From the NCBI GenBank assembly GCA_016235865.1, contig JACRIK010000003.1:1-64000 (forward strand): a stretch of DNA of 64,000 bases. The letters run 5' to 3'. The notes under the pieces were generated by a model that searched no databases, was not told the origin of the DNA, and saw nothing but the letters and a program-made list of their open reading frames with translations. This document shows positions 1 to 64,000 of the stretch, piece by piece; within the stretch, counting starts at the first letter, position 1, and each line of letters starts with the position of its first letter. A program made the position numbers and the translations under genes. The stretch is from Planctomycetota bacterium. Lineage in GTDB: Bacteria > Planctomycetota > MHYJ01 > JACQXL01.

Positions 1-352
1 CCCCCCACCCCCCATACTATAATACCCCACCCCTTTGATAATACCCCCTCCCCCCCTTGCATTATACCCCCTCACCTCTTGCAAAATACCCCCTCGCCAC
101 TTGCGAAACACCCCCTCACCATTTGCGAATTACCCCCTCACCCCTTGCGAAATACCCCCTCGCCCTTTGCAAAATACCCCCTCACCCTTTGTGAAATACC
201 TCCTCACCCCTTGCGAAATACCCCATCGTCTCTTGCGAATTACCCCCTATTCCCTTTTGTAATACCCCCTATCCCCTTTGGTAATAACCCCTCACCCCTT
301 TTATAATAATCCTCCACCCCTTTGGAAATACTGCCACCCCCGGTTGAAAAAT
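1..352. repeat. Tandem array A, 22-bp units
   Basis: About 15 degenerate units of 22 bp run from the window edge to about 350, so the array may extend further left. The conserved core is TACCCCCTCACC followed by TTGCGAAA. Units become more diverged to the right (TTGCGAA drifts to TTTGGTAA). One strand is strongly C-rich. The array lies 3' of the leftward gene at 374-793. Open frames across it are by-products of the repetition and carry no ribosome-binding site. Confidence 0.9.
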
Positions 353-373
353 GACAATGAATTATGGCCCTGA

Positions 374-793
374 CTATTCGGCCGGCAGATACGCGTCCAG
401 CCGAATCTCAAACCCCTTAACGCCTTTCCAGGTGCTCTTATAACCCTGGCTGGGCTCGTGAATCTCGGCTGCGCGGGCCGGATAAGACCTGACCTGTTCC
501 TGATATTTAATGCCGCAGGCATTCAAGAATGTCTTGCCATTGACCATGCCGAAGAGACCGGGCTTGACTAATTTTACCGGAAAGACGGCCGCGCCTACTT
601 CCCGATTGACCGGCTCAAAGGCAATCTTTTTCACCTCGGGGTCATAATAAAGTTTCAGATACTTGCAATCCGTTGGCTTGATAAAACTCTCATAGCAGAC
701 CCGGTTGAAACAAATCAGGCCGGTGGTCAGGATGCTGATGACCGGTTTCTCGCCCGTGACCGGCCACTTGCCCTTGAATGATTTATAAGACAT
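374..793 (-). CDS. Conserved hypothetical protein, 139 aa
   Basis: A soluble 139-residue protein with no signal peptide or membrane segment. AGGAG lies 9 bases before the ATG and supports the start. Residues 18-62 read like a small conserved family in which a beta-rich segment with FNR and a later LYYDPEVKKIAFEPV motif are followed by a C-terminal part rich in glycine and lysine; I recall similar short proteins of unknown function in actinobacteria and planctomycetes. The role is unknown. It stands alone, with the repeat array at its 3' side and a divergent HEAT-repeat gene upstream. That it is a real gene is fairly secure from the RBS and composition; the family link is from memory. Confidence 0.7.
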   Translation of the reverse strand: MSYKSFKGKWPVTGEKPVISILTTGLICFNRVCYESFIKPTDCKYLKLYYDPEVKKIAFEPVNREVGAAVFPVKLVKPGLFGMVNGKTFLNACGIKYQEQVRSYPARAAEIHEPSQGYKSTWKGVKGFEIRLDAYLPAE

Positions 794-1028
794 ATAATTT
801 TCTCCTATTCTTATGGCGCCGCTTTCTTCTACCTATAATATAACCATTATTCTGGTTTTATCAAGTCGGATTTGGAAAATACTGAAGATTTGTTGGCCGA
901 CGGGATATTAATTCAATATGTTCGCCCCGCACATAAATTATGTGCTGCGGGTGTCCCCCGAATCCCCCACCCTTTTAACATCCCTCCTTATCTTGACATC
1001 ATTCCCCGTATTTGATAACGAATGCTCT

Positions 1029-1985
1029 ATGAACCACAAAGATAAATCCGCTTCAGCCGCGCTCATTCTCCTGTGGCTGATTGCCCTCCTGGCCGGCGTA
1101 TCCGTTCCTTACGCCTGGCTTGAATTCCGGTCATCCCAATGGCTGGGAATTTATGACCGCTGGGGGCGGATGAACGACAAAGAATACGTCCGCCTGACCC
1201 TCAGGCAGTTCAGGGACGGCAAAGATAAATCCGGCATCCCGGTATTAATCAAGCTGCTCAACGAACAGGATTACGAAATCCGCTATCGGGCCATCGACGC
1301 CCTGATAGCCCTGGGCGCCAAAGAGGCCGCCCCCCGATTAATCAGGATGCTCACCGACCCCAGCAACGCCGTCAGATACAAAACAATATCCGCCCTGGGC
1401 GCGCTGAACGCCCAACAATCGATTCCCGCGTTGCTAACCGCGTTAACCGACGACGACCCGATGATTCGGGGCGCATCCGCGGCCGCCCTGGGTAACCTTC
1501 AATCCAAGGAATCAGCCCCCCGATTAATCAGCTTGCTGGACGACCGGCATCATTTTGTCCGGGAAAGCTCGGTCTTTGCCCTGGGCGCTATCGGCGCCAG
1601 GGAATCCATTCCGAAATTGATGAGCCTGCTGGATACCGAGGACTACTACCTCATCCGGCGCAACACGGTCGAGACACTGGGAAAACTCAAGGCCACCGAA
1701 GCAAAAGCCAAGATAATCACGCTGTTGCAGGACCGGGATTTGGGCGTGACTTACAAAGCCATTACCGCCCTGGGTAAAATCAATGCCCGGGAAACCATCC
1801 CGGAGATGATGAAGTTACTGACCAATCCTGATATGAATCTCCGCCGGCTGGCTATCGGCGCCCTGGCCGACCTGGGCGCCCAAGAAGCCATACCGGTCAT
1901 CAAAAAACTGCTCCGGGACGAAAACGAACCGGTGCGCCAGGCCGCCGAGAAAGCCCTCAAACAACTCGGCCTAGACCGCGAATAG
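1029..1985 (+). CDS. Membrane-anchored HEAT-repeat protein
   Basis: A 318-residue protein with one N-terminal hydrophobic segment (about residues 10-29), then about eight HEAT/PBS-lyase-type repeats of roughly 31 residues. The repeats have a recurring pattern such as IPxLxxLLxDxxxxVRxxAxxALGxLGA. HEAT repeats form an alpha solenoid used as a protein-binding scaffold; no catalytic residues are visible. The reading frame stays open upstream to 918, but the hydrophobic anchor follows the ATG at 1029 directly, so that start is preferred. There is no Shine-Dalgarno sequence; a weak TTGACA at 993 and a GATAAC-like element at 1014 would give a nearly leaderless mRNA. The partner is unknown. Confidence 0.82.
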   Translation: MNHKDKSASAALILLWLIALLAGVSVPYAWLEFRSSQWLGIYDRWGRMNDKEYVRLTLRQFRDGKDKSGIPVLIKLLNEQDYEIRYRAIDALIALGAKEAAPRLIRMLTDPSNAVRYKTISALGALNAQQSIPALLTALTDDDPMIRGASAAALGNLQSKESAPRLISLLDDRHHFVRESSVFALGAIGARESIPKLMSLLDTEDYYLIRRNTVETLGKLKATEAKAKIITLLQDRDLGVTYKAITALGKINARETIPEMMKLLTNPDMNLRRLAIGALADLGAQEAIPVIKKLLRDENEPVRQAAEKALKQLGLDRE

Positions 1986-2137
1986 CGTGACTCCGCGCTT
2001 TACTCGCATCTGGCATCCCGCCCAATCCGAAAAATATCTCCGATTATTATTGATGCTCCACCATGAATAACCTATAAATGCAGCAATATTATTATAGCAA
2101 GTGGTCCGAAAAGCATTCGGGACCAAAGGAGCAGTCT

Positions 2138-3157
2138 ATGACAGACACCATAAAACTAAAACTCGGTCTGGGCATTATCCTGGCCGTTGGTTTAATCGCC
2201 GGCTATTACGGGTGCGGCGGCTCGTCCTCCTCCGGCTCGAGCGCGCCGGCCGTCACCGAACACCGGGCTTATGTCTCCAATGTCATGAGCGGCACCGTCT
2301 CGGTTATCAACACCCAGACCAACGCGGTCATTGACACTATCACAGTCGGCATCACCTCCGGAGCCCTGGCCATCAACCCGGCCGCCAACCGGCTCTACAT
2401 GACCGACTTGTCCAGCAACAAACTGGCCGTCATCAACACCCTGGACAACAGCCTGGTTGTCAGCATCACCGTCGGCTCATCGCCCCTGGCCGGCATCGGC
2501 ATCAACACCGTGACCAAAAAGGTCTATGCGGCGGATTTCAGCGAAGGCGCCGGCGGTCAGAATGTTTACGTCATTGACGCCCTAACCAACACGGTTGAAG
2601 CCACTATACCCATCGGCGCCAACCGGCTCCAGGACTTTGCCATCGACCCAATATCCAACACCGCCTATATCACCGAATTCAGCACCAAGGCCGTTTACTT
2701 CATCAACACCATCAACAACACCGTGCCCATCAGCGTCACGGTCGGCAACGACCCGCACGGCGTGGCCTTTGACCACGCCGCCAACCGGCTTTACGTCACC
2801 AATCTCACCGACAACACCGTCTCGGTCATCAGCACGGCCACCAACACGATTGTGGCCACGATTCCGGTCAGCAGTACGCCCCAACTGATTGTGGTCAATC
2901 CGGCCGCCAGCCGGGCCTATGTCTCTAACGAAGGCGACAACAACGTCTCGGTCATTAACACCCTGACCAATACGGTCATTGACACGGTCACCGTGGGCAG
3001 CGGACCCTCGGGCCTGGAACTGGACGTCGCGGCCGGACGGTTGTATGTTACAAACGGAGGCGGCAATACCGTCTCGGTAATTAACACCACCAATAATACG
3101 GTGGTGGATACCATCACGGTCGGGACTGCGCCCGTCCGGGTGGCCATTGCGCCGTAA
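2138..3157 (+). CDS. YVTN-type seven-bladed beta-propeller lipoprotein
   Basis: A 339-residue secreted protein. A lipoprotein signal ends in GYYGCGG (lipidated Cys near residue 26), then a Ser-rich linker, then seven YVTN repeats of about 42 residues. Each repeat has RLYVTN-like and VSVINTxTNTVxxTIxVG segments. Seven copies match one complete propeller. The family includes surface-layer and quinohemoprotein-like propellers; no catalytic site is visible, so a binding or surface role is the most that can be said. AAAGGAG lies before the ATG at 2138. The next gene shares almost the same signal peptide and ribosome-binding region, suggesting duplication of the 5' end. Overlapping frames on the other strand are shadows of the repetitive sequence. 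Confidence 0.88.
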   Translation: MTDTIKLKLGLGIILAVGLIAGYYGCGGSSSSGSSAPAVTEHRAYVSNVMSGTVSVINTQTNAVIDTITVGITSGALAINPAANRLYMTDLSSNKLAVINTLDNSLVVSITVGSSPLAGIGINTVTKKVYAADFSEGAGGQNVYVIDALTNTVEATIPIGANRLQDFAIDPISNTAYITEFSTKAVYFINTINNTVPISVTVGNDPHGVAFDHAANRLYVTNLTDNTVSVISTATNTIVATIPVSSTPQLIVVNPAASRAYVSNEGDNNVSVINTLTNTVIDTVTVGSGPSGLELDVAAGRLYVTNGGGNTVSVINTTNNTVVDTITVGTAPVRVAIAP

Positions 3158-3194
3158 TATAATCACTTATTTGACAATAAAGAAAGGAGTGTCT

Positions 3195-3476
3195 ATGACA
3201 GACTCAACAAAGATAAAACTCGGCCTCGGCTTGATATTGGCCGTTGGTTTAATCGCCGGTTATTACGGCTGCGGCGGCTCCAGTTCCAGCGACTCCGGCT
3301 CTTCGGCCGTCTACGAGGCCCTGGGCATCACGGACACGGCCTTCGGCACCCTGGGCGTCGTCACCACAGCCATCAGCGGCGGTTCCGCGGCATACAGGGT
3401 TAAAATCCAGCCGGATGGGCTTATTGTCACCGCTGGATATGCGAACAGCCGCTTTGCCCTGGCCCGGTTCAAGTAG
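3195..3476 (+). CDS. Short lipoprotein with a single delta-60 repeat, probably a truncated gene
   Basis: A 93-residue lipoprotein preceded by a strong AGAAAGGAG site. Residues 1-33 nearly duplicate the leader of the preceding propeller gene (MTDSTKIKLGLG and GYYGCGGSSSS). The mature part has one delta-60 repeat: TAFGTLGVVTTAISGG, then IQPDGLIVTAGYANSRFALARF. Members of the delta-60 family normally carry many such repeats of 50-60 residues, so this looks like a remnant of a much longer secreted protein, ended just after its first repeat. The downstream region is non-coding and repetitive (array B). It may be expressed, but is probably decayed. Confidence 0.7.
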   Translation: MTDSTKIKLGLGLILAVGLIAGYYGCGGSSSSDSGSSAVYEALGITDTAFGTLGVVTTAISGGSAAYRVKIQPDGLIVTAGYANSRFALARFK

Positions 3477-3882
3477 GAAAATAAAACAGCCCCAAATCAA
3501 ATCCCCCTCCCCCTTCACCAAGGGGGGGGTATGGTAGTGGAAGGTTTAATCCAGAACGGTGTCGCTTATTATGGTCAACACCGCACCTGCAGTGATTAGA
3601 TAGTCACCATGTAAATATTAGATGGCAAGCCTGTAAATATTGGATGGTAACGATGTAAAAATCAGGTGGTAACGATATAAATGTTAGGTGGTGACGATAC
3701 AAGGATTGGATAGTAACGATGTAAAGATTGGAATGTATGCACTCTGGGGCCAAGAACAAAAAAGCTGGGAAGAAGGGCTATTTCGGTAAAACCGCGTCTT
3801 GTAACGCAGAAAAATTAAGGGTTACCGGGCGCGGTGTGTGTCACCTGAGCAGAATTTGGAGATTGACAGAAAGGAAGGTTGT
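3477..3882. other. Gene-free stretch containing array B
   Basis: About 400 bases without a credible gene. It begins with a C- and G-rich palindrome-like segment near 3497-3530 (CCCCCTCCCCCTTC against AAGGGGGGGG), holds tandem array B at 3599-3730, and ends with the ribosome-binding site of the lipoprotein gene at 3883. No convincing promoter was identified. Confidence 0.6.
3599..3730. repeat. Tandem array B, six 22-bp units
   Basis: Six head-to-tail units of exactly 22 bp start at 3599, 3621, 3643, 3665, 3687 and 3709. The core is GATGGTAACGATGTAAA followed by a variable five-base end. Units are diverged but the phase never slips. The array lies between two genes of the same direction, 3' of the truncated delta-60 gene. 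Confidence 0.88.
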
Positions 3883-4440
3883 ATGAAAAGAAACCAGGTC
3901 ATGAGTTATGTCCTGTGCCTGACGCTGGGAGTAAGCGCGCTGCTCTGGGGATGCGCCCCGCCCCAGACCCTGGATTCGGTTGAAGGCAAATTCACGGTTT
4001 TATTCCCGGCCGGTTTTCCGGCGCCCAAGAAAACGAGCCAGCTGGTCAGCACCGCCGTCGGCGATATCGATGTGACTCTTTTTATCTCGGAGAAGTCAAA
4101 CGGCGCCTGCATGGCCGTGTTCAACGATTACCCGGCGGATTTCAAGGACCAGGCCGACCCGAAAACCGTCCTGGACAGTTGCCGGGACGGCGCAGTCAGG
4201 CAGGTAAACGGCGTCCTGAATAAGGATGAGGACTGTTCCGTGCAAAATTATCCGGGCCGTAAAATTTACTATTCCGCGGATTCCATGGGCCAGCATCTTT
4301 ACGGGGTGCAACTGATCCTGCTGGCCGATAACCGCCTTTACCAGATCGGGTATGTCGGGTCAAATAAAGACAGCCTGACCAGCCCGGAAATCCAGGGATT
4401 TTTAAGCTCATTCAAGATTACCGGCCTTGAGACCCGGTAA
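3883..4440 (+). CDS. Lipoprotein of unknown function, 185 aa
   Basis: The ATG at 3883 follows AAGGAAGG and starts a clear lipoprotein signal: basic MKRNQ, hydrophobic segment, then ALLWGCAPP with the lipidated Cys at about residue 24. The mature domain (about residues 32-180) is a compact alpha/beta-looking region containing FTVLFPAGFPAPKKTS, a VGDIDVTLF strand and a closing FLSSFKI segment. The pattern resembles small periplasmic domains common in planctomycetes in which a final FxxSFKI strand closes the fold. No function is known. Convergent with the zinc-ribbon gene at 4549. Confidence 0.8.
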   Translation: MKRNQVMSYVLCLTLGVSALLWGCAPPQTLDSVEGKFTVLFPAGFPAPKKTSQLVSTAVGDIDVTLFISEKSNGACMAVFNDYPADFKDQADPKTVLDSCRDGAVRQVNGVLNKDEDCSVQNYPGRKIYYSADSMGQHLYGVQLILLADNRLYQIGYVGSNKDSLTSPEIQGFLSSFKITGLETR

Positions 4441-4548
4441 ACCCGGCGCAGAGAGGCCATTTACTCCCGGGGACACCACCCCGATGGCCATCGGGGGGCA
4501 GGACACATCGCACCGGCCAGCCCTTGATTCGCTCCGTTCGCTATTATC

Positions 4549-5310
4549 TTATTTGGGGAACTCCATTGGCGTGCCTTTTAGTTCCTCTGAATAAACATCA
4601 ATATGGTTGACCTTGACCTCGTCTTTGAAGGCCAGCCACAGGGAGATGTTCTGCTCGGGCAGGCAAAAGGGGATAATCATGACCGCCTTTTTTTGGCCGG
4701 CAAAGTGGCGGCTCAGGTCGGTTATCTTCACCCCGGTCTCGTCCAGAATGTCGTATTGGAACGGCAGACGATGGGATGCGATGTCGTTGGAAAAACCCAG
4801 GTTTATCCGAACCTTGTTGAGCTTGAGCCGGCTGTGATTGGCCACGACCAGGCGGACGTAATAGATATAGGTTTTTTTGCCCAGGCCCAGGAATCCGGTC
4901 CGGGTCTTTTTGCCCTGTTCTATTCTATAGGCATAATCAAGCTGGTCTTTTATTACCGGGGCGGCCGGGGCAACCGGCGTTTCTGCGGTCTGGGTGGCTG
5001 TGATTGGCTCCGGGGCCGGAGTCGGCGTTGCCAGCTGTTCCGGCGGCCCGATTACGGCGGCCAGAGCTATCCATTTGTTGATATAAAATCCGGCCACCAG
5101 CGTGGCCAGGGAACCCAGGATGATTATCAGGATGCGGAATTTTATGAACAGATGAATTTGGGACTTCCAGCTGCCGATGACGCTGCCGCATTTGGGGCAG
5201 ATGACGGCCTGCTTGTTGATGGCCTCGGTGCAGAGCGGGCAGATTTTTGTTCCGCTCCGGTTGGTGCTCACGGTCTCTGCTGAATTCGTTTCAGTCGGTT
5301 GGGCGTCCAT
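4549..5310 (-). CDS. Zinc-ribbon membrane protein, 253 aa
   Basis: An N-terminal zinc ribbon with two CxxC knuckles (CPLC and CPKC, about residues 24-42) is followed by one membrane segment (about residues 58-82), a Pro/Ala/Thr-rich linker (90-120) and a C-terminal domain of about 130 residues with many beta strands. The layout, cytoplasmic zinc ribbon plus a single membrane pass plus an extracytoplasmic domain, is common in bacteria and usually uncharacterised. The C-terminal domain resembles Ig-like proteins of unknown role (YYVRLVVANHSRLKLNKVRI). AAAGGTGG lies rather far (about 14 bases) from the ATG, so the start is less certain than the frame. Confidence 0.75.
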   Translation of the reverse strand: MDAQPTETNSAETVSTNRSGTKICPLCTEAINKQAVICPKCGSVIGSWKSQIHLFIKFRILIIILGSLATLVAGFYINKWIALAAVIGPPEQLATPTPAPEPITATQTAETPVAPAAPVIKDQLDYAYRIEQGKKTRTGFLGLGKKTYIYYVRLVVANHSRLKLNKVRINLGFSNDIASHRLPFQYDILDETGVKITDLSRHFAGQKKAVMIIPFCLPEQNISLWLAFKDEVKVNHIDVYSEELKGTPMEFPK

Positions 5311-5424
5311 ATGTTTTTATTTTACCACCTTTCAGGAATGATGGCAAGTATTTTCCGCCGGGCCGGGTGTTTAAGGCTGTTGATAAGGCGTCAATCTGGG
5401 TATCTTAGCGCCGGGCGTTCAACT

Positions 5425-5646
5425 TTACTTTTTTCCCGCCGGTTCCTGGGGCGAACTGGAGCGTGATTTTTTGGCCATTTGCAGTGATATCACGCCAAAC
5501 CAGATGCTGGCCAGACCGGCGACCAATGATTCTTTTTCTCCGAAGAAAACCCGGCCGATGATGTTGAGCCCAATCAATGCGGTGCCGACGCAGATAAGAA
5601 AGTAAGCCAGGAAGTATTTCCAGAATCCCGGTTCGGTGTTTTTCAT
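5425..5646 (-). CDS. Small membrane protein, 73 aa
   Basis: The ATG at 5646 follows AGAGGAG by five bases. The frame extends upstream to 5700, but that extension is hydrophilic, has no ribosome-binding site, and overlaps a dispersed GGCGC-rich repeat. The protein has two predicted membrane helices (about residues 9-30 and 40-57) and a basic Ser/Pro-rich tail. No family was recognised. It shares direction with the flanking genes at 4549 and 5736 but is separated from them by about 90-115 bases. Confidence 0.65.
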   Translation of the reverse strand: MKNTEPGFWKYFLAYFLICVGTALIGLNIIGRVFFGEKESLVAGLASIWFGVISLQMAKKSRSSSPQEPAGKK

Positions 5647-5735
5647 GTTTTCTCCTCTGGCACCCTTATGGCGCTCACCCTTTGCTTTGCACAGGGCCAT
5701 TGTTCGCGGGATTTTGCCCCGGACCGGGAAAAGGA

Positions 5736-6206
5736 TTATTTGCCCTTTCCCTTGTGTTTGGGCGAATCCTTATCTTTGCCTTTATCCTTGTCCTTACCAT
5801 GGCCGGGCGAGTCCTTGGCCTGGCCAGGCGGAATGTCTTTGGGTTTGGCCTGTCCGGGTGGGGTTTTCAGGTGCCCGGGCGGGATGCGCCCCATCCTGGC
5901 CGGCAGTTTCTGGTTTTCCACATAGACCCACGGGCCGTTGTGCCCGGCGCTGTGGAACCATTTGCCCTGGCAGTAGTAATACCAGGCGTTGAGATGGAAA
6001 TAGACGTTCAGGCCGCTGACAAAGTAGACCTCGGGCGCGCCGTCCACCAGCACCAGGACCGGCCGGGCCGCAAACACCGGCGCCGGTACGGCCGGCATAA
6101 TGACCAGCGTGGTTTGGCCATGCGGCGTGGAATGTGACGCCACGCATCCGCCGGTTAGCGCGAGCGTTATCAGGACCCCGCTGACCCAGAGAGTTGCCTT
6201 TTTCAT
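5736..6206 (-). CDS. Lipoprotein with aromatic WYYY domain and basic Pro-Gly-Lys tail
   Basis: AAGGAGG precedes the ATG by six bases. A lipoprotein signal ends in LALTGGCVA (lipidated Cys about residue 21). A short domain (residues 50-105) has the pattern VYFHLNAWYYYCQGKWFHS and GPWVYVENQKLPARM, known from many small periplasmic proteins of Gram-negative bacteria in which a YxxxGxWY motif is followed by GPWV. The C-terminal 45 residues are low-complexity, with PPGQAK-type repeats and then KDKGKDKD. The tail is likely disordered and strongly basic. The function is unknown. Confidence 0.78.
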   Translation of the reverse strand: MKKATLWVSGVLITLALTGGCVASHSTPHGQTTLVIMPAVPAPVFAARPVLVLVDGAPEVYFVSGLNVYFHLNAWYYYCQGKWFHSAGHNGPWVYVENQKLPARMGRIPPGHLKTPPGQAKPKDIPPGQAKDSPGHGKDKDKGKDKDSPKHKGKGK

Positions 6207-6360
6207 AAAGACCTCCTTTTTATCCGGTCCATCATACCATTTCGGCTGAAAACAGGCAAGAATTATCGGTTGCGCGCCGGGAATATCAATAAGCCGTAAG
6301 TTATTATTTCCGGGGCATAAGCCATCCCCGTTATACTGACATCTTTTTGTAAGATTTTAC

Positions 6361-6388
6361 TTGACTTTTAATTGCCGGGTAGTATAAT
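6361..6388 (+). promoter_or_regulatory. Promoter for the small lipoprotein gene at 6483
   Basis: TTGACT at 6361-6366 and TATAAT at 6383-6388 with a 16-base spacer. A leader of about 90 bases follows, with a hairpin of TGGCGC against GCGCCA at 6447-6465, before the ribosome-binding site. Confidence 0.6.
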
Positions 6389-6482
6389 CCAGCCTTAATA
6401 TAATAAAAACTTAATAGAAGTAATCCCGGCAAAAACTGGTGGGATAATGGCGCCTGTAGCGCCATAAAGGGAGGTAGAGAAT

Positions 6483-6620
6483 ATGGCAAGAAAATTGTTG
6501 CTATTGTCGCTGGCTGTCATTTTGATGGCCGGGGCGTTCAGCTGCGGTGGCGGCGGCGGTTCCGAAGCCGGTTCGTCGGTCAAGAAAGGAACCCTTAAAA
6601 TAACCGTGGGTAAGAGCTAA
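6483..6620 (+). CDS. Very small lipoprotein, 45 aa
   Basis: An ORF of 46 codons with GGGAGG eight bases before its ATG and a good promoter upstream. The product starts with a lipoprotein signal (MARKLLLLSLAVILMAG, then FSCGGGGG with lipidated Cys at residue 21), followed by a Gly/Ser linker and a short tail ending KGTLKITVGKS. The mature peptide is only about 25 residues. The glycine linker and tail look like the start of a longer secreted protein, so it may be a truncated gene like the one at 3195, or a genuine mini-lipoprotein. It precedes the large secreted protein gene at 6696 by 75 bases and is probably cotranscribed with it. Confidence 0.6.
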   Translation: MARKLLLLSLAVILMAGAFSCGGGGGSEAGSSVKKGTLKITVGKS

Positions 6621-6695
6621 ACCCATTTAAAACACCTTTCCAACCGAAGGCGGATCCGCCTCCGGCGGAAATAACAAACAAGAGGAGATTCCAAT

Positions 6696-8669
6696 ATGAA
6701 ATTGATAAAATACCTGCGGAACCGCAGCCCTTACAGGATAAACTCCGTCTCGATTATTTCGGGAGTGTTATCTGTGGGTTTCCTGCTGCTGATGAATGCG
6801 CTGGCTTTTGCCGTGGCGCCGACCGAAGCCACGCCGGATGAATACAAGGTGACCTGTTATAAGACCGAGATTTCCACCAACGGCACCACCTGGGTGACCT
6901 GCTTTGACAAACCGGCCGGTGAATTAGTGGACCTGGCCTCTCCGACCGGACCGGGCTCGCTGTTCGGGCAGGGCGATGTGCCGGAAGGGACTTACAAACA
7001 CATCCGGATTACGATTATGAACACTATTACCTATACCTGCGCCGCCGCAAGCATACTTACCGATACCGGTTTTAATCCTTATCTGGTTGCGGCTGATGCC
7101 CATGTGCCGGTGTATTTTTCCATTGACGGTGGAAGCACCTGGAGCAATGACGGCTCGGAATTATTAAGGGCGTTTCCCCTGCCGGACCCGATTAAGGTGG
7201 AATATAACACCTCAACCAAGGTGGTAATAAACTTCATCATTACCAACTCCTTGAAAAATAACAGCGGATGGAGCCTGGAGCCGCCGGTGATGAATGTCTC
7301 CAGCGTGGTCATCAAGACCCTGGCCGTGACTTTTACGGGCGGGGATTATTTCTTTGACCGGAGCAATATCAATATCGATATCCCAGCCATTACCAGCACG
7401 ATTACGCCGACCTATATGCGGTTTTCATCCGGTTGGGGTATGATAACCTTCAGCGCTCCGTTATCAAACGAAGGTGTCTACACCATTACGGCCGGGGCAA
7501 ACAATACAGAAAATAGCCAGACGATTGATAGCTCTGGCGGCATTTCCGGAACGATTAATACTCCGGAAATCTATATGGGCCCAACCGATATGACCGGGAC
7601 ATATTTTATCGACCCGTCCGGTTTTCTCAATATGCTGATGCCGGAATCCGGCATCATCCGCGGCGCGGTCTCGGATGACGGCCGGGTCTTTATCGCGGTC
7701 GAGGCCGAGGTGGCCGATAGTTACCATATGATTTATGCGGTCAAGAAAGAGACCCAGTTAGCCCGGGACCTAAACGGTAAATTTATCTTTTGTATGTATG
7801 GAAGCCGTATAACTGCCGCGGTAGATGATGCGACCGGTTTACCATATCCTCAGGGTCACAGAATGAGATATCAGGTGGAACTGGGAATGGTGGACATTAA
7901 CGCAGCGGGCAACGCCCTGACACCCTCAGGGATTAGTAATAATGTAGAAATCCTAAGGCCGTTGAGCGATACCCAATATACTGATTTACCTATGACCGAA
8001 GCGTATAGCAATACGCAGTCCGGGACGCTCCATACCGATACCAACGGCACCTGGACCCTGAATGGCGGCGACTCAATGATGCAGGGCTATACGCTGCCTG
8101 ATGATTCGGTTACCCTGCTCTGCGGAAGTACAATAACCAATACCTCAATATACACCGATACCGGTATTACATATACTACTAATGTAATGCAATTCGGCGT
8201 GGTGCTTAACCCGGTTACCAGCACTTCGTTTGTCGAAGCAGACGTGGTCGGCTCTTACACCTTTGTCTATCGGGGCGACGAGTATGGCCAGAATGGCGGG
8301 ATAAGCACGACCATGTTCTGGGTGATGCTGGGCCGGATTAATTTTAACGGGACCGGCGGTTTTACCGGAAGTATCACTATGTCTGAACGGGGTTCAGTTT
8401 CCACCGAAGAGATTACCGGGCAATATGATGTGGTCAGTGAAATAATTGGCGCCGCGGGCGCGACCATGTCGGTCAGGGTAATCAGATTGTTCGGGAGTTC
8501 TGTGGGCGCTATTGACCCGCGCAACGGGCCGCACCTGATAATGACGCCGGATAAAAAGGTGGCGGTGGTATATGTCCCGGCCACGGAATGGCTTCCGGAC
8601 GGAGATGCCAGCCCGGTTGAAACAGATAATCAGGCAAGAGGCCTGGGCTTTGCGGTAAAAACCAGATAG
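6696..8669 (+). CDS. Large secreted protein of unknown function, 657 aa
   Basis: AGAGGAG precedes the ATG. After a long basic N-region, a hydrophobic signal (about residues 19-40) ends near ALAFAVA, consistent with Sec export. Residues 45-215 hold one domain in which VPEGTYKHIRITIMNT resembles the GxYxxIRLxI core of DUF4382-type carbohydrate-binding lipoproteins; the match is weak. The rest is beta-rich, with repeated G/T/S-rich strands and two similar halves around residues 290-400 and 500-640 (MTGTYFIDPSGFLNMLM; VGSYTFVYRGDE). It is followed at once by an intrinsic terminator. The protein is probably extracellular; its ligand is unknown. Confidence 0.75.
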   Translation: MKLIKYLRNRSPYRINSVSIISGVLSVGFLLLMNALAFAVAPTEATPDEYKVTCYKTEISTNGTTWVTCFDKPAGELVDLASPTGPGSLFGQGDVPEGTYKHIRITIMNTITYTCAAASILTDTGFNPYLVAADAHVPVYFSIDGGSTWSNDGSELLRAFPLPDPIKVEYNTSTKVVINFIITNSLKNNSGWSLEPPVMNVSSVVIKTLAVTFTGGDYFFDRSNINIDIPAITSTITPTYMRFSSGWGMITFSAPLSNEGVYTITAGANNTENSQTIDSSGGISGTINTPEIYMGPTDMTGTYFIDPSGFLNMLMPESGIIRGAVSDDGRVFIAVEAEVADSYHMIYAVKKETQLARDLNGKFIFCMYGSRITAAVDDATGLPYPQGHRMRYQVELGMVDINAAGNALTPSGISNNVEILRPLSDTQYTDLPMTEAYSNTQSGTLHTDTNGTWTLNGGDSMMQGYTLPDDSVTLLCGSTITNTSIYTDTGITYTTNVMQFGVVLNPVTSTSFVEADVVGSYTFVYRGDEYGQNGGISTTMFWVMLGRINFNGTGGFTGSITMSERGSVSTEEITGQYDVVSEIIGAAGATMSVRVIRLFGSSVGAIDPRNGPHLIMTPDKKVAVVYVPATEWLPDGDASPVETDNQARGLGFAVKTR

Positions 8670-8684
8670 GGAAATACGGTAAGT

Positions 8685-8743
8685 CCAAAACCCCGCTGCC
8701 TTCCCCGATAAATATCGGGGCGGGGGCGGGGTTTTTTATTCTT
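8685..8743 (+). terminator. Intrinsic terminator after the 6696-8669 gene
   Basis: A GC-rich stem (AACCCCGC against GCGGGGTT) encloses an inner palindrome CCCCGATAAATATCGGGG and is followed by TTTTTT. It lies 16 bases after the stop codon and before the convergent cupin gene. Confidence 0.8.
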
Positions 8744-8761
8744 CCGGTCAATCCCGGAGAC

Positions 8762-9127
8762 TTATTTGCTTTGGTTCCTATACTTATCGATAATATCCTG
8801 CCGGATGGGACAAAAGACGTCCAGCATTATGAACGGTTCATCGCCGACACAGGTATCCCCGTGCGGGACATTTGCCGGGATGCAATAGAAATCGCCTTTT
8901 CCCACGCTCCGTTCCTGGCCGCCGATACGCAGTAGCGCCCGGCCGGAGTAAACTATCCCAACCTGCTCATGCGGGTGGGCATGGATTTCCACGGTATGCC
9001 CGGGTAGGGTGGTGTTAAGCGCCATCATGGTTTTCTCGCCGTTGAGGCCGGTCAGAATTACAGTTTCCAATCCCGGCCGCTGGGAAAACTTGGGCGCGCC
9101 GGACGGATTGATAAAATACGAGTTCAT
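8762..9127 (-). CDS. Cupin-domain protein
   Basis: A 121-residue single-domain cupin. Cupin motif 1 is seen as HTVEIHAHPHEQVGIVYSG (His residues and Glu of the metal site) and motif 2 as GDFYCIPANVPHGD. Such proteins bind a divalent metal and act as sugar isomerases, dioxygenases or sensors; the substrate cannot be told. Two in-frame ATGs are three codons apart; AAAGG sits directly against the first and nine bases from the second, so the second (9127) is chosen. It stands alone, transcribed leftwards. Confidence 0.85.
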   Translation of the reverse strand: MNSYFINPSGAPKFSQRPGLETVILTGLNGEKTMMALNTTLPGHTVEIHAHPHEQVGIVYSGRALLRIGGQERSVGKGDFYCIPANVPHGDTCVGDEPFIMLDVFCPIRQDIIDKYRNQSK

Positions 9128-9184
9128 ATAAATCATCCTTTCAGCCTGCCGATTCAGTGAGACGCCCCGACTGCCCGGAATATC

Positions 9185-10906
9185 TTATTCGCCGTCGACC
9201 GGCGGCGCGAAGTAGATAAAATCACCGACTCCGGAAGACAGCGCTTCCCGGAGCGTGGCCTCTTTGCCGGCCGTGTTTTCATCAACCCCAACCGGTATCA
9301 GCGTTTTGTACGATGCCGGATACCTTTTGTAAGAGCGTTCGGGGATGTTGAATTTGTATTTAATATGGCCGCTGCCGGCGACGACGACGATCTGACAGGC
9401 CTGATCATTGGCGGATTTAAGGCAATTGGCTATGGCCTCACCGAAGGTTTCATCCCAGATGCACTGGAGCAGATACATCCGGTCTTCGTCGAACGCGCGC
9501 GCCATTTTCTTCATCGGTTCAAACGACTTCATCACGAACTCGCGATGCGCCTTATTGGAGGTATCAATGTCCCGGGCAATAAGCTTCTGCTCGCCCGGCG
9601 TAAGTTTGTCCCAGCCCTCGTCAGCCAGCTTGCTTTTTATCGCCTTTTCCACGTTCAGCCCGAGCAGTTTCAGGCCGTTGGTTTTGGCGTAACGAACCAG
9701 CCCGATGTAGTATTTTTCATACCAGTCGTTGCTGAATCCCTCCCGGACCGCCGCATCGAATTCCGGTTCGGTGATTTTCCCGGCAATATAGTCGTCGCAG
9801 ACCGGCTGTTTAGAACGGTACAGGAATTCCATGGCCAGGATGGCCTTGGGGTTTTTCCGGGCGATGCCCCGGAGAATATCATCCTGTATTTTGTGATGGG
9901 CCGGGTTGGTATGCGATTCGGCCACATAAATAACCCGGATATCCTTCAGCCGTTCCAATAAGGCGTCATAATCCAGCACCTCAACAGTGCCCAGGTCGAC
10001 GTATTTATTATAGAGATCCGGTATTTTTAACGAGGCCAGCGCGGCCGCGGTCTTTGAAATCGCCCCGGCCTGGGCGGCGTCCGGTTTATACCCGGCGCTA
10101 AAACGGACGGGCGGGTTGTCCGCACCTGCCGGCGCCTCCAGCAGCTTTTTTGCCTCCGGCGGAATGACAATCGGGGCGCCCTTGTTATAGTCCGAATAAT
10201 TCATCTCCATTTTTACCTTCATGCCTATCCCTTCGGCTTCTGCCCTGCCCGGACCGCCGCGTTTCATGGTGGCTTCCAGGCTAAGAATGACCTTGTATAA
10301 AAGGCAGGTGTTTTTTTCCACCCACATCTTTACCGATATCTTATCAAATGAGCCGCCCATATTCTGCATCTTGCCCAGTGCCTTGTTTAATACCTCGGCT
10401 TTAACCGGCACCTCGATCACCTGATACGCGACGTCCTGTATTTTTTCCTCGGGGCTGAAGGAAAAATCCTGATTAAGGTCCAGGATTGCCGTAAGCGTTT
10501 CCGGGGCTATCCTGAAAAATGACGTCATCTCGGACTGGCCCGGCAGCGGCCGCGCCCATTCCTGGCTGGCCGGATCCAGCAACACCGCATTATTCCCGTC
10601 TAAATAGCCCTCAAAGCGCGTTTTCATTAATCCCTTGTTCCCGTCCATCACTTCGCCGACGGAATAGGTCAGGTTGCCAGAGCTGGTATTGACGCAGTCA
10701 AGAATCACTATTTTCACTCCCATCGTTTCCATGCCGACTACTATTTTGGTCGAGACGCTTTTGGCGCTGTGCAGGTTTTCCGACGCCTGTTTGATAACCC
10801 CCCGGGCATCCTTAATTGCTTGGGGCCCGGATGCGCACCCGGCGAATAATGCCGCCGATATTATCAGGGCGTATATTGGCAGATATTTTCTGTTGACCGG
10901 TTTCAT
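9185..10906 (-). CDS. Lipoprotein fusing a LolA-like domain to a ChaN-type haem-binding domain
   Basis: AGAAAGG precedes the ATG at 10906 (the frame is open to 10945). A lipoprotein signal ends in ALFAGCAS. Residues about 35-260 look like the LolA/LppX-like fold of outer-membrane lipid-binding proteins (repeated beta strands, KTRFEGYLDGNNAVLL, VKMWVEKNTCLLYKV). Residues about 320-560 match the ChaN/DUF399 family (haem-binding uptake, Tiki superfamily): IRVIYVAESHTNPAHHKIQ, AILAMEFL, LGLNVEK, and a closing VVVAGSGHIKY. ChaN is a periplasmic lipoprotein tied to haem-iron uptake; Tiki relatives are metalloproteases. The fusion with a lipid-carrier-like domain is unusual. Genes on either side give no functional clue. 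Confidence 0.8.
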   Translation of the reverse strand: MKPVNRKYLPIYALIISAALFAGCASGPQAIKDARGVIKQASENLHSAKSVSTKIVVGMETMGVKIVILDCVNTSSGNLTYSVGEVMDGNKGLMKTRFEGYLDGNNAVLLDPASQEWARPLPGQSEMTSFFRIAPETLTAILDLNQDFSFSPEEKIQDVAYQVIEVPVKAEVLNKALGKMQNMGGSFDKISVKMWVEKNTCLLYKVILSLEATMKRGGPGRAEAEGIGMKVKMEMNYSDYNKGAPIVIPPEAKKLLEAPAGADNPPVRFSAGYKPDAAQAGAISKTAAALASLKIPDLYNKYVDLGTVEVLDYDALLERLKDIRVIYVAESHTNPAHHKIQDDILRGIARKNPKAILAMEFLYRSKQPVCDDYIAGKITEPEFDAAVREGFSNDWYEKYYIGLVRYAKTNGLKLLGLNVEKAIKSKLADEGWDKLTPGEQKLIARDIDTSNKAHREFVMKSFEPMKKMARAFDEDRMYLLQCIWDETFGEAIANCLKSANDQACQIVVVAGSGHIKYKFNIPERSYKRYPASYKTLIPVGVDENTAGKEATLREALSSGVGDFIYFAPPVDGE

Positions 10907-11027
10907 AAGTTTTTCCTTTCTTGCCCCGGTAAATTCCGGGGACATCCTTCAAAATCAGAACATAGTATTCGGTATGCAGGCCCAGCCTGCCGTTTATCAA
11001 GCCCGCCGCCCAGACCCGGAGCCCTTT

Positions 11028-12587
11028 TTATTGGGTCTTGTCAACGAACGTGCCGCCGGTAATATCGGCAATGGTTTTCATCAAGTAGGTATTGGCCTTG
11101 TCGCCCTTGGCCATCGGGTCGGTGTTATTGGGGTCCAAAACGCCGACGGCAATGGTGTTGATTTTTATCCGCCGGGTTTCGTTTATCTTGCGGATGGCGT
11201 CAACCATCTCAGCCGGGTCCGATATCCGGCCCAGGTTCGGGTTACCGTCGGTCAGCAGGAAAATAGTGTCGGCGCCGTTAACCGGCTCGACCGGAGAGCC
11301 CTTGCCGCCCCCGGTAATCACCCGCTTGGGCTCGTTCGCCTTGGCCGGAGCCAGCGTCAATTTATAGGCCGCCTCCAGAGCGTCGTAAATATTGGTCCGC
11401 CCGGCCGGCACCTGGTTGTCAACGGTTTTTATGGCGTCCATCTTGTTTTCGTTGGTCGCCGGCACCAGCTCTTTTTTCCAGATTCGCACGTCGTTACTAT
11501 AAAATACGATGGAAAAATAAACCTTGGAGTCCAGGGTGTAAAGGGTGTTGATTAATTCTTTCCGGACCGAATCAATTCTTCTTTTGACCGGACGGCTGTC
11601 GACCTCTTTTTTCTTCTTTTTCAGTTCTTCCGGAACCGGCGGCGCGGCATCGGTCCCCGATTTTTTCTTGTCATCACCGGTTATGACAACCTTGTCTTTT
11701 TCCGGCTCCTCAGGGACCGGCGCCTCTTCTTTGGCCGCCCATTCCATGCTCCGCGATACGTCCATGACAAAGACCACCCGGTTCGATTCGATTTTGGTGC
11801 CGTAGTATTCCCCGCGAATCACGGACCGGGTCTGGCCGGGATTTTTGGCGTCGCCCGGGCTGTCCGGTATTTCCCGGTTGAGCTCTTCCAGCAGGCTTAT
11901 TAACGCGGCCAGGACGCGGGATTCGATGTTTTTGTCATTCATGGCTTCGACGATTTGCTTGATGCTGGCCGGAGATTTTAGCGCGCGTAAATAATCAATC
12001 GCCGCCAGTTTGACTTCCCAGGCCACCAACTGAACCAGCAGCTTACCGGCCGGCTCCAATCCGTCCGGCGCGTTCAGTTCCCTTAAGGCATCGAGCGCGG
12101 CTATTTGCAGCGCCGTTTCTTTTTCGTTGACCAGTCCGGTCAATACCTTGACGGATTCGGGTTGGTTGATGCCGCCCAGGGCCTTGACCAGGTAAAAGCG
12201 CCCGCGCCAGTCAGCCGTTGGATTGGCCACACCCTTGATGATTAAGCTGACGGCTTTAGCGTCGCTTAATTTGCGCAATCCCAGGACGCAGGCGTCAATC
12301 ACCTTGATACTGACCTGTTCCTCTTCCTTACCGTTTTTGTTGCGGGCCAGCTCGTCGGCCAGCTGGCTGATTAACAGCCCGGCCGCTTCAGGCTCGACGG
12401 TTGAGGTTATATTTTCAGCCAGACGCACGGTTACGGCAATCCGTTTCCCGGCGTCATTGTTTTTGCTGTCCTTGAGGAATTCGTCTTTTGCCGTTTTCCA
12501 TTCGGCATCGCCGCCGGATGAGAATAGCGCTGCCAAGAAGACCAGGCCTGATGCCATAATAAGGATGCAGGATTTTTTTATGCTCAT
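11028..12587 (-). CDS. HEAT-repeat and von Willebrand factor A domain protein
   Basis: AGAAGGAG precedes the ATG at 12587. A signal peptide or anchor covers residues 5-25. Residues 30-245 are helical repeats of HEAT type. Residues 265-519 form a VWA domain: MIDAS DxSxS is seen in FVMDVSRSMEW, the conserved Thr in GRTNIYDAL, and Asp in IFLLTDGNPNLG. The VWA domain is interrupted right after the MIDAS by about 60 residues rich in Lys, Glu, Pro and Asp. Such proteins bind partners through a metal-dependent site. It probably sits in the periplasm, or is exported. The gene is 80-120 bases upstream of the LolA/ChaN gene, same direction, so the two may be cotranscribed. Confidence 0.85.
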   Translation of the reverse strand: MSIKKSCILIMASGLVFLAALFSSGGDAEWKTAKDEFLKDSKNNDAGKRIAVTVRLAENITSTVEPEAAGLLISQLADELARNKNGKEEEQVSIKVIDACVLGLRKLSDAKAVSLIIKGVANPTADWRGRFYLVKALGGINQPESVKVLTGLVNEKETALQIAALDALRELNAPDGLEPAGKLLVQLVAWEVKLAAIDYLRALKSPASIKQIVEAMNDKNIESRVLAALISLLEELNREIPDSPGDAKNPGQTRSVIRGEYYGTKIESNRVVFVMDVSRSMEWAAKEEAPVPEEPEKDKVVITGDDKKKSGTDAAPPVPEELKKKKKEVDSRPVKRRIDSVRKELINTLYTLDSKVYFSIVFYSNDVRIWKKELVPATNENKMDAIKTVDNQVPAGRTNIYDALEAAYKLTLAPAKANEPKRVITGGGKGSPVEPVNGADTIFLLTDGNPNLGRISDPAEMVDAIRKINETRRIKINTIAVGVLDPNNTDPMAKGDKANTYLMKTIADITGGTFVDKTQ

Positions 12588-12782
12588 GATATATCTCCTT
12601 CTAATATCCCGGTGCATAACGTCATGCACGATGCAAACCTTTCTTGATTGTTTTCCAGCCTATCATTTTTCGGGATGCAAGGCAAGTATTTGTCCGGGCG
12701 GTATCCCGATAGGAAGCCGGACGGTTTTTATTTGCATGTTTCCGTCCGGTTATATATATTCAAGGCGATAAGGAGACGAACC

Positions 12783-13943
12783 ATGAAAATATTTTCCTTG
12801 CTGATGACCGGTGTCTTTGCCTGCGGTCTGCTAGGTTGCGGGAATCCGCCAACAACACCGGAATCAACAACGGCCCAGATACCAATCATGGTCCGGGGGC
12901 AGCCGGCTTTGGTCCGGGCGCCGGATTTCTACCAGGGCGAGCTGGCCTGGACTAATGTGGAATATGTCCTGCATTCGTCGGCGGTCGGCCGGCTGGTTAC
13001 CAATGACGGAGATAATCCTTATTCGGTGCCGGTATCATTCGGCTATTGCCGGGAGCGGATTTATTTCCATTCCTCAACCATGGGCAAGAAGATGAATAAT
13101 ATCGTCGATAATCCCAAGGTGGCGTTTGTGGTGGACCGGTATAACGAGCGCGAGGGTTGGGCCAGCATCAGCATTTTCGGCACGGCCCGCATCGTAGAGG
13201 GTCCGGAGGAAACCAGCCTGGCGCTCCAGCGTTTTTCCGCGGCCTATAAAAACCCGCCCGATGAAATAGAAGCAAAGGCGGCACAGGTAAAACCGGAACC
13301 GCTGCCGCCCATGGAACTGACCATGGTGGAGATTACCCCGGCCAAAATCACCTCGCGCCTCCTGCCGGTGTCTTTGGATTTGATGGCGAAAATGCCTTAT
13401 ATGACGGACAGCAAGATACCGGATCCGGGCAACCAACCGCTCAGCCCGGAAGATGCCCAGGTGTTCACCGGCGTGCTGCCGGCGGACACGGTCAAGTGGC
13501 TGCTGAATTCCGGCGCCTGGGGGCGCCTGAATATATTCGCGGGCGATTATCCTGATTCCGAGCCGGTGATATATTATTATCGAAACGGCAGTATATATAT
13601 CGATTTGAAAAACGACGATTCACTGATAGCGCTGATTAAGAAAGACGGCCGGGTGAGTTTTTCCCTGGACCGGATAACCGATGATTTATCGGACTGGAAG
13701 GCCGGGCTGCCGGCCCTGGGCGGCAAGTCGCACAGCCGGCCGCTGACACAAACCGCCGGCCTGTGGCTCTGGCTAAGCATCAATGTTTTCGGCGATGCCC
13801 AAATAATCTTTGACCCAACACAGGCACTGACACATGTACGGATAAAAATCACCCCGCGGCTGATTACTTCAAAGGCCAGCCATATGCCCCTGACGCTCCC
13901 GAAAATGGTTTACACTTTCAAGGAGCCGCTGCTCCTAAGATAA
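12783..13943 (+). CDS. Lipoprotein with two FMN-binding split-barrel (PNPOx-like) domains
   Basis: AGGAGA precedes the ATG at 12783; a lipoprotein signal ends in ACGLLGCGNP. Residues about 55-165 form a pyridoxamine-phosphate-oxidase-like split barrel of the NimA type (NPYSVPVSFGYC, IYFHSSTMGKKMNNI, VAFVVDRYN). A second, more diverged copy spans about 240-380 (DSEPVIYYYRNGSIYID, VSFSLDRI). Cytoplasmic relatives are FMN- or F420-dependent reductases; a lipoprotein-anchored tandem pair is unusual. The second copy has lost much of the motif HSxxxGxK, so only the first may bind cofactor. A paralogue follows at 14065. Confidence 0.85.
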   Translation: MKIFSLLMTGVFACGLLGCGNPPTTPESTTAQIPIMVRGQPALVRAPDFYQGELAWTNVEYVLHSSAVGRLVTNDGDNPYSVPVSFGYCRERIYFHSSTMGKKMNNIVDNPKVAFVVDRYNEREGWASISIFGTARIVEGPEETSLALQRFSAAYKNPPDEIEAKAAQVKPEPLPPMELTMVEITPAKITSRLLPVSLDLMAKMPYMTDSKIPDPGNQPLSPEDAQVFTGVLPADTVKWLLNSGAWGRLNIFAGDYPDSEPVIYYYRNGSIYIDLKNDDSLIALIKKDGRVSFSLDRITDDLSDWKAGLPALGGKSHSRPLTQTAGLWLWLSINVFGDAQIIFDPTQALTHVRIKITPRLITSKASHMPLTLPKMVYTFKEPLLLR

Positions 13944-14064
13944 TTTATCCTTTAGCCAGGCCCGACTGCGGCGGGCAGGCAGGAAAGTGACGATTTTTGT
14001 TTGCTTGCGCCGGGAAATTATATATATTACAAAAACAATAAACAGAAAACTAAGGAGCTGAATC

Positions 14065-15255
14065 ATGAAAATGTTTTCTTTGCTGATGACCGGCGTCTTT
14101 GCCTGCGGTCTGCTGGGTTGCGGGAATCCGTCAACAGCGCCGGCTAAAACACCGGCCGCGCCGGTTATAAAGGCCCAGCCGGACCCGGCCAAGGCGCCGG
14201 ATTTCTATAAGGGGGACCTGAGCTGGCGCGAGATCGAATACATCCTGCATTCGTCCTCGGTCGGCCGCATCATCAGTTTCGGCGAACAATATCCTTATTC
14301 CGTGCCGGTGAGTTTCGTTTATTTCGAGGGCAAGGTGGTGATTCATTCCAGCCCCAGGGGGACGAAAATCAATAATATCAAAAAGAATCAATCGGTTTGT
14401 TTTGCGGTGGACCGCTATAACGAGCGCGAGGGCTGGGCCAGCATCAATATCTTCGGCCAGGCCAGTGTGGTGGCCGACCCGGCCAGGAAGGGCGAATTGA
14501 TGGCCAAGTTCGAGGCGGCTTATACGGCCAGCCCAGACATGGTTGAAACCGCCGTGGCTAAGATGCAATTTAAGCCGGTGGATGTGCCGGTGGCCATGAT
14601 AGAAATCGCTCCGGATAAGATTGCCAACCGAGTTTTGTCCGTGCCCAGGGATTGGCTGCTGAAATTCCCGTATATTGCCGGCCAGATACCGGGCGAGAAT
14701 GTCCTACCGACCGGCGCGCACGGCGCCAGCACCAAACCCATGCCGGCTGAACTGATTGACTGGACGCTCTATTCCTGTTCCGCGGGACGGCTGGATACTT
14801 TAGCGGCCGGATATCCGGATTCCACGCCGGTTAATTACGCCTATTTTGACGGCAAGGTTTATGTCCATTCCCGCAATTACGGCTCCAAGGTAACCAATAT
14901 CAGTAAAGACCAGCGGGTAGCTTTTTCCGTAGACCGTTTTAACAAGGAACGCTGGCTAAGCGTGAATGTTAGCGGCACGGCCCGGCTCATCACAGACCCG
15001 GCTGAGATGGCTTTGCTGATGAATAAATACACGGTGGCGTTTAACACCACCGAGATAGACAAGATACCCGAGGCGGTTAAGGCGGTCATCGCCCCCGAAG
15101 AACGGATAAATAAAAGCGTCGGGCGGATGGCTGAGAAGATGGTTCTGATTGAAATCACGCCCAATCAAATCACGGGCCGGATGAATAACGTGAAATTGAA
15201 TGTGGTCAAGCTGCCATATACCCTAAAAGATAATCTCAGGCCGGAGCAGGAATAA
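14065..15255 (+). CDS. Paralogous lipoprotein with two FMN-binding split-barrel domains
   Basis: AAGGAG precedes the ATG. The first 26 residues are nearly identical to the preceding gene (MKMFSLLMTGVFACGLLGCG), and both split-barrel domains are recognisable: YPYSVPVSFVYFEGKVVIHS and FAVDRYNEREGWASI in the first (about 50-165), and DSTPVNYAYFDGKVYVHS with FSVDRFN in the second (about 230-345). Here both copies keep the HSxxxGxKxxNI motif of the cofactor site, unlike the neighbour's second domain. The pair arose by tandem duplication. A reductase role at the outer or inner membrane surface is possible but unproven. Confidence 0.86.
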   Translation: MKMFSLLMTGVFACGLLGCGNPSTAPAKTPAAPVIKAQPDPAKAPDFYKGDLSWREIEYILHSSSVGRIISFGEQYPYSVPVSFVYFEGKVVIHSSPRGTKINNIKKNQSVCFAVDRYNEREGWASINIFGQASVVADPARKGELMAKFEAAYTASPDMVETAVAKMQFKPVDVPVAMIEIAPDKIANRVLSVPRDWLLKFPYIAGQIPGENVLPTGAHGASTKPMPAELIDWTLYSCSAGRLDTLAAGYPDSTPVNYAYFDGKVYVHSRNYGSKVTNISKDQRVAFSVDRFNKERWLSVNVSGTARLITDPAEMALLMNKYTVAFNTTEIDKIPEAVKAVIAPEERINKSVGRMAEKMVLIEITPNQITGRMNNVKLNVVKLPYTLKDNLRPEQE

Positions 15256-15274
15256 CCGGTAAATTCCGGTAGCA

Positions 15275-15532
15275 TTATTTCGCGAAGTCAATAATTTTGA
15301 CAGTACGCGTCCAGGCCGAATAGGCCATCAGGGCGGTAATACCGGCGGTTAAGACCCAGTAAATCAGCGTGACCCATTTTTCCGCTCTGTCAGCCCCCGG
15401 CTTAAAGATGCCGACGTCTTCCGCCAACCGGCTGAAAATCTCCCGGCACCAGATAAACCCCAGAACCAGAACGGCTATATAAAAAAGCTCTACGCTGCGG
15501 TGCCCACCATAAAAACGAGCTATTCTAATCAT
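15275..15532 (-). CDS. Small membrane protein, 85 aa
   Basis: The ATG at 15532 follows AAAGGAAT closely and lies 10 bases after the stop of the nuclease gene upstream, so the two are probably cotranscribed. The protein has two membrane helices (about residues 13-30 and 52-72) joined by a basic/acidic loop. The frame is open further upstream, into the nuclease gene, but that part is out of frame with a real product. No family recognised. Confidence 0.65.
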   Translation of the reverse strand: MIRIARFYGGHRSVELFYIAVLVLGFIWCREIFSRLAEDVGIFKPGADRAEKWVTLIYWVLTAGITALMAYSAWTRTVKIIDFAK

Positions 15533-15542
15533 TATTCCTTTT

Positions 15543-16277
15543 TTAAGTGGTACTAACCAGCAATTTCTGGTATTGGCAGAATCCGCAGTCATCGGTATAA
15601 TCCGGTATCTGCGAGCGGTCCAGGCAGTCCTTGGCCTTGATGAGTTCCTGTTCCACCCAGTTGTCATTGCCTTGGTATGCGTGGATTTCGATATTGAATT
15701 CTAGCCGGGCATCAAACTTTTCACAGTCCTTTTTGCCGTTGCAGTAGACGAAATAGCCGGTATCGGATATCCTGAATCCGTTCTGCCTGAAGAGCCACTG
15801 GTAGATTTCCATCTGGCGCTTCCAGGCAACATGCCATTCCTCGTTAAGCGAGAGATCGCCCTTTTTGGCCGTGGCTTTGTAATCCACGATGCTGAGATTG
15901 CCGTCCGGGTGTGCCCAGACATCGTCAATGGCTCCGAAGACCAGGAAATTGGTCTTTTTGTGCAGCATCTGGATGCCATGGAAGTTGTTGCGCCAGTCAT
16001 CGAGTTTCTCGTGCCTGAAAGGCACGGCCGGGATGGCGTATTTTTCCATCAAGGGATGGATCTTTTGTTTGGCGCGGTAGAGGTCGAATTCACGCTTGAG
16101 CAATCCATCAACCGCCACATTCAGGGTAAAAGGCAGACCGTCCGGCTGTTTGATGCCCAACCGGCGGTCCAGGTAAAAACAGCGCGGGCAACTCATGAAG
16201 TTTTCCAGCTTGGTCCGGCTGAATTTAAAGAGCTCTTTTGATTTGGGGTCGTATAAGGTGGATTTTCTGGGCGGCAT
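15543..16277 (-). CDS. Cas4/RecB-like PD-(D/E)XK nuclease
   Basis: GAAAGGA precedes the ATG at 16277. Residues 18-30 have KLENFMSCPRCFYLDRR, an SxxxxxxCPRxF start typical of the PD-(D/E)XK exonuclease/Cas4 group. The nuclease core is FGAIDDVW followed by LSIVDYKAT (Asp, then D-x-K). Near the C-terminus CLDRSQIPDYTDDCGFCQY gives three more cysteines; with the N-terminal Cys they match the four-Cys Fe-S site of Cas4 and AddB. No CRISPR array or cas gene is in the window, so it is a stand-alone member, perhaps acting in DNA repair. The acidic residue normally E in ExK is D here (DYK), as in some members. Confidence 0.8.
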   Translation of the reverse strand: MPPRKSTLYDPKSKELFKFSRTKLENFMSCPRCFYLDRRLGIKQPDGLPFTLNVAVDGLLKREFDLYRAKQKIHPLMEKYAIPAVPFRHEKLDDWRNNFHGIQMLHKKTNFLVFGAIDDVWAHPDGNLSIVDYKATAKKGDLSLNEEWHVAWKRQMEIYQWLFRQNGFRISDTGYFVYCNGKKDCEKFDARLEFNIEIHAYQGNDNWVEQELIKAKDCLDRSQIPDYTDDCGFCQYQKLLVSTT

Positions 16278-16497
16278 ATCAGTTCCTTTCGCTATGTTTA
16301 TTTTACACCCTACCATTTCGCTCATGAAAATCAACTATTTTACCACTATGCATAATCGAAAACTTAATCACATTTATCTCCTTATCATCTTAATTCGCGG
16401 TCTCTGCGGCGTTCCATTAAGTTTGGGCAAGATTTAACGGCAGACGCTCAGCGAGACGCCGACCCGGCCCCGGAATAATTCTTACCGCTTCGATAAC

Positions 16498-16881
16498 CTA
16501 CTCCATGATGATGAAATGCTTTATCAGGGTCCAGCCGATCAGGGCAATGCCGGCGCAATTGATTAGCCCTAATACCGCCACCTCAGGTACGGAGATGTGA
16601 AAATAGACAAATTTAGTCAGAAACCAGAATAACATGAAATATAAAAAACACATGCTAATGCCGACGCCTAAAACCGGCGGGAATATATAAAGAAAAAGAA
16701 AAGGAAATAATAGTTCCAGGAATGAACATACGGCCATTTTCTTCAGGTCCGAGGTAAAATGGAATATGGTTTCGCCGATACCGAGCCTGTCAATAATAAA
16801 GATGCCGGCCACCGATGAAAAGGTATGGGTGGCATAGACAATCAGCGCCAAAAGCCAGAATTTATCAATATCAATTTCCAT
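16498..16881 (-). CDS. Hydrophobic membrane protein, 127 aa
   Basis: Four predicted membrane helices (about residues 8-32, 48-68, 70-92, 98-122) with a short acidic N-terminus MEIDIDKFW. No family was recognised. It starts 45 bases after the stop of the UbiA-type gene and in the same direction, which suggests cotranscription and a membrane partner role. The ribosome-binding site is weak. Confidence 0.65.
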   Translation of the reverse strand: MEIDIDKFWLLALIVYATHTFSSVAGIFIIDRLGIGETIFHFTSDLKKMAVCSFLELLFPFLFLYIFPPVLGVGISMCFLYFMLFWFLTKFVYFHISVPEVAVLGLINCAGIALIGWTLIKHFIIME

Positions 16882-16926
16882 ATTTACCGGGTGCGCATCG
16901 CGCCTTGCTTTGATTGGGACGTTGAA

Positions 16927-18555
16927 TTAATAATTTCCGTATAATTTAATCAGGTCGGCCGCGATCAGCGCATAAATAAAATACGTGATGAAAAACAGGG
17001 TTTCCCGCCACTTTGGCATTAATACCCAAACACCGGCCAGTATCCCGAACAGGATGGAAACCAGCCATAACTGCTGGATGCCCAGGATTAACGGCACGGC
17101 CAGGAAAGATAAGCAGGCCAGGAACGCGATAATTATTTTGCCCCATCTGGCTCCCAGCAATACCGGCAGAGTCATGACGCCGGACTGGCGGTCCGCCTCC
17201 GCATCCTTAATGGTGATAATATTGGCCGCCAGGGAAAACCCGAGCGGAATCAGTATCATGAATCCGGTCGGAAATTTATCAGCCGTCTTGACGCCGCCGA
17301 AGATTGAATAACCCAGCAGCATAGCCACCAGGGTGTTTATCCCGATGACCATCATATTGAGCGGGAAGACGCGCTTTAACCTGAAAGGCGGAGCCGAATA
17401 AACCAGGTATAACGCCTCAAAGAAAAACAGGATTAGCAAGGCGGTTAACGAGACATTAAATGCTATGAAGGCCGCCAGCAGAAAATAAATCAATCCGATA
17501 ATTTTGTATTCGCCCAAGGGGATAATCCCGAGCGCCAGCGGCCGGTTTGGATTGGAAATCCGGTCGCTCTCTACATCAAAGATGTCATTAACCACCACCA
17601 TAGCCTGGAAAGCAAAGAAGACAGACAAACACAGACTTCCGCAGGCCAGATAATCTATCGGATTACCGAATACCCCGAAGAAATCCCTGCCTTCCACCAG
17701 GTAGCCCAATAATATTCCGGCCAGCGTCATCCCGCAGAAGTGGATAGACCGGGTCAGCCGGATGTTCTGCACCAAAGCCAGGCATCTTTGGCGGTTGTAT
17801 AAGTAATACCAGACAAAGAGCCCCAGCACAATGACCGGCAGATAAAGCAACGACGGCGCCAGAAATGCTATCGGTATCAAGCTGGGCGCATAAAATATCT
17901 GTTCGTAAGGAAGAACGCCAGCATCAGCCGGTGGCGGCATCTGAGGAAAAACAGCATGCCAGCCATAGGCTAGGATAACCAGGAAACCAAAGACGTAGAA
18001 GATGAAAGAAATGTAGAACAGCAGCGCGCCGGCCAGCGATTTAATCAGATTCCGAGTCTTGATGAAGATATAGATAATGGACAGCAGGCAGGCGATGACA
18101 AACTCTATCCTGATACCCGGCGGAGCGGTCCGGGGAAAGCTTACCCACGGATTGGCGCAATTCACGAAGAAATCCCAGACATGCTCGAATGTATGAGGAT
18201 AGGTGATATTTTCCCCCTTGCCTCCGGACCAGATGAAATCAAAAATCGGCGGGAACCAGATAATCCAAAAGACAATAACCGTCTTGGAGATTTTCTCTAT
18301 CCGTTCCCTGGTCAGAAGCCGGACCAGAATTACCAGGATGAGAAACTGGCTGACATACAGCAAAGAATAGTGACTGGTAAAAATGATTATGGCCAGATAC
18401 GGGTCGTCTGAACACCCAATAGTCTTGACGCTTTCTAATGCCCCTTCCAGGAAATTGCGGATAAATATGATGCAGGAAAAGCATATCATCCACCAGCCGA
18501 ATCCGATTTGGGTTGATTCAATGGAATCGAAAAACCGTTTCAATCTATTAAACAT
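16927..18555 (-). CDS. UbiA-family prenyltransferase with a long membrane N-terminal extension
   Basis: Residues about 285-542 are a UbiA prenyltransferase. The first Asp-rich motif is VVNDIFDVESDRISNPNRPL (NDxxDxxxD, about residue 320) and the second is DAEADRQSG (about residue 455), both intact, within a bundle of membrane helices. UbiA enzymes transfer a prenyl chain to an aromatic or polar acceptor (quinone, haem O, lipids). The first 280 residues are an extra hydrophobic region with about seven helices and no recognised motif. Most UbiA proteins are near 300 residues, so this is almost twice the usual length. The acceptor is unknown. A weak GGAT precedes the ATG. Confidence 0.82.
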   Translation of the reverse strand: MFNRLKRFFDSIESTQIGFGWWMICFSCIIFIRNFLEGALESVKTIGCSDDPYLAIIIFTSHYSLLYVSQFLILVILVRLLTRERIEKISKTVIVFWIIWFPPIFDFIWSGGKGENITYPHTFEHVWDFFVNCANPWVSFPRTAPPGIRIEFVIACLLSIIYIFIKTRNLIKSLAGALLFYISFIFYVFGFLVILAYGWHAVFPQMPPPADAGVLPYEQIFYAPSLIPIAFLAPSLLYLPVIVLGLFVWYYLYNRQRCLALVQNIRLTRSIHFCGMTLAGILLGYLVEGRDFFGVFGNPIDYLACGSLCLSVFFAFQAMVVVNDIFDVESDRISNPNRPLALGIIPLGEYKIIGLIYFLLAAFIAFNVSLTALLILFFFEALYLVYSAPPFRLKRVFPLNMMVIGINTLVAMLLGYSIFGGVKTADKFPTGFMILIPLGFSLAANIITIKDAEADRQSGVMTLPVLLGARWGKIIIAFLACLSFLAVPLILGIQQLWLVSILFGILAGVWVLMPKWRETLFFITYFIYALIAADLIKLYGNY

Positions 18556-18713
18556 AAATCCAATTCGTGTAATTCCGGAGACACCCGCCCCGCCAGCCGG
18601 AATCTGATTTACTTTATCTCTTTTTCGCCCTTGAGTTCCGGTGCGCTCCAGTAGGTGCTCCCGGTCACGTTTAGTACGCTAACACGATCTCTTCCCTAAC
18701 GAAGTCACGGCGG

Positions 18714-19730
18714 TTACGGTATTTGTTTTTCACCTTTCAGTTCGCCTAAAACCGAGTTTTTAATGTGTATTTTCAGGGTGTAAGGACCCTCTGCACCTTT
18801 TTTAATGGTTCCGTTGTATCCGCCTCTGATTTCAGAAATATTGTTTTGGGAATTACCCGGAACAGTGCGGTTGATGGCGCCCTTGGCAACTGATTTTTTT
18901 CCGGCATCGAATATTTCCACGGTCGCCGGCAAGATGCTGGGCGAAAACTTGCAGTATTCCTCGCCGGCCGAGCCATAAACGCTGACCGATTCGGGTATGC
19001 TGACGTTGTTATCCTGAATACTGCAAGAGCAGTCCAATTTATAAGGCGCGCCCCACTGGACTTTGACGGACTTTTTCTTGCCGTCTTTATCCTCTCCCTT
19101 AACTATCTCTATACTCTTCATCTCGCCGGCTTTGATGGCCATGGAACACTTTTTTTCCGGGATATATCCCAGCCAAAGACTGTAAGAACCACAGGGCACC
19201 AGAGCGGTTTTGCCTTTAGAGACGTCCAAATAAATATCGGACGTGTTCAGAATGAGCATCTCCGGCTTAAGCGGGCATTTAAAATCACTGAGCATATCCA
19301 CTTCGCCGCATTCGCCTTCGTAAGGAGTCAGGGTAATCTGCTCTCCGCCGGTTTCTATTTCGCATTCGTAAAGTTTATTTTTAATATTGATAACCCGGCT
19401 GACCGGCAGAGCATAAAGTGATTTTCCGATAATAAAAGCGTCCCGGCCTTTTTCGTCATAGGCCTCGTTTTTATTGGCGTCAATCAGGGTGATTTCCAGG
19501 TCGTCGATTTTACCAGTGACATAAGCCGTAAATTCCTCGGGCGCCATGATACCACGCTGTATCATCTCAGGCGTTATAGCTTTTATTTTTTTCACCTTAT
19601 TGTCCATCAAAGTCAATTGGTAGGTTTTCGGAGCGGTCGGCCCATCTGTGCCGGACCGAAGATATCCGGGCGAGGCCACAAGCATGGCCGATGCTGCGCA
19701 GACAGCCAGAAAAATAGATATCTTTTTCAT
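18714..19730 (-). CDS. Secreted protein of unknown function, 338 aa
   Basis: GAAGGAGG precedes the ATG at 19730. A Sec signal (MKKISIFLAVCAASAMLVAS) is followed by a beta-rich protein with acidic and lysine-rich segments (GEDKDGKKKSVKV). Residues 25-140 and 150-330 may be two domains; CSCSIQDNNVSIPESVSVYG near residue 245 looks like an Ig-like strand pair, and KSVAKGAINRT fits the same fold. No family was recognised. It is flanked by non-coding gaps of about 160-200 bases on both sides and is probably monocistronic. Confidence 0.72.
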   Translation of the reverse strand: MKKISIFLAVCAASAMLVASPGYLRSGTDGPTAPKTYQLTLMDNKVKKIKAITPEMIQRGIMAPEEFTAYVTGKIDDLEITLIDANKNEAYDEKGRDAFIIGKSLYALPVSRVINIKNKLYECEIETGGEQITLTPYEGECGEVDMLSDFKCPLKPEMLILNTSDIYLDVSKGKTALVPCGSYSLWLGYIPEKKCSMAIKAGEMKSIEIVKGEDKDGKKKSVKVQWGAPYKLDCSCSIQDNNVSIPESVSVYGSAGEEYCKFSPSILPATVEIFDAGKKSVAKGAINRTVPGNSQNNISEIRGGYNGTIKKGAEGPYTLKIHIKNSVLGELKGEKQIP

Positions 19731-19930
19731 ACATCCTCCTTCATTATACATTTATCCATAATGCATGGGATACCGGGCCCATCTCAATCCGATATTGTCT
19801 TTCGACAAGCGCCACCAGATCCTGCAGCCAGAATTACATTAAAACCTTGCGCTTAATGTACAAATCTAATTATTCAATGCCTTCATAAAATATCGTCATC
19901 CAATCCTCTTCAGATGGTACTCTGCTATGC

Positions 19931-20257
19931 TTAATTAAAGATAATCATCAGTATAAATAAAATCAGCCAGCCAGCTGAAAGCGCGTAAAGGAAGTATTTC
20001 AATATTTTATTTTTACTGCTCAACCCCCAGGATAAAAAGGCCAGGGAAGGAATTCCCATGACAGTAAACCAGAGGAGCAACGAACCGCCCCAGAATATAA
20101 GCGTATAGGCCAGGGTGCCTTGCTGAACCGGACGATCGCCCTTGGTAAAAGCGGCAATCAAAAAGACAAGGAAAAATATTATAGCCAATGCGATGTAAGT
20201 GATGACGATAATTCTGAACCAGCGCGGATGTTTGTATTTTTCGGTATTTTCGCTCAT
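19931..20257 (-). CDS. Small integral membrane protein, 108 aa
   Basis: GGAAGGAAAG precedes the ATG. Three predicted membrane helices (about residues 14-37, 48-75, 86-107) with a charged N-terminus (MSENTEKYKHPRWFR). No family recognised. It lies 70 bases upstream of the 5' side... of no obvious operon partner: the next gene leftwards encodes the secreted protein at 18714-19730, 200 bases away, and the next rightwards is the rRNA methyltransferase, whose stop is 70 bases upstream. Read-through from the ispG unit is possible. Confidence 0.65.
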   Translation of the reverse strand: MSENTEKYKHPRWFRIIVITYIALAIIFFLVFLIAAFTKGDRPVQQGTLAYTLIFWGGSLLLWFTVMGIPSLAFLSWGLSSKNKILKYFLYALSAGWLILFILMIIFN

Positions 20258-20327
20258 CGTCTACTTTCCTTCCCACGTAGTTCCATATCCAGCCTACCAT
20301 TTACGCTTTCGCCAGGCAAGATTTTAT

Positions 20328-21089
20328 TTAAACTCCCCCGTTAAGGCGCTGGCGCATAACTTCGGCCATAATAATTGCGGCTGAGTGGCTCAAGGATAAG
20401 GACGGCCTTTCGTCATCGCCCGGGATATTGGGCATGGGTATCCTGAAAAAGCCGTCACACTGCTCGCGCACCACGGCTGATAAGCCCCTTTTTTCGCCGC
20501 CCAAGGCTATAATGCACGGACAGGAAAAATCCATATCATAAAACGTCCGTTTGGCCCCGGCTATCGCGCCCCATATCTTCAGTCCGGATCGGCTTAATTG
20601 TTTTAAGGTCTCGGATTCCTTTTCTATCTTGACCAAAGACAGACGTTCATAGGCGCCGCATGAGGTCCTTGAGAGCGTCAGCGGGTCAAAGTTCCAGATG
20701 TGTTTCTTGAGCAGGATGGCATCAAGGCCGAAGGCAAAGGCGGAACGGATGATGAACCCCAGATTCTGCTCGTCTTCCACGCCTTCCAGCAGGAGCATTA
20801 AAGATGCTTGCTCTTTCCTTTTGATATTGTCAATCAATTCATCAGCCGTGGTCAGGGATATAGACGAACAGATAGCAATGAGACCGCCGTGGGTCCTGCC
20901 CTTTGCCGCAGCATCGAGTTCCTCGGGTGAGACGGTTTTGACCGGGATATTCTGCTGGGTGGCCAGGGTCAGAACATCAGCGGTCTTGTCACGGTGCGCG
21001 CTCCAACTGACCATAATCAGTTCAATCTTACGCCGGTGCGCCTTCAGGGCAGCCAAAATGGACTGCCGGCCTTCAAGTTTCTCTTTCAT
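20328..21089 (-). CDS. rlmB: SpoU/TrmH-family RNA 2'-O-methyltransferase (RlmB-like)
   Basis: A 253-residue protein with the substrate-binding N-domain (EGRQSILAALKAH, residues 6-18, the usual RlmB opening) and the knotted SPOUT methyltransferase domain. Motifs: LLLEGVEDEQNLGFIIRSA (DxxNxGxIxRxA), IIALGGEKRGLS (motif 2) and LSLSHSAAIIMAE (motif 3, usually LNVSxAxxIxLyE). RlmB methylates G2251 in the 23S rRNA peptidyl-transferase centre using SAM; TrmH paralogues act on tRNA, so the exact target is not certain. It is the last gene of the ispG-kinase unit, 20 bases after the kinase stop, with no obvious ribosome-binding site, suggesting coupled translation. Confidence 0.88.
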   Translation of the reverse strand: MKEKLEGRQSILAALKAHRRKIELIMVSWSAHRDKTADVLTLATQQNIPVKTVSPEELDAAAKGRTHGGLIAICSSISLTTADELIDNIKRKEQASLMLLLEGVEDEQNLGFIIRSAFAFGLDAILLKKHIWNFDPLTLSRTSCGAYERLSLVKIEKESETLKQLSRSGLKIWGAIAGAKRTFYDMDFSCPCIIALGGEKRGLSAVVREQCDGFFRIPMPNIPGDDERPSLSLSHSAAIIMAEVMRQRLNGGV

Positions 21090-21109
21090 CTTGAATAGAA
21101 TAATCCGGG

Positions 21110-24025
21110 TTATTTTAGTGTGACGACATCCCGGGCGCAGCGGAAACCCAAATAGTTACTCCAAAATTGGCCCAGGTCTTTGGTTGCATCCGAACGTGAG
21201 CCAGGTAAGATGCCGTTTTTGCGGACCGTTAACCTGGCGCTGGTCGGTGAACTTATCCAACTGCCGCCCCTGATAGTATGCCCAATTCCGCTTTGAGGTC
21301 CTTTAGGATTGTCCGCGGCCCGTATTTGGTAATATGTGGGATCAAAGTAATCAGCGCACCATTCCGAGACATTGCCGGTGATATCCAAACATTCATAAGG
21401 ACTCTTGTCAGCGTTATAAACGCCTACGGGTGCAGTCTTACCCGGGCCGTCTTCGCCGGTATTAGCTTTCTTTTCCTGATAGGCACTACCCCAGGGAAAG
21501 ATTAATTGCCTATCCGAGCGCGCCAGTTTTTCCCATTCGGCCTCGGTCAGAAGTCGCTTGCGCGCCCATTTGGCATACGCCCAAGCGTCTTTCCATGAAA
21601 CCTGCACCACTGGATGATTTAAAATATTTTCTATACTCTCACCTGTGCCTTTGGGGTCTTTCCACGAGGCGTTTTTAACCGGCTCCAGAACGCCATCATT
21701 ATAAACCCAGCCGAAACCTTCGACCTCGGCGTCTGTAAGGTATTTAGCCTCTTCCACGAATTTGCGGAATTGTTCGTTGGTAATCTCAAGCTTATCAGCA
21801 TAATAGGCAAACAGGTTAATCTTTGTAGCAGGTTTTTCTTCAGGAGCGCCGTTGTCATCGCCCCGGGTAAATTCGCCAGCCGGAATCAGGACCATTAATG
21901 ATGAGTCATTGGTATTGGTGATAACGATATATGCCGACAGGTTTGAATCTCTTTGGCCGGTTGCAGGTTCGATACCGTTAAAATCCAGGAATTCCTTTTC
22001 GGTTAGCGCCTTTAACTGGTCAATCTCCGTAAAGCTGTCGGCATATTGCCGGGCGCTTTCCAGGGTGGCATACGCCTCCTTAAATAATTGCGACTGACGC
22101 TGCTGGTTGGCCTTGGCAATAGAATCTTTGTAACTCTTCTGACGGTTTGCTTCCATCTCGCGCAAGACTTCAGCCCATTTATCCTTAACTCGCCGGATGA
22201 ACTGGTTAACCTCATTTGCCTTGATAAAATCATCCAGCATAGCAGCCCGTTTAGAGAGATTAAATTCCTTGGTGCTGTCCGAGATAATTTTGTCCACGGC
22301 CAGCTCTTCCTGCTTTATGCGGGCGTCTTCCACAAGTTTTTCGGCCAAAGGCAGGATTTCGCTCTTGCTGTACATGGCATTAAACCGTTTCAGAAGGCTT
22401 TTCATTTCCCTAAGGTAATCGCCTTCCAGCGAAATAAGCCAAACGCGCATCTGGAGATAGGTGGCAGCCGGTGGAATAAGTTCGTCCTCTAACTCTATAA
22501 GCCGCTCGGTTTCCTTGCGCGCCGCGGAGAAATCCTTTGACTCGATATTCTGAATAATCAGGTTAAATCTATTTTGCTCCTTGGTCTTGGCTTCTTCAAT
22601 GGATTTAAGGGTCTCGGTAATCATGGCCTCAATCAGCCGGAGTTTTTCGTTCTGTTCGTCTATCTTCTTCTGAACCTCTTTTAACAGAGTAATAGCCGGA
22701 GCATAATCCTCTTTCCTGACCAGGATTTCTTCCAGAATCTTTTTGCTTTCATCGTATTGGGCCTGCTCGTAGAATTCGTTGGCTTTGTTATACAACGCCT
22801 GGAGTTCTTTCAAGAGCGGGTCTTCCGGAACCGACGTATTAATAGAACCGATCGTTGGAGGAGTAGTGACTCCGGCCATATCGGTGCCGGTTACGGTGTT
22901 AGACGCATTATGAGACGGAATTACCGGCGGTTTTTTCCATGGCTGCCAGAACCCCAAAACAGCCAAGACCGCCACCGTGGATACCAGAGCGGCCGTAGCC
23001 ATAATTTTCTTTTTGCGTTTTTGGTAGATGATGGAACTGGGTGCCAACATTGTGGCGTCGATGCCAGACGCAGCCGCCCGCTCAGGGTCAATCGTGGCGT
23101 GAACCAGGGGCTTGCCTTTTTCGAAGGCATCCAGATCCTCCAGGAGCTTAGCCGGCGTGGCATAGCGTTTTTCCGGAGCCTTCTGGATACATTTCATTAT
23201 GATGGCTTCCATACCTGGCGGGAAATCAGCCATATTCTGGGAAATCATCATGGCCGTGTCGTAGATATGATGGCGAATCATGCTCATGGCGCTTTCGCCT
23301 TCGAAGGGAATCTTGCCGGTAGCCATTTCATAAAGCACTATACCCAACGAATAAATATCGGAGCGGATATCAGCCGCGTTGCCCATACCCTGCTCAGGCG
23401 AAATATATTTAGGCGTGCCGATGACCGTGCCAACCATAGTGGCCTCATGGTCTCCGCCCTGAGCCAACTTGGCTAATCCAAAATCCATGACCTTGACCTG
23501 TGTATCTTTGATATTAATGGTAGCACTCATCAAGCTGGCTGATTTTTCCGCCTTCTCAGGTGAAGGCGAAATGATGGAAGAGCTGTATGAAACCATAATA
23601 TTGGCCGGCTTGATGTCACGGTGAACAATCTGGGCCGGGGAATTCCAGGCGGCCTTAAAGGCCTTGGCAACCGAGACGGCCACGTGGATAATGTCATCTA
23701 CTGAGAATATCCGCCCATTTTCCATACACTTGGAAAGAGGCACGCCCTGAACGAATTCCATAATGAAGTAGGGCGAGCCCTGGTATTCGCCGGCGCTGTA
23801 GACCTGAATGATATGCTCTTCGGCTAACTGGGCCAAGCATTCGGCTTCGCGCCGGAACCGGCGGACAAAGTCCGGATCGGCCGTAAGTTCCTTTTTGAGA
23901 ATCTTGATGGCCACGGGCCGGTTGAGCGAAACCTGCTTGCCGATAAAAACCTCGCCCCAAGCGCCCTTGCCTAACAATTTAGCGCGGTCAAGTTCAAAAT
24001 CACCCGCAATTATTTCTGATGGCAT
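21110..24025 (-). CDS. Membrane-spanning Ser/Thr protein kinase with C-terminal FGE-sulfatase-like domain
   Basis: A 971-residue protein. Residues 10-300 are a Hanks-type kinase: LGKGAWGEVFIG (P-loop), VAIKILKKE (Lys), HRDIKPANIMV (catalytic loop) and DFGLAKL. A membrane helix lies at about 340-360. A long Glu/Lys-rich coiled coil covers about 410-690. The C-terminal 260 residues are a formylglycine-generating-enzyme-like domain: VLIPAGEFTRGDDNG, NHPVVQVSWKDAWAYAKW, RLLTEAEWEKLAR, ITGNVSEWCADYF, IRGGSWISS, LGFRCARD. This layout is typical of planctomycetes, where the domain is usually a ligand-binding fold; the catalytic Cys pair of true FGE is not obvious. It starts one base after the ispG stop. 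Confidence 0.93.
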   Translation of the reverse strand: MPSEIIAGDFELDRAKLLGKGAWGEVFIGKQVSLNRPVAIKILKKELTADPDFVRRFRREAECLAQLAEEHIIQVYSAGEYQGSPYFIMEFVQGVPLSKCMENGRIFSVDDIIHVAVSVAKAFKAAWNSPAQIVHRDIKPANIMVSYSSSIISPSPEKAEKSASLMSATINIKDTQVKVMDFGLAKLAQGGDHEATMVGTVIGTPKYISPEQGMGNAADIRSDIYSLGIVLYEMATGKIPFEGESAMSMIRHHIYDTAMMISQNMADFPPGMEAIIMKCIQKAPEKRYATPAKLLEDLDAFEKGKPLVHATIDPERAAASGIDATMLAPSSIIYQKRKKKIMATAALVSTVAVLAVLGFWQPWKKPPVIPSHNASNTVTGTDMAGVTTPPTIGSINTSVPEDPLLKELQALYNKANEFYEQAQYDESKKILEEILVRKEDYAPAITLLKEVQKKIDEQNEKLRLIEAMITETLKSIEEAKTKEQNRFNLIIQNIESKDFSAARKETERLIELEDELIPPAATYLQMRVWLISLEGDYLREMKSLLKRFNAMYSKSEILPLAEKLVEDARIKQEELAVDKIISDSTKEFNLSKRAAMLDDFIKANEVNQFIRRVKDKWAEVLREMEANRQKSYKDSIAKANQQRQSQLFKEAYATLESARQYADSFTEIDQLKALTEKEFLDFNGIEPATGQRDSNLSAYIVITNTNDSSLMVLIPAGEFTRGDDNGAPEEKPATKINLFAYYADKLEITNEQFRKFVEEAKYLTDAEVEGFGWVYNDGVLEPVKNASWKDPKGTGESIENILNHPVVQVSWKDAWAYAKWARKRLLTEAEWEKLARSDRQLIFPWGSAYQEKKANTGEDGPGKTAPVGVYNADKSPYECLDITGNVSEWCADYFDPTYYQIRAADNPKGPQSGIGHTIRGGSWISSPTSARLTVRKNGILPGSRSDATKDLGQFWSNYLGFRCARDVVTLK

Positions 24026-24026
24026 A

Positions 24027-25130
24027 TTACAATGCTTTTATTTCTTTCACCAGTTCAGTGACTATCTTTGATTCAGTAATTTTGCGAATTCTCTTCCCTT
24101 GCTTGAAGAGGAATCCGAATCCGTCACCGCCGGCGATGCCAATGTCACATTCCTCGGCTTCGCCCGGACCATTCACCACGCATCCCATAATAGCCACCTT
24201 GATATCCTTGCCATTAAGAGATGGTGTGTGTCTCAATAATCCTTTCAACTTCTCCGCTATCCTAACAATATCCATTTCGCACCGACCGCAGGTCGGGCAG
24301 GAAATAATCTCAAGCCCGGCCTTGCGCAGTCCAAGTGATTGTAAAATCTTGTATCCGATTTTGACCTCATCGTGCGGCGCGCCGGTTACAGAAACCCTGA
24401 TCGTATCGCCGATACCATCTAGAAGCAGTCCGCCGATGCCGATAGCAGATTTAATTGTAGCATCTTCTATGGTACCGCTGGCCGTCACACCCAAATGCAT
24501 CGGGTAATCGCATTTACCGGCTACATAACGGTAGGCATTGACTGTCGTTACCACATCGGACGCTTTAAGCGATATCATCATATCATTGAAATGTAAAGAT
24601 TGCAAATATTTTGCATATTCCAATGCTGATTCTGATATAGCTTGCCAGTTGCTTCTGGGAATGCCTTTTCCAGACGCTATTTTACTCCTGAGAGTGGATT
24701 TATACCATCCTTTTACCGAGCCGGAGTTTAAGCCCACCCGGATAGGGATATTTGCCTTTCGGGCTAACTTGACGATTCCGGCAATCGCATCTGGGTCCGT
24801 GATATTACCGGGATTGAGACGCACCGAATCCACGCCCTGTTTGATAGATTCCAAAGCTAGTTTAGGATTGAAATGAATATCTGCTTCTATGGGAATACGA
24901 ATTTTCTTCTTTATCTGCGCCAGCGCCAGGGCGGACTGGTGATTTGGGATAGCCAGGCGAATAATTTCACAACCTAGTTCTTCTAACTCTTTTATCTGCC
25001 GGACCGTGGCGTTGACGTCAGCCGAATCGGTCTTGGTCATTGACTGGACCGAGATTGGCGCGCCGCCGCCTACCTTAACCCGACCGATATAAACAGCCCT
25101 GGTTTTACGGCGTTTAATACTTGCTTCCAT
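24027..25130 (-). CDS. ispG: 4-hydroxy-3-methylbut-2-enyl diphosphate synthase (IspG/GcpE)
   Basis: A 367-residue enzyme of the MEP isoprenoid pathway. It converts MEcPP to HMBPP using a [4Fe-4S] cluster and reduced ferredoxin or flavodoxin. The TIM-barrel start RKTRAVYIGRVKVGGGAPISVQSMT is canonical. The cluster ligands are seen in SCPTCGRCEMD (Cys about 277 and 280) and MGCVVNGPGEAEECDIG (Cys about 312 and Glu 319). The length is that of the short bacterial form, without the extra plant/Chlamydia insert. There is no Shine-Dalgarno sequence; a -35/-10 pair ends seven bases before the ATG, so the transcript is probably leaderless. First gene of an ispG-kinase-rlmB unit, an odd company for this enzyme. 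Confidence 0.96.
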   Translation of the reverse strand: MEASIKRRKTRAVYIGRVKVGGGAPISVQSMTKTDSADVNATVRQIKELEELGCEIIRLAIPNHQSALALAQIKKKIRIPIEADIHFNPKLALESIKQGVDSVRLNPGNITDPDAIAGIVKLARKANIPIRVGLNSGSVKGWYKSTLRSKIASGKGIPRSNWQAISESALEYAKYLQSLHFNDMMISLKASDVVTTVNAYRYVAGKCDYPMHLGVTASGTIEDATIKSAIGIGGLLLDGIGDTIRVSVTGAPHDEVKIGYKILQSLGLRKAGLEIISCPTCGRCEMDIVRIAEKLKGLLRHTPSLNGKDIKVAIMGCVVNGPGEAEECDIGIAGGDGFGFLFKQGKRIRKITESKIVTELVKEIKAL

Positions 25131-25137
25131 AGGGGTA

Positions 25138-25166
25138 ATTAAACATTTTTAATCTTTAGTTGACAA
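25138..25166 (-). promoter_or_regulatory. Leaderless promoter of ispG
   Basis: On the minus strand TTGTCA (complement of 25161-25166) and TTTAAT (complement of 25138-25143) are 17 bases apart, and the ispG ATG lies seven bases after the -10. The -35 overlaps that of the rightward rpmF promoter (TTGACA, 25160-25165), so only one polymerase could sit there at a time. Confidence 0.6.
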
Positions 25167-25187
25167 GTTTTTCCTAAAGTATATATT
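25160..25187 (+). promoter_or_regulatory. Upstream promoter of rpmF-plsX
   Basis: TTGACA at 25160-25165, a 16-base spacer, and TATATT at 25182-25187. It faces away from ispG and overlaps the ispG -35. Confidence 0.6.
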
Positions 25188-25220
25188 GTCCCTATTCCTT
25201 GAAATTATGGCGATAATATA

Positions 25221-25249
25221 TTGACCCCATATGCCGTCCGAGATATATT
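25221..25249 (+). promoter_or_regulatory. Second promoter of rpmF-plsX
   Basis: TTGACC at 25221-25226, 17-base spacer, TATATT at 25244-25249. A start near 25256 would leave a short leader with GGGAGG in front of the rpmF ATG. Confidence 0.55.
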
Positions 25250-25283
25250 ATTCGAAATATTAATAAGTTAGGGAGGAAACTAT

Positions 25284-25457
25284 ATGCCGAATCCGAAAAG
25301 GAAGCATTCCAAAAGCCGCAAGGGAATGCGCCGGGCGCACCAGAGTATGAGCATACCAAGCGTCTCTCTCTGCCCGCGCTGTCATGCTGAAAAACTGCCC
25401 CACCGTATCTGCTCCAACTGCGGATATTATAAAGGCAGTGCCGCTGTGAAACTGTAG
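25284..25457 (+). CDS. rpmF: Ribosomal protein bL32
   Basis: A 57-residue basic protein that starts MPNPKRKHSKSRKGMRRAH, the usual bL32 opening, with a zinc-binding C4 set (CPRCHAEKLPHRICSNCGYY). bL32 is a 50S subunit protein near the peptide exit. GGGAGG lies eight bases before the ATG. The gene order rpmF-plsX is conserved in very many bacteria and confirms the call. All four cysteines are present, so this is the zinc (C+) form. Confidence 0.97.
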   Translation: MPNPKRKHSKSRKGMRRAHQSMSIPSVSLCPRCHAEKLPHRICSNCGYYKGSAAVKL

Positions 25458-25483
25458 AACAACACCCCTGCCCAAGCGGGTGG

Positions 25484-25530
25484 CGCCAAAGCGCCACGGT
25501 GCCCTTATGGGCGCTCACCTGCCCCTCTGG
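25484..25530. repeat. Dispersed GGCGCC-rich palindromic element, copy 2
   Basis: GGCGCCAAAGCGCCACGG followed by TGCCCTTATGGGCGCTCA, between rpmF and plsX. The same sequence, on the opposite strand and about 90 percent alike, is at 39640-39680; a partial copy is at 5659-5680. Its arms can fold back on each other. Confidence 0.7.
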
Positions 25531-25568
25531 ATAGAGGGAATTGATAAGGGGAGAGTAGAAGACATCTT

Positions 25569-26600
25569 ATGAAGATTGCTGTTGATGCTATGGGAGGCGA
25601 CCGGGCTCCGGAAGAAATCGTTAAAGGGGCTCTGCTGGCGGCCGGTACATTCCCAGACGTTTCCATCTTGTTGATGGGAGATAAAAAGGCCATAGAGAAA
25701 TGCGCCGGCGGGAATATCCCCAAAAATATAGAAGTCGTCCATACTTCACAGATAATCGGCATGGATGAGTCACCGGTTGAGGCCATCAGGCAAAAACCTG
25801 ATTCCTCGCTGGTAAAATGTTTCACTTATGCCAAAGAGAAGAAAACCGATGCGGTGGTTTCGGCGGGTAATACCGGGGCGGCCGTGGCCGGGGCTACGAT
25901 ATTCTGCGGATTCTTGCCCGGCATCAAACGCGCCGGGATTTCCATACCCCTGCCCACTGAAAAAGGCGTGACCTACCTGATAGATGTCGGCGCCAATATC
26001 TTCTGCCACCCGATTCACCTGCTTCAGTACGGTATTATGGCTGCGGTTTATGCCAAACATATCAGGAAAGTCGAGAACCCCAGAGTGGGTCTGCTTAATA
26101 TCGGCGAAGAGGATACCAAGGGCAACGAACTGGTCCAGGAAACCTGGGCGCTGATGAAAAAAGCACCGATAAATTTTACCGGCAATATCGAAGGCAATTA
26201 TCTTTTTAAAGGTGATTGCGAGGTTATTGTCTGCGAGGGATTTGTCGGCAATGTGATTCTTAAAGTAGTCGAAGGCGCGGCTGAATTCCTGACCCGAAGT
26301 TTTATGGGCTCTTTGATGAAACTCAAGGACCAAATTCCGCAATTTGAGGCAATATTGCCCGGACTGGAGAAAATAAAAAAGCAGTCGGATTATTCTGAAT
26401 ACGGCGGGGCAATGTTAATGGGCATCGACGGTGTTTGTATTATCTCACACGGCCGTTCCAACGCCAAGGCCATTGCCAATGCCATTAAAGTGGCGGTTGA
26501 ATCCGTCAATAACCAGGTCAATAAGCACATTGTGGATGAGCTCCATAAGACCAAATTGACCTGGTTTGATTTATATAAGAGTTGGAAGACGCACAGGTAA
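25569..26600 (+). CDS. plsX: Phosphate acyltransferase PlsX
   Basis: A 343-residue enzyme that makes acyl-phosphate from acyl-ACP, the first step of phospholipid synthesis together with PlsY. It opens MKIAVDAMGGDRAPEEIVKGA, as in PlsX; SAGNTGAAVAGATIFCGFLPGIKRAG and DVGANIFCHPIHLLQYG are family blocks, and the C-terminal EYGGAMLMGIDGVCIISHGRSNAKAI closes it. It is of normal length. It follows rpmF by about 110 bases, into which a dispersed palindromic repeat has been inserted. Confidence 0.97.
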   Translation: MKIAVDAMGGDRAPEEIVKGALLAAGTFPDVSILLMGDKKAIEKCAGGNIPKNIEVVHTSQIIGMDESPVEAIRQKPDSSLVKCFTYAKEKKTDAVVSAGNTGAAVAGATIFCGFLPGIKRAGISIPLPTEKGVTYLIDVGANIFCHPIHLLQYGIMAAVYAKHIRKVENPRVGLLNIGEEDTKGNELVQETWALMKKAPINFTGNIEGNYLFKGDCEVIVCEGFVGNVILKVVEGAAEFLTRSFMGSLMKLKDQIPQFEAILPGLEKIKKQSDYSEYGGAMLMGIDGVCIISHGRSNAKAIANAIKVAVESVNNQVNKHIVDELHKTKLTWFDLYKSWKTHR

Positions 26601-26632
26601 ATTTCGGAATGCTGAATTGAAAGGATATGTCT

Positions 26633-27037
26633 ATGAGAAAAACGATTCTCACCATTGCCTTAATAAGCTACAGCGTCTTGTCTGCAGGCTGTGTTGCAGC
26701 TTGGGTTGCAGGCGGAGCGATTGCCGGATACGGCGTTTACTCTTACATCAATGGCGAACTGGAGAGTAAATACCCGGTTGGGTTTGACAAGGCCTGGCAA
26801 GCATCTGTCAGCGCTATGGAACAACTGCAATTCACCAAGGAATCATCCACCCGCGACGGGCTGGCCGGCAAATTGGAAGCCAAGCGCGGAGATGGGACAC
26901 CGATTACCATTAGTTTTGAACTTATCTCTGAGAATGTCACTTCTATCAGGGTAAGAGTAGGCATGTTCGGCGACCAGGAGATTTCGGAACGTATCCATGA
27001 ACGTATCAAGACAAATATGGGCTTGTCGGCAAAATAA
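26633..27037 (+). CDS. DUF3568 lipoprotein
   Basis: A 134-residue lipoprotein: MRKTILTIALISYSVLSAGC then a glycine-rich hydrophobic stretch (GGAIAGYGVYSY) and the DUF3568 domain with EYPVGFDKAW-like (SKYPVGFDKAWQASVSAM), DGLAGKLEAKRGDGTPITISF and a final ERIHERIKTNMGL. The family is common in planctomycetes and delta-proteobacteria; the function is unknown. Two ATGs are two codons apart; AAAGG is eight bases from the second, so 26633 is used. It follows plsX by 32 bases. A weak hairpin with TTTT follows it. Confidence 0.85.
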   Translation: MRKTILTIALISYSVLSAGCVAAWVAGGAIAGYGVYSYINGELESKYPVGFDKAWQASVSAMEQLQFTKESSTRDGLAGKLEAKRGDGTPITISFELISENVTSIRVRVGMFGDQEISERIHERIKTNMGLSAK

Positions 27038-27044
27038 TCGGCAG

Positions 27045-27070
27045 TCCCGATGTCCCTTACGGGATTTTAT
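27045..27070 (+). terminator. Possible weak terminator after the DUF3568 gene
   Basis: TCCCG at 27045-27049 pairs with CGGGA at 27060-27064, followed by TTTTATT. The stem is only five pairs, so the call is tentative; it could separate rpmF-plsX-DUF3568 from the MCE gene. Confidence 0.4.
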
Positions 27071-27114
27071 TATAGAATACCGTTAGGTAAAGCGGGACAG
27101 GTTGGAGTCAGCAA

Positions 27115-28479
27115 ATGCAGAATAGCATCAGAAAAGAAATGACCTTGGGGGCGATATTCCTGGCCGCCATTCTATTCCTGATATTTGTCACCGTCAGCAT
27201 ATCGAAACTGAATCTCTTTTCCCATACCGAATACGTCAAAGTAAATTTTGAAAGCGTCAGCGGCTTAAAGAACGGCGACCCGGTCCGGGTCCTGGGAATG
27301 GAGGCCGGCACGGTCGACCGGATGAGAATCCTGCCTGATAATACAGTCAAGGTGGTGTTAAAATTATCCGAGGCGATTGAATTGCGGGAAGATTATAGGA
27401 TTACAATCGAGGAATCAAGCATCCTGGGCGGTAATTTTATCGGAATCGACCCGGGCACGCCCGGTAAAAAGGTCGTCAATATGAAAACAACCCTCAAGGG
27501 TGAAGTAATATCAGCCGGACTGGATGCCTTGGGCGTTTTCATCAAGGAAAATAAGGATGAAGTGCGGGAACTCCTGAGCAAGGGCGCTAAAATCGTCAAA
27601 GACGCCTCGGAAGGCAAGGGCACCCTGGGCAAACTCCTGGTTGACGAGAGTTTGTATAACAACCTCAAGGACACATCGGAATCACTGAAAAATATGAGCA
27701 AAAAAGTTGAGTCCGGAGAGGGCAACCTGGGTAAATTCCTGAATGACGACCAGCTTTATATTGACCTGAAGGATTCGGTGGAATCCGTCAAAAAGACCCT
27801 GAAACAAATCGAGTCCAACAAGGGTTTCCTGGGTAAACTCATCTATGACGAAAAACTCGCCCAGCAGGTCTCTGACGCCGGCGATTCGGTGGTGAAACTC
27901 TTTGAACCGGTGGTTAAGACCAAGGTCTTCCTGGGCGTGGACAGCAAATATTACCCCGAATCCAAGGCGACGATTTCCGACGTCTTTCTCAGGATAGAAC
28001 CGCGCGAGAGCAAGTATTTCCTGCTGGGCGGTTCTATTCTTTCGCTTGATAAAAACGGAGACGTCAGCTTTGACAAGCAGAGCCAGGATAAAGACCAAAT
28101 CTTCATTAAAGCCAATGTCCAGATTGCCTACAGGTTTTTTGAAGACAGTTTTACCTTCAGGACCGGACTGATTGAAGGTAAATTCGGCGGAGCCATTGAC
28201 TACGAAGAGCCGGTTTCTGACAGTTTTATCACTAAATTCGCCTTTAGTTTAGAGGCCCGGGACGGATACAACAGCGTGGCGGACGAAAAGATAGACGAGA
28301 ATCTTCCGGCCGCCATGGTCCGCGCCTACGGCTCGTTGACGCTCTGGAATCATTTCAAGGTTTATGCGGGAACTTCGCGCCTGACCAGCGACACGCCTGA
28401 ATTTATGACCGGTATCACCTTTGAGTATCTGGATGAGGATATCAAGAGTTTCGTAACTCTCTTAGGTATATCACGCTAA
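27115..28479 (+). CDS. MCE/MlaD-domain lipid-transport protein
   Basis: A 454-residue protein with one N-terminal membrane anchor (about residues 10-32) and an MCE domain (about 38-120: YVKVNFESVSGLKNGDPVRVLGMEAGTVDRM and SILGGNFIGIDPG). Next come repeated helical segments with GNLGKFLNDDQLY, GTLGKLLVDESLY and GFLGKLIYDEKL (about 155-255), as in many MCE proteins, and a C-terminal beta-rich region of about 190 residues that may be a barrel-like outer-membrane part. MCE proteins shuttle phospholipids or sterols between membranes. The matching permease and ATPase (MlaE/MlaF) are not in the window. GGAG lies eight bases before the ATG. Confidence 0.88.
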   Translation: MQNSIRKEMTLGAIFLAAILFLIFVTVSISKLNLFSHTEYVKVNFESVSGLKNGDPVRVLGMEAGTVDRMRILPDNTVKVVLKLSEAIELREDYRITIEESSILGGNFIGIDPGTPGKKVVNMKTTLKGEVISAGLDALGVFIKENKDEVRELLSKGAKIVKDASEGKGTLGKLLVDESLYNNLKDTSESLKNMSKKVESGEGNLGKFLNDDQLYIDLKDSVESVKKTLKQIESNKGFLGKLIYDEKLAQQVSDAGDSVVKLFEPVVKTKVFLGVDSKYYPESKATISDVFLRIEPRESKYFLLGGSILSLDKNGDVSFDKQSQDKDQIFIKANVQIAYRFFEDSFTFRTGLIEGKFGGAIDYEEPVSDSFITKFAFSLEARDGYNSVADEKIDENLPAAMVRAYGSLTLWNHFKVYAGTSRLTSDTPEFMTGITFEYLDEDIKSFVTLLGISR

Positions 28480-28487
28480 ATTCCATA

Positions 28488-29588
28488 ATGGCTACTATTA
28501 AAAATATCTTAGTTGTCCGCTTAGGCGGCATCGGCGATGTGACGGTTATCACGCCTGCCCTAAAGGCGCTCAGAAAACTATATCCCCAGAGCAAGATTTC
28601 GCTGATGACCAACCATTATTCCGCTGAAGTGGTGCGCGGCGCGCCTTACGCGGATGAGCTGATTACATTCACGGATTTATTCTCCACCCAGTCCGTATTT
28701 GAATTCCTCAAGCCGGGAATATTATACCAGTTATATTGCCTGGTAACCCTGATGCTCGGGCGGCGCTTTGACGTATTCATTTCGCTCCACAACCTGGTCA
28801 AATGGCCCAACGTGGTAAAGCCGTTCATATTATCCATCCTCAGCCAGGCGCCGGTGCGGGCCGGATTTAACACCCATAGCCGGGGATTTTTCCTGAATGT
28901 CAAAACGCCGGACGATTCCAATAAGCACCTGATGTTCCGATGCCTGGACGTGATAAAACAACTTGCTTCCCGCGGTAAAATAACTTATACGCTTCAGCCG
29001 CCATCGCCTGAGGTCTGGCTGGATGATAAGGACCGCGAATTTGCCGCTGATTTTTCCGGCCGGAATCCGACCGGCCTGCTGGTCGGCATCCACCCGGGCG
29101 GTAATACCCGGACTTATGCGACCCAATGCTGGCCGGCCGAAAGGTTTGCCCGGGTTGCCGACGCCATTGCTGATAAATATAAAGCCCGGATTTTGCTGAC
29201 CGGCAGCAAAGCCGACCGGCATATATTGGACAAAATCACGTCTCAGTTAAAAATCCCTCCGCTTCGGCTTCCGGAAGATATCAGCGTGAAACAACTGGCC
29301 GCCATTATCGGCCGCTGTAATCTTTTCATCAGTAACGATACCGGCCCGATGCACCTGGCCGTGGCAATGAAGGTCCCGACCATCGGCATATTTGGAGGAG
29401 GCGATTTCAGCATCTACGGCCGCTATCCGGCCGAGATGGGCTTCACCGCCCTGAAAAAAGACCTGCCCTGCTCGCCCTGCTATCATAAAATAAAATGCCA
29501 ACCGCCGGAATGCCTTGACAAAATAACGATGGAAGAGGTCCTGCAGGCAGTGGATAAGCAGCTAAAAATAATAAACAAAAATGGCTAA
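28488..29588 (+). CDS. Glycosyltransferase family 9 (heptosyltransferase-like)
   Basis: A 366-residue GT-B enzyme of family GT9. N-domain motif ILVVRLGGIGDVTVITPALKAL, C-domain GIHPGGN, then ISNDTGPMHLAVAMKVPTIGIFG, the nucleotide-sugar site found in WaaC/WaaF-type ADP-heptose transferases. CSPCYHKIKCQPPECLDKIT near the end is typical of GT9. It adds a sugar to lipopolysaccharide core or another surface glycan in the cytoplasm. It starts 8 bases after the MCE stop and its end overlaps the next gene by 8 bases, so mce, GT9 and the fusion gene form one unit. Confidence 0.9.
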   Translation: MATIKNILVVRLGGIGDVTVITPALKALRKLYPQSKISLMTNHYSAEVVRGAPYADELITFTDLFSTQSVFEFLKPGILYQLYCLVTLMLGRRFDVFISLHNLVKWPNVVKPFILSILSQAPVRAGFNTHSRGFFLNVKTPDDSNKHLMFRCLDVIKQLASRGKITYTLQPPSPEVWLDDKDREFAADFSGRNPTGLLVGIHPGGNTRTYATQCWPAERFARVADAIADKYKARILLTGSKADRHILDKITSQLKIPPLRLPEDISVKQLAAIIGRCNLFISNDTGPMHLAVAMKVPTIGIFGGGDFSIYGRYPAEMGFTALKKDLPCSPCYHKIKCQPPECLDKITMEEVLQAVDKQLKIINKNG

Positions 29589-32331
29589 GATAAAAATCGT
29601 CCATGTCATCACCCGCCTGATTAAAGGCGGAGCGCAGAAGGTCTGCCTTGATATTGTTGAAGGGCTTCCCCAAGGCCAATACGAAGTGTCCCTGCTAAGC
29701 GGCCCGGAGACCGGCCCTGAAGGCTCGCTCTGGGACAAGGCCCGGCAGGTTCCGGGCGTCACCATCAAGGCCATCCCTGAACTGGTGCGCGAGATTTCTC
29801 CGATAAAGGATTTAACCGCTTTAATAAAATTATACTTCTACTTCTGTAAAACCCGCCCTGGCATCGTGCATTGCCACACCTCCAAGGCCGGATTTATCGC
29901 TTGCATCGCCGGATGGCTGGCCCGGGTGCCGGTTATTATTTACGCGCCCTACGGACATCTATTCTCAACCACTGCCATGATACCCTCGGTTTCGCACAGT
30001 ACATTACGAATGCGATTATTTTATTATCTTACCAAATTGGTCTGCTTATTATCCGTGAAAGTCATTGCCCAAAACTCCGCTGACAGGGATGAGCAGGTGA
30101 AACTCCGCCTGGCGCCGGCCGGCAAATTCGAGGTCATCCATAATTCGGTGGAGGTCAGGCCTATATCCCAAACCGGTTCCGGCAGCAAACGCTACCCGCT
30201 TTTAGCCACAGTCGGGCGCCTGAGCGCTGAAAAGGGACAGGTATATCTTCTGGAGGCGCTTAAATCGGTCCGGAAGGAATTCCCGGACACCCAGCTCCTG
30301 GTTATCGGCGATGGCATACTTCGCAAGGAATTAGAGACGTTTGTGGAAAAGGAGAACCTGAATAACAACGTCAGGTTTACCGGGCTCTGTGACGACCCGT
30401 CCCAACTCCTCAAGGATATCGATATTTTTGTCCTGCCCTCGCTCTATGAATCATTCGGCATTGTTTTGCTCGAAGCAATGGCCCAGGGCAAACCGGCTGT
30501 GGCCAGCAATGTCAACGGCATACCGGGCGTGGTGGCTCATAATCAAACCGGTATTCTGGTCCCGCCGGCCAATCCACAGGCATTATCCGAGGCGATAATA
30601 AAGTTAGCCCATGACAAGGAACTGGCCTGGAAAATGGGTCAGGCCGGATATGAACTGGTAAAAAAATTATTCCGCAAGGAACAGATGGTGGCTGATTTTG
30701 ACAATCTGTATAAAAGAACTATTGAAAAAACTCTCAACATGTCATTGCGAGCGACAGCGAAGCAATCTCATAGCGCTAATGCGATTGCCACGAGCACCTC
30801 TGGCGCTCTCGCAATGACGCAAGAAAGAACTCTAACTACGGCTCCAACAGTAATACCATCCGGATTAATAATAGAACCGGCTGCCAAATCCGACCTGCCG
30901 GTTATGGCCGCAATGCATCTAGAACCGTCTGCCACTAAGGTTCGAGAAATAATCCGGAAAAACAGCGGCGCTTATAGATTTTATCTTGATAAGGTAAAAA
31001 TGTTTTACGCCATGGAACCCAATGGCGTATTGGTTGTCCGGGAAAATAATCAAATTGCCGGTTTTGCCATCATCTCTAAGAAATCCGGAAAAATGAAACA
31101 AACGGCATTCAAGAAGGGCTATATTCTGCATTTCGCCGTGAAAGCATTGCTATTGCAATATGGCACGGATAAAAAAATGCTGAAGAAGCTGTTCATGGTG
31201 CCGTATGCTAATTTTACCGGACGGCGGATTTCATCACCGGTAGCGCTGGAATCGGACAATCCCGCCAAGATATGGGTATTCATCGTAATGAAAGAATCAC
31301 GCAATCAGGGCTTGGGTTTGAAACTTATTGAAGCCGCCTGCGCTTATGCCGGCCGGCAGAATAATAACATCAGCGCCACGTTCTTTAAGGATAATATCCC
31401 GGCCCTGAATCTCTATAAGAAAGCCGGATTCGCCATCCGCGGCGAGTGCCTGGAAAGCACCGGTCCGTCGTATTATCTGAGCAGGCGTTTGGCAAATACA
31501 CCATCAAACAATCCGACATTAAAGCGGTCAATCAAGACCGCCAACCGCGCGGTCTATAATGCCAAGTCCGTTGAGCAATACGAGCAAAACCCGAGCATCT
31601 TTGAAGCCGGCCGCCAGGAAACCGTCAAAAATATTATCGCCCGGATAGCCAAACAAACCTCCGGCGGTACACCCCCACACCAAAACAACCTGCCCGACTA
31701 CGCCGTTCAGACTGATTGGTGTGGGGGCAAATTCCTGGATATCGGATGCGGCACCGGCAACCTGGTCAAAAAAGGAAGCGGTTATTTCCCAACCGCGATT
31801 GGAATGGATATGGCGGTTAATCTCCTGAAACACGTGAAAAAAGCCAACCCGGAAATAAATCTCGTCGTCGCCGATGCCGATTACCCGCCGTTTAAGAATA
31901 ATACCTTTGACTGCGTCACTTTATACGCCGCCCTGCACCATTTATTCAACCCGGTAAAAACCATGGGCGGAGTATCCCCGTTGGTAAAACCGGGCGGTTA
32001 TCTTTATACCGACCATGACCCGAATTATTTCTTCGGCCGGTTCTATCGTTTTTACTATCGGCTCAGATACCGCGGCCAGCCGGGATTTGACACGGAAAAC
32101 GAGGAAACGGCTGAATTCCACAATACCAAGACCGGCGGAATCAACCCCGAATCGCTGAAAGCAAAATTGCTCAACAACGGTTTCCGGGATGTGCAGATTA
32201 ATTATCGCCACACCAGCAACCCGTCCCTGCCGCTGTTAGCACGTCTCGGCCTGTTGATGCTCAAGGCATCCGCCCGCATCGTGCCACTGAAAAGTTTCTA
32301 TACCCACTTCTATATAATTGGCAGACGTTAA
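29581..32331 (+). CDS. Three-domain fusion: GT4 glycosyltransferase, GNAT acetyltransferase, class I methyltransferase
   Basis: A 916-residue protein in one unbroken frame. Residues 1-385 are a GT4-type glycosyltransferase (VITRLIKGGAQKV; VGRLSAEKGQ; LPSLYESFGIVLLEAMAQGKPAVAS with the EX7E motif). Residues about 420-640 form a GNAT N-acetyltransferase (WVFIVMKESRNQGLGLKLIEAA, the acetyl-CoA site). Residues about 700-916 are a SAM methyltransferase (FLDIGCGTGNL; DADYPPFKNNTFDCVTLYAALHHL). The linkers are unusual: residues 387-413 and 698-716 are translated from palindromic repeats inserted in the DNA. The three may originally have been separate genes of a glycan locus joined by the insertions, or a real fusion. 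The start overlaps GT9. Confidence 0.88.
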   Translation: MAKIKIVHVITRLIKGGAQKVCLDIVEGLPQGQYEVSLLSGPETGPEGSLWDKARQVPGVTIKAIPELVREISPIKDLTALIKLYFYFCKTRPGIVHCHTSKAGFIACIAGWLARVPVIIYAPYGHLFSTTAMIPSVSHSTLRMRLFYYLTKLVCLLSVKVIAQNSADRDEQVKLRLAPAGKFEVIHNSVEVRPISQTGSGSKRYPLLATVGRLSAEKGQVYLLEALKSVRKEFPDTQLLVIGDGILRKELETFVEKENLNNNVRFTGLCDDPSQLLKDIDIFVLPSLYESFGIVLLEAMAQGKPAVASNVNGIPGVVAHNQTGILVPPANPQALSEAIIKLAHDKELAWKMGQAGYELVKKLFRKEQMVADFDNLYKRTIEKTLNMSLRATAKQSHSANAIATSTSGALAMTQERTLTTAPTVIPSGLIIEPAAKSDLPVMAAMHLEPSATKVREIIRKNSGAYRFYLDKVKMFYAMEPNGVLVVRENNQIAGFAIISKKSGKMKQTAFKKGYILHFAVKALLLQYGTDKKMLKKLFMVPYANFTGRRISSPVALESDNPAKIWVFIVMKESRNQGLGLKLIEAACAYAGRQNNNISATFFKDNIPALNLYKKAGFAIRGECLESTGPSYYLSRRLANTPSNNPTLKRSIKTANRAVYNAKSVEQYEQNPSIFEAGRQETVKNIIARIAKQTSGGTPPHQNNLPDYAVQTDWCGGKFLDIGCGTGNLVKKGSGYFPTAIGMDMAVNLLKHVKKANPEINLVVADADYPPFKNNTFDCVTLYAALHHLFNPVKTMGGVSPLVKPGGYLYTDHDPNYFFGRFYRFYYRLRYRGQPGFDTENEETAEFHNTKTGGINPESLKAKLLNNGFRDVQINYRHTSNPSLPLLARLGLLMLKASARIVPLKSFYTHFYIIGRR
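30741..30818. repeat. Palindromic repeat element inserted in-frame in the fusion gene
   Basis: Arms GTCATTGCGAG (30741-30751) and CTCGCAATGAC (30808-30818) pair perfectly; the inside keeps GCGACAGCGAAGCAATC and its decayed counterpart GCGATTGCC. This is the well-known dispersed CATTGCGAG palindrome found in many environmental genomes. Its length plus the flanks preserves the frame, and it encodes a 26-residue Ala/Ser/Thr-rich linker. Confidence 0.85.
31672..31727. repeat. Second palindrome inside the fusion gene
   Basis: A perfect 12-bp inverted repeat: CCCCCACACCAA (31672-31683) and TTGGTGTGGGGG (31716-31727) around a 32-base loop. It lies in the linker just before the methyltransferase domain. 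Confidence 0.75.
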
Positions 32332-32477
32332 CCCAGATAAAACCAACGTTACCACCTGTCATAATTTAAGCATAATTATACGATCTTTTTATATAACTCA
32401 TTATATTATAGAATATTGTATAAATATCACCTCGCCAAAACAAGGGGGGAGGGGGTATGGTGGGGGGTAGTACCCTT

Positions 32478-32760
32478 GGCGCTACGGAGGTACGTCACCG
32501 GCGCTACGGAGGTGCATTCCAGGCCCTGCATAGGTGTATTCCAGGCCTTATATAGGTATATTCCAGGTGCTACATAGGTGCATTCCAGGCACTGCATAGG
32601 TGTATTCCATACGTTATAGAGGTATATTCCAAACGTTATAGAGGTGAGTTCCAGGCGCTGTGGAGGTAAGCTCCAGGCGTTATAGAGGTAAGCTCCAGGC
32701 GCTACGGAGGTAACCTCTTGGCGCTACGGAGGTAATCTTCTGGCGCTATGGAGTAGTGGC
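32478..32760. repeat. Tandem array C, 13 units of 22 bp
   Basis: Units start at 32478 and recur every 22 bases without slippage to 32741, then a partial unit. The core is GGCGCTACGGAGGTAAGCTC with variants such as GGCCTTATATAGGTATATTC. The last three bases are usually CCA. Within many units AGGT is followed by CTCC, giving short internal GGAG/CTCC pairing. Confidence 0.9.
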
Positions 32761-32880
32761 GTCTACAAACCCTCATAGGGGGGTATAAAAAGAGGATTTA
32801 TGGTGATTCCGTTCCTAAAAGCAGGTGATTTTACCCAGATTATGGGTCACATAGCACTTATGTGACTAACATAGCCCTTA

Positions 32881-33111
32881 AGCAAGCTTGTTCAACTCCT
32901 AAGCAAGCCTGCTCAGCCGTCCGGCAAGCCTGCTCAGTCATTCTGCAAACCTGTAAAATCATTCAGCAAACCTGAAAAATCATTCTGCAAACCTGCAAAA
33001 TCATTCTGCAAACCTGCAAAATCATTCTGTAAACCTGCAAAATCATTCTGCAAACCTGTAAAATCATTCTGCAAACCTGCTCAGTCATCCAGCAAACCTG
33101 CCCAGCCCATT
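32881..33111. repeat. Tandem array D, 11 units of 21 bp
   Basis: Eleven head-to-tail units of 21 bases. The central copies are nearly identical, with core TGCAAACCTGCAAAATCATT; outer copies are diverged (AGCAAGCCTGCTCAG). No internal dyad is evident. The gradient of identity, highest in the middle, indicates recent expansion from the centre. Confidence 0.9.
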
Positions 33112-33209
33112 CCTTATGTGCTGGGTGTCCCCGGATTCTGCCCCGGACACCCTCCTTTCCTTATCACCTTATTTACTTATCTACTGTTTTCTTTCCGCCT
33201 CTGGCGGGT

Positions 33210-33334
33210 GTCCCCATCTCAGTTGGAGACGTCCCTATCTCGCTTGGAGAGGTCTCTAACCCAGTTGGATACGTCTCTGAACCGTGGGAGAGGTCTCCAT
33301 TCCGGCTGGAGAGGTCCCCATTCCGGTCGGGGAT
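33210..33334. repeat. Tandem array E, six units of 20-21 bp with palindromic arms
   Basis: Units begin at 33210, 33231, 33252, 33273, 33293 and 33314; one has 20 bases. In each unit the ends tend to pair: TCTCCA with TGGAGA in the fifth, TCCCC with GGGGA in the sixth, so both arms have changed together. Confidence 0.85.
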
Positions 33335-33541
33335 GTCCTGGAACGGCATGACACTTTAGGTTGCTTATAACCACGTTAGAAGCGAATATAGTGGCGCGAT
33401 AAAATAATAAGTGTGTCTAATCACCCAATAGTGGACGCTTCTAATCGGGGCTAACGGGGTGAAGGATTATTAGATGTGGCCTACCCAGAGTTTACCCTGA
33501 GAAACAAAGGGTAGGAGAGCGTCCCCCGAATTCCACTGAAT

Positions 33542-34804
33542 TTAGTTGGAACCTTTAATTATAACTTGGGTAGGAATAACTATTACACTTTGCAAACCCA
33601 ACTGACCGTCAGAGTTATTACCCCAAACCCAAAGTGTGTTATCGGTCTTAAGAGCTAGTGTATGTAAACCACCACAAGAAATATGTTTCCAGTTAGTTGC
33701 ATTACCTACCTGAACAGGTGAGATATGATTCACTATATTATTCAGTCCTAATTGGCCATAATCATTTTTCCCCCACGCCCAAAGTGTACCATCAGTCTTA
33801 ATAGCAAGGGTATAATCATCTCCACAGGCAACCATCTTCCAATTGTTTGCTTTACCTATCTGGACTGGTGAGATGTGGACCACTGTATCACCCAATCCTA
33901 ATTGGCCATAATCATTTTTCCCCCACGCCCAGAGCGTACCATCGGCCCGAATGGCTAAAATATGGCCGTTCCTGCTATCAACCGTCTTCCAATCGCTTTC
34001 TGTTCCTATTTTGGTTGGTGTAGTTCTTGAAATCAGATCTCCCAATCCCAACTGACCGTTATTATTATTTCCCCAAGCCCAGAGCGTACCATCGGTTTTA
34101 ATAGCAAAGGTATGCCAATCAGAACACCTGATTTTTTCCCATGTGGTCTCGGCGCTAACCTGAACCGGCGAGAATTGTCTAATTGCATTACCTATTCCCA
34201 ATTCACCATTACTATTATCGCCCCAAGCCCAGATTGTGCCATCGGATTTGATGGCGACTGTATGGCCCAATCCACAGGAAACGGTTTTCCAGTAGTCATT
34301 ATCAGCACCTACCTTAATTGGTGAGTTAACGTATGGCACTTTACGTTCAGAATTAGACACTGGGATAAATTTATATAAGGATTCGTTTTTAGTGATATCA
34401 CCCAATCCTAATTGGCCATAGTAATTCTCTCCCCAAGCCCAGAGTAAACCAGCGCTATCAATCGCCATAGTGTAATTCTGTCCGCAGGCAACTACTTGCC
34501 AATCACCGCCGGCTATATTCAATTTAGTTAGTGCACCAACGGGTAAGAAATCGTCTTTCCTGACACCTAATTTACCGCAATAATCATCGCCCCAGGCCCA
34601 GAGTCCGGTTCCGTATTTATCCTCGGCTATGGCTATACTGTGCGATATGCCAGCACCCACCTGCAACCAAGTCATACTCGTTTTAATACTGCCGTTGGTA
34701 TCAGAATTTTCAAACCACGTCTGGACAATAAGCAGGCCAATGACGGATGATAAAACAACCCCTGATAACAACCCAATAACCAACCATTTAATATTTCTAT
34801 TCAT
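33542..34804 (-). CDS. RCC1-repeat (seven-bladed propeller) membrane-anchored protein
   Basis: A 420-residue protein with an N-terminal hydrophobic anchor (about residues 8-32: WLVIGLLSGVVLSSVIGLLI) and seven RCC1 repeats of about 50 residues, each with a TLWAWGxNxxGQLGLG signature and a following HTLAIKTDG segment. Seven repeats make a full propeller. RCC1 proteins bind other macromolecules; bacterial ones are mostly exported and of unknown function. Two adjacent repeats are almost identical even in DNA (about 33750-33930), showing recent duplication. The ATG at 34804 is preferred over an in-frame GTG at 34822 that would overlap the upstream gene. It lies three bases from the end of that gene, so both are probably one operon. 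Confidence 0.88.
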   Translation of the reverse strand: MNRNIKWLVIGLLSGVVLSSVIGLLIVQTWFENSDTNGSIKTSMTWLQVGAGISHSIAIAEDKYGTGLWAWGDDYCGKLGVRKDDFLPVGALTKLNIAGGDWQVVACGQNYTMAIDSAGLLWAWGENYYGQLGLGDITKNESLYKFIPVSNSERKVPYVNSPIKVGADNDYWKTVSCGLGHTVAIKSDGTIWAWGDNSNGELGIGNAIRQFSPVQVSAETTWEKIRCSDWHTFAIKTDGTLWAWGNNNNGQLGLGDLISRTTPTKIGTESDWKTVDSRNGHILAIRADGTLWAWGKNDYGQLGLGDTVVHISPVQIGKANNWKMVACGDDYTLAIKTDGTLWAWGKNDYGQLGLNNIVNHISPVQVGNATNWKHISCGGLHTLALKTDNTLWVWGNNSDGQLGLQSVIVIPTQVIIKGSN

Positions 34805-34824
34805 TTTTATCCGTCTCTTCACTA

Positions 34825-37086
34825 TTACTCTTTAGCATATGTCCGTATATTAATAGTTTTTTCTGTCTTATTATCAGCGTTATCAGTGGCGATAACAGTC
34901 GCGCTGGTTTGGCGTCCAATAGTGAATGTGGCAGGTAAAATATATTCCTTCGATTTCACGAGGCTTAGATTATCCCTCACAGTTATACTGCTATTTAATC
35001 CAGCAGTAAGTGAACTCCCGGGCGCCGTCTCGCCGTTCTGCCCCGTTATATATATTACAATAAAACCCCCTTTTCCAGAATCAATTTCTGGCGGCGTTTT
35101 ATCTATAGACACATTTATTGTTGCCTCACCACTTGCATTACCTGCCTTATCTATTGCAGTGCAGGTGGGATCATATCTACCATCGGTACTATAATGTTTA
35201 TTAAGTGGATTTGGGACAGGCAGTTTAATTCCTGAACTTGGGTCAGGATCTTCAGCAGTAAAGGTCACAGTTACGGTTTTTATTTTATTATTGTACCAAA
35301 TGCCGGCGTTGGGTTGCGGATCGCGAACTACTGTAAGAGTAGGCGAGGTCTTATCTATACTTACTTTCACGACTTCATAGTTACTTTTATTGCCGGCTTT
35401 ATCAATTACCTGCCATTCTTTTCTGATATCACGGCCTTCTTCTGATACAACTTCCACCTTTGTAGCTTGCCCGTCAATCCCGGAAAGATTGTCGGTTGCC
35501 TTGAATGTTATGGTTACATCTGTATTATTCCAGCCATTCTTATTAGGGGCAATTTCATGAGTAATCTTTGGCTTAATTTTATCAATATTAATCGGCTGCT
35601 CGGTTTCCTTTAATGCCATATTACCTGCCTTGTCAAAGAAAAACCAGAATGTGCTTTGCCCAGCGCCTTCATCTGAAAGCACTTCCGTGTAAGTAGGTTC
35701 TCCGTCAATGCCGGAAAGATTGTCCGTGGCGTTAAACGTTACCGTTACATCGGTATTATTCCATCCATTGGTATTCGGCCCCGGCGCGATTACATAATCA
35801 ATTGCCGGCGGTGTCCAATCAATATTAACTGTAACAACTACCTCTTCAGATTCCAAACCCAAAGTATCGCGTGCTCTCCGGCTTCGTTGAATTCCAGCCC
35901 CTTCTTCTGATATTACTACGATTTCTATTTCTGGAGTAGCAAGTGGCGCGCCTCCGGGGTCGCTCGCCCTGAAAATCACTGTTACCGGACCATTATACCA
36001 GCCATTGGCATTAGGCGCAGAAGGAATAACCTCGGCGCTAATTATTGGCGGGAGGTTAACTACTTCCGGTATCACGGGAAATGTCATCCCGCATCTCTGT
36101 GGTGCAAGTTCGGGAATATTGCCAATATCCTGCGTCGTGCCGTCTAAGGTTTCTTCTGAGGCGTGGGTTATCGGATATGATACGCTGACCGGGCCCCATT
36201 CATTGCCCGCTACAGCAGCCGCGCTTATCAGGGTGCTGGTAATACCATCTGATTCGGTTCGTTCTAATGAAGCATTATATAGCCCGCTGTCATTCAGCAA
36301 TTCGCCATAGGTACTGATGGCTACCGTATCGCCAACCTTGGCGCTGGCCGGCCCTGAAACCTGAACCCAGACATTGTTGCCTTCGGTGTGGACTGATTGG
36401 TAATTCTCCCTGGGCGCAACCGGTATCGCTACCTCGTTGGTCCTCTCAAAACCAGTCCACTCAAGGGCAAACCTGGTGTGGTTGGAGATTCTTACGGCCA
36501 GCTGATTGGTGTCCTGAATCCGTACCCCTATCCTGATGCCCGGCCTGGTTATAGAATGGTCCCCCAGATAGCCGCTGTAATAGAACCTGGCTGATGAAGG
36601 CAGGGTTGAATCGGTTGGATTGTAGATACTGCCGGACGGGCCGGCTAAGAATGGTTCAGGGTTATTTTGAGCATAAGCCGTTGCAAAGGATGACCCTTCA
36701 CTTTTGTATACATCGTTATCCTCAGAATGAATATGATTGTAATAGTAAAGATAACCGGCCCCCCCCCGGGTTGGGTCTGCCGCGGCCTCCGTCCACCACG
36801 AGCCAATGCCGCTATGCCAGTAGTCATAACTTTCCTCAACAGAAAGAATCCGGGCCGAGGATACTTCCACCATAACCGCGCCCCACAAGTAGGCAACCGG
36901 CGAGACAACGCCCTGGATTTCTATATAGACCACATCGCCCGGATTTGCCTTGAGAACATCGACCGGCTGACCGAATTCATCCAGCGCCACCGCGGTAAAA
37001 TTAGGCGCCTGGGCATAAAGTCCTGAAGCAGATACCAATAGGACTAATAAAACCAGACCAACAATTCCAAAATAACGATTTGACAT
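34825..37086 (-). CDS. Secreted Ig-like repeat protein, 753 aa
   Basis: AAAGGAG precedes the ATG, and a Sec signal (VGLVLLVLLVSASGLYAQA) follows. Residues about 28-215 are an N-terminal domain with FTAVALDEFGQPVDVLKANPG that resembles a cohesin-like or carbohydrate-binding fold. From about residue 345 come five or so Ig-like repeats of about 85 residues with the signature NGWNNTDVTVTFNATDNLSGID and a starting VNIDKTPP. Such repeats form rods on extracellular proteins. The two best copies are very alike. No enzymatic domain is seen. It is in an operon with the RCC1 gene, so both are probably surface proteins acting together. Confidence 0.85.
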   Translation of the reverse strand: MSNRYFGIVGLVLLVLLVSASGLYAQAPNFTAVALDEFGQPVDVLKANPGDVVYIEIQGVVSPVAYLWGAVMVEVSSARILSVEESYDYWHSGIGSWWTEAAADPTRGGAGYLYYYNHIHSEDNDVYKSEGSSFATAYAQNNPEPFLAGPSGSIYNPTDSTLPSSARFYYSGYLGDHSITRPGIRIGVRIQDTNQLAVRISNHTRFALEWTGFERTNEVAIPVAPRENYQSVHTEGNNVWVQVSGPASAKVGDTVAISTYGELLNDSGLYNASLERTESDGITSTLISAAAVAGNEWGPVSVSYPITHASEETLDGTTQDIGNIPELAPQRCGMTFPVIPEVVNLPPIISAEVIPSAPNANGWYNGPVTVIFRASDPGGAPLATPEIEIVVISEEGAGIQRSRRARDTLGLESEEVVVTVNIDWTPPAIDYVIAPGPNTNGWNNTDVTVTFNATDNLSGIDGEPTYTEVLSDEGAGQSTFWFFFDKAGNMALKETEQPINIDKIKPKITHEIAPNKNGWNNTDVTITFKATDNLSGIDGQATKVEVVSEEGRDIRKEWQVIDKAGNKSNYEVVKVSIDKTSPTLTVVRDPQPNAGIWYNNKIKTVTVTFTAEDPDPSSGIKLPVPNPLNKHYSTDGRYDPTCTAIDKAGNASGEATINVSIDKTPPEIDSGKGGFIVIYITGQNGETAPGSSLTAGLNSSITVRDNLSLVKSKEYILPATFTIGRQTSATVIATDNADNKTEKTINIRTYAKE

Positions 37087-37297
37087 AACACACTCCTTTC
37101 TGCCCCTGATATAAGGACAGATATTGGCGAGTCTGGATGATGCTTAAATCAATGATGTCTTACTCTACAGATTCGAGCCTATTTATTAACAATCAATTAA
37201 CTACATTATAATTCTACATCGCGTAATGTCAAGAAAAGAGAACTGTTTTTTTCACACCAACAGACCCTATGAACTACATGCATTATAAACTCCTCGG

Positions 37298-39256
37298 TTA
37301 AAACTCCACCGCCAACCCAAGCATATAATTCCGTTCCGGCGAGGGATAGAGCGCAATCGTCCCGCCGGAATTGGTTGCCCCGTATTCCTCATACCGCTGG
37401 TTGAATAAATTATTCACCCCCAGCGATGCCTTGACCTTCTTATACTGGTAGATGAATTTTGCATCCACGGTATTGTAGGCGTCCAGCGGCCTTTGCTGGT
37501 TGGGCTGGTCGGAAATCAGATAACGGCTTCCCACATAATTATAGTAGAGATTGACATTGAGATTCTCCACTGCCAGAGGCGGCGTGGTAATGATTATGCC
37601 GGCTTTATTATGAGGCACGCCCGGAACCTCGTTACCCCTGAACGCCCCCTGCTGGAATTCGGCGCTGGTATAGGTGTAATTCAGGGTGATGCGCGGTAAT
37701 TCCTCGCCCGGCTTGTATTCCATCTTGGCTTCGACTCCCTGGCGGCTTATCCGGTCGTAGTTCTCGTTCTGGCCAAACGGCGGGGTATAAGGATTGTAGA
37801 AAATCTCGTTATCAACATCAATGCTGAAGAGCGACAGATTGGTCATCAGGTATTCAGACGGGTTATGCTTTACGCCGATTTCCACCTGTTGGCCGCTCTG
37901 AGGCTTGAGAGCGGAGTTCAATCCGCTCCAGGATGAAAAGTATTCATCAATAGCCGGGAACCTGAAACTCTGATTGTAATTAAGATAGACCGAATTGTTG
38001 TCCTGATACAAATAGGTCAAGCCCGCGTGGAACACATCTTCATTGAGTGTCTTGCGGGCCGACAGGCCTCCGCCATTAAAGGAGTAAAACGCCTTTTCAT
38101 GCCGATAGCCGGTTGAAAACCCGTATTTCTTGCTGACCTCAATCTCGCCCAGAAGATACAGGCCCAGCGAATCCTTATCAGCGCCGGTGCCGGAAAGATT
38201 GCCCTGGTCCTTGAGCCAGTCAACCCCGGTGGTTATCTTAGCGGTCTGGCCGGTGATGCCGAACTCCCTGATATAGCGCGGGGCCAGATGCATTGAGTCA
38301 ATCTTGTTATCAAAAGTCCCCCAAGGCATATAAGTTGCCGAAGAGGTCTTGTTGCGCAGGGATAAATCAGTGGTGAAATCGCCGATGTCATCAAATGAGT
38401 TATTGACCTTGAGTTTATAATAGTAATCCTCGGTGGTGGCCAGGTCATTGGGCGTGGTGGTTGACCGGCGTCCCGATGTTGCAATCTGGGCCGGCGTCAG
38501 GTAGCCGGGCAGGCCGTATTCGTCGTTATGGATGCCCAAACTCATCTCGGCATTAAACTCGTTACCGAAAATCAGCCCCAAACTGATATTCTTGTCATCG
38601 GAGTTGAAATACGAATTCTGCCGATAGCCGTCGGTATTGCGATAGGACTGGTTGACAGAGAAAGTCAAATCCTGATTACCGCCGTTGGCAAAGAAGGCGA
38701 AGTTGTTGGTATTGTAACTGCCGGAAAATGTGCTCAGTTTGCTGTTAACGCCCTGGCTACCCTTTTTGGTGATGATATTGATGGTGCCGGCCGTGGCATT
38801 GTCGCCGTAGAGAATACTTCCGGCCCCGCGCACGATTTCTATCTTGCTGACGTCCTCAATCGGTATCTGGGACCAGTCCGTGCCGGCCAAATCAACCTGG
38901 GTCACCCGCCGTCCGTCTACCAGCACCAGGGTATTCAACGGCCCGCCTTCGCCAAACCCGCGCATATCCAGGGTGACGGTTTTGCCGGTGCCGGTCCAGT
39001 CATTAACCATCAAACCGTTTTCGGTCTTCAGTATCTCGGAGATACACCGGGCATTGGATTTCTTGATGTCGGCCTCGCTGATGACCGTGACATTAGCCGG
39101 GATTTTGAGGAGTTCCTTTTCCGAGCGGGTCGCCGTGACGATGATTTCGCTGGTCTTTGTTATTGGCGCGGACGGCTCATCCGCAAAAACACTGTTGGCC
39201 ATCATACAACCGATGGTCACTAACCCAATACCTGTTATCTTACCTAATCTTTCCAT
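37298..39256 (-). CDS. btuB: TonB-dependent outer-membrane receptor, probably for cobalamin
   Basis: A 652-residue receptor. AAAGGAG precedes the ATG at 39256; a signal peptide ends near SVFA. The TonB box is SEIIVTATRSEK. The plug domain has ISEADIKKSNARCISEIL, GGPLNTLVLVDGRRV and GSILYGDNATAGTINIITKKG; the 22-strand barrel ends in a C-terminal aromatic (LGLAVEF), as is usual for outer-membrane proteins. BtuB-type receptors move cobalamin into the periplasm using TonB energy. The substrate is assigned from the riboswitch-like element upstream and from the btuFCD genes that lie next to it in the same direction, not from the barrel itself. Confidence 0.87.
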   Translation of the reverse strand: MERLGKITGIGLVTIGCMMANSVFADEPSAPITKTSEIIVTATRSEKELLKIPANVTVISEADIKKSNARCISEILKTENGLMVNDWTGTGKTVTLDMRGFGEGGPLNTLVLVDGRRVTQVDLAGTDWSQIPIEDVSKIEIVRGAGSILYGDNATAGTINIITKKGSQGVNSKLSTFSGSYNTNNFAFFANGGNQDLTFSVNQSYRNTDGYRQNSYFNSDDKNISLGLIFGNEFNAEMSLGIHNDEYGLPGYLTPAQIATSGRRSTTTPNDLATTEDYYYKLKVNNSFDDIGDFTTDLSLRNKTSSATYMPWGTFDNKIDSMHLAPRYIREFGITGQTAKITTGVDWLKDQGNLSGTGADKDSLGLYLLGEIEVSKKYGFSTGYRHEKAFYSFNGGGLSARKTLNEDVFHAGLTYLYQDNNSVYLNYNQSFRFPAIDEYFSSWSGLNSALKPQSGQQVEIGVKHNPSEYLMTNLSLFSIDVDNEIFYNPYTPPFGQNENYDRISRQGVEAKMEYKPGEELPRITLNYTYTSAEFQQGAFRGNEVPGVPHNKAGIIITTPPLAVENLNVNLYYNYVGSRYLISDQPNQQRPLDAYNTVDAKFIYQYKKVKASLGVNNLFNQRYEEYGATNSGGTIALYPSPERNYMLGLAVEF

Positions 39257-39289
39257 CTTCTTCTCCTTTCGAGAATACTTCCCAAGATA

Positions 39290-39390
39290 GATAATAGTCC
39301 GGGCTTGTCTCAATATTACATCAAGACATTACCGTTGCGGGGCAGCGTTCCGAATCACACGGAAACTTCCTTTATCTATCCGGTCTTAGA
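39290..39390 (-). promoter_or_regulatory. Cobalamin riboswitch upstream of btuB (compact variant)
   Basis: On the minus strand the leader of btuB contains GTGTGATTCGGAACGCTGCC followed by CCGCAACGGTAA, the conserved core of cobalamin riboswitches, and then CAAGCCCGGA, the usual 3' closing segment. The P-peripheral arms are short, so this is a reduced version. Its 3' end lies about 20 bases from the ribosome-binding site (AAAGGAG at about 39268), so it probably acts on translation. Confidence 0.75.
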
Positions 39391-39422
39391 GCCAGTTAAT
39401 CCGTATGGATGTTACTGGCTCT
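39388..39422. repeat. Dispersed CTGTTA/CAGTTA hairpin element, copy 1
   Basis: AGAGCCAGTTAATCCG then TATGGATGTTACTGGCTCT: perfect arms AGAGCCAG and CTGGCTCT around an inner GTTA...GTTA spacing. Copies of the same design are at 45650-45684 and 47594-47627. Confidence 0.7.
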
Positions 39423-39706
39423 TATCCAGCACACTCCACGAACCCTGACGGGTTCTCTGAGCAAGAACCCGGAACGGGTAACTTATGTGCGGGATTAGAT
39501 AGCACCATCCCGACCCGTTAGTTCGGGACAGGCAGGCGCCATCACTGGTTATTAATATTTTAAACTCCTAAAGTATTCCCTCTCCCCTGGTGGGAGAGGG
39601 CAGGGTGAGGGGGACACCCTCCCCTTAATCCCCTCCCATCTGAGCGCCATAAGGGCGCCATGGCGCTTCGGCGCCAAAGGGAGGGGAAAAGTTTTATTAT
39701 AACCTC
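39423..39706. other. Gap between btuB leader and btuD, rich in dispersed repeats
   Basis: No gene. It holds several palindromic fragments: GAACCC/GGGTTC pairs at about 39440-39470, CCCGACCCGTTAGTTCGGG near 39512-39530, CCTCTCCCCTGGTGGGAGAGG at about 39579, and the GGCGCC-rich element at 39640-39680. Confidence 0.65.
39640..39680. repeat. Dispersed GGCGCC-rich palindromic element, copy 1
   Basis: The complement of this stretch reads GGCGCCGAAGCGCCATGG followed by CGCCCTTATGGCGCTCA. It matches the element between rpmF and plsX (25484-25530) at nearly every position. Confidence 0.7.
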
Positions 39707-40492
39707 TCATTTTATCCTATCTTTAGGCACCGGTATCACATACGGCTTGCCTGAGATAGGATTTTCTTTTACCACCACCACGGTCTTATAAACCGCCTCA
39801 ATATTCTGATAAGTCAGCACCTCAGCCGGGCTGCCGGACTTATATATCTTGCCTTCTTCCATGAGTATCAGCCGGTGGCAATATTCGCCGGCCGTATTAA
39901 GGTCGTGCAGGATAACCACAATCGTCAGTCCCTTTTCCTTATTAAGCTGCTTAAGCAGGTGCAATATCTCCACCTGATGCCCGATATCCAGGTGCGAGGT
40001 CGGCTCATCCAGCAAAAGCAGTTTCGGCTCCTGTGCCAATGCCTGAGCCAGGAACACCCGCTGTAATTCGCCTCCGGAAAGTTCGGTCACCATCCGCTCC
40101 CGCAGTCCGGAACATCCTGACAATTCCATTGCCCCTTTGATTATTTCTTCATCCCGTTCCGTAATCATCTCAAACCGTCCTAAATAAGGCGTTCGGCCCA
40201 AGGCCACAAAGTCATAGACCTTAAACGGAAATGCCATCATAAGAAACTGCGGCACGACGGCTATCTCCCGGGCCAGCGCCCTGACCGACCAGGCGCTGAT
40301 TTCCTTTTCCTTATATGACAAACTACCGGTGTATCCGGGAATAATCTTGGTAATGGTCCGGAAAAGCGTGGTCTTGCCAGAGCCGTTAGGGCCGATGATG
40401 CCGACAAACTCCCCCTGATTTACCGCCAAGGAGATGTTTTTTATGACCTCCTTAGTTTGATAACCACTGGCCAGATTAGATATTTTTAGCAT
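39707..40492 (-). CDS. btuD: Cobalamin ABC importer, ATP-binding protein
   Basis: A 261-residue ABC ATPase of the FecCD/BtuCD class. Walker A GPNGSGKTT (about 35-43), Q-loop VPQFLMMAF, signature ELSGGELQRVFLAQAL, Walker B LLLLDEPTSHLD and H-loop VVILHDLNTA are all present. It powers the BtuC permease in the inner membrane. It is the last gene of the cobC-btuD operon; its start overlaps the end of btuC by 17 bases, indicating coupled translation. The substrate follows from the operon, since haem and siderophore importers have the same motifs. Confidence 0.9.
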   Translation of the reverse strand: MLKISNLASGYQTKEVIKNISLAVNQGEFVGIIGPNGSGKTTLFRTITKIIPGYTGSLSYKEKEISAWSVRALAREIAVVPQFLMMAFPFKVYDFVALGRTPYLGRFEMITERDEEIIKGAMELSGCSGLRERMVTELSGGELQRVFLAQALAQEPKLLLLDEPTSHLDIGHQVEILHLLKQLNKEKGLTIVVILHDLNTAGEYCHRLILMEEGKIYKSGSPAEVLTYQNIEAVYKTVVVVKENPISGKPYVIPVPKDRIK

Positions 40493-41456
40493 TTATAAGC
40501 ATCCCTATAAAAAACACGCCGCCCACGATACCGGTAATGACGCCGACCGGCAATTCAGCCGGCGCGATAACGGTCCGGGCCAGGGTGTCGCTGACCACCA
40601 GGAATATCGCGCCGCTCAAGGCGCTGGCTATAAAAAGGCCGCGGCTTTGGGGCCCCACTATCGACCGCATAATATGCGGTATCATCAGGCCCACAAACCC
40701 GACCATCCCTGAAACCGCCACACAACAGCCGGTAATTAGAGAAGTAATAACAAATAAAAATGCCCTGATTCGATGCGGTGAAATCCCCAAATGGCTGGCC
40801 TTCTCATCACCCAGTGTTAAAACGTCTATATCACGGCTGAAAAAGACCAGAATCAAAACACCGGCTATAAGAGGGGTGGTTATCACTTTTATAATCGGAT
40901 AATCTATGGTGGCAAAACTGCCCATCAGGAAGAAGAGCACGGATTGAATCTCGGTCGGCTTGGACACGGAAAATATAAGCAGGACCAGCGACGAGCATAT
41001 AAATGAAAGCACCACGCCCGAGAGAATCAAACTACTGACCGAGAAATGGTGACGGCTGGTAATGACATAAACAATAATGACCGAAACCAGCGCGCCGATG
41101 AATGCCATGATAGGCCACGAGAAACTGGCCGCGGATAAAAACGGCACTATCATGCATAGAGCCACGCCCAGAACCGCGCCGCCTGAAATCCCGAGCGTAT
41201 AGGGCTCGGCCAGCGGATTGCGCAGGATGGCCTGAAGCACCGCGCCGGCCACAGCCAGGCCCAGGCCGACCAACACTGCCCCTAATATCCTGGGCAGGCG
41301 CACCTCATAGACAATCTTTGCCTCTGTTTCTTCCGTCGTGCTACAAAAACCTCTTAAGTATTTATATGAAACCCCTGTCGGCCCAATGCCTAAACAGATA
41401 ACAACTACGCTGGCCAGAACAGCCAATAATAAACCGATTATCAATATCTTGTTCAT
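40476..41456 (-). CDS. btuC: Cobalamin ABC importer, permease
   Basis: A 326-residue FecCD-family permease with about ten membrane helices. Family motifs include LRLPRILGAVLVGLGLAVAG (here VRLPRILGAV), AILRNPLAEPYTLGISGGA and VGFVGLMIPHIMR, the last a coupling region contacting the ATPase. It lets cobalamin delivered by BtuF cross the inner membrane. The ATG follows the btuF stop directly (TAAATG), so translation is coupled. Confidence 0.9.
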   Translation of the reverse strand: MNKILIIGLLLAVLASVVVICLGIGPTGVSYKYLRGFCSTTEETEAKIVYEVRLPRILGAVLVGLGLAVAGAVLQAILRNPLAEPYTLGISGGAVLGVALCMIVPFLSAASFSWPIMAFIGALVSVIIVYVITSRHHFSVSSLILSGVVLSFICSSLVLLIFSVSKPTEIQSVLFFLMGSFATIDYPIIKVITTPLIAGVLILVFFSRDIDVLTLGDEKASHLGISPHRIRAFLFVITSLITGCCVAVSGMVGFVGLMIPHIMRSIVGPQSRGLFIASALSGAIFLVVSDTLARTVIAPAELPVGVITGIVGGVFFIGMLINAKNI

Positions 41457-42419
41457 TTATTTCAGGTATTCCCGCATCTGCCTGACTGCCTTGATAAAAT
41501 TAATCGGCGTGGGTTGGCAGAGCAGGTCCGCATTCATCACGTAAACCTTTTTATTATTCACAGCCGAGATGTTGGCAAACCGCTCTTGTTGCCACATCTG
41601 TTTGGCTTGTTCGGTTATCTGACCCATATCGCTGATAATAATAACATCAGGATTTCTCCGGATAATCTCCTCAACGCTTAAAGTCGGCCAGGGCAGGATG
41701 GAGTCAGCCGCGATGTTACGTCCGCCGGCATTGTTTATTATGTCGTTAATAAAGGTATTCCGGCCCGCGGTCATCAGGGGAGTTACATTCAACTGGATAA
41801 ATACCTTAATCGGTGAAACACTTACTGTGGTGATCGACTTTAACTCAGCTTGTATCTGATTAAGGAATCCTTCTACTTCATTGATCTTATCCAGCAGTTT
41901 GCCGTAGAGCCGGAAATTGGATTCCATGTCCGCCCAGGAATTGGTCTCGCCGAACACAAACACCCTGATATTGAGCGATCTCAATTTCTCCACTATCTGA
42001 GGCCGGTTGCCGTCCTTGCTGGCCAGGATTAAATCCGGATTTAATTCCACTATCTTTTCAATGGATGGTTCTAAAAGGTTACCGATACTGGTGGCGCTGA
42101 TGCCAACACAGAAATCCGTCCGGCCGACGATTCTATCCTGGGCATTGAGTATCTTGACATTCTCGGTAACAGCCGGCGCCAGGGAAATAATCCTTTGAGT
42201 GGTTATGGGCAATATAAATGGAATCCCGGTTGCGTCAGTAATTACGTTGAGTGACAAATCCGCCTTTTGCACATGGGCATTTTTCTCATTTCCCTGCGGA
42301 CAGCCGATAAGCGTTAAACATAACACAAGAAACGCCATCCCAAGAAATATTTGTTCTTGCGTTCTGGAGTTTATCCTGAGGTCCTTCGAAGGATTCTTCA
42401 GTTCTTTAGTGTCACTCAT
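41457..42419 (-). CDS. btuF: Cobalamin-binding lipoprotein of the BtuF type
   Basis: A 320-residue periplasmic binding protein of the class III (helical-backbone) fold. The N-terminus carries an extra 25 residues before a lipoprotein signal (FLGMAFLVLCLTLIGCPQG, lipidated Cys about residue 40). TQRIISLAPAVTENVKIL is the usual opening of BtuF/FecB domains, and DLILASKDGN and NPDVIIISDMG mark the two lobes. GGAGG lies seven bases before the ATG. Located between cobS and btuC in the same operon. Specificity for cobalamin is inferred from that context and the riboswitch. Confidence 0.87.
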   Translation of the reverse strand: MSDTKELKNPSKDLRINSRTQEQIFLGMAFLVLCLTLIGCPQGNEKNAHVQKADLSLNVITDATGIPFILPITTQRIISLAPAVTENVKILNAQDRIVGRTDFCVGISATSIGNLLEPSIEKIVELNPDLILASKDGNRPQIVEKLRSLNIRVFVFGETNSWADMESNFRLYGKLLDKINEVEGFLNQIQAELKSITTVSVSPIKVFIQLNVTPLMTAGRNTFINDIINNAGGRNIAADSILPWPTLSVEEIIRRNPDVIIISDMGQITEQAKQMWQQERFANISAVNNKKVYVMNADLLCQPTPINFIKAVRQMREYLK

Positions 42420-42422
42420 ATT

Positions 42423-43196
42423 TTACCTCCCTAAATAAATAATATACGCCCCGAATAGTACGGCCACCTCGGTAATCTCGTTAACCGCGCCGAGGATATC
42501 GCCGGTTATTCCGCCTAAAATGCGCTTGGAAATCATCGCCATAACCATTGCCACGATAACCGGAATAATAACCGCTGCCAGCCAGATAAAATTATCTGAA
42601 ATAATACAGAGCGCCAAGGTAACCAGCAGCATAACGGCGGTGGATATAATGGCGTCCGTACGGGTGAGATTATCCACAAACGGCTTGGCTGTTCCCTCAG
42701 ATGCCGCCGGGGCATAGGAACTGGCAAACGCCGCAATGACCATTGACCACCGACTCAGCAGCGGTATCATAATTAATGTTATATTAGAATAATACGGCAT
42801 GGCCAACGGCAAACTGGCCAGTACCGACCATTTTAGCAGCAGGATAAAAAATATGCCGATAACCCCCATTACGCCGACGTGCGGGTCGCGCATGACCTTG
42901 ACAATTTCCTCCCTGCTCCGCCCGGCATAAAACCCGTCGCACATATCGCTCAGGCCGTCCAGGTGCAGACCTCCGCTTAAAGCGGTCAATGCCAAAAGCA
43001 CCAGCGTGGCCGTAACCGTGGCAGAGAAGTTCAGCGGACCGAATGATAATATCTTAAGAAGAATTAGAAACAATCCGATAAGCAACCCGATTAGCGGAAA
43101 ATAGCGCATGGACCGGGACAGGTCTTTGGGCTCCACCGAACCTAACTTAATCGGTATCGGGGTCAGGAATTGCAATGCCATAAGTAATGCTTTCAT
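42423..43196 (-). CDS. cobS: Adenosylcobinamide-GDP ribazoletransferase (CobS)
   Basis: A 257-residue membrane enzyme that joins alpha-ribazole to adenosylcobinamide-GDP, the last main step of nucleotide-loop assembly. Family motifs: ALQFLTPIPIKLG at the start, GGLHLDGLSDMCDGFYAGRSREEIV and MRDPHVGVMGVIG (about residues 75-112), then multiple membrane helices. AAAGGAGG precedes the ATG. It starts one base after the cobT stop. Confidence 0.95.
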   Translation of the reverse strand: MKALLMALQFLTPIPIKLGSVEPKDLSRSMRYFPLIGLLIGLFLILLKILSFGPLNFSATVTATLVLLALTALSGGLHLDGLSDMCDGFYAGRSREEIVKVMRDPHVGVMGVIGIFFILLLKWSVLASLPLAMPYYSNITLIMIPLLSRWSMVIAAFASSYAPAASEGTAKPFVDNLTRTDAIISTAVMLLVTLALCIISDNFIWLAAVIIPVIVAMVMAMISKRILGGITGDILGAVNEITEVAVLFGAYIIYLGR

Positions 43197-43197
43197 T

Positions 43198-44259
43198 TTA
43201 TTCCTCCTTTATTTTCTCAGCCACACTCGCTTCGGCAAAGGTGGCCATTTCGTTAAGAATACGTACAGCCGATTCGCACAGTGACATGGCCAGGGCCGCG
43301 CCGGTGCCTTCGCCTAATCTCAGATTCAAATCCAGGAACGGTTTCAAGCCCATATGAGCCAGGGCGTATTTATGCCCGCGCTCCTGGGAACAGTGGCTGG
43401 CGATAATAAAATCCTTGGCCTGCGGCGCCAATCTGGTAGCAATCAATGCTCCGGCGCCGGAGATAAATCCGTCAATCACCACTGGAATCCGGTGCCGGGC
43501 CGCGCCTAAAATCAGGCCGGCAATCCCGCCTATCTCATAACCGCCCACCTTGGCCAAGACATCTATCGAATCAGAAGCATCCGGCTTATTCAGCGCAATG
43601 CCTTTCTTGATGCTGGCCACCTTCTTTGACCAAGTCGCTTCGTTGATGCCGGTGCCGTAGCCGGTCACATCTTCTACCTGGCAGCCGGTAAATACTGACG
43701 TAATCGCGCTACTCGGCGTGGTATTACCAATACCCATATCGCCCGTGCCGATGATGTCTATGCCTTTTGATATTTCCTCTTCCACCAACCTAATTCCGGT
43801 CTCTATGGATTTGATCGCCTCTTCACTGCTCATTGCCGGGCATTTGGTAAAATTCCTGGTCCCTTGGCTTATCTTGCAATCCTTAAATCCGTTGCCTGAC
43901 AACTGTCCGTCCACGCCCATATCAACTATAACCACCCGGGCGTTGACCTGTTTGGCCAGGACATTAATCCCGGCTCCGCCCCGCAGGAAATTATAGACCA
44001 TCTGAGGCGTCACCTCTTTGGGATAGGCGCTCACCCCTTCCTCGGTGACGCCATGATCAGCCGCTAAAGTAAATATAACCTTATGTTTAAGCATCGGCAA
44101 TTCCTTGCCGGTGATACCGGCAATGTGTTTAGCCAATTCTTCCAGCCGTCCTAAACTGCCCTGTGGCTTGGTCAGATTATCCAACCGTTTCTGGACCTTG
44201 GCCATCACAACAGTATCAAGCCGTCCGATTCCAGATACGGTCTCATCAAGTAAATTCAT
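43198..44259 (-). CDS. cobT: Nicotinate-nucleotide-dimethylbenzimidazole phosphoribosyltransferase (CobT)
   Basis: A 353-residue enzyme that activates the lower ligand base (5,6-dimethylbenzimidazole or another base) to alpha-ribazole phosphate. Motifs: LTKPQGSLGRLEELA, AADHGVTEEGVSAYPKEVT, FLRGGAGINVLA, DMGIGNTTPSSAI and LRLGEGTGAALAM, the last with the catalytic Glu. GAGGAGG precedes the ATG. It is transcribed after cobU with a 65-base gap. Confidence 0.96.
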   Translation of the reverse strand: MNLLDETVSGIGRLDTVVMAKVQKRLDNLTKPQGSLGRLEELAKHIAGITGKELPMLKHKVIFTLAADHGVTEEGVSAYPKEVTPQMVYNFLRGGAGINVLAKQVNARVVIVDMGVDGQLSGNGFKDCKISQGTRNFTKCPAMSSEEAIKSIETGIRLVEEEISKGIDIIGTGDMGIGNTTPSSAITSVFTGCQVEDVTGYGTGINEATWSKKVASIKKGIALNKPDASDSIDVLAKVGGYEIGGIAGLILGAARHRIPVVIDGFISGAGALIATRLAPQAKDFIIASHCSQERGHKYALAHMGLKPFLDLNLRLGEGTGAALAMSLCESAVRILNEMATFAEASVAEKIKEE

Positions 44260-44324
44260 ACAATCCTCCTCGCTCGGAGTTTACACTGAGCGCAGCGAAC
44301 GTGCTCTACGCTCCACGCTCTATG

Positions 44325-44849
44325 CTACTTTATCTTCAACGCTATCCCGGCCATCATCATATAAACCTCATCGGCGGCCCGGGCGGTTATCTGGTTGACA
44401 ATGCCGGACAAATCCCGAAAATCCCGGCCTAATTTACCCTCCGGCACAATCCCGGCCCCGACCTCGTTAGTCACTATAATCACGGTCAATTCAGAATCAT
44501 TAATAACCTTGAGCATGCTTTCAATCCGGTGAATTATCTTATCGTGATCATTCAGCTCAATAAGAAGATTAGAGGTCAACATGGTCAGGCAATCAATCAG
44601 CACCACCTCGGACAGGCCTTTCAAGTTCATCAGGACCGTATCGATATTCTTGCCTTCTTCCACGGTCTGCCATTCGGCCGGCCTGGATTTCTGGTGATGC
44701 TTGATTCGCTCCTCCATCTCAGCATCCTTGAATGTGGACGTGGCAATATAAACCGTGGTGGTCTTGTGCAGTTGCCTGGCCAATTCAACGGCATAATGGC
44801 TCTTACCGCTCCGGCATCCGCCGGTAATAAGAATCAGTTTCTTACTCAT
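44325..44849 (-). CDS. cobU: Adenosylcobinamide kinase / guanylyltransferase (CobU/CobP)
   Basis: A 174-residue bifunctional enzyme that phosphorylates adenosylcobinamide and then adds GMP. P-loop GGCRSGKSHYA (residues 10-20), THPHR-type active region replaced by KHHQKSRPAEWQTVEE (the His is the guanylylation site), CLTMLTSNLL and IIVTNEVGAGIVPEGKLGRDFRDL. Its start overlaps the cobC stop by four bases (ATGA). Confidence 0.95.
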   Translation of the reverse strand: MSKKLILITGGCRSGKSHYAVELARQLHKTTTVYIATSTFKDAEMEERIKHHQKSRPAEWQTVEEGKNIDTVLMNLKGLSEVVLIDCLTMLTSNLLIELNDHDKIIHRIESMLKVINDSELTVIIVTNEVGAGIVPEGKLGRDFRDLSGIVNQITARAADEVYMMMAGIALKIK

Positions 44850-45403
44850 AACTTTATTATTTTATGTTCGCAGGTCTTGGGCTCTAATTTCCAGAAGTCA
44901 TTCAGGCCATTACCGTTCATCTCGCCGACAATGATTCTGAAAGGACCGCTGTGCGTGACAATGGCAACCATCCGGCCGTTATGATTGCTCCGGTCTAATT
45001 TCCTCAGGAATCTGGTTACACGTTTATGGAGCATAATCGGCGTCTCGCCGTTTGTGGCGCCGTATTTGAGCGGGTCTTTATACCATTTCTTAACATCAGC
45101 CGGAAACTTTACCTTGATTTCTTCCAGCGTATGCCCCTCCCATTTGCCCAGATTGGATTCTCGGAGTAAAGAATCCTTAATCAATTTTATCCGGCGTTTA
45201 CCCAAAGCAATATCAGCCGTCTGGAGCGTCCGAGTCATCGGACTGGCATAAATCACATCAATCTTGTGTTTACTAAGCGAGCGCCTGAGCCGCTGGGCCT
45301 GCCTGATGCCTTTACTGTTTAATGGCGCGTCAATCGCGCCGCCGCAATAACGTTTTTCGATGGTATAGTCGGTCTCGCCGTGGCGGATAAGAATCAGTTT
45401 CAT
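44846..45403 (-). CDS. cobC: Histidine phosphatase, alpha-ribazole phosphatase-like (CobC)
   Basis: A 185-residue phosphoglycerate-mutase-type protein: LIRHGETDY (catalytic His at about 7), CGGAIDAPLNSKGIRQAQ, YASPMTRTLQTADIAL and IVTHSGPFRII with the second His. In this operon the likely job is removal of phosphate from alpha-ribazole phosphate or cobalamin phosphate. The family is broad, so the substrate is assigned by context. First gene after the riboswitch. Confidence 0.87.
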   Translation of the reverse strand: MKLILIRHGETDYTIEKRYCGGAIDAPLNSKGIRQAQRLRRSLSKHKIDVIYASPMTRTLQTADIALGKRRIKLIKDSLLRESNLGKWEGHTLEEIKVKFPADVKKWYKDPLKYGATNGETPIMLHKRVTRFLRKLDRSNHNGRMVAIVTHSGPFRIIVGEMNGNGLNDFWKLEPKTCEHKIIKL

Positions 45404-45492
45404 AATATATAATCTCTCAATGTAATCCCTCCGTCCCTGCGGGACTACGGGATAAGTGCGACTAATTCGCTTACGCTCAAAGTCGCACTAAA

Positions 45493-45556
45493 TAAAAAAA
45501 TCCCGCACACAACCTACTTCCCTGAACTATCAAAGAAATAGATTACGTGCGGGATT
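45493..45556 (-). terminator. Riboswitch-controlled intrinsic terminator in the cob leader
   Basis: On the minus strand ATCCCGCAC (from 45555) pairs with GTGCGGGAT (to 45500) around a 38-base loop and is followed by TTTTTT. It lies between the riboswitch and cobC. Formation when cobalamin is bound would stop transcription of the operon. The alternative (anti-terminator) pairing could not be settled by eye. Confidence 0.75.
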
Positions 45557-45649
45557 GCACCCTGATTTACTTCATCCCGGTTATATCAGTAAATACCCTT
45601 TTCCACGAAGATATTTACAATATAGCAAATCCCGCTATTCAGCGGGATA

Positions 45650-45684
45650 ACTCGCTGTAACATCCTAACGGATTAACAGCGAGT
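45650..45684. repeat. Dispersed CTGTTA hairpin element, copy 2
   Basis: ACTCGCTGTAAC and TTAACAGCGAGT, arms of about 10 pairs around ATCCTAACGG. It sits at the 3' border of the cobalamin aptamer, between it and the terminator. Confidence 0.7.
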
Positions 45685-45687
45685 AAG

Positions 45688-45890
45688 ACGGCAGGTCTTC
45701 TGGCTCACGGCTCATCCTACTCATCTCGCCTTCCCATTCCTAAGAACAGTGGCATCGTGAGATTTTCGTCCCCGTATACAGCGGCGGGACCGCACCGATT
45801 TTATGGCATTCGTTATCACCACATTCGGATTCCCTATATCCCGGACATAATCCCAGTGGGATTATGTATCGGGTCGCCTATCTTATGAAC
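45688..45890 (-). promoter_or_regulatory. Cobalamin riboswitch of the cob-btu operon
   Basis: A full-length aptamer on the minus strand. Seen in order: AGGGAATCCG, GGTGCGGTCCCGCCGCTGTA, GGGGACGAAAATCTCACG, GCCACTG, GGGAAGGCGAGATGAGTAGG and the B12 box GCCAGAAGACCTGCC (complement of 45690-45704). It binds adenosylcobalamin in known cases. The next genes in its direction are cobC-cobU-cobT-cobS-btuFCD. Confidence 0.93.
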
Positions 45891-45934
45891 TAAACTAACT
45901 ATTATCTGACCAAAGTCAATAAATAAATACTATT

Positions 45935-46810
45935 TTATAATCCGGCCTGCTTGATTATTTCCGGCACCAGGTGCCCCAGACCCAGCGGCATAATGTGGAT
46001 GCCCTGGCAGTGAGGCTTGATGTCCCTGATAATCCGGGCCGCTATCTCCACGCCTTTGGATAATTTATCCTTGGTCTCTTTTACCTCTTTTATCATATCC
46101 TCCGGTACAAACACACCGGCCACGTTCTCGTTCATAAACCGCGCCATGCCGACCGACTTCAATATAATAATCCCGGCCAGAATCGGGGTGGTGATGCCCT
46201 GTCCCCGGACCTTATCCACGAAGGCGCGGAATTTGTCCACCTCAAATATGGATTGGGTCTGGATGAACTGCGCCCCGGCCCTAATCTTCTTTTCCATCTT
46301 CATTATCTGCAATTCCACCGGCTCCAGGCAGGGCGAGACCACGCCGCCCAGCAGAAAATTCGGACTGCCGTCCAGTTTATTGCCGGCAATGTCCTTGCCT
46401 TCCATCAGTCCCTTGGCCGCGGCAATGAGCTGGACCGAATCCAGGTCAAAGACACCCTTGCACTGGGGATGGTCGCCCAAGCTCTGATGGTCGCCGGTCA
46501 AGCACAGGATATTTTCTATGCCGAATATGGCGGCGTTAAGAAACTCGGATTGGAGCGACAGGCGATTACGGTCCCGGCAGACCACCTGCATTATCGGCTC
46601 GTATCCGCGCTCCTTGAGTTTGATACAGGTAGCCAAACTGCCCACCCGCATCACGGCTGACTGGATATCGGTCACATTAACCGCAGTCACCTTCTCGCCG
46701 AAATGCTTGGCCTCGTCCAGGCAGGCATCCATATTAATGCCCTTAGGCGGACCAACCTCCGAAGTAATAATGAATTTACCTGATTTTAATGCCTCGCTTA
46801 ATTTGCTCAT
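45935..46810 (-). CDS. metF: Methylenetetrahydrofolate reductase, MetF type
   Basis: A 291-residue flavoprotein of the MTHFR family. The opening FIITSEVGPPKGIN is typical, and CLTGDHQSLGDHPQCKGVFDLDSVQL carries the folate/FAD-contacting LxLxGD segment. It reduces methylene-THF to methyl-THF. GGAGG precedes the ATG. In acetogens such as Moorella, MetF works with MetV and an HdrA/MvhD module instead of NADH; the gene order here (hdrA-mvhD-metV-metF) agrees with that. It ends 45 bases before the riboswitch-led cob operon. Confidence 0.93.
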   Translation of the reverse strand: MSKLSEALKSGKFIITSEVGPPKGINMDACLDEAKHFGEKVTAVNVTDIQSAVMRVGSLATCIKLKERGYEPIMQVVCRDRNRLSLQSEFLNAAIFGIENILCLTGDHQSLGDHPQCKGVFDLDSVQLIAAAKGLMEGKDIAGNKLDGSPNFLLGGVVSPCLEPVELQIMKMEKKIRAGAQFIQTQSIFEVDKFRAFVDKVRGQGITTPILAGIIILKSVGMARFMNENVAGVFVPEDMIKEVKETKDKLSKGVEIAARIIRDIKPHCQGIHIMPLGLGHLVPEIIKQAGL

Positions 46811-46865
46811 CTAAATACCTCCGGTATACGAAAGAACGCAAGAACTGAAGGACTAAAGAACAGAT

Positions 46866-47579
46866 TTATTTCTTTAGTTCTTTCGTTTCTTCGTCCTTCT
46901 GTTTTTCAGTTGTTACTGTTTGGTACGCTTCGTGGATTATCGTTGCCGGGCGCTTGACCGCGCCGTAATTCTTGGGCAATTTAATCTCCTTCAACAAATC
47001 CAGCTTACCTAATTTCTCCAGGCGTTTATATATCAATACCCAACCGCAGTCACGGGTGCGTTCCACCTCACACTTGCCCTTTTCGTGGCCACCGCATGGG
47101 CCGTTCATCAAACTCTTGGAGCACATGGTCACCGGGCAGACCCCGCCGGTCTCATCCAACACGCAATCCCCGCAGCCCAGGCAACGCTCCATCCAGATTC
47201 CGGGTTGGATAGTCGCGCCCATAAAATTAGTATTAAGGCCCGGTAATAAAACCTTTTCCCCGCCCAGCACCTCGGCCGTAAACTGGACCCCCACACCGCA
47301 GGCAATGGAAAGAATCGCATCATATTGGGTTAACTTATCTTTTACTTCTTCGATATACTCGCGGTCGCACTGACGCAGAATGGTGATGGTATCTATTTGC
47401 TTCTGGACCTTATCCATATCAAAAGCCATCTGCAGTTCTGTCTGGAGCAACCCGGCTTCCTTTTCCCCACCGGCCATGCAGATAGCCACGCAAGACCCGC
47501 ACCCTAAAACCAAAACTTTATTGTATGGCTTGAGCATCTCTTTAATTTCATCAATCGGTTTACGTTTAGCGACTATCAT
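46866..47579 (-). CDS. metV: MetV: zinc/Fe-S partner of methylenetetrahydrofolate reductase
   Basis: A 237-residue protein of the MTHFR_C/MetV family. The N-terminal part has VLGCGSCVAICMAGGEKEA, and the C-terminal cysteine-rich part has ERCLGCGDCVLDETGGVCP, TMCSKSLMNGPCGG and CEVERTRDCGW, which bind Fe-S and possibly zinc. MetV carries electrons to MetF in the acetogen-type reductase. The C-terminus is low-complexity and charged. GAGGAG precedes the ATG. It is 55 bases upstream of metF and downstream of mvhD, with a dispersed hairpin at 47594-47627 in the gap to mvhD. Confidence 0.9.
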   Translation of the reverse strand: MIVAKRKPIDEIKEMLKPYNKVLVLGCGSCVAICMAGGEKEAGLLQTELQMAFDMDKVQKQIDTITILRQCDREYIEEVKDKLTQYDAILSIACGVGVQFTAEVLGGEKVLLPGLNTNFMGATIQPGIWMERCLGCGDCVLDETGGVCPVTMCSKSLMNGPCGGHEKGKCEVERTRDCGWVLIYKRLEKLGKLDLLKEIKLPKNYGAVKRPATIIHEAYQTVTTEKQKDEETKELKK

Positions 47580-47593
47580 ATTAAGCTCCTCTT

Positions 47594-47627
47594 ACTCGCT
47601 GTTAGACCTATGGTCGTTACAGCGAGT
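47594..47627. repeat. Dispersed CTGTTA hairpin element, copy 3
   Basis: ACTCGCTGTTAGACC and GGTCGTTACAGCGAGT, arms of 8 pairs (ACTCGCTG/CAGCGAGT) plus an inner GACC/GGTC. It lies between mvhD and metV, inside the operon. Confidence 0.7.
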
Positions 47628-47656
47628 TAGATCCCGACGAATGTCGGGATATACCT

Positions 47657-48106
47657 TTAACTTGAAACCTTTAACTTATTAAACGGCGATGGCCCCAGTT
47701 TTTTAATCCGCTCGGTCATTTCCCGGACCGTATCGGCAAATCTGGTGCCCATGGCCGCGGACATATTGAACATCTCCAGGCGTTCGGGTTCTATCCAGAT
47801 TTCCTTGAGCAGTTTCTTGACGTAATTGACCCACTGCTTGGCGTGCAGATTGCCCTGCATAAAATGGCACTCGCCTTCCAAACAGCCGGCCACGAATACG
47901 CCGTCCCAGCCCTCCTGAAACGCCCTTAATAAATGCAGCGGGTCAACCTTGCCGGTGCAAAGCAGGCGAATAATTCGGACATTAGGCGGATACTGCAGGC
48001 GCATGGAGCCGGCCAGGTCAGCCGCCGAATAGGCGCAGAACTGGCAGCAAAATGCCAGTATCTTCGGCTCAAAATTGCTGCCGGGAGTTGTTTGTTCGTT
48101 ACTCAT
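47657..48106 (-). CDS. mvhD: MvhD-type Fe-S electron carrier
   Basis: A 149-residue protein of the MvhD/FlpD family. The [2Fe-2S] ligands are in ILAFCCQFCAYSAADLAG and GVFVAGCLEGECHFMQGN. MvhD hands electrons between HdrA and a hydrogenase or other partner; here it probably links HdrA to MetV/MetF. The ATG at 48106 overlaps the hdrA stop by eight bases; the frame extends further up inside hdrA but there is no need for it. The protein ends in LKVSS. Confidence 0.92.
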   Translation of the reverse strand: MSNEQTTPGSNFEPKILAFCCQFCAYSAADLAGSMRLQYPPNVRIIRLLCTGKVDPLHLLRAFQEGWDGVFVAGCLEGECHFMQGNLHAKQWVNYVKKLLKEIWIEPERLEMFNMSAAMGTRFADTVREMTERIKKLGPSPFNKLKVSS

Positions 48107-51100
48107 ATATCTCGCACTTGGCCACGATCTGGCTGTCCTTATAATGAGCCAGGTTGATGGCCTTTCTCGGACAGGCCGAGACGCAGACTCCGCAACCATG
48201 GCAGAGCGACGGCTCGATAAAGGCCACGCCGGAATCGGTTATCACACCATCCTTCATCTTAGCGTTCTTGACTATCTTGGGCACATTGAACGGGCACTCG
48301 CGCACGCAGGTCAGGCAGGCAATACATTCATCCGGATTGACTTGGGCGATAATGCCGCTGATGGTCATCTCCTTTTTGGAGAGAATAGCCGCGGCCCGGG
48401 CCGCGGTGCCTTTTCCCTGGGCAATGGATTCATTAATATGCTTGGGGAAATGGGCCAGCCCGGCCAGAAACATACCTTCATTGGCAAAATCCAGCGGCCT
48501 GAGTTTCAGGTGCGCCTCCAGGAAGAATCCTTCGGTATTAAGCGGCACCTTCAGAGCCGTACCCAACACCTGGGCATCAGGTTGCGGACGCACCGGCATT
48601 GATAAAACCACCAAATCTGTTGGAATATTTATATCTTTCTGGATTAACCCGTCGAATAACTGGACAGATAATCTTCCGTCTTTAATCTGTGTAATCTGTG
48701 GCTTCTTATCCACATCATACCTGATGAATATCACCCCGGCCTCGCGCGCCTGGCGGTAATATATTTCCCACATTCCATAGGTCATTATGTCGCGGTAAAG
48801 GATGTAGACATTGGTCTCCGGATTTTGTTTCTTGATACGCAGGGCATTCTTGATAGCCTGGGTGCAGCAGATCCGGGAACAATACGGATGCTCAGTGTCA
48901 CGGGCTTCAACGCATTGAATCATAACGACTGATTTTACAGATTTCAGAGGATTAACCTGCGCAATCTGTTGCTCCAGTTGCAATTGGGTAATCACATTGG
49001 GATTCTGGCCATACAGATATGAACCCGGCTTGGCTTCCACCCCGCCGATAGCCACAATCACCACCCCATGCTGAATCTCTTCGGTCTTGTCGCCACATTG
49101 AATCAGTGATTTATAATTCCCGATAGAGCCGGTAATCTCTTTTAGCGTCGCGTTCTTATAAACCTTGAGTAACGGCTCATTTTCCACCTCGGCCAATAAT
49201 TGTTTAAGATGCTCTTTAGGATTCTGGCCGTTTGCGGTCTGGGTGATATTCCAGAGATTCCCGCCCAGCCGATCGGTCTTCTCCACCAGGTAGGTCATAA
49301 ATCCCTGCCGGGCCATGGACAGGGCCGAGGTAATGCCGGATAACCCGCCGCCAATCACCAGGGCGTTCGGCACCACCACGAATGTCTGTTCCTTGAGCGG
49401 CTCCAGATACCGGGCCCGACCCACAGCCATCTTGACCAAGTCCTTGGCCTTGACCGTTGCCTCGAGCGGCAAATCCATATGCACCCACGAGCACTGGTCG
49501 CGGATATTGGCCATCTCAAAAAGATATTTATTCAGACCGGCGTCGCACATCATCTCCTGGAACAGTGGCTCGTGCGTGCGCGGGGTGCAGGACGAGACAA
49601 TTACCCGGTTGAGTTTATGCTCCTGAATCATCTGGATGATATGCTGCTGGGTATCGGTGGAACAGGTATAAAGGTTCTCCTCGGCAAACGCCACATTGGG
49701 TAACTTCTTGGCAAAGTCCACCAATGACTGGACATCCACCACCCGGGCAATATTGGTGCCGCAACGGCAGACAAATACGCCGATCCGGGCTTCCTCGCCT
49801 TTGATATCCCGTTCCGGCGGATAGTCCTTTTGCCGAACCATGGTATTGCGAGCTGATGAAAGTAATTCTCCGGCCAGTGCCGAGGCGCCGCTGGCGCCCA
49901 TAACCGATTCCGGAATATCCATCGGCCCGGTAAATACTCCGGCCGCATATATGCCCGGCTTATTAGTCGCGCCGTAACTAAATTCGCCCTCATTGTTGAA
50001 CCCATACGGATTCAGGGTCAAACTCAGATTCTTGCACAACTGACGTCCGGTCTCGGACGGCGTAAAGCCGACCGACAGCACCAGCATATCCACCACTTCT
50101 TCTTTTATGGTATTGGTGGCTTCATCAGAATAGGTAATCAGCAAACTCCTGGTCTCGGGAATCTCCTTAACCGATGAGATGATGCTCTTGATATACTTAA
50201 TGCCTTTTTGCTTAGCGGAGGTGGTATAATACTCGTAGCCCTTGCCAAACGAGCGCAGGTCATTATAAAATATAGATACCTCAACGCCCGGTTCGTGTTC
50301 CCTGGTAATGATAGCCTGTTTGGTGGCATACATACAGCAGACGGCTGAGCAGTAATCATTGCCGATGGCGTGGTCACGCGAGCCGACGCACTGAACCCAG
50401 GCAATCTTATGCGGATGTTTCTTGTCGGATGGCCTGAGCACCTGCCCAACGCAGGGGCCGGAAGCCGAAAGCAGACGTTCATACTGGATGGAGGTAACCA
50501 CATTGGGCAGCCGGCCGAATCCGTATTCGCCCTTGAGTTCGGCATTAAACATATCGCCGCCAGTGGCCAGAACTACGGCGCCGACCGCCAGTTCCCGCAC
50601 CTGCGGTTTCATATTATGCTCTATAGCCTTGGGCTGGCAGGCCGTAACGCACTGCAGACATTCGCAGCACAGCGCGCAGGATAAACAACGGGCTGATTCA
50701 GCCACTGCCTTTTCCTCATCCACCAATTTCTCTACTTCTATGAATGATTTCTTGCGCTTCTCAGCCGACTCCTTGGGAATAGCCAGGCGCTGTTTTATAA
50801 TCTCTTTTTCTATCCGGCCCTGGGGTAATTCCACGCCAATCTGTTTCCCGCCTCTGCCCTCTTTGATATCTTGTCCGGCCAGATAGCGTTCAATGGAAAT
50901 AGCCGCTTCGTTACCGTGCGCCACCGCTTCAATTACCGATGCCGGCCCGCGCGCCACGTCGCCGCCGGCAAATACGCCTTTGATATTGGTCTCTAAGGTA
51001 ATCGGATTGGCCTTGACGCTATTGGCCGGTCCTTTTTCCAATTCCTCAAACCCGGCCAGGTCAGTCCGCTGCCCGGTAGCAATAATAATTGTATCCGCTT

Positions 51101-52583
51101 CTATGGTCGGGCCCGGATTGCAGGTAAATTTCGGGGCAAACTTCTTGAAGCCAGACGAGAAATCATAGACCGATTCGCAAATGGTCGTGGCCAGTCCGGC
51201 AACCTTACCGTCTCTAACCACCACCTTGGCCGGACCTAATAGGCAATTGAATTTAATGCCCTCTTCCTCGGCTTCTTCTATTTCCCATTCGTGGGCCGGC
51301 ATCCGGTCCTTATGTTCCAGGTCCCGGGTCTCGAGACAGACGATGCTAACCTCCTTGGCGCCCAGGCGCAGGGCGGTCTTGGCGCAGTCCATAGACACAT
51401 TACCGCCGCCGATGACCAGCACCCGCTGGCCGCTAAACCGTGTTGCCAGCGGCTCCTTCTTCGCCTCGCGTAGGAACGGCACGCCGTAAATCACGCCCTT
51501 GGTCTCGCTGTTCTCCAGCGGAATCTTGGACGGCTCCTGATAACCCACCGCCATAAACACCACGCTATATTGTTCACGAATCTTAGCCAGCGAAATGTCT
51601 CGGCCGATTCTGGTATTAGTTTTTAGTTCTATGCCGGTGGCCAGGATGCGGCTTATTTCGTACTCCGCAATCTCCTTAGGCACGCGGTAATCCGGGATGC
51701 AGGAGGTGAGCATTCCGCCCGGCTTGTCCGACGCCTCGAATATGGTCACGGCAAAACCCTTTTCCCTGAGTCGCTGGGCGCAGGTCAATCCGGCCGGCCC
51801 GGCTCCGATAACGGCTATCTTTTCCGTCTTGGTAACGGGCATTGGCTCAACCGGCTTCTCGCCCTTGGCCCGGACCGTATCGGCAATGAACCGCTTGAGG
51901 TATCTGATGGAAACTGATTCATCCACATCCTGACGGTTGCATTCGGTCTCGCAGGGATGATGACAGAGCCGGCCGCAGATAGCCGCAAAAGGCAGGACGC
52001 GCCGGATGACCTCAAGCGCCTCGGGATATTTCTTCTGGGACAGCAACGATACATATGCGTGGGCATTGACTCCGGCCGGGCAGCCGATTCGGCACGGGCT
52101 GGTGCCGTCCTTGCTGATGACATACTTATTCGGGATGGCCTGAGGATAGTGCTTGTGGATAGCGGTCATCTGGCCCAGTTCCTCGTCAAAGGGATTAGGC
52201 AAGCGGACCGGGCAGACCGCGGCGCAGTCGCCGCAGGCATTGCATTTATCTAAATATACATAGCGGGGCTGCTGCAGAATCTGGGCCGTGAAATTACCGG
52301 GCTGACCTGATACGGCTTGAACCTGTGAATAGGTCAAAATCTCGATATTGGGATGCTTTTCCACCTCAACCAGGCGCGGTGAGATGGTGCACATGGCGCA
52401 GTCATTGGTCGGAAAGGTCTTGTCTAATTGAGCCATCCGGCCGCCGATAGCCGGCGACTCTTCGGCCAGATAGACCTTAAACCCGGCGTTGGCCAGGTCA
52501 AGGGCGGACTGCATTCCGGCAATACCGCCGCCGACCACTAATACGGCGCCTATTTTCTTATCTGAATTACTGGCGTGGCTCAT
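48099..52583 (-). CDS. hdrA: Giant HdrA-like flavoprotein fused with a GltD/NfnB-type module
   Basis: A 1494-residue Fe-S flavoprotein. Residues 10-130: HdrA start with FAD motif GGGIAGMQSALDLA, the CAMC motif, and Fe-S CNACGDCAAVCPV. Residues about 160-560: an inserted GltD/NfnB-like module with CRIGCPAGVNAHAY, CGRLCHHPCETECNR, FAD motif GAGPAGLTCAQRL and NAD(P)H motif VIGGGNVSMDCA. About 634-900: cysteine block CLSCALCCECLQCVTAC and CSAVCCMY. About 939: CRCG. From 1078: a second HdrA FAD domain (VIGGGLSGITSALSM), CSRICC at about 1234, and two C-terminal ferredoxin clusters (CIACLTCVRECP at 1420, CHGCGVCVSACP at 1461). It may bifurcate electrons between NAD(P)H, ferredoxin and MetVF. HdrB and HdrC are absent. 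Confidence 0.93.
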   Translation of the reverse strand: MSHASNSDKKIGAVLVVGGGIAGMQSALDLANAGFKVYLAEESPAIGGRMAQLDKTFPTNDCAMCTISPRLVEVEKHPNIEILTYSQVQAVSGQPGNFTAQILQQPRYVYLDKCNACGDCAAVCPVRLPNPFDEELGQMTAIHKHYPQAIPNKYVISKDGTSPCRIGCPAGVNAHAYVSLLSQKKYPEALEVIRRVLPFAAICGRLCHHPCETECNRQDVDESVSIRYLKRFIADTVRAKGEKPVEPMPVTKTEKIAVIGAGPAGLTCAQRLREKGFAVTIFEASDKPGGMLTSCIPDYRVPKEIAEYEISRILATGIELKTNTRIGRDISLAKIREQYSVVFMAVGYQEPSKIPLENSETKGVIYGVPFLREAKKEPLATRFSGQRVLVIGGGNVSMDCAKTALRLGAKEVSIVCLETRDLEHKDRMPAHEWEIEEAEEEGIKFNCLLGPAKVVVRDGKVAGLATTICESVYDFSSGFKKFAPKFTCNPGPTIEADTIIIATGQRTDLAGFEELEKGPANSVKANPITLETNIKGVFAGGDVARGPASVIEAVAHGNEAAISIERYLAGQDIKEGRGGKQIGVELPQGRIEKEIIKQRLAIPKESAEKRKKSFIEVEKLVDEEKAVAESARCLSCALCCECLQCVTACQPKAIEHNMKPQVRELAVGAVVLATGGDMFNAELKGEYGFGRLPNVVTSIQYERLLSASGPCVGQVLRPSDKKHPHKIAWVQCVGSRDHAIGNDYCSAVCCMYATKQAIITREHEPGVEVSIFYNDLRSFGKGYEYYTTSAKQKGIKYIKSIISSVKEIPETRSLLITYSDEATNTIKEEVVDMLVLSVGFTPSETGRQLCKNLSLTLNPYGFNNEGEFSYGATNKPGIYAAGVFTGPMDIPESVMGASGASALAGELLSSARNTMVRQKDYPPERDIKGEEARIGVFVCRCGTNIARVVDVQSLVDFAKKLPNVAFAEENLYTCSTDTQQHIIQMIQEHKLNRVIVSSCTPRTHEPLFQEMMCDAGLNKYLFEMANIRDQCSWVHMDLPLEATVKAKDLVKMAVGRARYLEPLKEQTFVVVPNALVIGGGLSGITSALSMARQGFMTYLVEKTDRLGGNLWNITQTANGQNPKEHLKQLLAEVENEPLLKVYKNATLKEITGSIGNYKSLIQCGDKTEEIQHGVVIVAIGGVEAKPGSYLYGQNPNVITQLQLEQQIAQVNPLKSVKSVVMIQCVEARDTEHPYCSRICCTQAIKNALRIKKQNPETNVYILYRDIMTYGMWEIYYRQAREAGVIFIRYDVDKKPQITQIKDGRLSVQLFDGLIQKDINIPTDLVVLSMPVRPQPDAQVLGTALKVPLNTEGFFLEAHLKLRPLDFANEGMFLAGLAHFPKHINESIAQGKGTAARAAAILSKKEMTISGIIAQVNPDECIACLTCVRECPFNVPKIVKNAKMKDGVITDSGVAFIEPSLCHGCGVCVSACPRKAINLAHYKDSQIVAKCEIYE
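48681..48706. repeat. Dispersed AATCTGTG repeat inside hdrA
   Basis: These 26 bases are identical to 58923-58948 (the repeat upstream of the promoter at 58950). Here they are read on the minus strand as coding sequence for KKPQITQIKD. A second, more worn piece of the same family is at about 48934-48970 and encodes QIAQVNPLKS. Confidence 0.8.
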
Positions 52584-52675
52584 ATCCCTCTCGTCTTCGC
52601 TTAATCAACAGCTTATTATACTATCAAACATCTCTGGCCGGGTCAATAAAAACCGCTCTAATTGCGAAACCAAAG

Positions 52676-52706
52676 TTGACAATGCAACAAAATGATGTAT
52701 TATAAT
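52676..52706 (+). promoter_or_regulatory. Leaderless promoter of feoB
   Basis: TTGACA at 52676-52681 and TATAAT at 52701-52706 (19-base spacer; an overlapping TATTAT at 52698 gives 16). The feoB ATG is at 52711, and no ribosome-binding site is present, so transcription should start at or next to the ATG. Confidence 0.65.
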
Positions 52707-52710
52707 CCGC

Positions 52711-54696
52711 ATGGCAGTAAAAACCGAACTCAACCTACGCGGCAGGCACAAGATTGCATTGGTCGGTAATCCCAACGTGGGCAAGAGCGTCATCTTTGGG
52801 TTACTGACCGGACAGTATGTCACGGTTTCCAACTATCCGGGCACAACCGTGGAGGTCACCCGCGGCCAGTTCCTCTATGATAAAAGAGAAACCGTCATCA
52901 TTGACACACCCGGTATCAACGGCCTGATTCCCAACTCAGAAGATGAGAAGGTAACCAGGGATATCCTTGTCAACGAGGATATAAATTACATCGTGCAGGT
53001 GGCGGACGCCAAGAATCTCTCCAGGGCATTATTCCTGAGCATCCAACTGGCTGAAACCGGAATCCCGCACAGCCTGGTTCTCAACATGAGCGATGAGGCG
53101 AAGAGTTTGGGCATTAAAATAAATATTGCCAAACTTAGCCAGATATTGGGTGTGCCGGTCATACCAACCATAGCAGTCCAACGCGAAGGTATCGGCGCCC
53201 TGATAAAAACAATCAAAGATACCCTGCAAGCTAATCCGTTCGTTCAGCCGGGAATAAATCTGGTATCTTATGAGCCGAAGGTTGAAGATGCCATTAAGGA
53301 ATTAAGCTTGTTATTACAAAGCGCTCCTCCACGGCAGTATTCACCAAAGACCACCCTGAGATTTCAGGCCCTGATGTTACTGACCGATGATTTAGCGCAG
53401 TCAGAAGGATGCGAAATCAACACGATACATTCGGTCCGCGAGAAGGCAAAACAATCATTCTCCCAGCCGCTGAGTAATATTATCAACCAAAAGCGGTTAA
53501 ACAAGGCGCAGGAGATTGTGGCTAAAGTCCAGATATATGAAGGCGGAAGAAGAACCTCGTTGAGCGACTTTCTGGGCCGGATTACCATGCATCCGTTCTG
53601 GGGCATACCCATACTCCTGGTAATTCTTTTCCTGCTCTATGAATTTGTCGGCGTCTTAGGCGCCACCACCCTAGTCGGCTTCCTGGAAAATACGGTGTTT
53701 GGCCAATACATCAATCCCTTTGCCACCCAACTCTCCGAAAGATTTATTCCAATCGTATGGCTCAGGGATTTCTTCACCGGACAATACGGACTGATTAGCA
53801 TGGCCCTGGCTTACGGGTTTGCCATTATCCTACCCATCGTGGCCACCTTCTTCCTGGCCTTCGGGATTATGGAGGATTCCGGCTACCTGCCCCGCCTGGC
53901 TGTGATAGTCAACCGCCTCTTCCGGCTGGTCGGGTTGAACGGCAAGGCCGTCCTGCCGCTGGTGCTCGGACTGGGATGCGATACCATGGCCACCATGGTC
54001 ACCAGAATCCTGCCCACCAATAAAGAACGGATTCTCACCACACTGCTGCTGGCCCTGGGTGTACCCTGCTCGGCCCAATTGGGCGTGATTATGGGATTGT
54101 TATCAGGCGTTTCTTTATCTGCCGTATTATGGTGGCTGGGATGCCTGCTCGTTATAATGTTCATCGTGGCCTATTTTGCCAATAAGGTAATCAGCGGGGT
54201 CTGCTCTGACTTTATGATGGAAATACCGCCGATGAGGATGCCGGAAATCGGGAATATCCTGTCCAAGACCTTTGCCAGGGTAAAATGGTATCTCAAGGAG
54301 GTCATTCCGATATTTATCCTGGGCACCGCGGTCCTGTTTGGGCTGGACCAGACCGGCGCGCTGGCGTATATCGAAAAACTATTTACGCCGGTGGTGACCG
54401 GGTTGATGGGTCTGCCCAAGGACGTCACGGCCGCGTTCCTCATCGGATTCTTCCGGCGTGATTACGGCGCGGCCGGGTTGTATGACCTGGCACAAAAGGG
54501 ACTGCTCAATCCGCAACAGATAGTGGTTTCGCTCATTACCATAACCCTATTCGTGCCCTGCTTTGCCCAGTTCCTGATGATGGTCAAGGAACGGGGCTGG
54601 AAAGTGGCGCTGCTTATCATCGCATTCATATTCCCGCTGGCCATACTGGTGGGGAGTGCGGTGAACCTGATACTTAATTTAATCGGTGGATTATAA
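52711..54696 (+). CDS. feoB: Ferrous iron transporter FeoB
   Basis: A 661-residue inner-membrane Fe(II) transporter. The N-terminal G-domain has G1 GNPNVGKSVIFGLLTG (residues 22-), G2 Thr in NYPGTTVEV, and G3 DTPGING (about 65). Next follow FeoB's helical spacer, then two Gate domains with about ten membrane helices; the conserved Cys motif VLGLGCDTMATM and VPCSAQLGV are present, as is PCFAQF near the end. Length is slightly short of the E. coli protein. FeoA is not next to it; a FeoA domain is instead fused to the DtxR-type regulator two genes away. The start is probably leaderless. Confidence 0.96.
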   Translation: MAVKTELNLRGRHKIALVGNPNVGKSVIFGLLTGQYVTVSNYPGTTVEVTRGQFLYDKRETVIIDTPGINGLIPNSEDEKVTRDILVNEDINYIVQVADAKNLSRALFLSIQLAETGIPHSLVLNMSDEAKSLGIKINIAKLSQILGVPVIPTIAVQREGIGALIKTIKDTLQANPFVQPGINLVSYEPKVEDAIKELSLLLQSAPPRQYSPKTTLRFQALMLLTDDLAQSEGCEINTIHSVREKAKQSFSQPLSNIINQKRLNKAQEIVAKVQIYEGGRRTSLSDFLGRITMHPFWGIPILLVILFLLYEFVGVLGATTLVGFLENTVFGQYINPFATQLSERFIPIVWLRDFFTGQYGLISMALAYGFAIILPIVATFFLAFGIMEDSGYLPRLAVIVNRLFRLVGLNGKAVLPLVLGLGCDTMATMVTRILPTNKERILTTLLLALGVPCSAQLGVIMGLLSGVSLSAVLWWLGCLLVIMFIVAYFANKVISGVCSDFMMEIPPMRMPEIGNILSKTFARVKWYLKEVIPIFILGTAVLFGLDQTGALAYIEKLFTPVVTGLMGLPKDVTAAFLIGFFRRDYGAAGLYDLAQKGLLNPQQIVVSLITITLFVPCFAQFLMMVKERGWKVALLIIAFIFPLAILVGSAVNLILNLIGGL

Positions 54697-54701
54697 TATG
54701 A

Positions 54702-54731
54702 AACCACAGATGCACACGGATAAACACAGAT
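54702..54731. repeat. Left terminal repeat of the GxxExxY cassette
   Basis: AACCACAGATGCACACGGAT followed by AAACACAGAT. With 55163-55192 it forms an inverted pair around the GxxExxY gene. TTATAATATG lies just outside on the left and TTATAATTTT on the right. Confidence 0.75.
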
Positions 54732-54767
54732 ATTAAACCGTGTTCATCTTAGTGAAAGGAGATATCG

Positions 54768-55142
54768 ATGGAAAAGAAACTATTCCACAAAGAAATAACC
54801 GGACTGATACTCCGTTCCGGCTTTGAGGTTCATAATATATTGGGTTGTGGATTTCTGGAAAAAGTATATGAAAATGCAATGGCTTATGAACTAAAGCATC
54901 TGGGGTTGAAAGTAGAAAACCAGAAAGAAATAAAAGTTTCCTATAAAGGCGCAGAAGTCGGTGTTTATGTGGCGGATTTAATAGTAGGAGAAAAAATAAT
55001 CGTAGAACTTAAGGCGGTTGAAGAGATCACTAAAATACACCAAGCACAATTATTAAACTACCTAAAAGCATCAGGTTACAAGGTTGGTCTCATATTAAAC
55101 TTTGCCAAGACAAAGCTGGAATATAAAAGATTAGTGATGTAA
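54768..55142 (+). CDS. GxxExxY-family protein (PD-(D/E)XK-like)
   Basis: A 124-residue protein of the GxxExxY family: VHNILGCGFLEKVYENAMAYEL carries the name motif, and VADLIVGEKIIVELKA has the D...ExK of a PD-(D/E)XK nuclease-like core; it ends LILNFAKTKLEYKRLVM. GAAAGGAG precedes the ATG. The biochemical role is unproven. Genes of this family are often found inside AACCACAGAT-type repeats; the same is true here, with inverted copies on each side. It interrupts the interval between feoB and the DtxR-type gene. Confidence 0.9.
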   Translation: MEKKLFHKEITGLILRSGFEVHNILGCGFLEKVYENAMAYELKHLGLKVENQKEIKVSYKGAEVGVYVADLIVGEKIIVELKAVEEITKIHQAQLLNYLKASGYKVGLILNFAKTKLEYKRLVM

Positions 55143-55162
55143 GATAGACACAGATAATATAA

Positions 55163-55192
55163 ATCCGTGTCTATCTGTGTGTATCCGTGGTT
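55163..55192. repeat. Right terminal repeat of the GxxExxY cassette
   Basis: ATCCGTGTCTATCTGTGTGT followed by ATCCGTGGTT; the complement AACCACGGATACACACAGAT matches the left repeat in most positions. Confidence 0.75.
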
Positions 55193-55211
55193 ATAATTTT
55201 GGAGGTGTCTT

Positions 55212-55868
55212 ATGAAGAAGCGTAAAGAAGAAATCCTGGAACTGGCCTGGGTGGGCAAGGAAAAAGGCAGTTTCACCAGGGAAGACGTGGAAAAAAGCGC
55301 TGATGATAGAATCTCTCCCGGGCTTTTGGATGAGTTGATAAAAGAAGGATATCTGAAGGAATCCGGTAGGCAGGTGTCCATGACCGCGGAGGGCGAGAAC
55401 GATGCGCGCCGGTTGATTCGGGCCCATCGCCTGAGCGAGCGGCTGTTCACCGATGTCCTGGACATCAAACCGCAGAATATGGAAAAACACGCCTGCACCT
55501 TCGAGCACTTCCTCAATGACGAGGTGGTTGACTCCATCTGCACCATGCTGGGGCATCCGACCGAATGCCCGCACGGGCACCAGATTCCGCCCGGCGAGTG
55601 CTGCAAAAATAAACTCAAAGAATTATCGTCTATCGTGGTGCCGCTGACCGAACTCAAAATCGGCTCCGATGCCCGGATTGCCTATGTGGTAACCAAACAG
55701 CACCAGCGGCTGGACCAGCTCACCGCCTTTGGCATTGTCCCGGGCGCCACACTCCATCTGCACCAGATAACACCTTCGTATGTGGTCCGGGTGGGCGAGA
55801 CCGACATTGCGCTGGATACGGATATTGTCAGGACGATTTATGTGCGATTAAAGAAATCCGGTTCCTAA
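55212..55868 (+). CDS. DtxR-family metal-dependent regulator with fused FeoA domain
   Basis: A 218-residue protein. Residues 1-70 are a winged helix (SPGLLDELIKEGYLKESGRQVSMTAEG). Residues 70-140 are the metal-binding dimerisation domain with EKHACTFEHFLND and MLGHPTECPHGHQIPPGECC, the ligands of DtxR/IdeR proteins. Residues about 145-215 are a FeoA-like SH3 domain (AYVVTKQHQRLDQLTAFGIVPGATLHLHQI). With Fe(II) it would repress iron uptake genes such as feoB. A clear operator upstream of feoB was not found by eye. GGAGG precedes the ATG. Confidence 0.9.
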   Translation: MKKRKEEILELAWVGKEKGSFTREDVEKSADDRISPGLLDELIKEGYLKESGRQVSMTAEGENDARRLIRAHRLSERLFTDVLDIKPQNMEKHACTFEHFLNDEVVDSICTMLGHPTECPHGHQIPPGECCKNKLKELSSIVVPLTELKIGSDARIAYVVTKQHQRLDQLTAFGIVPGATLHLHQITPSYVVRVGETDIALDTDIVRTIYVRLKKSGS

Positions 55869-55883
55869 ATCAGGCGTCTTAAT

Positions 55884-56477
55884 ATGGAAAAGAAACCTGT
55901 TAAAACCCTCTACCTGCCCGACCGGCGGAAATGGCGCCGGTGGCTGGAGAATAACCATCAACGCGTAAAGGAAATCTGGCTGGTCTATTACAAAAAACAC
56001 ACCGGCAAGCCGTCTATCCCTTACAACGATGCGGTGGAAGAGGCGCTGTGCTTCGGCTGGATTGACAGCACGGTCCGTAAGCTCGACGAGGAGCGCTACA
56101 TCCAGCGTTATACGCCCCGCAAGCCGAACAGCATCTGGTCCAAACTCAACAAACAGCGGGTCAGCCGGATGATAAAGCAAGGATTGATGACCCAGACCGG
56201 CTTAATCAGGGTGAGAGACGCCAAAAAGAGCGGCGCCTGGAACCGGCTTGATGTTATAGAGGATGTTAACAGAATCCCACCCGGCCTGGCAGGCGCCATA
56301 GCCGCCAATCCCAGGGCCAGAAAGAACTTCGCCCTGATGCCGCCTTCAACCAAAAAGATGTTCTTCTGGTGGATTCATGGAGCCAAGACCGAATTGACCA
56401 GATTAAAACGCATCCAACGCACGGTCCAACTGACCAGCCGCTATAAAAAAGGCCAACGGCTCATTCCGTATATGTAA
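55884..56477 (+). CDS. YdeI/OmpD-associated family protein
   Basis: A 197-residue protein of the YdeI/OmpD-associated family (bacteriocin-protection, YdeI type). It opens with LYLPDRRKWRRWLENNHQ; the hallmark is YNDAVEEALCFGWIDSTVRK followed by RYTPRKPNSIWSKLNK, and a C-terminal helical part has NPRARKNFALMPPSTKKMFFWWI. In E. coli the relatives are tied to antimicrobial peptide resistance; the biochemistry is unknown. It begins 15 bases after the DtxR-type stop with a weak ribosome-binding site, so the two may be cotranscribed. Confidence 0.9.
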   Translation: MEKKPVKTLYLPDRRKWRRWLENNHQRVKEIWLVYYKKHTGKPSIPYNDAVEEALCFGWIDSTVRKLDEERYIQRYTPRKPNSIWSKLNKQRVSRMIKQGLMTQTGLIRVRDAKKSGAWNRLDVIEDVNRIPPGLAGAIAANPRARKNFALMPPSTKKMFFWWIHGAKTELTRLKRIQRTVQLTSRYKKGQRLIPYM

Positions 56478-56490
56478 TACCCGGCAAGTA

Positions 56491-58749
56491 TTATTGTCTC
56501 TCCGCTTCAGGCACCCGGCCGACCGGCGTATTTATGGCAAAACTGAAATTCTTGGCCGGGTTGCCGGGCTTTTCCGGCATCCGGCTCCAGATGGAATTTA
56601 TCCCCGGCGTTCCGTATGTTGCCGGCGTATCCTTTTCCACCGTGGTATGGTAGGTTGGCTTACCGCCGATTTCTATGAACATCCCGATGTTGTTACACCC
56701 ATAGCGCCAGGAATCCGGAGACATACCCTGGTTGGAAAATCCGAACGAGCTGTTGGTGTAATATTCGTAGGTGTTGTTGCCGCCGATGCTCATAAATACG
56801 CCGATGGAATTATTGATGGCCGAGCCGAGCAGGACCCCGCCGCCCGCGCCTTTGACCCCGGTATTGGTCAGGGTCTGCTTGTTGTCCGCATCCTTCCATT
56901 CCCAGGCCGAGAACTTATTATCACCGCCCCGGTCCAGGAAAAATGCCACGGCAAAATCATGCGCCCCGCCCTGCGAGATGGCGTGCCAGACGTGATAGCT
57001 ATCGCTGCCCGCATCATCAATGAACATGGACAGCCCCATATGCGGCGTCGAGCCCTGGACCCAGAACGAGCCCTCATATTTATCGTTACCGGATTTATCA
57101 TAGAGGATGCCGGTGCCGTACCAGTAAGACGTGGCCTGCCCGTAGACCCCGCATTCGTAGGTATCATCGCCGCTGAAATCCTGCAGAATGCCGGTGCCGC
57201 CGGCCATGGAATGCCCGCCGAAGATGTCGCCCCGCTGGCCCCAACCCGCGCCCTGGCAGAAATTATAATTGCGCAGGTTATCGTGCCCGCGCACTCCCGG
57301 ATGCACCAAATCATACGGTTCAGCTACATATTTATCATTGCCGCCGGTGTCAATCAAGGCGCCGTAACCGCCCACAAACCCAAATCCCTGGCTGGTGTAA
57401 TAGGCGTAATAGGAATCATTGCCGCCCAGCTTGACCAGATTGGCCACGCCGAACGATGCCGAACCCTGGGCTGAGGTGTGCGCCTTGAATGAATCATCGC
57501 CGCCCCGGGCCCAGAGCAGGCCCACGCCAAAATAACACATGCCCTGGGCATTGTTCACCGCCGTAAAGGTGTCATCACCGCTGTTATCCAGCAGGAATCC
57601 GTAACCGAGAATCCCGGCGCCCTGGGCGCAGGGCGTGGACTTGTCCGCTGTATAGGTATCATTGCCGCTCCAATCTATGATGGTGGAAATCGGATGCTCC
57701 AGTTTATATGAAGCCGCGGCCGGGCCTGTGTAGGTGTCGTTGCCATAGAGGTCGATAATGGCCAGATAGTTCTCGCATTGGTAAACATTTTCCTCGTCCT
57801 TGCTGTTAAAGGCAATCTTGCCCAGCGGCGTATCTATCTCAAAGGCCAGGTTTGAGATGTTGACCGCGACCATAGTCGGCGTTGCCACGCCTTCGGTGGT
57901 GACTGCCCTGGCCGGCTTATCCAGGAACGCCTCGAATTCACAGATGGCCTTGAGATTCAACCCGGCGCCGGTATAGAGGTCATCATAATCCAGGGCCTGG
58001 CCTAAATCCCAGTTGACCACATCCATATCATTAAATTCCTCATCTATATCCTCCTTCGCGGCAAAACCAAGAACCGCGCAATCAAAAGCGTGCTGGAGCC
58101 GTTCCTTAGGATAATTCCGCACCGCCCGGTCGCGATAGTATTTGGCATCTTTGGCGCCCAGGATTAGTTTGGCAATATAGGCCTGCAATTCAGGCGGCAC
58201 ATCCTTCAATGCCTTCTCCATAGCCATCCGGTTTTCTTCTGTGATAATGGCATCGCACTTCTTGGCCAGTTCTATCAGGGCGTTCAGCACCGGCATTTCC
58301 TTTTTAGGTTCCAGCTCCGGCACGTATTCATATCTGTATGCCGCCCGATGCCCGGTCCGGATTTGGGAAATCCCGCACTGCTCGAACACGCCCTTGGCCG
58401 TATCAGATATGTTTTTTTCCTGGGCCTTAATCAGGTCAAAACAGAACTTGGGGAACTCGTAGGGATTCTTCCAATAGCGCACGAAATGGGGCTGGACCAT
58501 GACCTGCTGGCTGGCCAGGGTATCCAGGGTCTGGGGGTCAAGCCGGGCTGTTTCCCGGGTCAGGCCCTTGGTATTGAGCAGATAGGCAACGATATCCGTA
58601 TCGCTGACAATGCCCTCTGGCTTGACAACTGTTTCGGGCTTGGGCTGGATTGGTGCCGGTACGGGTTCCTTTATCTGGGCCAGACCGACTGCGCTAACTA
58701 TCAGAATGATGCCGATACCGAGCAGGGAAATAAATCTATTCTGTAACAT
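56491..58749 (-). CDS. Secreted repeat protein with GNDTY-type repeats, 752 aa
   Basis: AGGAG lies eight bases before the ATG at 58749 (an in-frame TTG at 58755 is closer). A Sec signal ends near SAVGLAQ. Residues 30-260 are helical and Pro-rich at the start. Residues about 330-620 hold eight or so repeats of 30-35 residues with the core GNDTYTA/GDDTFTA and intervening glycine-rich AQGxGxxGxGxLxD; the pattern predicts a beta-helix or beta-roll, similar to Ca-binding hemolysin-type repeats but without the strict GGxGxD. Two large Gly-rich repeats are near-copies. The role is unknown; probably an extracellular or surface-exposed protein. Confidence 0.78.
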   Translation of the reverse strand: MLQNRFISLLGIGIILIVSAVGLAQIKEPVPAPIQPKPETVVKPEGIVSDTDIVAYLLNTKGLTRETARLDPQTLDTLASQQVMVQPHFVRYWKNPYEFPKFCFDLIKAQEKNISDTAKGVFEQCGISQIRTGHRAAYRYEYVPELEPKKEMPVLNALIELAKKCDAIITEENRMAMEKALKDVPPELQAYIAKLILGAKDAKYYRDRAVRNYPKERLQHAFDCAVLGFAAKEDIDEEFNDMDVVNWDLGQALDYDDLYTGAGLNLKAICEFEAFLDKPARAVTTEGVATPTMVAVNISNLAFEIDTPLGKIAFNSKDEENVYQCENYLAIIDLYGNDTYTGPAAASYKLEHPISTIIDWSGNDTYTADKSTPCAQGAGILGYGFLLDNSGDDTFTAVNNAQGMCYFGVGLLWARGGDDSFKAHTSAQGSASFGVANLVKLGGNDSYYAYYTSQGFGFVGGYGALIDTGGNDKYVAEPYDLVHPGVRGHDNLRNYNFCQGAGWGQRGDIFGGHSMAGGTGILQDFSGDDTYECGVYGQATSYWYGTGILYDKSGNDKYEGSFWVQGSTPHMGLSMFIDDAGSDSYHVWHAISQGGAHDFAVAFFLDRGGDNKFSAWEWKDADNKQTLTNTGVKGAGGGVLLGSAINNSIGVFMSIGGNNTYEYYTNSSFGFSNQGMSPDSWRYGCNNIGMFIEIGGKPTYHTTVEKDTPATYGTPGINSIWSRMPEKPGNPAKNFSFAINTPVGRVPEAERQ

Positions 58750-58920
58750 ATACAAATCTCCTATAAAGTAATAAGGTTTGCTCTAATCTATAAAACAGAA
58801 TCATTAATGGCAAGGAAAATGAACCAAGCGTACGCAGATAAACGCAGCCCTTTGCGCAGCAATGGTCGGCAGTATTCAGCCAGTGGCTGAAACGCACCGG
58901 GTACTTTGACGGATTATCAT

Positions 58921-58948
58921 GATTTAATCTGTGTAATCTGTGGCTTCT
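58921..58948. repeat. Dispersed AATCTGTG repeat upstream of the 58985 gene
   Basis: AATCTGTGTAATCTGTGG followed by CTTCT. 26 bases match the copy embedded in hdrA exactly. It touches the -35 of the following promoter. Confidence 0.8.
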
Positions 58949-58949
58949 C

Positions 58950-58978
58950 TTGACATCCCAGACCTAAACTGCTATAAT
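58950..58978 (+). promoter_or_regulatory. Leaderless promoter of the 58985 gene
   Basis: A consensus promoter: TTGACA (58950-58955), 17-base spacer, TATAAT (58973-58978), then ACCTCT and the ATG at 58985. No Shine-Dalgarno sequence. Confidence 0.75.
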
Positions 58979-58984
58979 ACCTCT

Positions 58985-59170
58985 ATGATTAAAAAGGTGG
59001 TGAAGAAGAACCTCGCTTACTGGCTCAGCAAATCACCGTCCGAACGCATCTCGGCGATGGAATTATTAAGGAAGCAAAAATATGGTGATTCCGGCCCAAT
59101 CCAGAAAACTGTCCGAGTTACTACGAGTCACAAGAATCTGTACCCACCCAGAAAAGGGCATAATATGTAA
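58985..59170 (+). CDS. Antitoxin-like small protein, 61 aa (probably with a frame-shifted end)
   Basis: The ATG at 58985 lies six bases after a consensus -10. The first 44 residues, with VVKKNLAYWLSKSPSERISA and MELLRKQKYGD, follow the pattern of small proteins (YWxSKTPEERLxAIExLRKQYYG) that usually stand upstream of AbiEii/MNT-type nucleotidyltransferase toxin genes. The last 15 residues (HKNLYPPRKGHNM) are not family-like. The next stretch in another frame has the C-terminus of such a nucleotidyltransferase, so the end is probably altered by a deletion joining the two genes. Basic; probably DNA- or partner-binding. Confidence 0.65.
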   Translation: MIKKVVKKNLAYWLSKSPSERISAMELLRKQKYGDSGPIQKTVRVTTSHKNLYPPRKGHNM

Positions 59171-59225
59171 ACGCGCCGTAGGCCGGAAGAAAGACCTGGC
59201 TGATATCGAAGCCCTGGGCGAATAA
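59082..59225 (+). pseudogene. Remnant of an AbiEii/MNT-like nucleotidyltransferase toxin gene
   Basis: An overlapping frame ends with KRAVGRKKDLADIEALGE and a stop at 59223-59225. This is the C-terminal signature of nucleotidyltransferases paired with the small protein above (usually NKRAxGRPKDLADLEALG). The rest of the toxin (about 150-200 residues with the GSxxxG active site) is missing. The C-terminus follows the antitoxin-like gene directly, as expected of an internal deletion of the toxin. Confidence 0.7.
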
Positions 59226-59231
59226 CTAAGG

Positions 59232-59322
59232 AAAATAGAACCACACATTCTGGCGCCAAGGCGCCATCAGTGCAAGCAGATTACTCAGATTCCGCAGATT
59301 AATCGGTGTAATCTGTTGTGGC
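59232..59322. repeat. Dispersed AACCACA/AATCTGT repeat and GGCGCC palindrome
   Basis: GAACCACACATTCTGGCGCC and AAGGCGCCATCA are followed by CAGATTACTCAGATTCCGCAGATTAATCGG and AATCTGTTGTGG, i.e. the same family as at 58921 and 60128, with a GGCGCC palindrome inserted. Each segment is at most partially conserved. Confidence 0.65.
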
Positions 59323-59327
59323 AATGC

Positions 59328-59356
59328 TTGACATCTCAGACTGAATTTGATAGATA
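59328..59356 (+). promoter_or_regulatory. Leaderless promoter of the 59365 gene
   Basis: TTGACA (59328-59333), 17-base spacer, TAGATA (59351-59356), and the ATG at 59365. The region around the -35 (TTGACATCTCAGAC) is like that at 58950 (TTGACATCCCAGAC). Confidence 0.65.
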
Positions 59357-59364
59357 GTCACAAT

Positions 59365-60129
59365 ATGGGCAGCATTCTTCTCAAACATTATATTATTACT
59401 TGCCTCGCCTTATTATTATTCGCATTTCAAAATGGCTGCGATGTTCGTGTCAATAATCCTGAGTTGGTGACAAACATTGGCGCTTCCTTTGAAACACAAG
59501 GCAAATACGAGAAAGCTCTAAGGCACTATAATATGGCCATCCAATCTAACCCGAATTATTCTCTTGCCTGGGTTAATAAAGGAGGCGTGCTTTTAAAGTT
59601 AAACCGTCCTAAAGAATCACTTGAAGCCACCAATAAAGCCCTTGAACTTAATCCGAATAATTCCAAGGTTTGGGTTAATAAAGGAAATGCCTTTTGCATG
59701 TTAAATAACAGTGACGAAGCGCTTAAGGCATTTGATAAAGCCATTGAAATTGACCCTAAAAATGCTGATGCATGGTATAATAAAGGAGATACCTTGGGGC
59801 AATCAAGTCGTTTTGAAGAAGCGCTCGAGGCCTTTAATACAGCCCTTAAAATCAACCCTAACGATTTCGGGGCATGGATAGGCAAGGGCACTTCTTTAGG
59901 AATGTTAGAGCGTTATGAAGAAGCTCTCAATGCTTTTGACAGAGCAATTAAAATCAACCCCAAATTCGCTATGGCTTGGTCCAACAGAGGGTCTGCTTTG
60001 TTAAAACTAAACCGTTTTAACGAAGCGATTACGTCATTCAACAAAGCTATTCAATTAAACCCGTCGCTTGAAAAACCATTAAGACCCAGAATCAACGAGG
60101 CAAAAGAAAAGGCGAAAGAAAGAAAATAG
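59365..60129 (+). CDS. TPR-repeat lipoprotein
   Basis: A 254-residue protein with a hydrophobic N-terminus (YIITCLALLLFAF) and a possible lipidated Cys (FQNGCDV). Six TPR motifs of 34 residues follow (about 30-240), each with the pattern AWVNKGxxLxxLxRxxEALxAFxKAIEIxPxx. TPR arrays bind proteins, so it is probably a periplasmic or membrane-bound adaptor. The ATG at 59365 is chosen because it lies 8 bases after a -10 element and directly precedes the signal; an in-frame TTG at 59347 would be earlier. No ribosome-binding site. Confidence 0.83.
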   Translation: MGSILLKHYIITCLALLLFAFQNGCDVRVNNPELVTNIGASFETQGKYEKALRHYNMAIQSNPNYSLAWVNKGGVLLKLNRPKESLEATNKALELNPNNSKVWVNKGNAFCMLNNSDEALKAFDKAIEIDPKNADAWYNKGDTLGQSSRFEEALEAFNTALKINPNDFGAWIGKGTSLGMLERYEEALNAFDRAIKINPKFAMAWSNRGSALLKLNRFNEAITSFNKAIQLNPSLEKPLRPRINEAKEKAKERK

Positions 60130-60212
60130 AACCACAGATTACTCTGATTTCGCTATCGCGGTCACTACGGTGTTCACCGGATTAATCTGCGAAATCTGTG
60201 TAATCTGTGGTT
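60128..60212. repeat. Dispersed repeat pair, AACCACAGATTAC against GTAATCTGTGGTT
   Basis: GAACCACAGATTACTCTGATTT starts it (60128 onward) and AAATCTGTGTAATCTGTGGTT closes it (60191-60212): an inverted pair around about 40 bases. It separates the TPR gene from the DHH-family gene. Confidence 0.75.
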
Positions 60213-60228
60213 AATTAAGGAGGTCATT

Positions 60229-61122
60229 ATGCGCATATTTACACGCGGAGATTTGGACGGTTTTGCCTGTTCGGTCCTGGTCACCACCATGGAAAGCGTC
60301 AAGGAGATAATGTTTGTCCATCCCAAGGACGCCCAGGACGGCCGGTTCGAGGCGACCAGCGAGGATATCCTGGTCAACCTGCCCTATGTCAAGGGCTGCG
60401 GCCTGTGGTTCGACCATCACATCTCCGAAGAAAAGAAACTCAAGGATATGAAGGGCTTTAAAGGCGCCTATGCCGTGGCCCCCAGCGCGGCCCGGGTGGT
60501 TTACAACTATTATCGCTCGCCTAAACTCGACGCCTACAAAGAAATGCTCCACGACATCGACCGGTTTGACAGCGGACAGTTGACTACCGAAGACGTGGTT
60601 AACCCCAAGGGCTGGATTCTGCTGGGTTATACCCTGGACCCGCGCTCAGGCCTGGGCCCGGAATTCCAGAAATACTTCCGCTGGCTGGTGGAATATGTCA
60701 AGGAGGTGCCGCTCGATAAGGTGCTGGAGCACCGCGAGGTCAAGAAACGGATTGACAAACTCCGGGCTGAACAGGCCGAGTTCACCCAGATATTAAAGGA
60801 ACACGCCAAGCAGGACGGCAATGTGGTCCTGACCGACCTGCGCCATCTGAACAATGTCCCGACCGGCAACCGGTTCCTGGTCTACACCATGTTCCCTGAG
60901 GCCAATGCCGAGGTGCGGATATTCTGGGGCAAGGCCAAGCAGAACGTGGTCATTGCCTGCGGGCACAGCATCTTCAACCGGACCTGTAAGGCCAATGTCG
61001 GCCGGATGCTGGCCGAATACGGGGGCGGCGGCCATACCGGCGCCGGCACCTGCCAGGTGCCTGTGGAAAAGTCCGAGCAGGTCATAAAGGAAATCATACA
61101 AAGATTAAAAGAAAATAAATAA
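60229..61122 (+). CDS. DHH-family phosphoesterase (exopolyphosphatase-like)
   Basis: A 297-residue protein of the DHH superfamily. Motif I is TRGDLDGFACSVL (residues 5-17), motif II/III WFDHHISEE (DHH at 63-65), and the C-terminal DHHA1 glycine motif is YGGGGHTGAGTCQV (265-275). Such enzymes hydrolyse polyphosphate, nanoRNA, pAp or c-di-AMP with Mn2+; the subfamily here has a short DHH part, closest to exopolyphosphatase-like proteins. Substrate unproven. AAGGAGG lies seven bases before the ATG. Followed by the gene-free zone. Confidence 0.88.
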   Translation: MRIFTRGDLDGFACSVLVTTMESVKEIMFVHPKDAQDGRFEATSEDILVNLPYVKGCGLWFDHHISEEKKLKDMKGFKGAYAVAPSAARVVYNYYRSPKLDAYKEMLHDIDRFDSGQLTTEDVVNPKGWILLGYTLDPRSGLGPEFQKYFRWLVEYVKEVPLDKVLEHREVKKRIDKLRAEQAEFTQILKEHAKQDGNVVLTDLRHLNNVPTGNRFLVYTMFPEANAEVRIFWGKAKQNVVIACGHSIFNRTCKANVGRMLAEYGGGGHTGAGTCQVPVEKSEQVIKEIIQRLKENK

Positions 61123-61185
61123 CTGTGCAGTGAAAACAAGGTAAAATAACCATCTATAACTGATTCAAAGCCGATTTAGTCCCCA

Positions 61186-61471
61186 CATCCGTGCAGATTG
61201 ACACCCTTAATCCACAGGACTAACATTCGTATCCCTGCGGACTGACACCCGTATCCCTGTGGACTAACACCCTTAGCCCTGCGGAGTCAGATTCGTATCC
61301 CTGTGGACTAACACCCTTAACCCTGCGGAGTCAGATTCGTATCCCTGTGGATTAACACCCTTAGTCCTGCGGAGTCAGGTTCGTATCCCTGTGGATTAAC
61401 ACCCGTATCCCTGCGGACTAATACCCGTATGCCTGTGAATTAATACCCTTATGCCTGTGGAATAAGGGTCA
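61186..61471. repeat. Tandem array F, 13 units of 22 bp in alternating types
   Basis: Units run every 22 bases from 61186 to 61471 without slippage. Two types alternate in the middle: type 1 TATCCCTGTGGACTAACACC and type 2 TAGCCCTGCGGAGTCAGATT, so a 44-bp higher-order repeat is present (61252-61427). Outer units are closer to type 1. Confidence 0.9.
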
Positions 61472-61618
61472 TATTCTACACCCTTTACAGATAGGGGGTA
61501 GGGGATATACGGTTAGGGGGGTAGTGGGGAGGGGGTGGGGAGTGGGGGTACTTTCGGAAAAATACGGATGTTTTGGGCAAAACTGGCTAAAAATCGAGGG
61601 AAATGGCCGTTTTCAGCC

Positions 61619-61882
61619 GGTATAACCTTAAGGTTACGAGTTATAATCTTAAGATTACAGGTTATAATCTTGAGATTACGAGTTATAATCTTGAGATTAT
61701 GGGTTATAATCTTAAGATTACAGGTTATAATCTTGAGATTACGAGTTATAATCTTGAGATTATGGGTTATAATCTTGAGATTACAAGTTATAATCTTGAG
61801 ATTACAGGTTATAATCTTGCGGAGCCGCAGCGGAGTCCCGATGACCATCGGGGAGGTTACGGCTTATAACCTTGAGGTTATG
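61619..61882. repeat. Tandem array G, 21-bp units with a palindromic core
   Basis: Ten units of 21 bases from 61619, core GTTATAATCTTGAGATTACG. TAATCTTAAGATTA or TAATCTTGAGATTA is a 14-bp dyad in most units; the first unit has TAACCTTAAGGTTA. Units 2-4 (61640-61702) and 5-7 (61703-61765) are identical, a recent 63-bp duplication. An unrelated 30-40 base GC-rich piece interrupts unit 10 (about 61820-61858), after which TAACCTTGAGGTTA resumes. Confidence 0.92.
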
Positions 61883-62092
61883 GGTTATATTCTTATGGCT
61901 ACGACCCACCGTCATACGACGGGGTAAACTCCGGGAGTCCCTCACGGGATTCGTTGCTACTTTCCCGTTAGGGACGCCTACCTACCAGCCCCGTTACGCC
62001 CGTCTGACCGTGCCATTCGGGCAGGTCGGGACGGAGTAGGCAGGGACTACCTTGCCGATGGAGGGCCACAAGATGGTATTGCCAGCCCAATG

Positions 62093-63211
62093 TTATTCTG
62101 ACAGATAAAGAATATTGCGGAATGATGCCTTGCATTTTTCAGCGCTTAAGGCCGGCAATCCTTTGAATCGGGTCTGCTTTCCTTCGGGGATGTTAGCCTC
62201 AAATTGTAATTCGCCGTTTAAATAACATGAAACCTTTTCTCCTTTTATCATAAACCTCAAGTTATTCCAATCACCGGCTTTGAATGTATCGGGCAACGCC
62301 CGGTCGGCCAGCCGGCTTAGGTTTGGAACCGCTTCACCCCTGGATGAATACCTAAACAGACAGATGCTGTTTTCCCGGATAGCATACCAATAAAACGTAT
62401 GGTCGTAATCAATCACAGCAAAGGCAATACCGAAAAACTGGTCGCCCGGCGTTTCTTCCAGCCGGACATCCAGGGAAATCACATAATTCCCCTCCAGCAC
62501 TCGGGTGTGCTGAAGCTGGATCATTCCCGGCTCCAAATTACCGCCGGTGATGGCGCCATTTTCTACTTTCCACCAGGCCTTCTTGGAGATATCCCATCCG
62601 TCCAGGTTATCGCCGTTAAATAAGGGATCCATAAGGTTTTTTTCCTCGTTCATAAGGTTCATCCGGAACAGGTTTAACTGTTCGGTGATTTCTTTTCGGT
62701 CTGGTTCCATAGCGGATAGGCGTTCCATAAGACCAAGCAGGTATTCATTGGCGCTCTGCGGGTATTTGCCGGCCAGGTCCAGGAATTTGGTCATGTATTT
62801 AGCGTTCATCTCGTCGAATTCGGAACTGATTTTGCCGTATTCATTCAGATAAGTTATGATTTTAGCTGAAAGTTTGGCTTGGGCATCGCTGCGTTTTTCC
62901 ATTTTTTCCAGCAGTTCGCTGGCCTTGGTAAAATCCTTGGCGGCCTCGGCCATTTCTTTCATCTGCCAGAAGAATACACCCCGCTCAAAATAAGCGTCCG
63001 GGAAGTCAGGCGCCTCGTCGATGGCTTTCTGGAATAATCCCAGCGCGGCCGGATAGTTCTTTTTCTGGACCTGTTCTTTGGCTTTTTTGAAATAAATCTG
63101 GGCCGATTCCTCGTCCGGGAAGACGTTCAGAATAAAAAATAACCCGATGGCCAGCGGGCTGAGCCAGCGCAAAAACATTCTATCTGGTATCTGTCTCATA
63201 ATCCAGTTCAC
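62093..63211 (-). CDS. TPR and DUF1080 (LamG-like) secreted protein
   Basis: A 372-residue protein. A signal anchor (about residues 12-32: FLRWLSPLAIGLFFILNVF) is followed by TPR-type helices (about 34-105: AQIYFKKAKEQVQKKNYPAALGLFQKAIDEAPDFPDAYFERG), a helical part, and a C-terminal DUF1080 domain (about 195-370; DPLFNGDNLDGWDISKKAWWKVENGAITGG). DUF1080 is a concanavalin-like fold found in planctomycete glycan-degrading proteins. The start could be the GTG at 63211, overlapping the upstream stop (GTGA), or the ATG at 63199; no clear ribosome-binding site settles it. Confidence 0.83.
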   Translation of the reverse strand: MNWIMRQIPDRMFLRWLSPLAIGLFFILNVFPDEESAQIYFKKAKEQVQKKNYPAALGLFQKAIDEAPDFPDAYFERGVFFWQMKEMAEAAKDFTKASELLEKMEKRSDAQAKLSAKIITYLNEYGKISSEFDEMNAKYMTKFLDLAGKYPQSANEYLLGLMERLSAMEPDRKEITEQLNLFRMNLMNEEKNLMDPLFNGDNLDGWDISKKAWWKVENGAITGGNLEPGMIQLQHTRVLEGNYVISLDVRLEETPGDQFFGIAFAVIDYDHTFYWYAIRENSICLFRYSSRGEAVPNLSRLADRALPDTFKAGDWNNLRFMIKGEKVSCYLNGELQFEANIPEGKQTRFKGLPALSAEKCKASFRNILYLSE

Positions 63212-64000
63212 TTCAGGAGCTTGATATCCTTAAACCGCACCTGGCAAAGCTGGGCCCAAATGGCCAGGACGCCGCCGCAGACCTCGGTCCGATATTCAAT
63301 CACCAGGTTATTATTGATATATATGCGGTATAAATCACCTTGCGAGATTTCCACCTTCAACTGGTTCCACTCGCCTTTCTTGTAATTATCAGGCAGGGGT
63401 TTGGTGCTGAATTCCTTGCGCTCCTTATTAACGACACCAACTAATTTAACCACTTTTTCGTCCACCACGGATATACCCCGGGTATTCATGCCGGTCCGAT
63501 CACCCAGCATAATACCGGCCGAATACGGCCCGGGCCGGCTTTCCAGGGTTTCGTCAACTCGGAAGTCCAAAGCGACGGTAAAATCACCTTCCAACCATAA
63601 ATCTTTCCGGCGATTGCCGGAGCCTTTATTAAGCAGTTTGGCCACCAAAATATTGCCGTCTTCTATGTCCCAGTCATTCGGGTTTTCGGGCAGCCAGTCC
63701 GCGGCCAGCTCACCCATCGGCAGCGGCTTCCAGCGCGGCAGGAAGACGCCCTGAACTATCTCGTCGTACATCTTTTTCGCCTCGGAGTTTTTGGGGTCCA
63801 GCTTAAGGATCCGTTTGAGCGCCTGTTCGGAGAAAAAATTATCCTTGGCCCGGTTTTTCCTGGTGAAACCCAGTAACTGTTTGATATATTCCTGCTCAAT
63901 CGCCCGGCCCTCGGTTTCTATTAACTTGCTGCTGGGGTCTTCCGCTTTCAGTTTATTCAGGATTTCCTCGGCTTTCTTCTTGAGCTGAATCAGGACCAAG
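63208..64000 (-). CDS. DUF1080-containing protein, N-terminus outside the window
   Basis: An open frame runs to the window end, so the N-terminus is missing. The visible 263 residues begin with a charged helical repeat-like part (about 1-80, TPR-like: FFSEQALKRILKLDPKNSEAKKMYDEIV) and continue with a DUF1080-like domain (about 95-263; ADWLPENPNDWDIEDGNILVA, GDFTVALDFRVDE, YKKGEWNQLKVEISQGDLYRIYINNN). It is followed by the next DUF1080 gene with a stop-start overlap, so both belong to one operon and are related by domain type. Confidence 0.8.
   Translation of the reverse strand, partial: LVLIQLKKKAEEILNKLKAEDPSSKLIETEGRAIEQEYIKQLLGFTRKNRAKDNFFSEQALKRILKLDPKNSEAKKMYDEIVQGVFLPRWKPLPMGELAADWLPENPNDWDIEDGNILVAKLLNKGSGNRRKDLWLEGDFTVALDFRVDETLESRPGPYSAGIMLGDRTGMNTRGISVVDEKVVKLVGVVNKERKEFSTKPLPDNYKKGEWNQLKVEISQGDLYRIYINNNLVIEYRTEVCGGVLAIWAQLCQVRFKDIKLLK

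Follow-up and report, generated by a model that had tools for sequence, protein, structure and literature searches.

A 21-bp tandem array between convergent planctomycete genes as a probable member of a genome-wide class of constant-period satellites

Array G lies in a gap between two convergent genes, which end at positions 61122 (+) and 62093 (-) of the window, by which we mean the entire 64,000-nucleotide stretch of DNA analyzed here. The window is the start of a 596-kb contig (C3) in a 2.67-Mb assembly of 38 contigs. Given its sequence, the 297-aa product of the upstream gene might be a putative DHH-type phosphoesterase, an assignment made by inspection only, as the protein has no Pfam match. 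Judged by this gene, the nearest relatives of the organism are Planctomycetota. In L006, the closest relative that carries this upstream gene (73% identity), the 700 bases downstream of it contain no array. A 22-bp satellite occupies the same gap as array G (Table 1), and its family also includes G000:C3:441081-441318, where G000 denotes the present genome.

Because 21 is a multiple of three, open reading frames run through array G on both strands. A coding repeat was considered and rejected, and the Pfam matches that fall on the repeats, YabP (29.4 bits, cutoff 27) and BDV_P24 (below cutoff), were taken as artifacts. Promoter-like consensus matches number 5 versus 2.2 expected, and terminator-like matches number 1 versus 1.6. 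An Rfam scan of the window matched only a cobalamin riboswitch at 45673-45893 (minus strand, 86.3 bits), with nothing at array G.

Table 1. Features at and around array G (window coordinates).
Feature	Position	Strand	Basis
Flanking gene, 297-aa ORF, convergent towards arrays	60229..61122	+	about 40-73% identity in other Planctomycetota
Neighboring 22-bp satellite (GGACTAACACCCGTATCCCTGY), array G's intergenic gap	61217..61465	.	TRF; family match
Array G main tract, 21-bp units	61621..61819	.	TRF period 21, 9.5 copies, score 293; unit listing
Two identical 63-bp (3-unit) blocks of array G	61644-61706 and 61707-61769	.	exact identity
Unit 11 of array G, split: TAATCTTG|34-bp insert|AGGTTA	61812..61859	.	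sequence; part of alignment A2
34-bp dispersed palindromic element CGGAGCCGCAGCGGAGTCCCGATGACCATCGGGG at dyad center of unit 11	61820..61853	+	44 related copies; genome-wide BLAST matches
Unit 12 of array G, TAACCTTGAGGTTA, variable pair C-G	61867..61880	.	unit listing
Flanking gene, TPR + 3-keto-disaccharide hydrolase (PF06439), 372 aa, convergent towards arrays	62093..63211	-	Pfam 54.6 bits

The array (61621-61880; TRF score 293-335) comprises 10 intact 21-bp units plus an eleventh that is split at its dyad center. Nine intact units start at 61623, 61644 and so on to 61791, followed by the split unit at 61812 and an intact one at 61867, and a degenerate unit comes after unit 12 at 61888. Each unit consists of a 5-bp stem, a 4-nt loop (TTAA or TTGA), the second 5-bp stem arm and a 7-nt linker (YRRGTTA). 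The first unit has the dyad TAACCTTAAGGTTA and the last TAACCTTGAGGTTA; of the others, two carry TAATCTTAAGATTA and six TAATCTTGAGATTA. These motifs and the location of the array were given correctly in the original prediction, as the sequence and unit listing confirm, and so was the exact identity of the two 63-bp blocks, which by all appearances of the sequence is a recent duplication. The 14-mer has only one further occurrence elsewhere in the 2.67-Mb genome.

The “palindromic core” proposed for these units requires some adjustment. What the units have in common is a stem of 5-6 bp enclosing a loop of 4 or 2 nt, but TAATCTTGAGATTA is an imperfect palindrome in which the central T and G are unpaired, and the TTGA center breaks exact twofold symmetry in 7 of the 10 intact units. 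Thus, array G retains a stem-loop but not full twofold symmetry. Permuting the columns yields a weaker dyad in about 99% of cases (p about 0.01).

Among the five stem pairs of array G, only pair 4/11 varies, while the center (TTAA/TTGA) and the YRR of the linker vary freely. Both terminal units have C-G at the variable pair and eight units have T-A, whereas the split unit, which had previously been missed, has T.G, a single-arm state. The earlier claim that C/G replaces T/A jointly in both arms, with symmetry kept, holds for this pair, but it concerns one base pair and effectively one event. Specifically, the T/A state forms a single interior block with C/G at both edges and the T.G unit exactly at the junction. 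This is the pattern that growth of an array from inside gives, such that about one double change is documented, not many.

One possibility is that such arrays are neutral satellites made by slippage and unequal crossing-over, with template switching at quasi-palindromes copying one arm to the other, so that paired changes would arise without selection. Periods of two turns would then stem from the way slippage works. Correction of quasi-palindromes is well established as a source of mutations; it could lead to the same pattern, and the original prediction did not consider it. The block difference in array G, effectively one event, agrees with neutrality. So does the excess of single-arm deviations (111 cells) over double ones (28 cells) in the 21-bp arrays of the same genome. 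The original prediction had named such a frequency of single-arm changes as evidence against it; the outcome is mixed, as double changes prevail in the array-G family but not in that broader count.

Array G alone is a thin basis for the proposal that selection acts on a dyad over a fixed sequence, but related arrays support it. In the same genome, C14:28438 combines the linker of array G with the stem TAACG/CGTTA and a GCAA loop, and an array of G005, a genome from another family of the same order, carries the stems TGGCA/TGCCA, TATTC/GAATA, and TGGTC/GGTTA. Aligning these two arrays with array G (alignment A2; 22 distinct units, split unit included) gives pairing in 93.6% of stem cells. Changes affect both sides in 23 cells and one side in 4, the latter all giving G.U, and 7 cells are unpaired. 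The covariation of 0.622 compares with 0.260 after shuffling and with no more than 0.193 after sliding. Three 21-bp alignments besides A2 agree, so that a covarying helix, as looked for in structured RNAs, was found in four alignments.

From C35:55332 onward, for example, 21-bp units carry the stems CCGTA/TACGG, CTGTA/TACAG, and CCGAT/ATCGG. In C12:12208-12669, a GAYGRYT loop is constant around the stems CGTTG/CAACG and CCCCTG/CAGGGG, and the same loop recurs at C21:141795 of this genome and in G003 arrays with the stems CTCCT/AGGAG and CTGGT/ACCAG. Pooled over two genera, the GAYGRYT arrays contain 56 both-side cells, with covariation of 0.625 versus 0.158 shuffled. Judged from these sequences, it is supported that the dyad rather than a fixed sequence is constrained in array G.

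The four alignments (A1-A4) were assembled from arrays noticed for their dyads and serve as illustrations with controls, not as a blind sample; the blind test is provided by class-wide counts. With stems chosen from the consensus alone, the 21-bp arrays of this and related genomes contain 31 double Watson–Crick changes, whereas 1000 shuffles average 17.6 (sd 3.3) and never exceed 27, although these shuffle counts overstate significance and are not true probabilities because the units of an array are related by descent. Such changes make up 14% of deviating cells in 21-bp stems versus 4.3% in controls, which were complementary column pairs outside the helix. The 22-bp arrays, treated identically, have no excess of double changes (27 versus 33.0 in shuffles) and no difference between stem and control column pairs. 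By column permutation, a dyad is present at p<0.05 in 18 of 98 arrays, 6 of which, array G included, are at or below 0.01. Since most arrays, including nearly all with a 22-bp period, have no dyad beyond chance, folding is not the whole story.

These results bear directly on the dimeric DNA-binding protein that the original prediction had put forward. Near-perfect dyads at a fixed spacing of two turns would suit binding sites of a dimer that reads a symmetric sequence. However, the arms of 21-bp arrays differ within one genome (TAATC, TAACG, CGTTG, CCCCTG, GGTCTGA) while pairing is kept, and the asymmetric TTGA center is what most units of array G carry. Because arms change jointly while their sequence differs among arrays of one genome, one base-reading dimer would not be able to recognize all such units, and we regard this explanation as very improbable for the 21-bp class. 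Sequence-specific binding is more plausible for the 22-bp class, in which the word ATACCC/GGGTAT is common to 9 of 38 otherwise unrelated families (0.6 expected); this shared word suggests a sequence-read component there. The other proposal of the original prediction, a foldable strand, suits the covarying arms better than a dimer does. Jointly changing arms fit selection for a fold, whether of DNA (a cruciform or single-strand hairpin) or of RNA.

Array G is one of many loci of this kind. We scanned 1.86 Mb of the draft genome in stretches, about 70% of the total, and called genes with a simple hexamer model. Autocorrelation reveals 29 loci at lag 21 and 61 at lag 22, whereas lags 17, 19, 23, 26, 28, and 31 give 0 loci each in the same scan; apart from 21, 22, and their multiples (42/44 and 63/66), no lag rises well above background. 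With a period of 20-23 and a minimum length of 80 bp, TRF identifies 98 regions. Ninety noncoding 21/22-bp arrays in the 1.86 Mb fall into 61 consensus families. The counted arrays lie between called genes, and 22 is not a multiple of three. Arrays of the same periods are present in G001, G002, G003, and G005. A length of 21 or 22 bp corresponds to two helical turns.

Enigmatic tandem repeats of constant size (20-23 nt) have been described by Subirana and Messeguer in individual species of many bacterial groups, without sequence conservation (PMC8161180, citing J Bacteriol 2020 e00229-20). A polymerizing protein or transcribed RNAs have been suggested for them, with a proposed role in the nucleoid or as RNA, and their function is unexplained (PMC8161180). 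From what these sources describe, the present arrays are alike in being tandem, noncoding, and fixed in size near 21-22, with many unrelated families per genome and short shared words. The fixed length, the several sequence families in one genome, and the noncoding location that define that class were all found here. In the literature searched, which did not extend to the primary description of 2020, there is no report of hairpins, palindromes, or compensatory changes in 20-23-nt satellites, nor of even genome-wide spacing; RNAfold models of 52-nt repeats are the sole mention of folding in the part of this literature on such repeats that was searched. Array G is a member of this described class, and within those bounds the covarying 21-bp hairpins and the even spacing appear to be new.

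The arrays are placed selectively with respect to genes. Array-bearing gaps are convergent in 28 cases, co-directional in 43, and divergent in 1, compared to 49/316/106 for array-free gaps. Thus, array loci are enriched in convergent gaps (28/72 versus 49/471; p = 1.2e-8) and avoid divergent ones (1/72 versus 106/471; p = 1.6e-6). The 72 loci are also evenly spaced, with a mean gap of 24.3 kb and a coefficient of variation of 0.48 in this one genome. Among 3000 random placements on real intergenic sites, the mean coefficient was 0.865 and the minimum 0.600, such that none was as even. Five definitions of available sites lead to the same result. The evenness stands out less when an 8-kb exclusion zone is built into the null, as it is then equaled in 5 of 1500 placements.

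Neutral expansion would not be expected to produce even spacing or near absence from divergent gaps. Likewise, two exact periods over 61 families are unexpected if the arrays are neutral, and so are loops or linkers that stay the same from one genus to another as their stems covary. We therefore consider a purely neutral origin quite unlikely.

Another possibility is that the 21-bp arrays act as tandem RNA hairpins. As part of the 3′ or 5′ untranslated regions of transcripts of flanking genes, they might stabilize messages, stop convergent readthrough, or bind a protein via a conserved loop. The GAYGRYT loop stays constant across two genera while stems covary, divergent gaps are avoided, and array G folds as RNA far better than shuffles (z = -12.7 and -13.9 for the two strands). 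In addition, wherever a single-arm state in the array-G family preserves pairing, one strand has G.U (4 G.U versus 1 A.C). However, G.U and A.C number 49 to 43 over all 21-bp arrays, and array G folds well on both strands, so that no strand is singled out. Nor does an RNA role explain the even spacing or the near-equal period of the non-covarying 22-bp arrays, and array G has no Rfam match. On balance we find a role in RNA possible but doubtful.

Some arrays seem tied to one gene. A homologous array family is located directly upstream of the same gene in G000 (contig C21) and G003, and 4 G003 arrays and several arrays of this genome directly precede genes of one family of about 220 aa. Such arrays across genera indicate that some are kept beside the same gene, and this placement of some 21-bp arrays is in keeping with a local or RNA role, which counts against a chromosome-level one. 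In three genera, members of this gene family are preceded by a 21-bp hairpin array at a distance within about 30-160 bp, with G000 loci at C3:292600-293254, C21:206482-207145, C21:142013-142715, C14:69914-70637, and C30:42560-43223, and further members L195, L185, L247, L249, and L250. Three members tested gave no Pfam match.

Given that both classes share a period of two helical turns and that the loci are evenly spaced, we favor a role in chromosome structure over one in RNA. We consider it likely that array G belongs to a satellite class found throughout the genome, whose 21-bp hairpin units are kept by selection. The observations behind this proposal are the fixed period, the many unrelated sequences, the gene-end placement, the even spacing, the covarying stems, and the occurrence in related genera. 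According to the proposed scheme, noncoding satellites of constant period (21 or 22 bp), mostly at gene 3′ ends and about every 24 kb, would form one set. Within it, each unit of the 21-bp class would be selected to fold back as a short hairpin or cruciform; the stems would then diverge through compensated changes, whereas the period, linker, or loop would not. We infer that the arrays may serve as structural sites on the chromosome. A repeating protein scaffold, or cruciforms driven by supercoiling, might use the units locked in helical phase to mark or anchor boundaries of loops or topology, and the folded strand would then be DNA rather than RNA.

Taken as a whole, this combination of gene-end satellites, selected hairpin units, and chromosome-structural sites is our best explanation, and it has nearly an even chance of being correct. 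A function at the level of the chromosome is, by itself, a tentative proposal that we would give somewhat less than even weight. We speculate further that the arrays could be a chromosome-wide ruler, wherein satellites of fixed period and free sequence, placed about every 24 kb at gene ends, organize loops or topology, and the 21-bp class is recognized by its folded shape, as a hairpin or cruciform, and not by its sequence. This last version is rather unlikely. The covarying stems and the even spacing provide two testable handles, one on selection for a fold and the other on a placement rule at chromosome scale. If relatives have the same spacing, this would suggest that some bacteria use repeats of irrelevant sequence to mark loops or topological domains, in which case bacterial chromosomes would be organized by a principle that is new.

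Two known repeat systems resemble array G in part. REP and BIME palindromes, tagged by GTAG and CGTC and with proposed roles in supercoiling and at mRNA ends (PMC3733652), are also short, hairpin-forming palindromic units that often lie 3′ of genes and can cluster. However, they are single or paired dispersed units, whereas array G has a strict head-to-tail step of 21 bp, and identity with them was rejected, as no GTAG or CGTC tag is present in its units. A related check for RAYT transposases covered two Y1_Tnp genes, whose examined flanks have neither 21-bp units nor the 34-bp element. CRISPR arrays likewise are tandem palindromic repeats with a fixed step, but this identity was also rejected: array G lacks unique spacers, as its repeat spans the full 21-bp step, linker included, and the 7-nt linkers are near-identical.

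The split unit owes its form to a 34-bp insert between a left arm (TAATC-TTG, 61812-61819) and a right arm (AGGTTA, 61854-61859). Palindromic elements of this type (34-36 bp, GCGGAGYCGCARCGGAGTCCCGATTATTTCGGGG) are scattered through the genome, with 44 copies in 1.86 Mb, about half of them within predicted genes. The insert is like the Rickettsia palindromic elements in being a short palindromic element in and between genes, but differs from them in sequence and host. General targeting to palindrome centers was rejected, as flank complementarity over the 44 copies is 5.27 versus 5.07 when re-paired.

Several other observations were made on repeats in this genome. Many array families (on contigs C3, C21, C12, and C30 of G000) have exactly two distant loci, in an order partly collinear or mirrored between contigs. 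For some of these families, paralogous genes adjoin both members. The GC skew changes sign near C3:460-480 kb and C1:185 kb. The order is suggestive of mirror-image pairs on two chromosome arms, but we do not claim such pairing because duplication of an array together with its neighboring gene explains some pairs better. About 150 kb of contig C1 (G000:C1:1000-151000) has no clear array besides strongly diverged 22-bp repeats near 130 kb, which keep a GGGNATANTACC-like frame.

The window itself contains other 22-bp satellites at 2-331, 3595-3729, and 32503-32753, and 21-bp satellites at 32924-33101 and 33210-33338, all unrelated in sequence. The family of the satellite at 3595-3729 also has members at C3:561233, C1:151360, and C30:179326. 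Tandem repeats of 150 bp, probably coding, are found at 33697-34095 of the window and at G000:C3:370761-372605.
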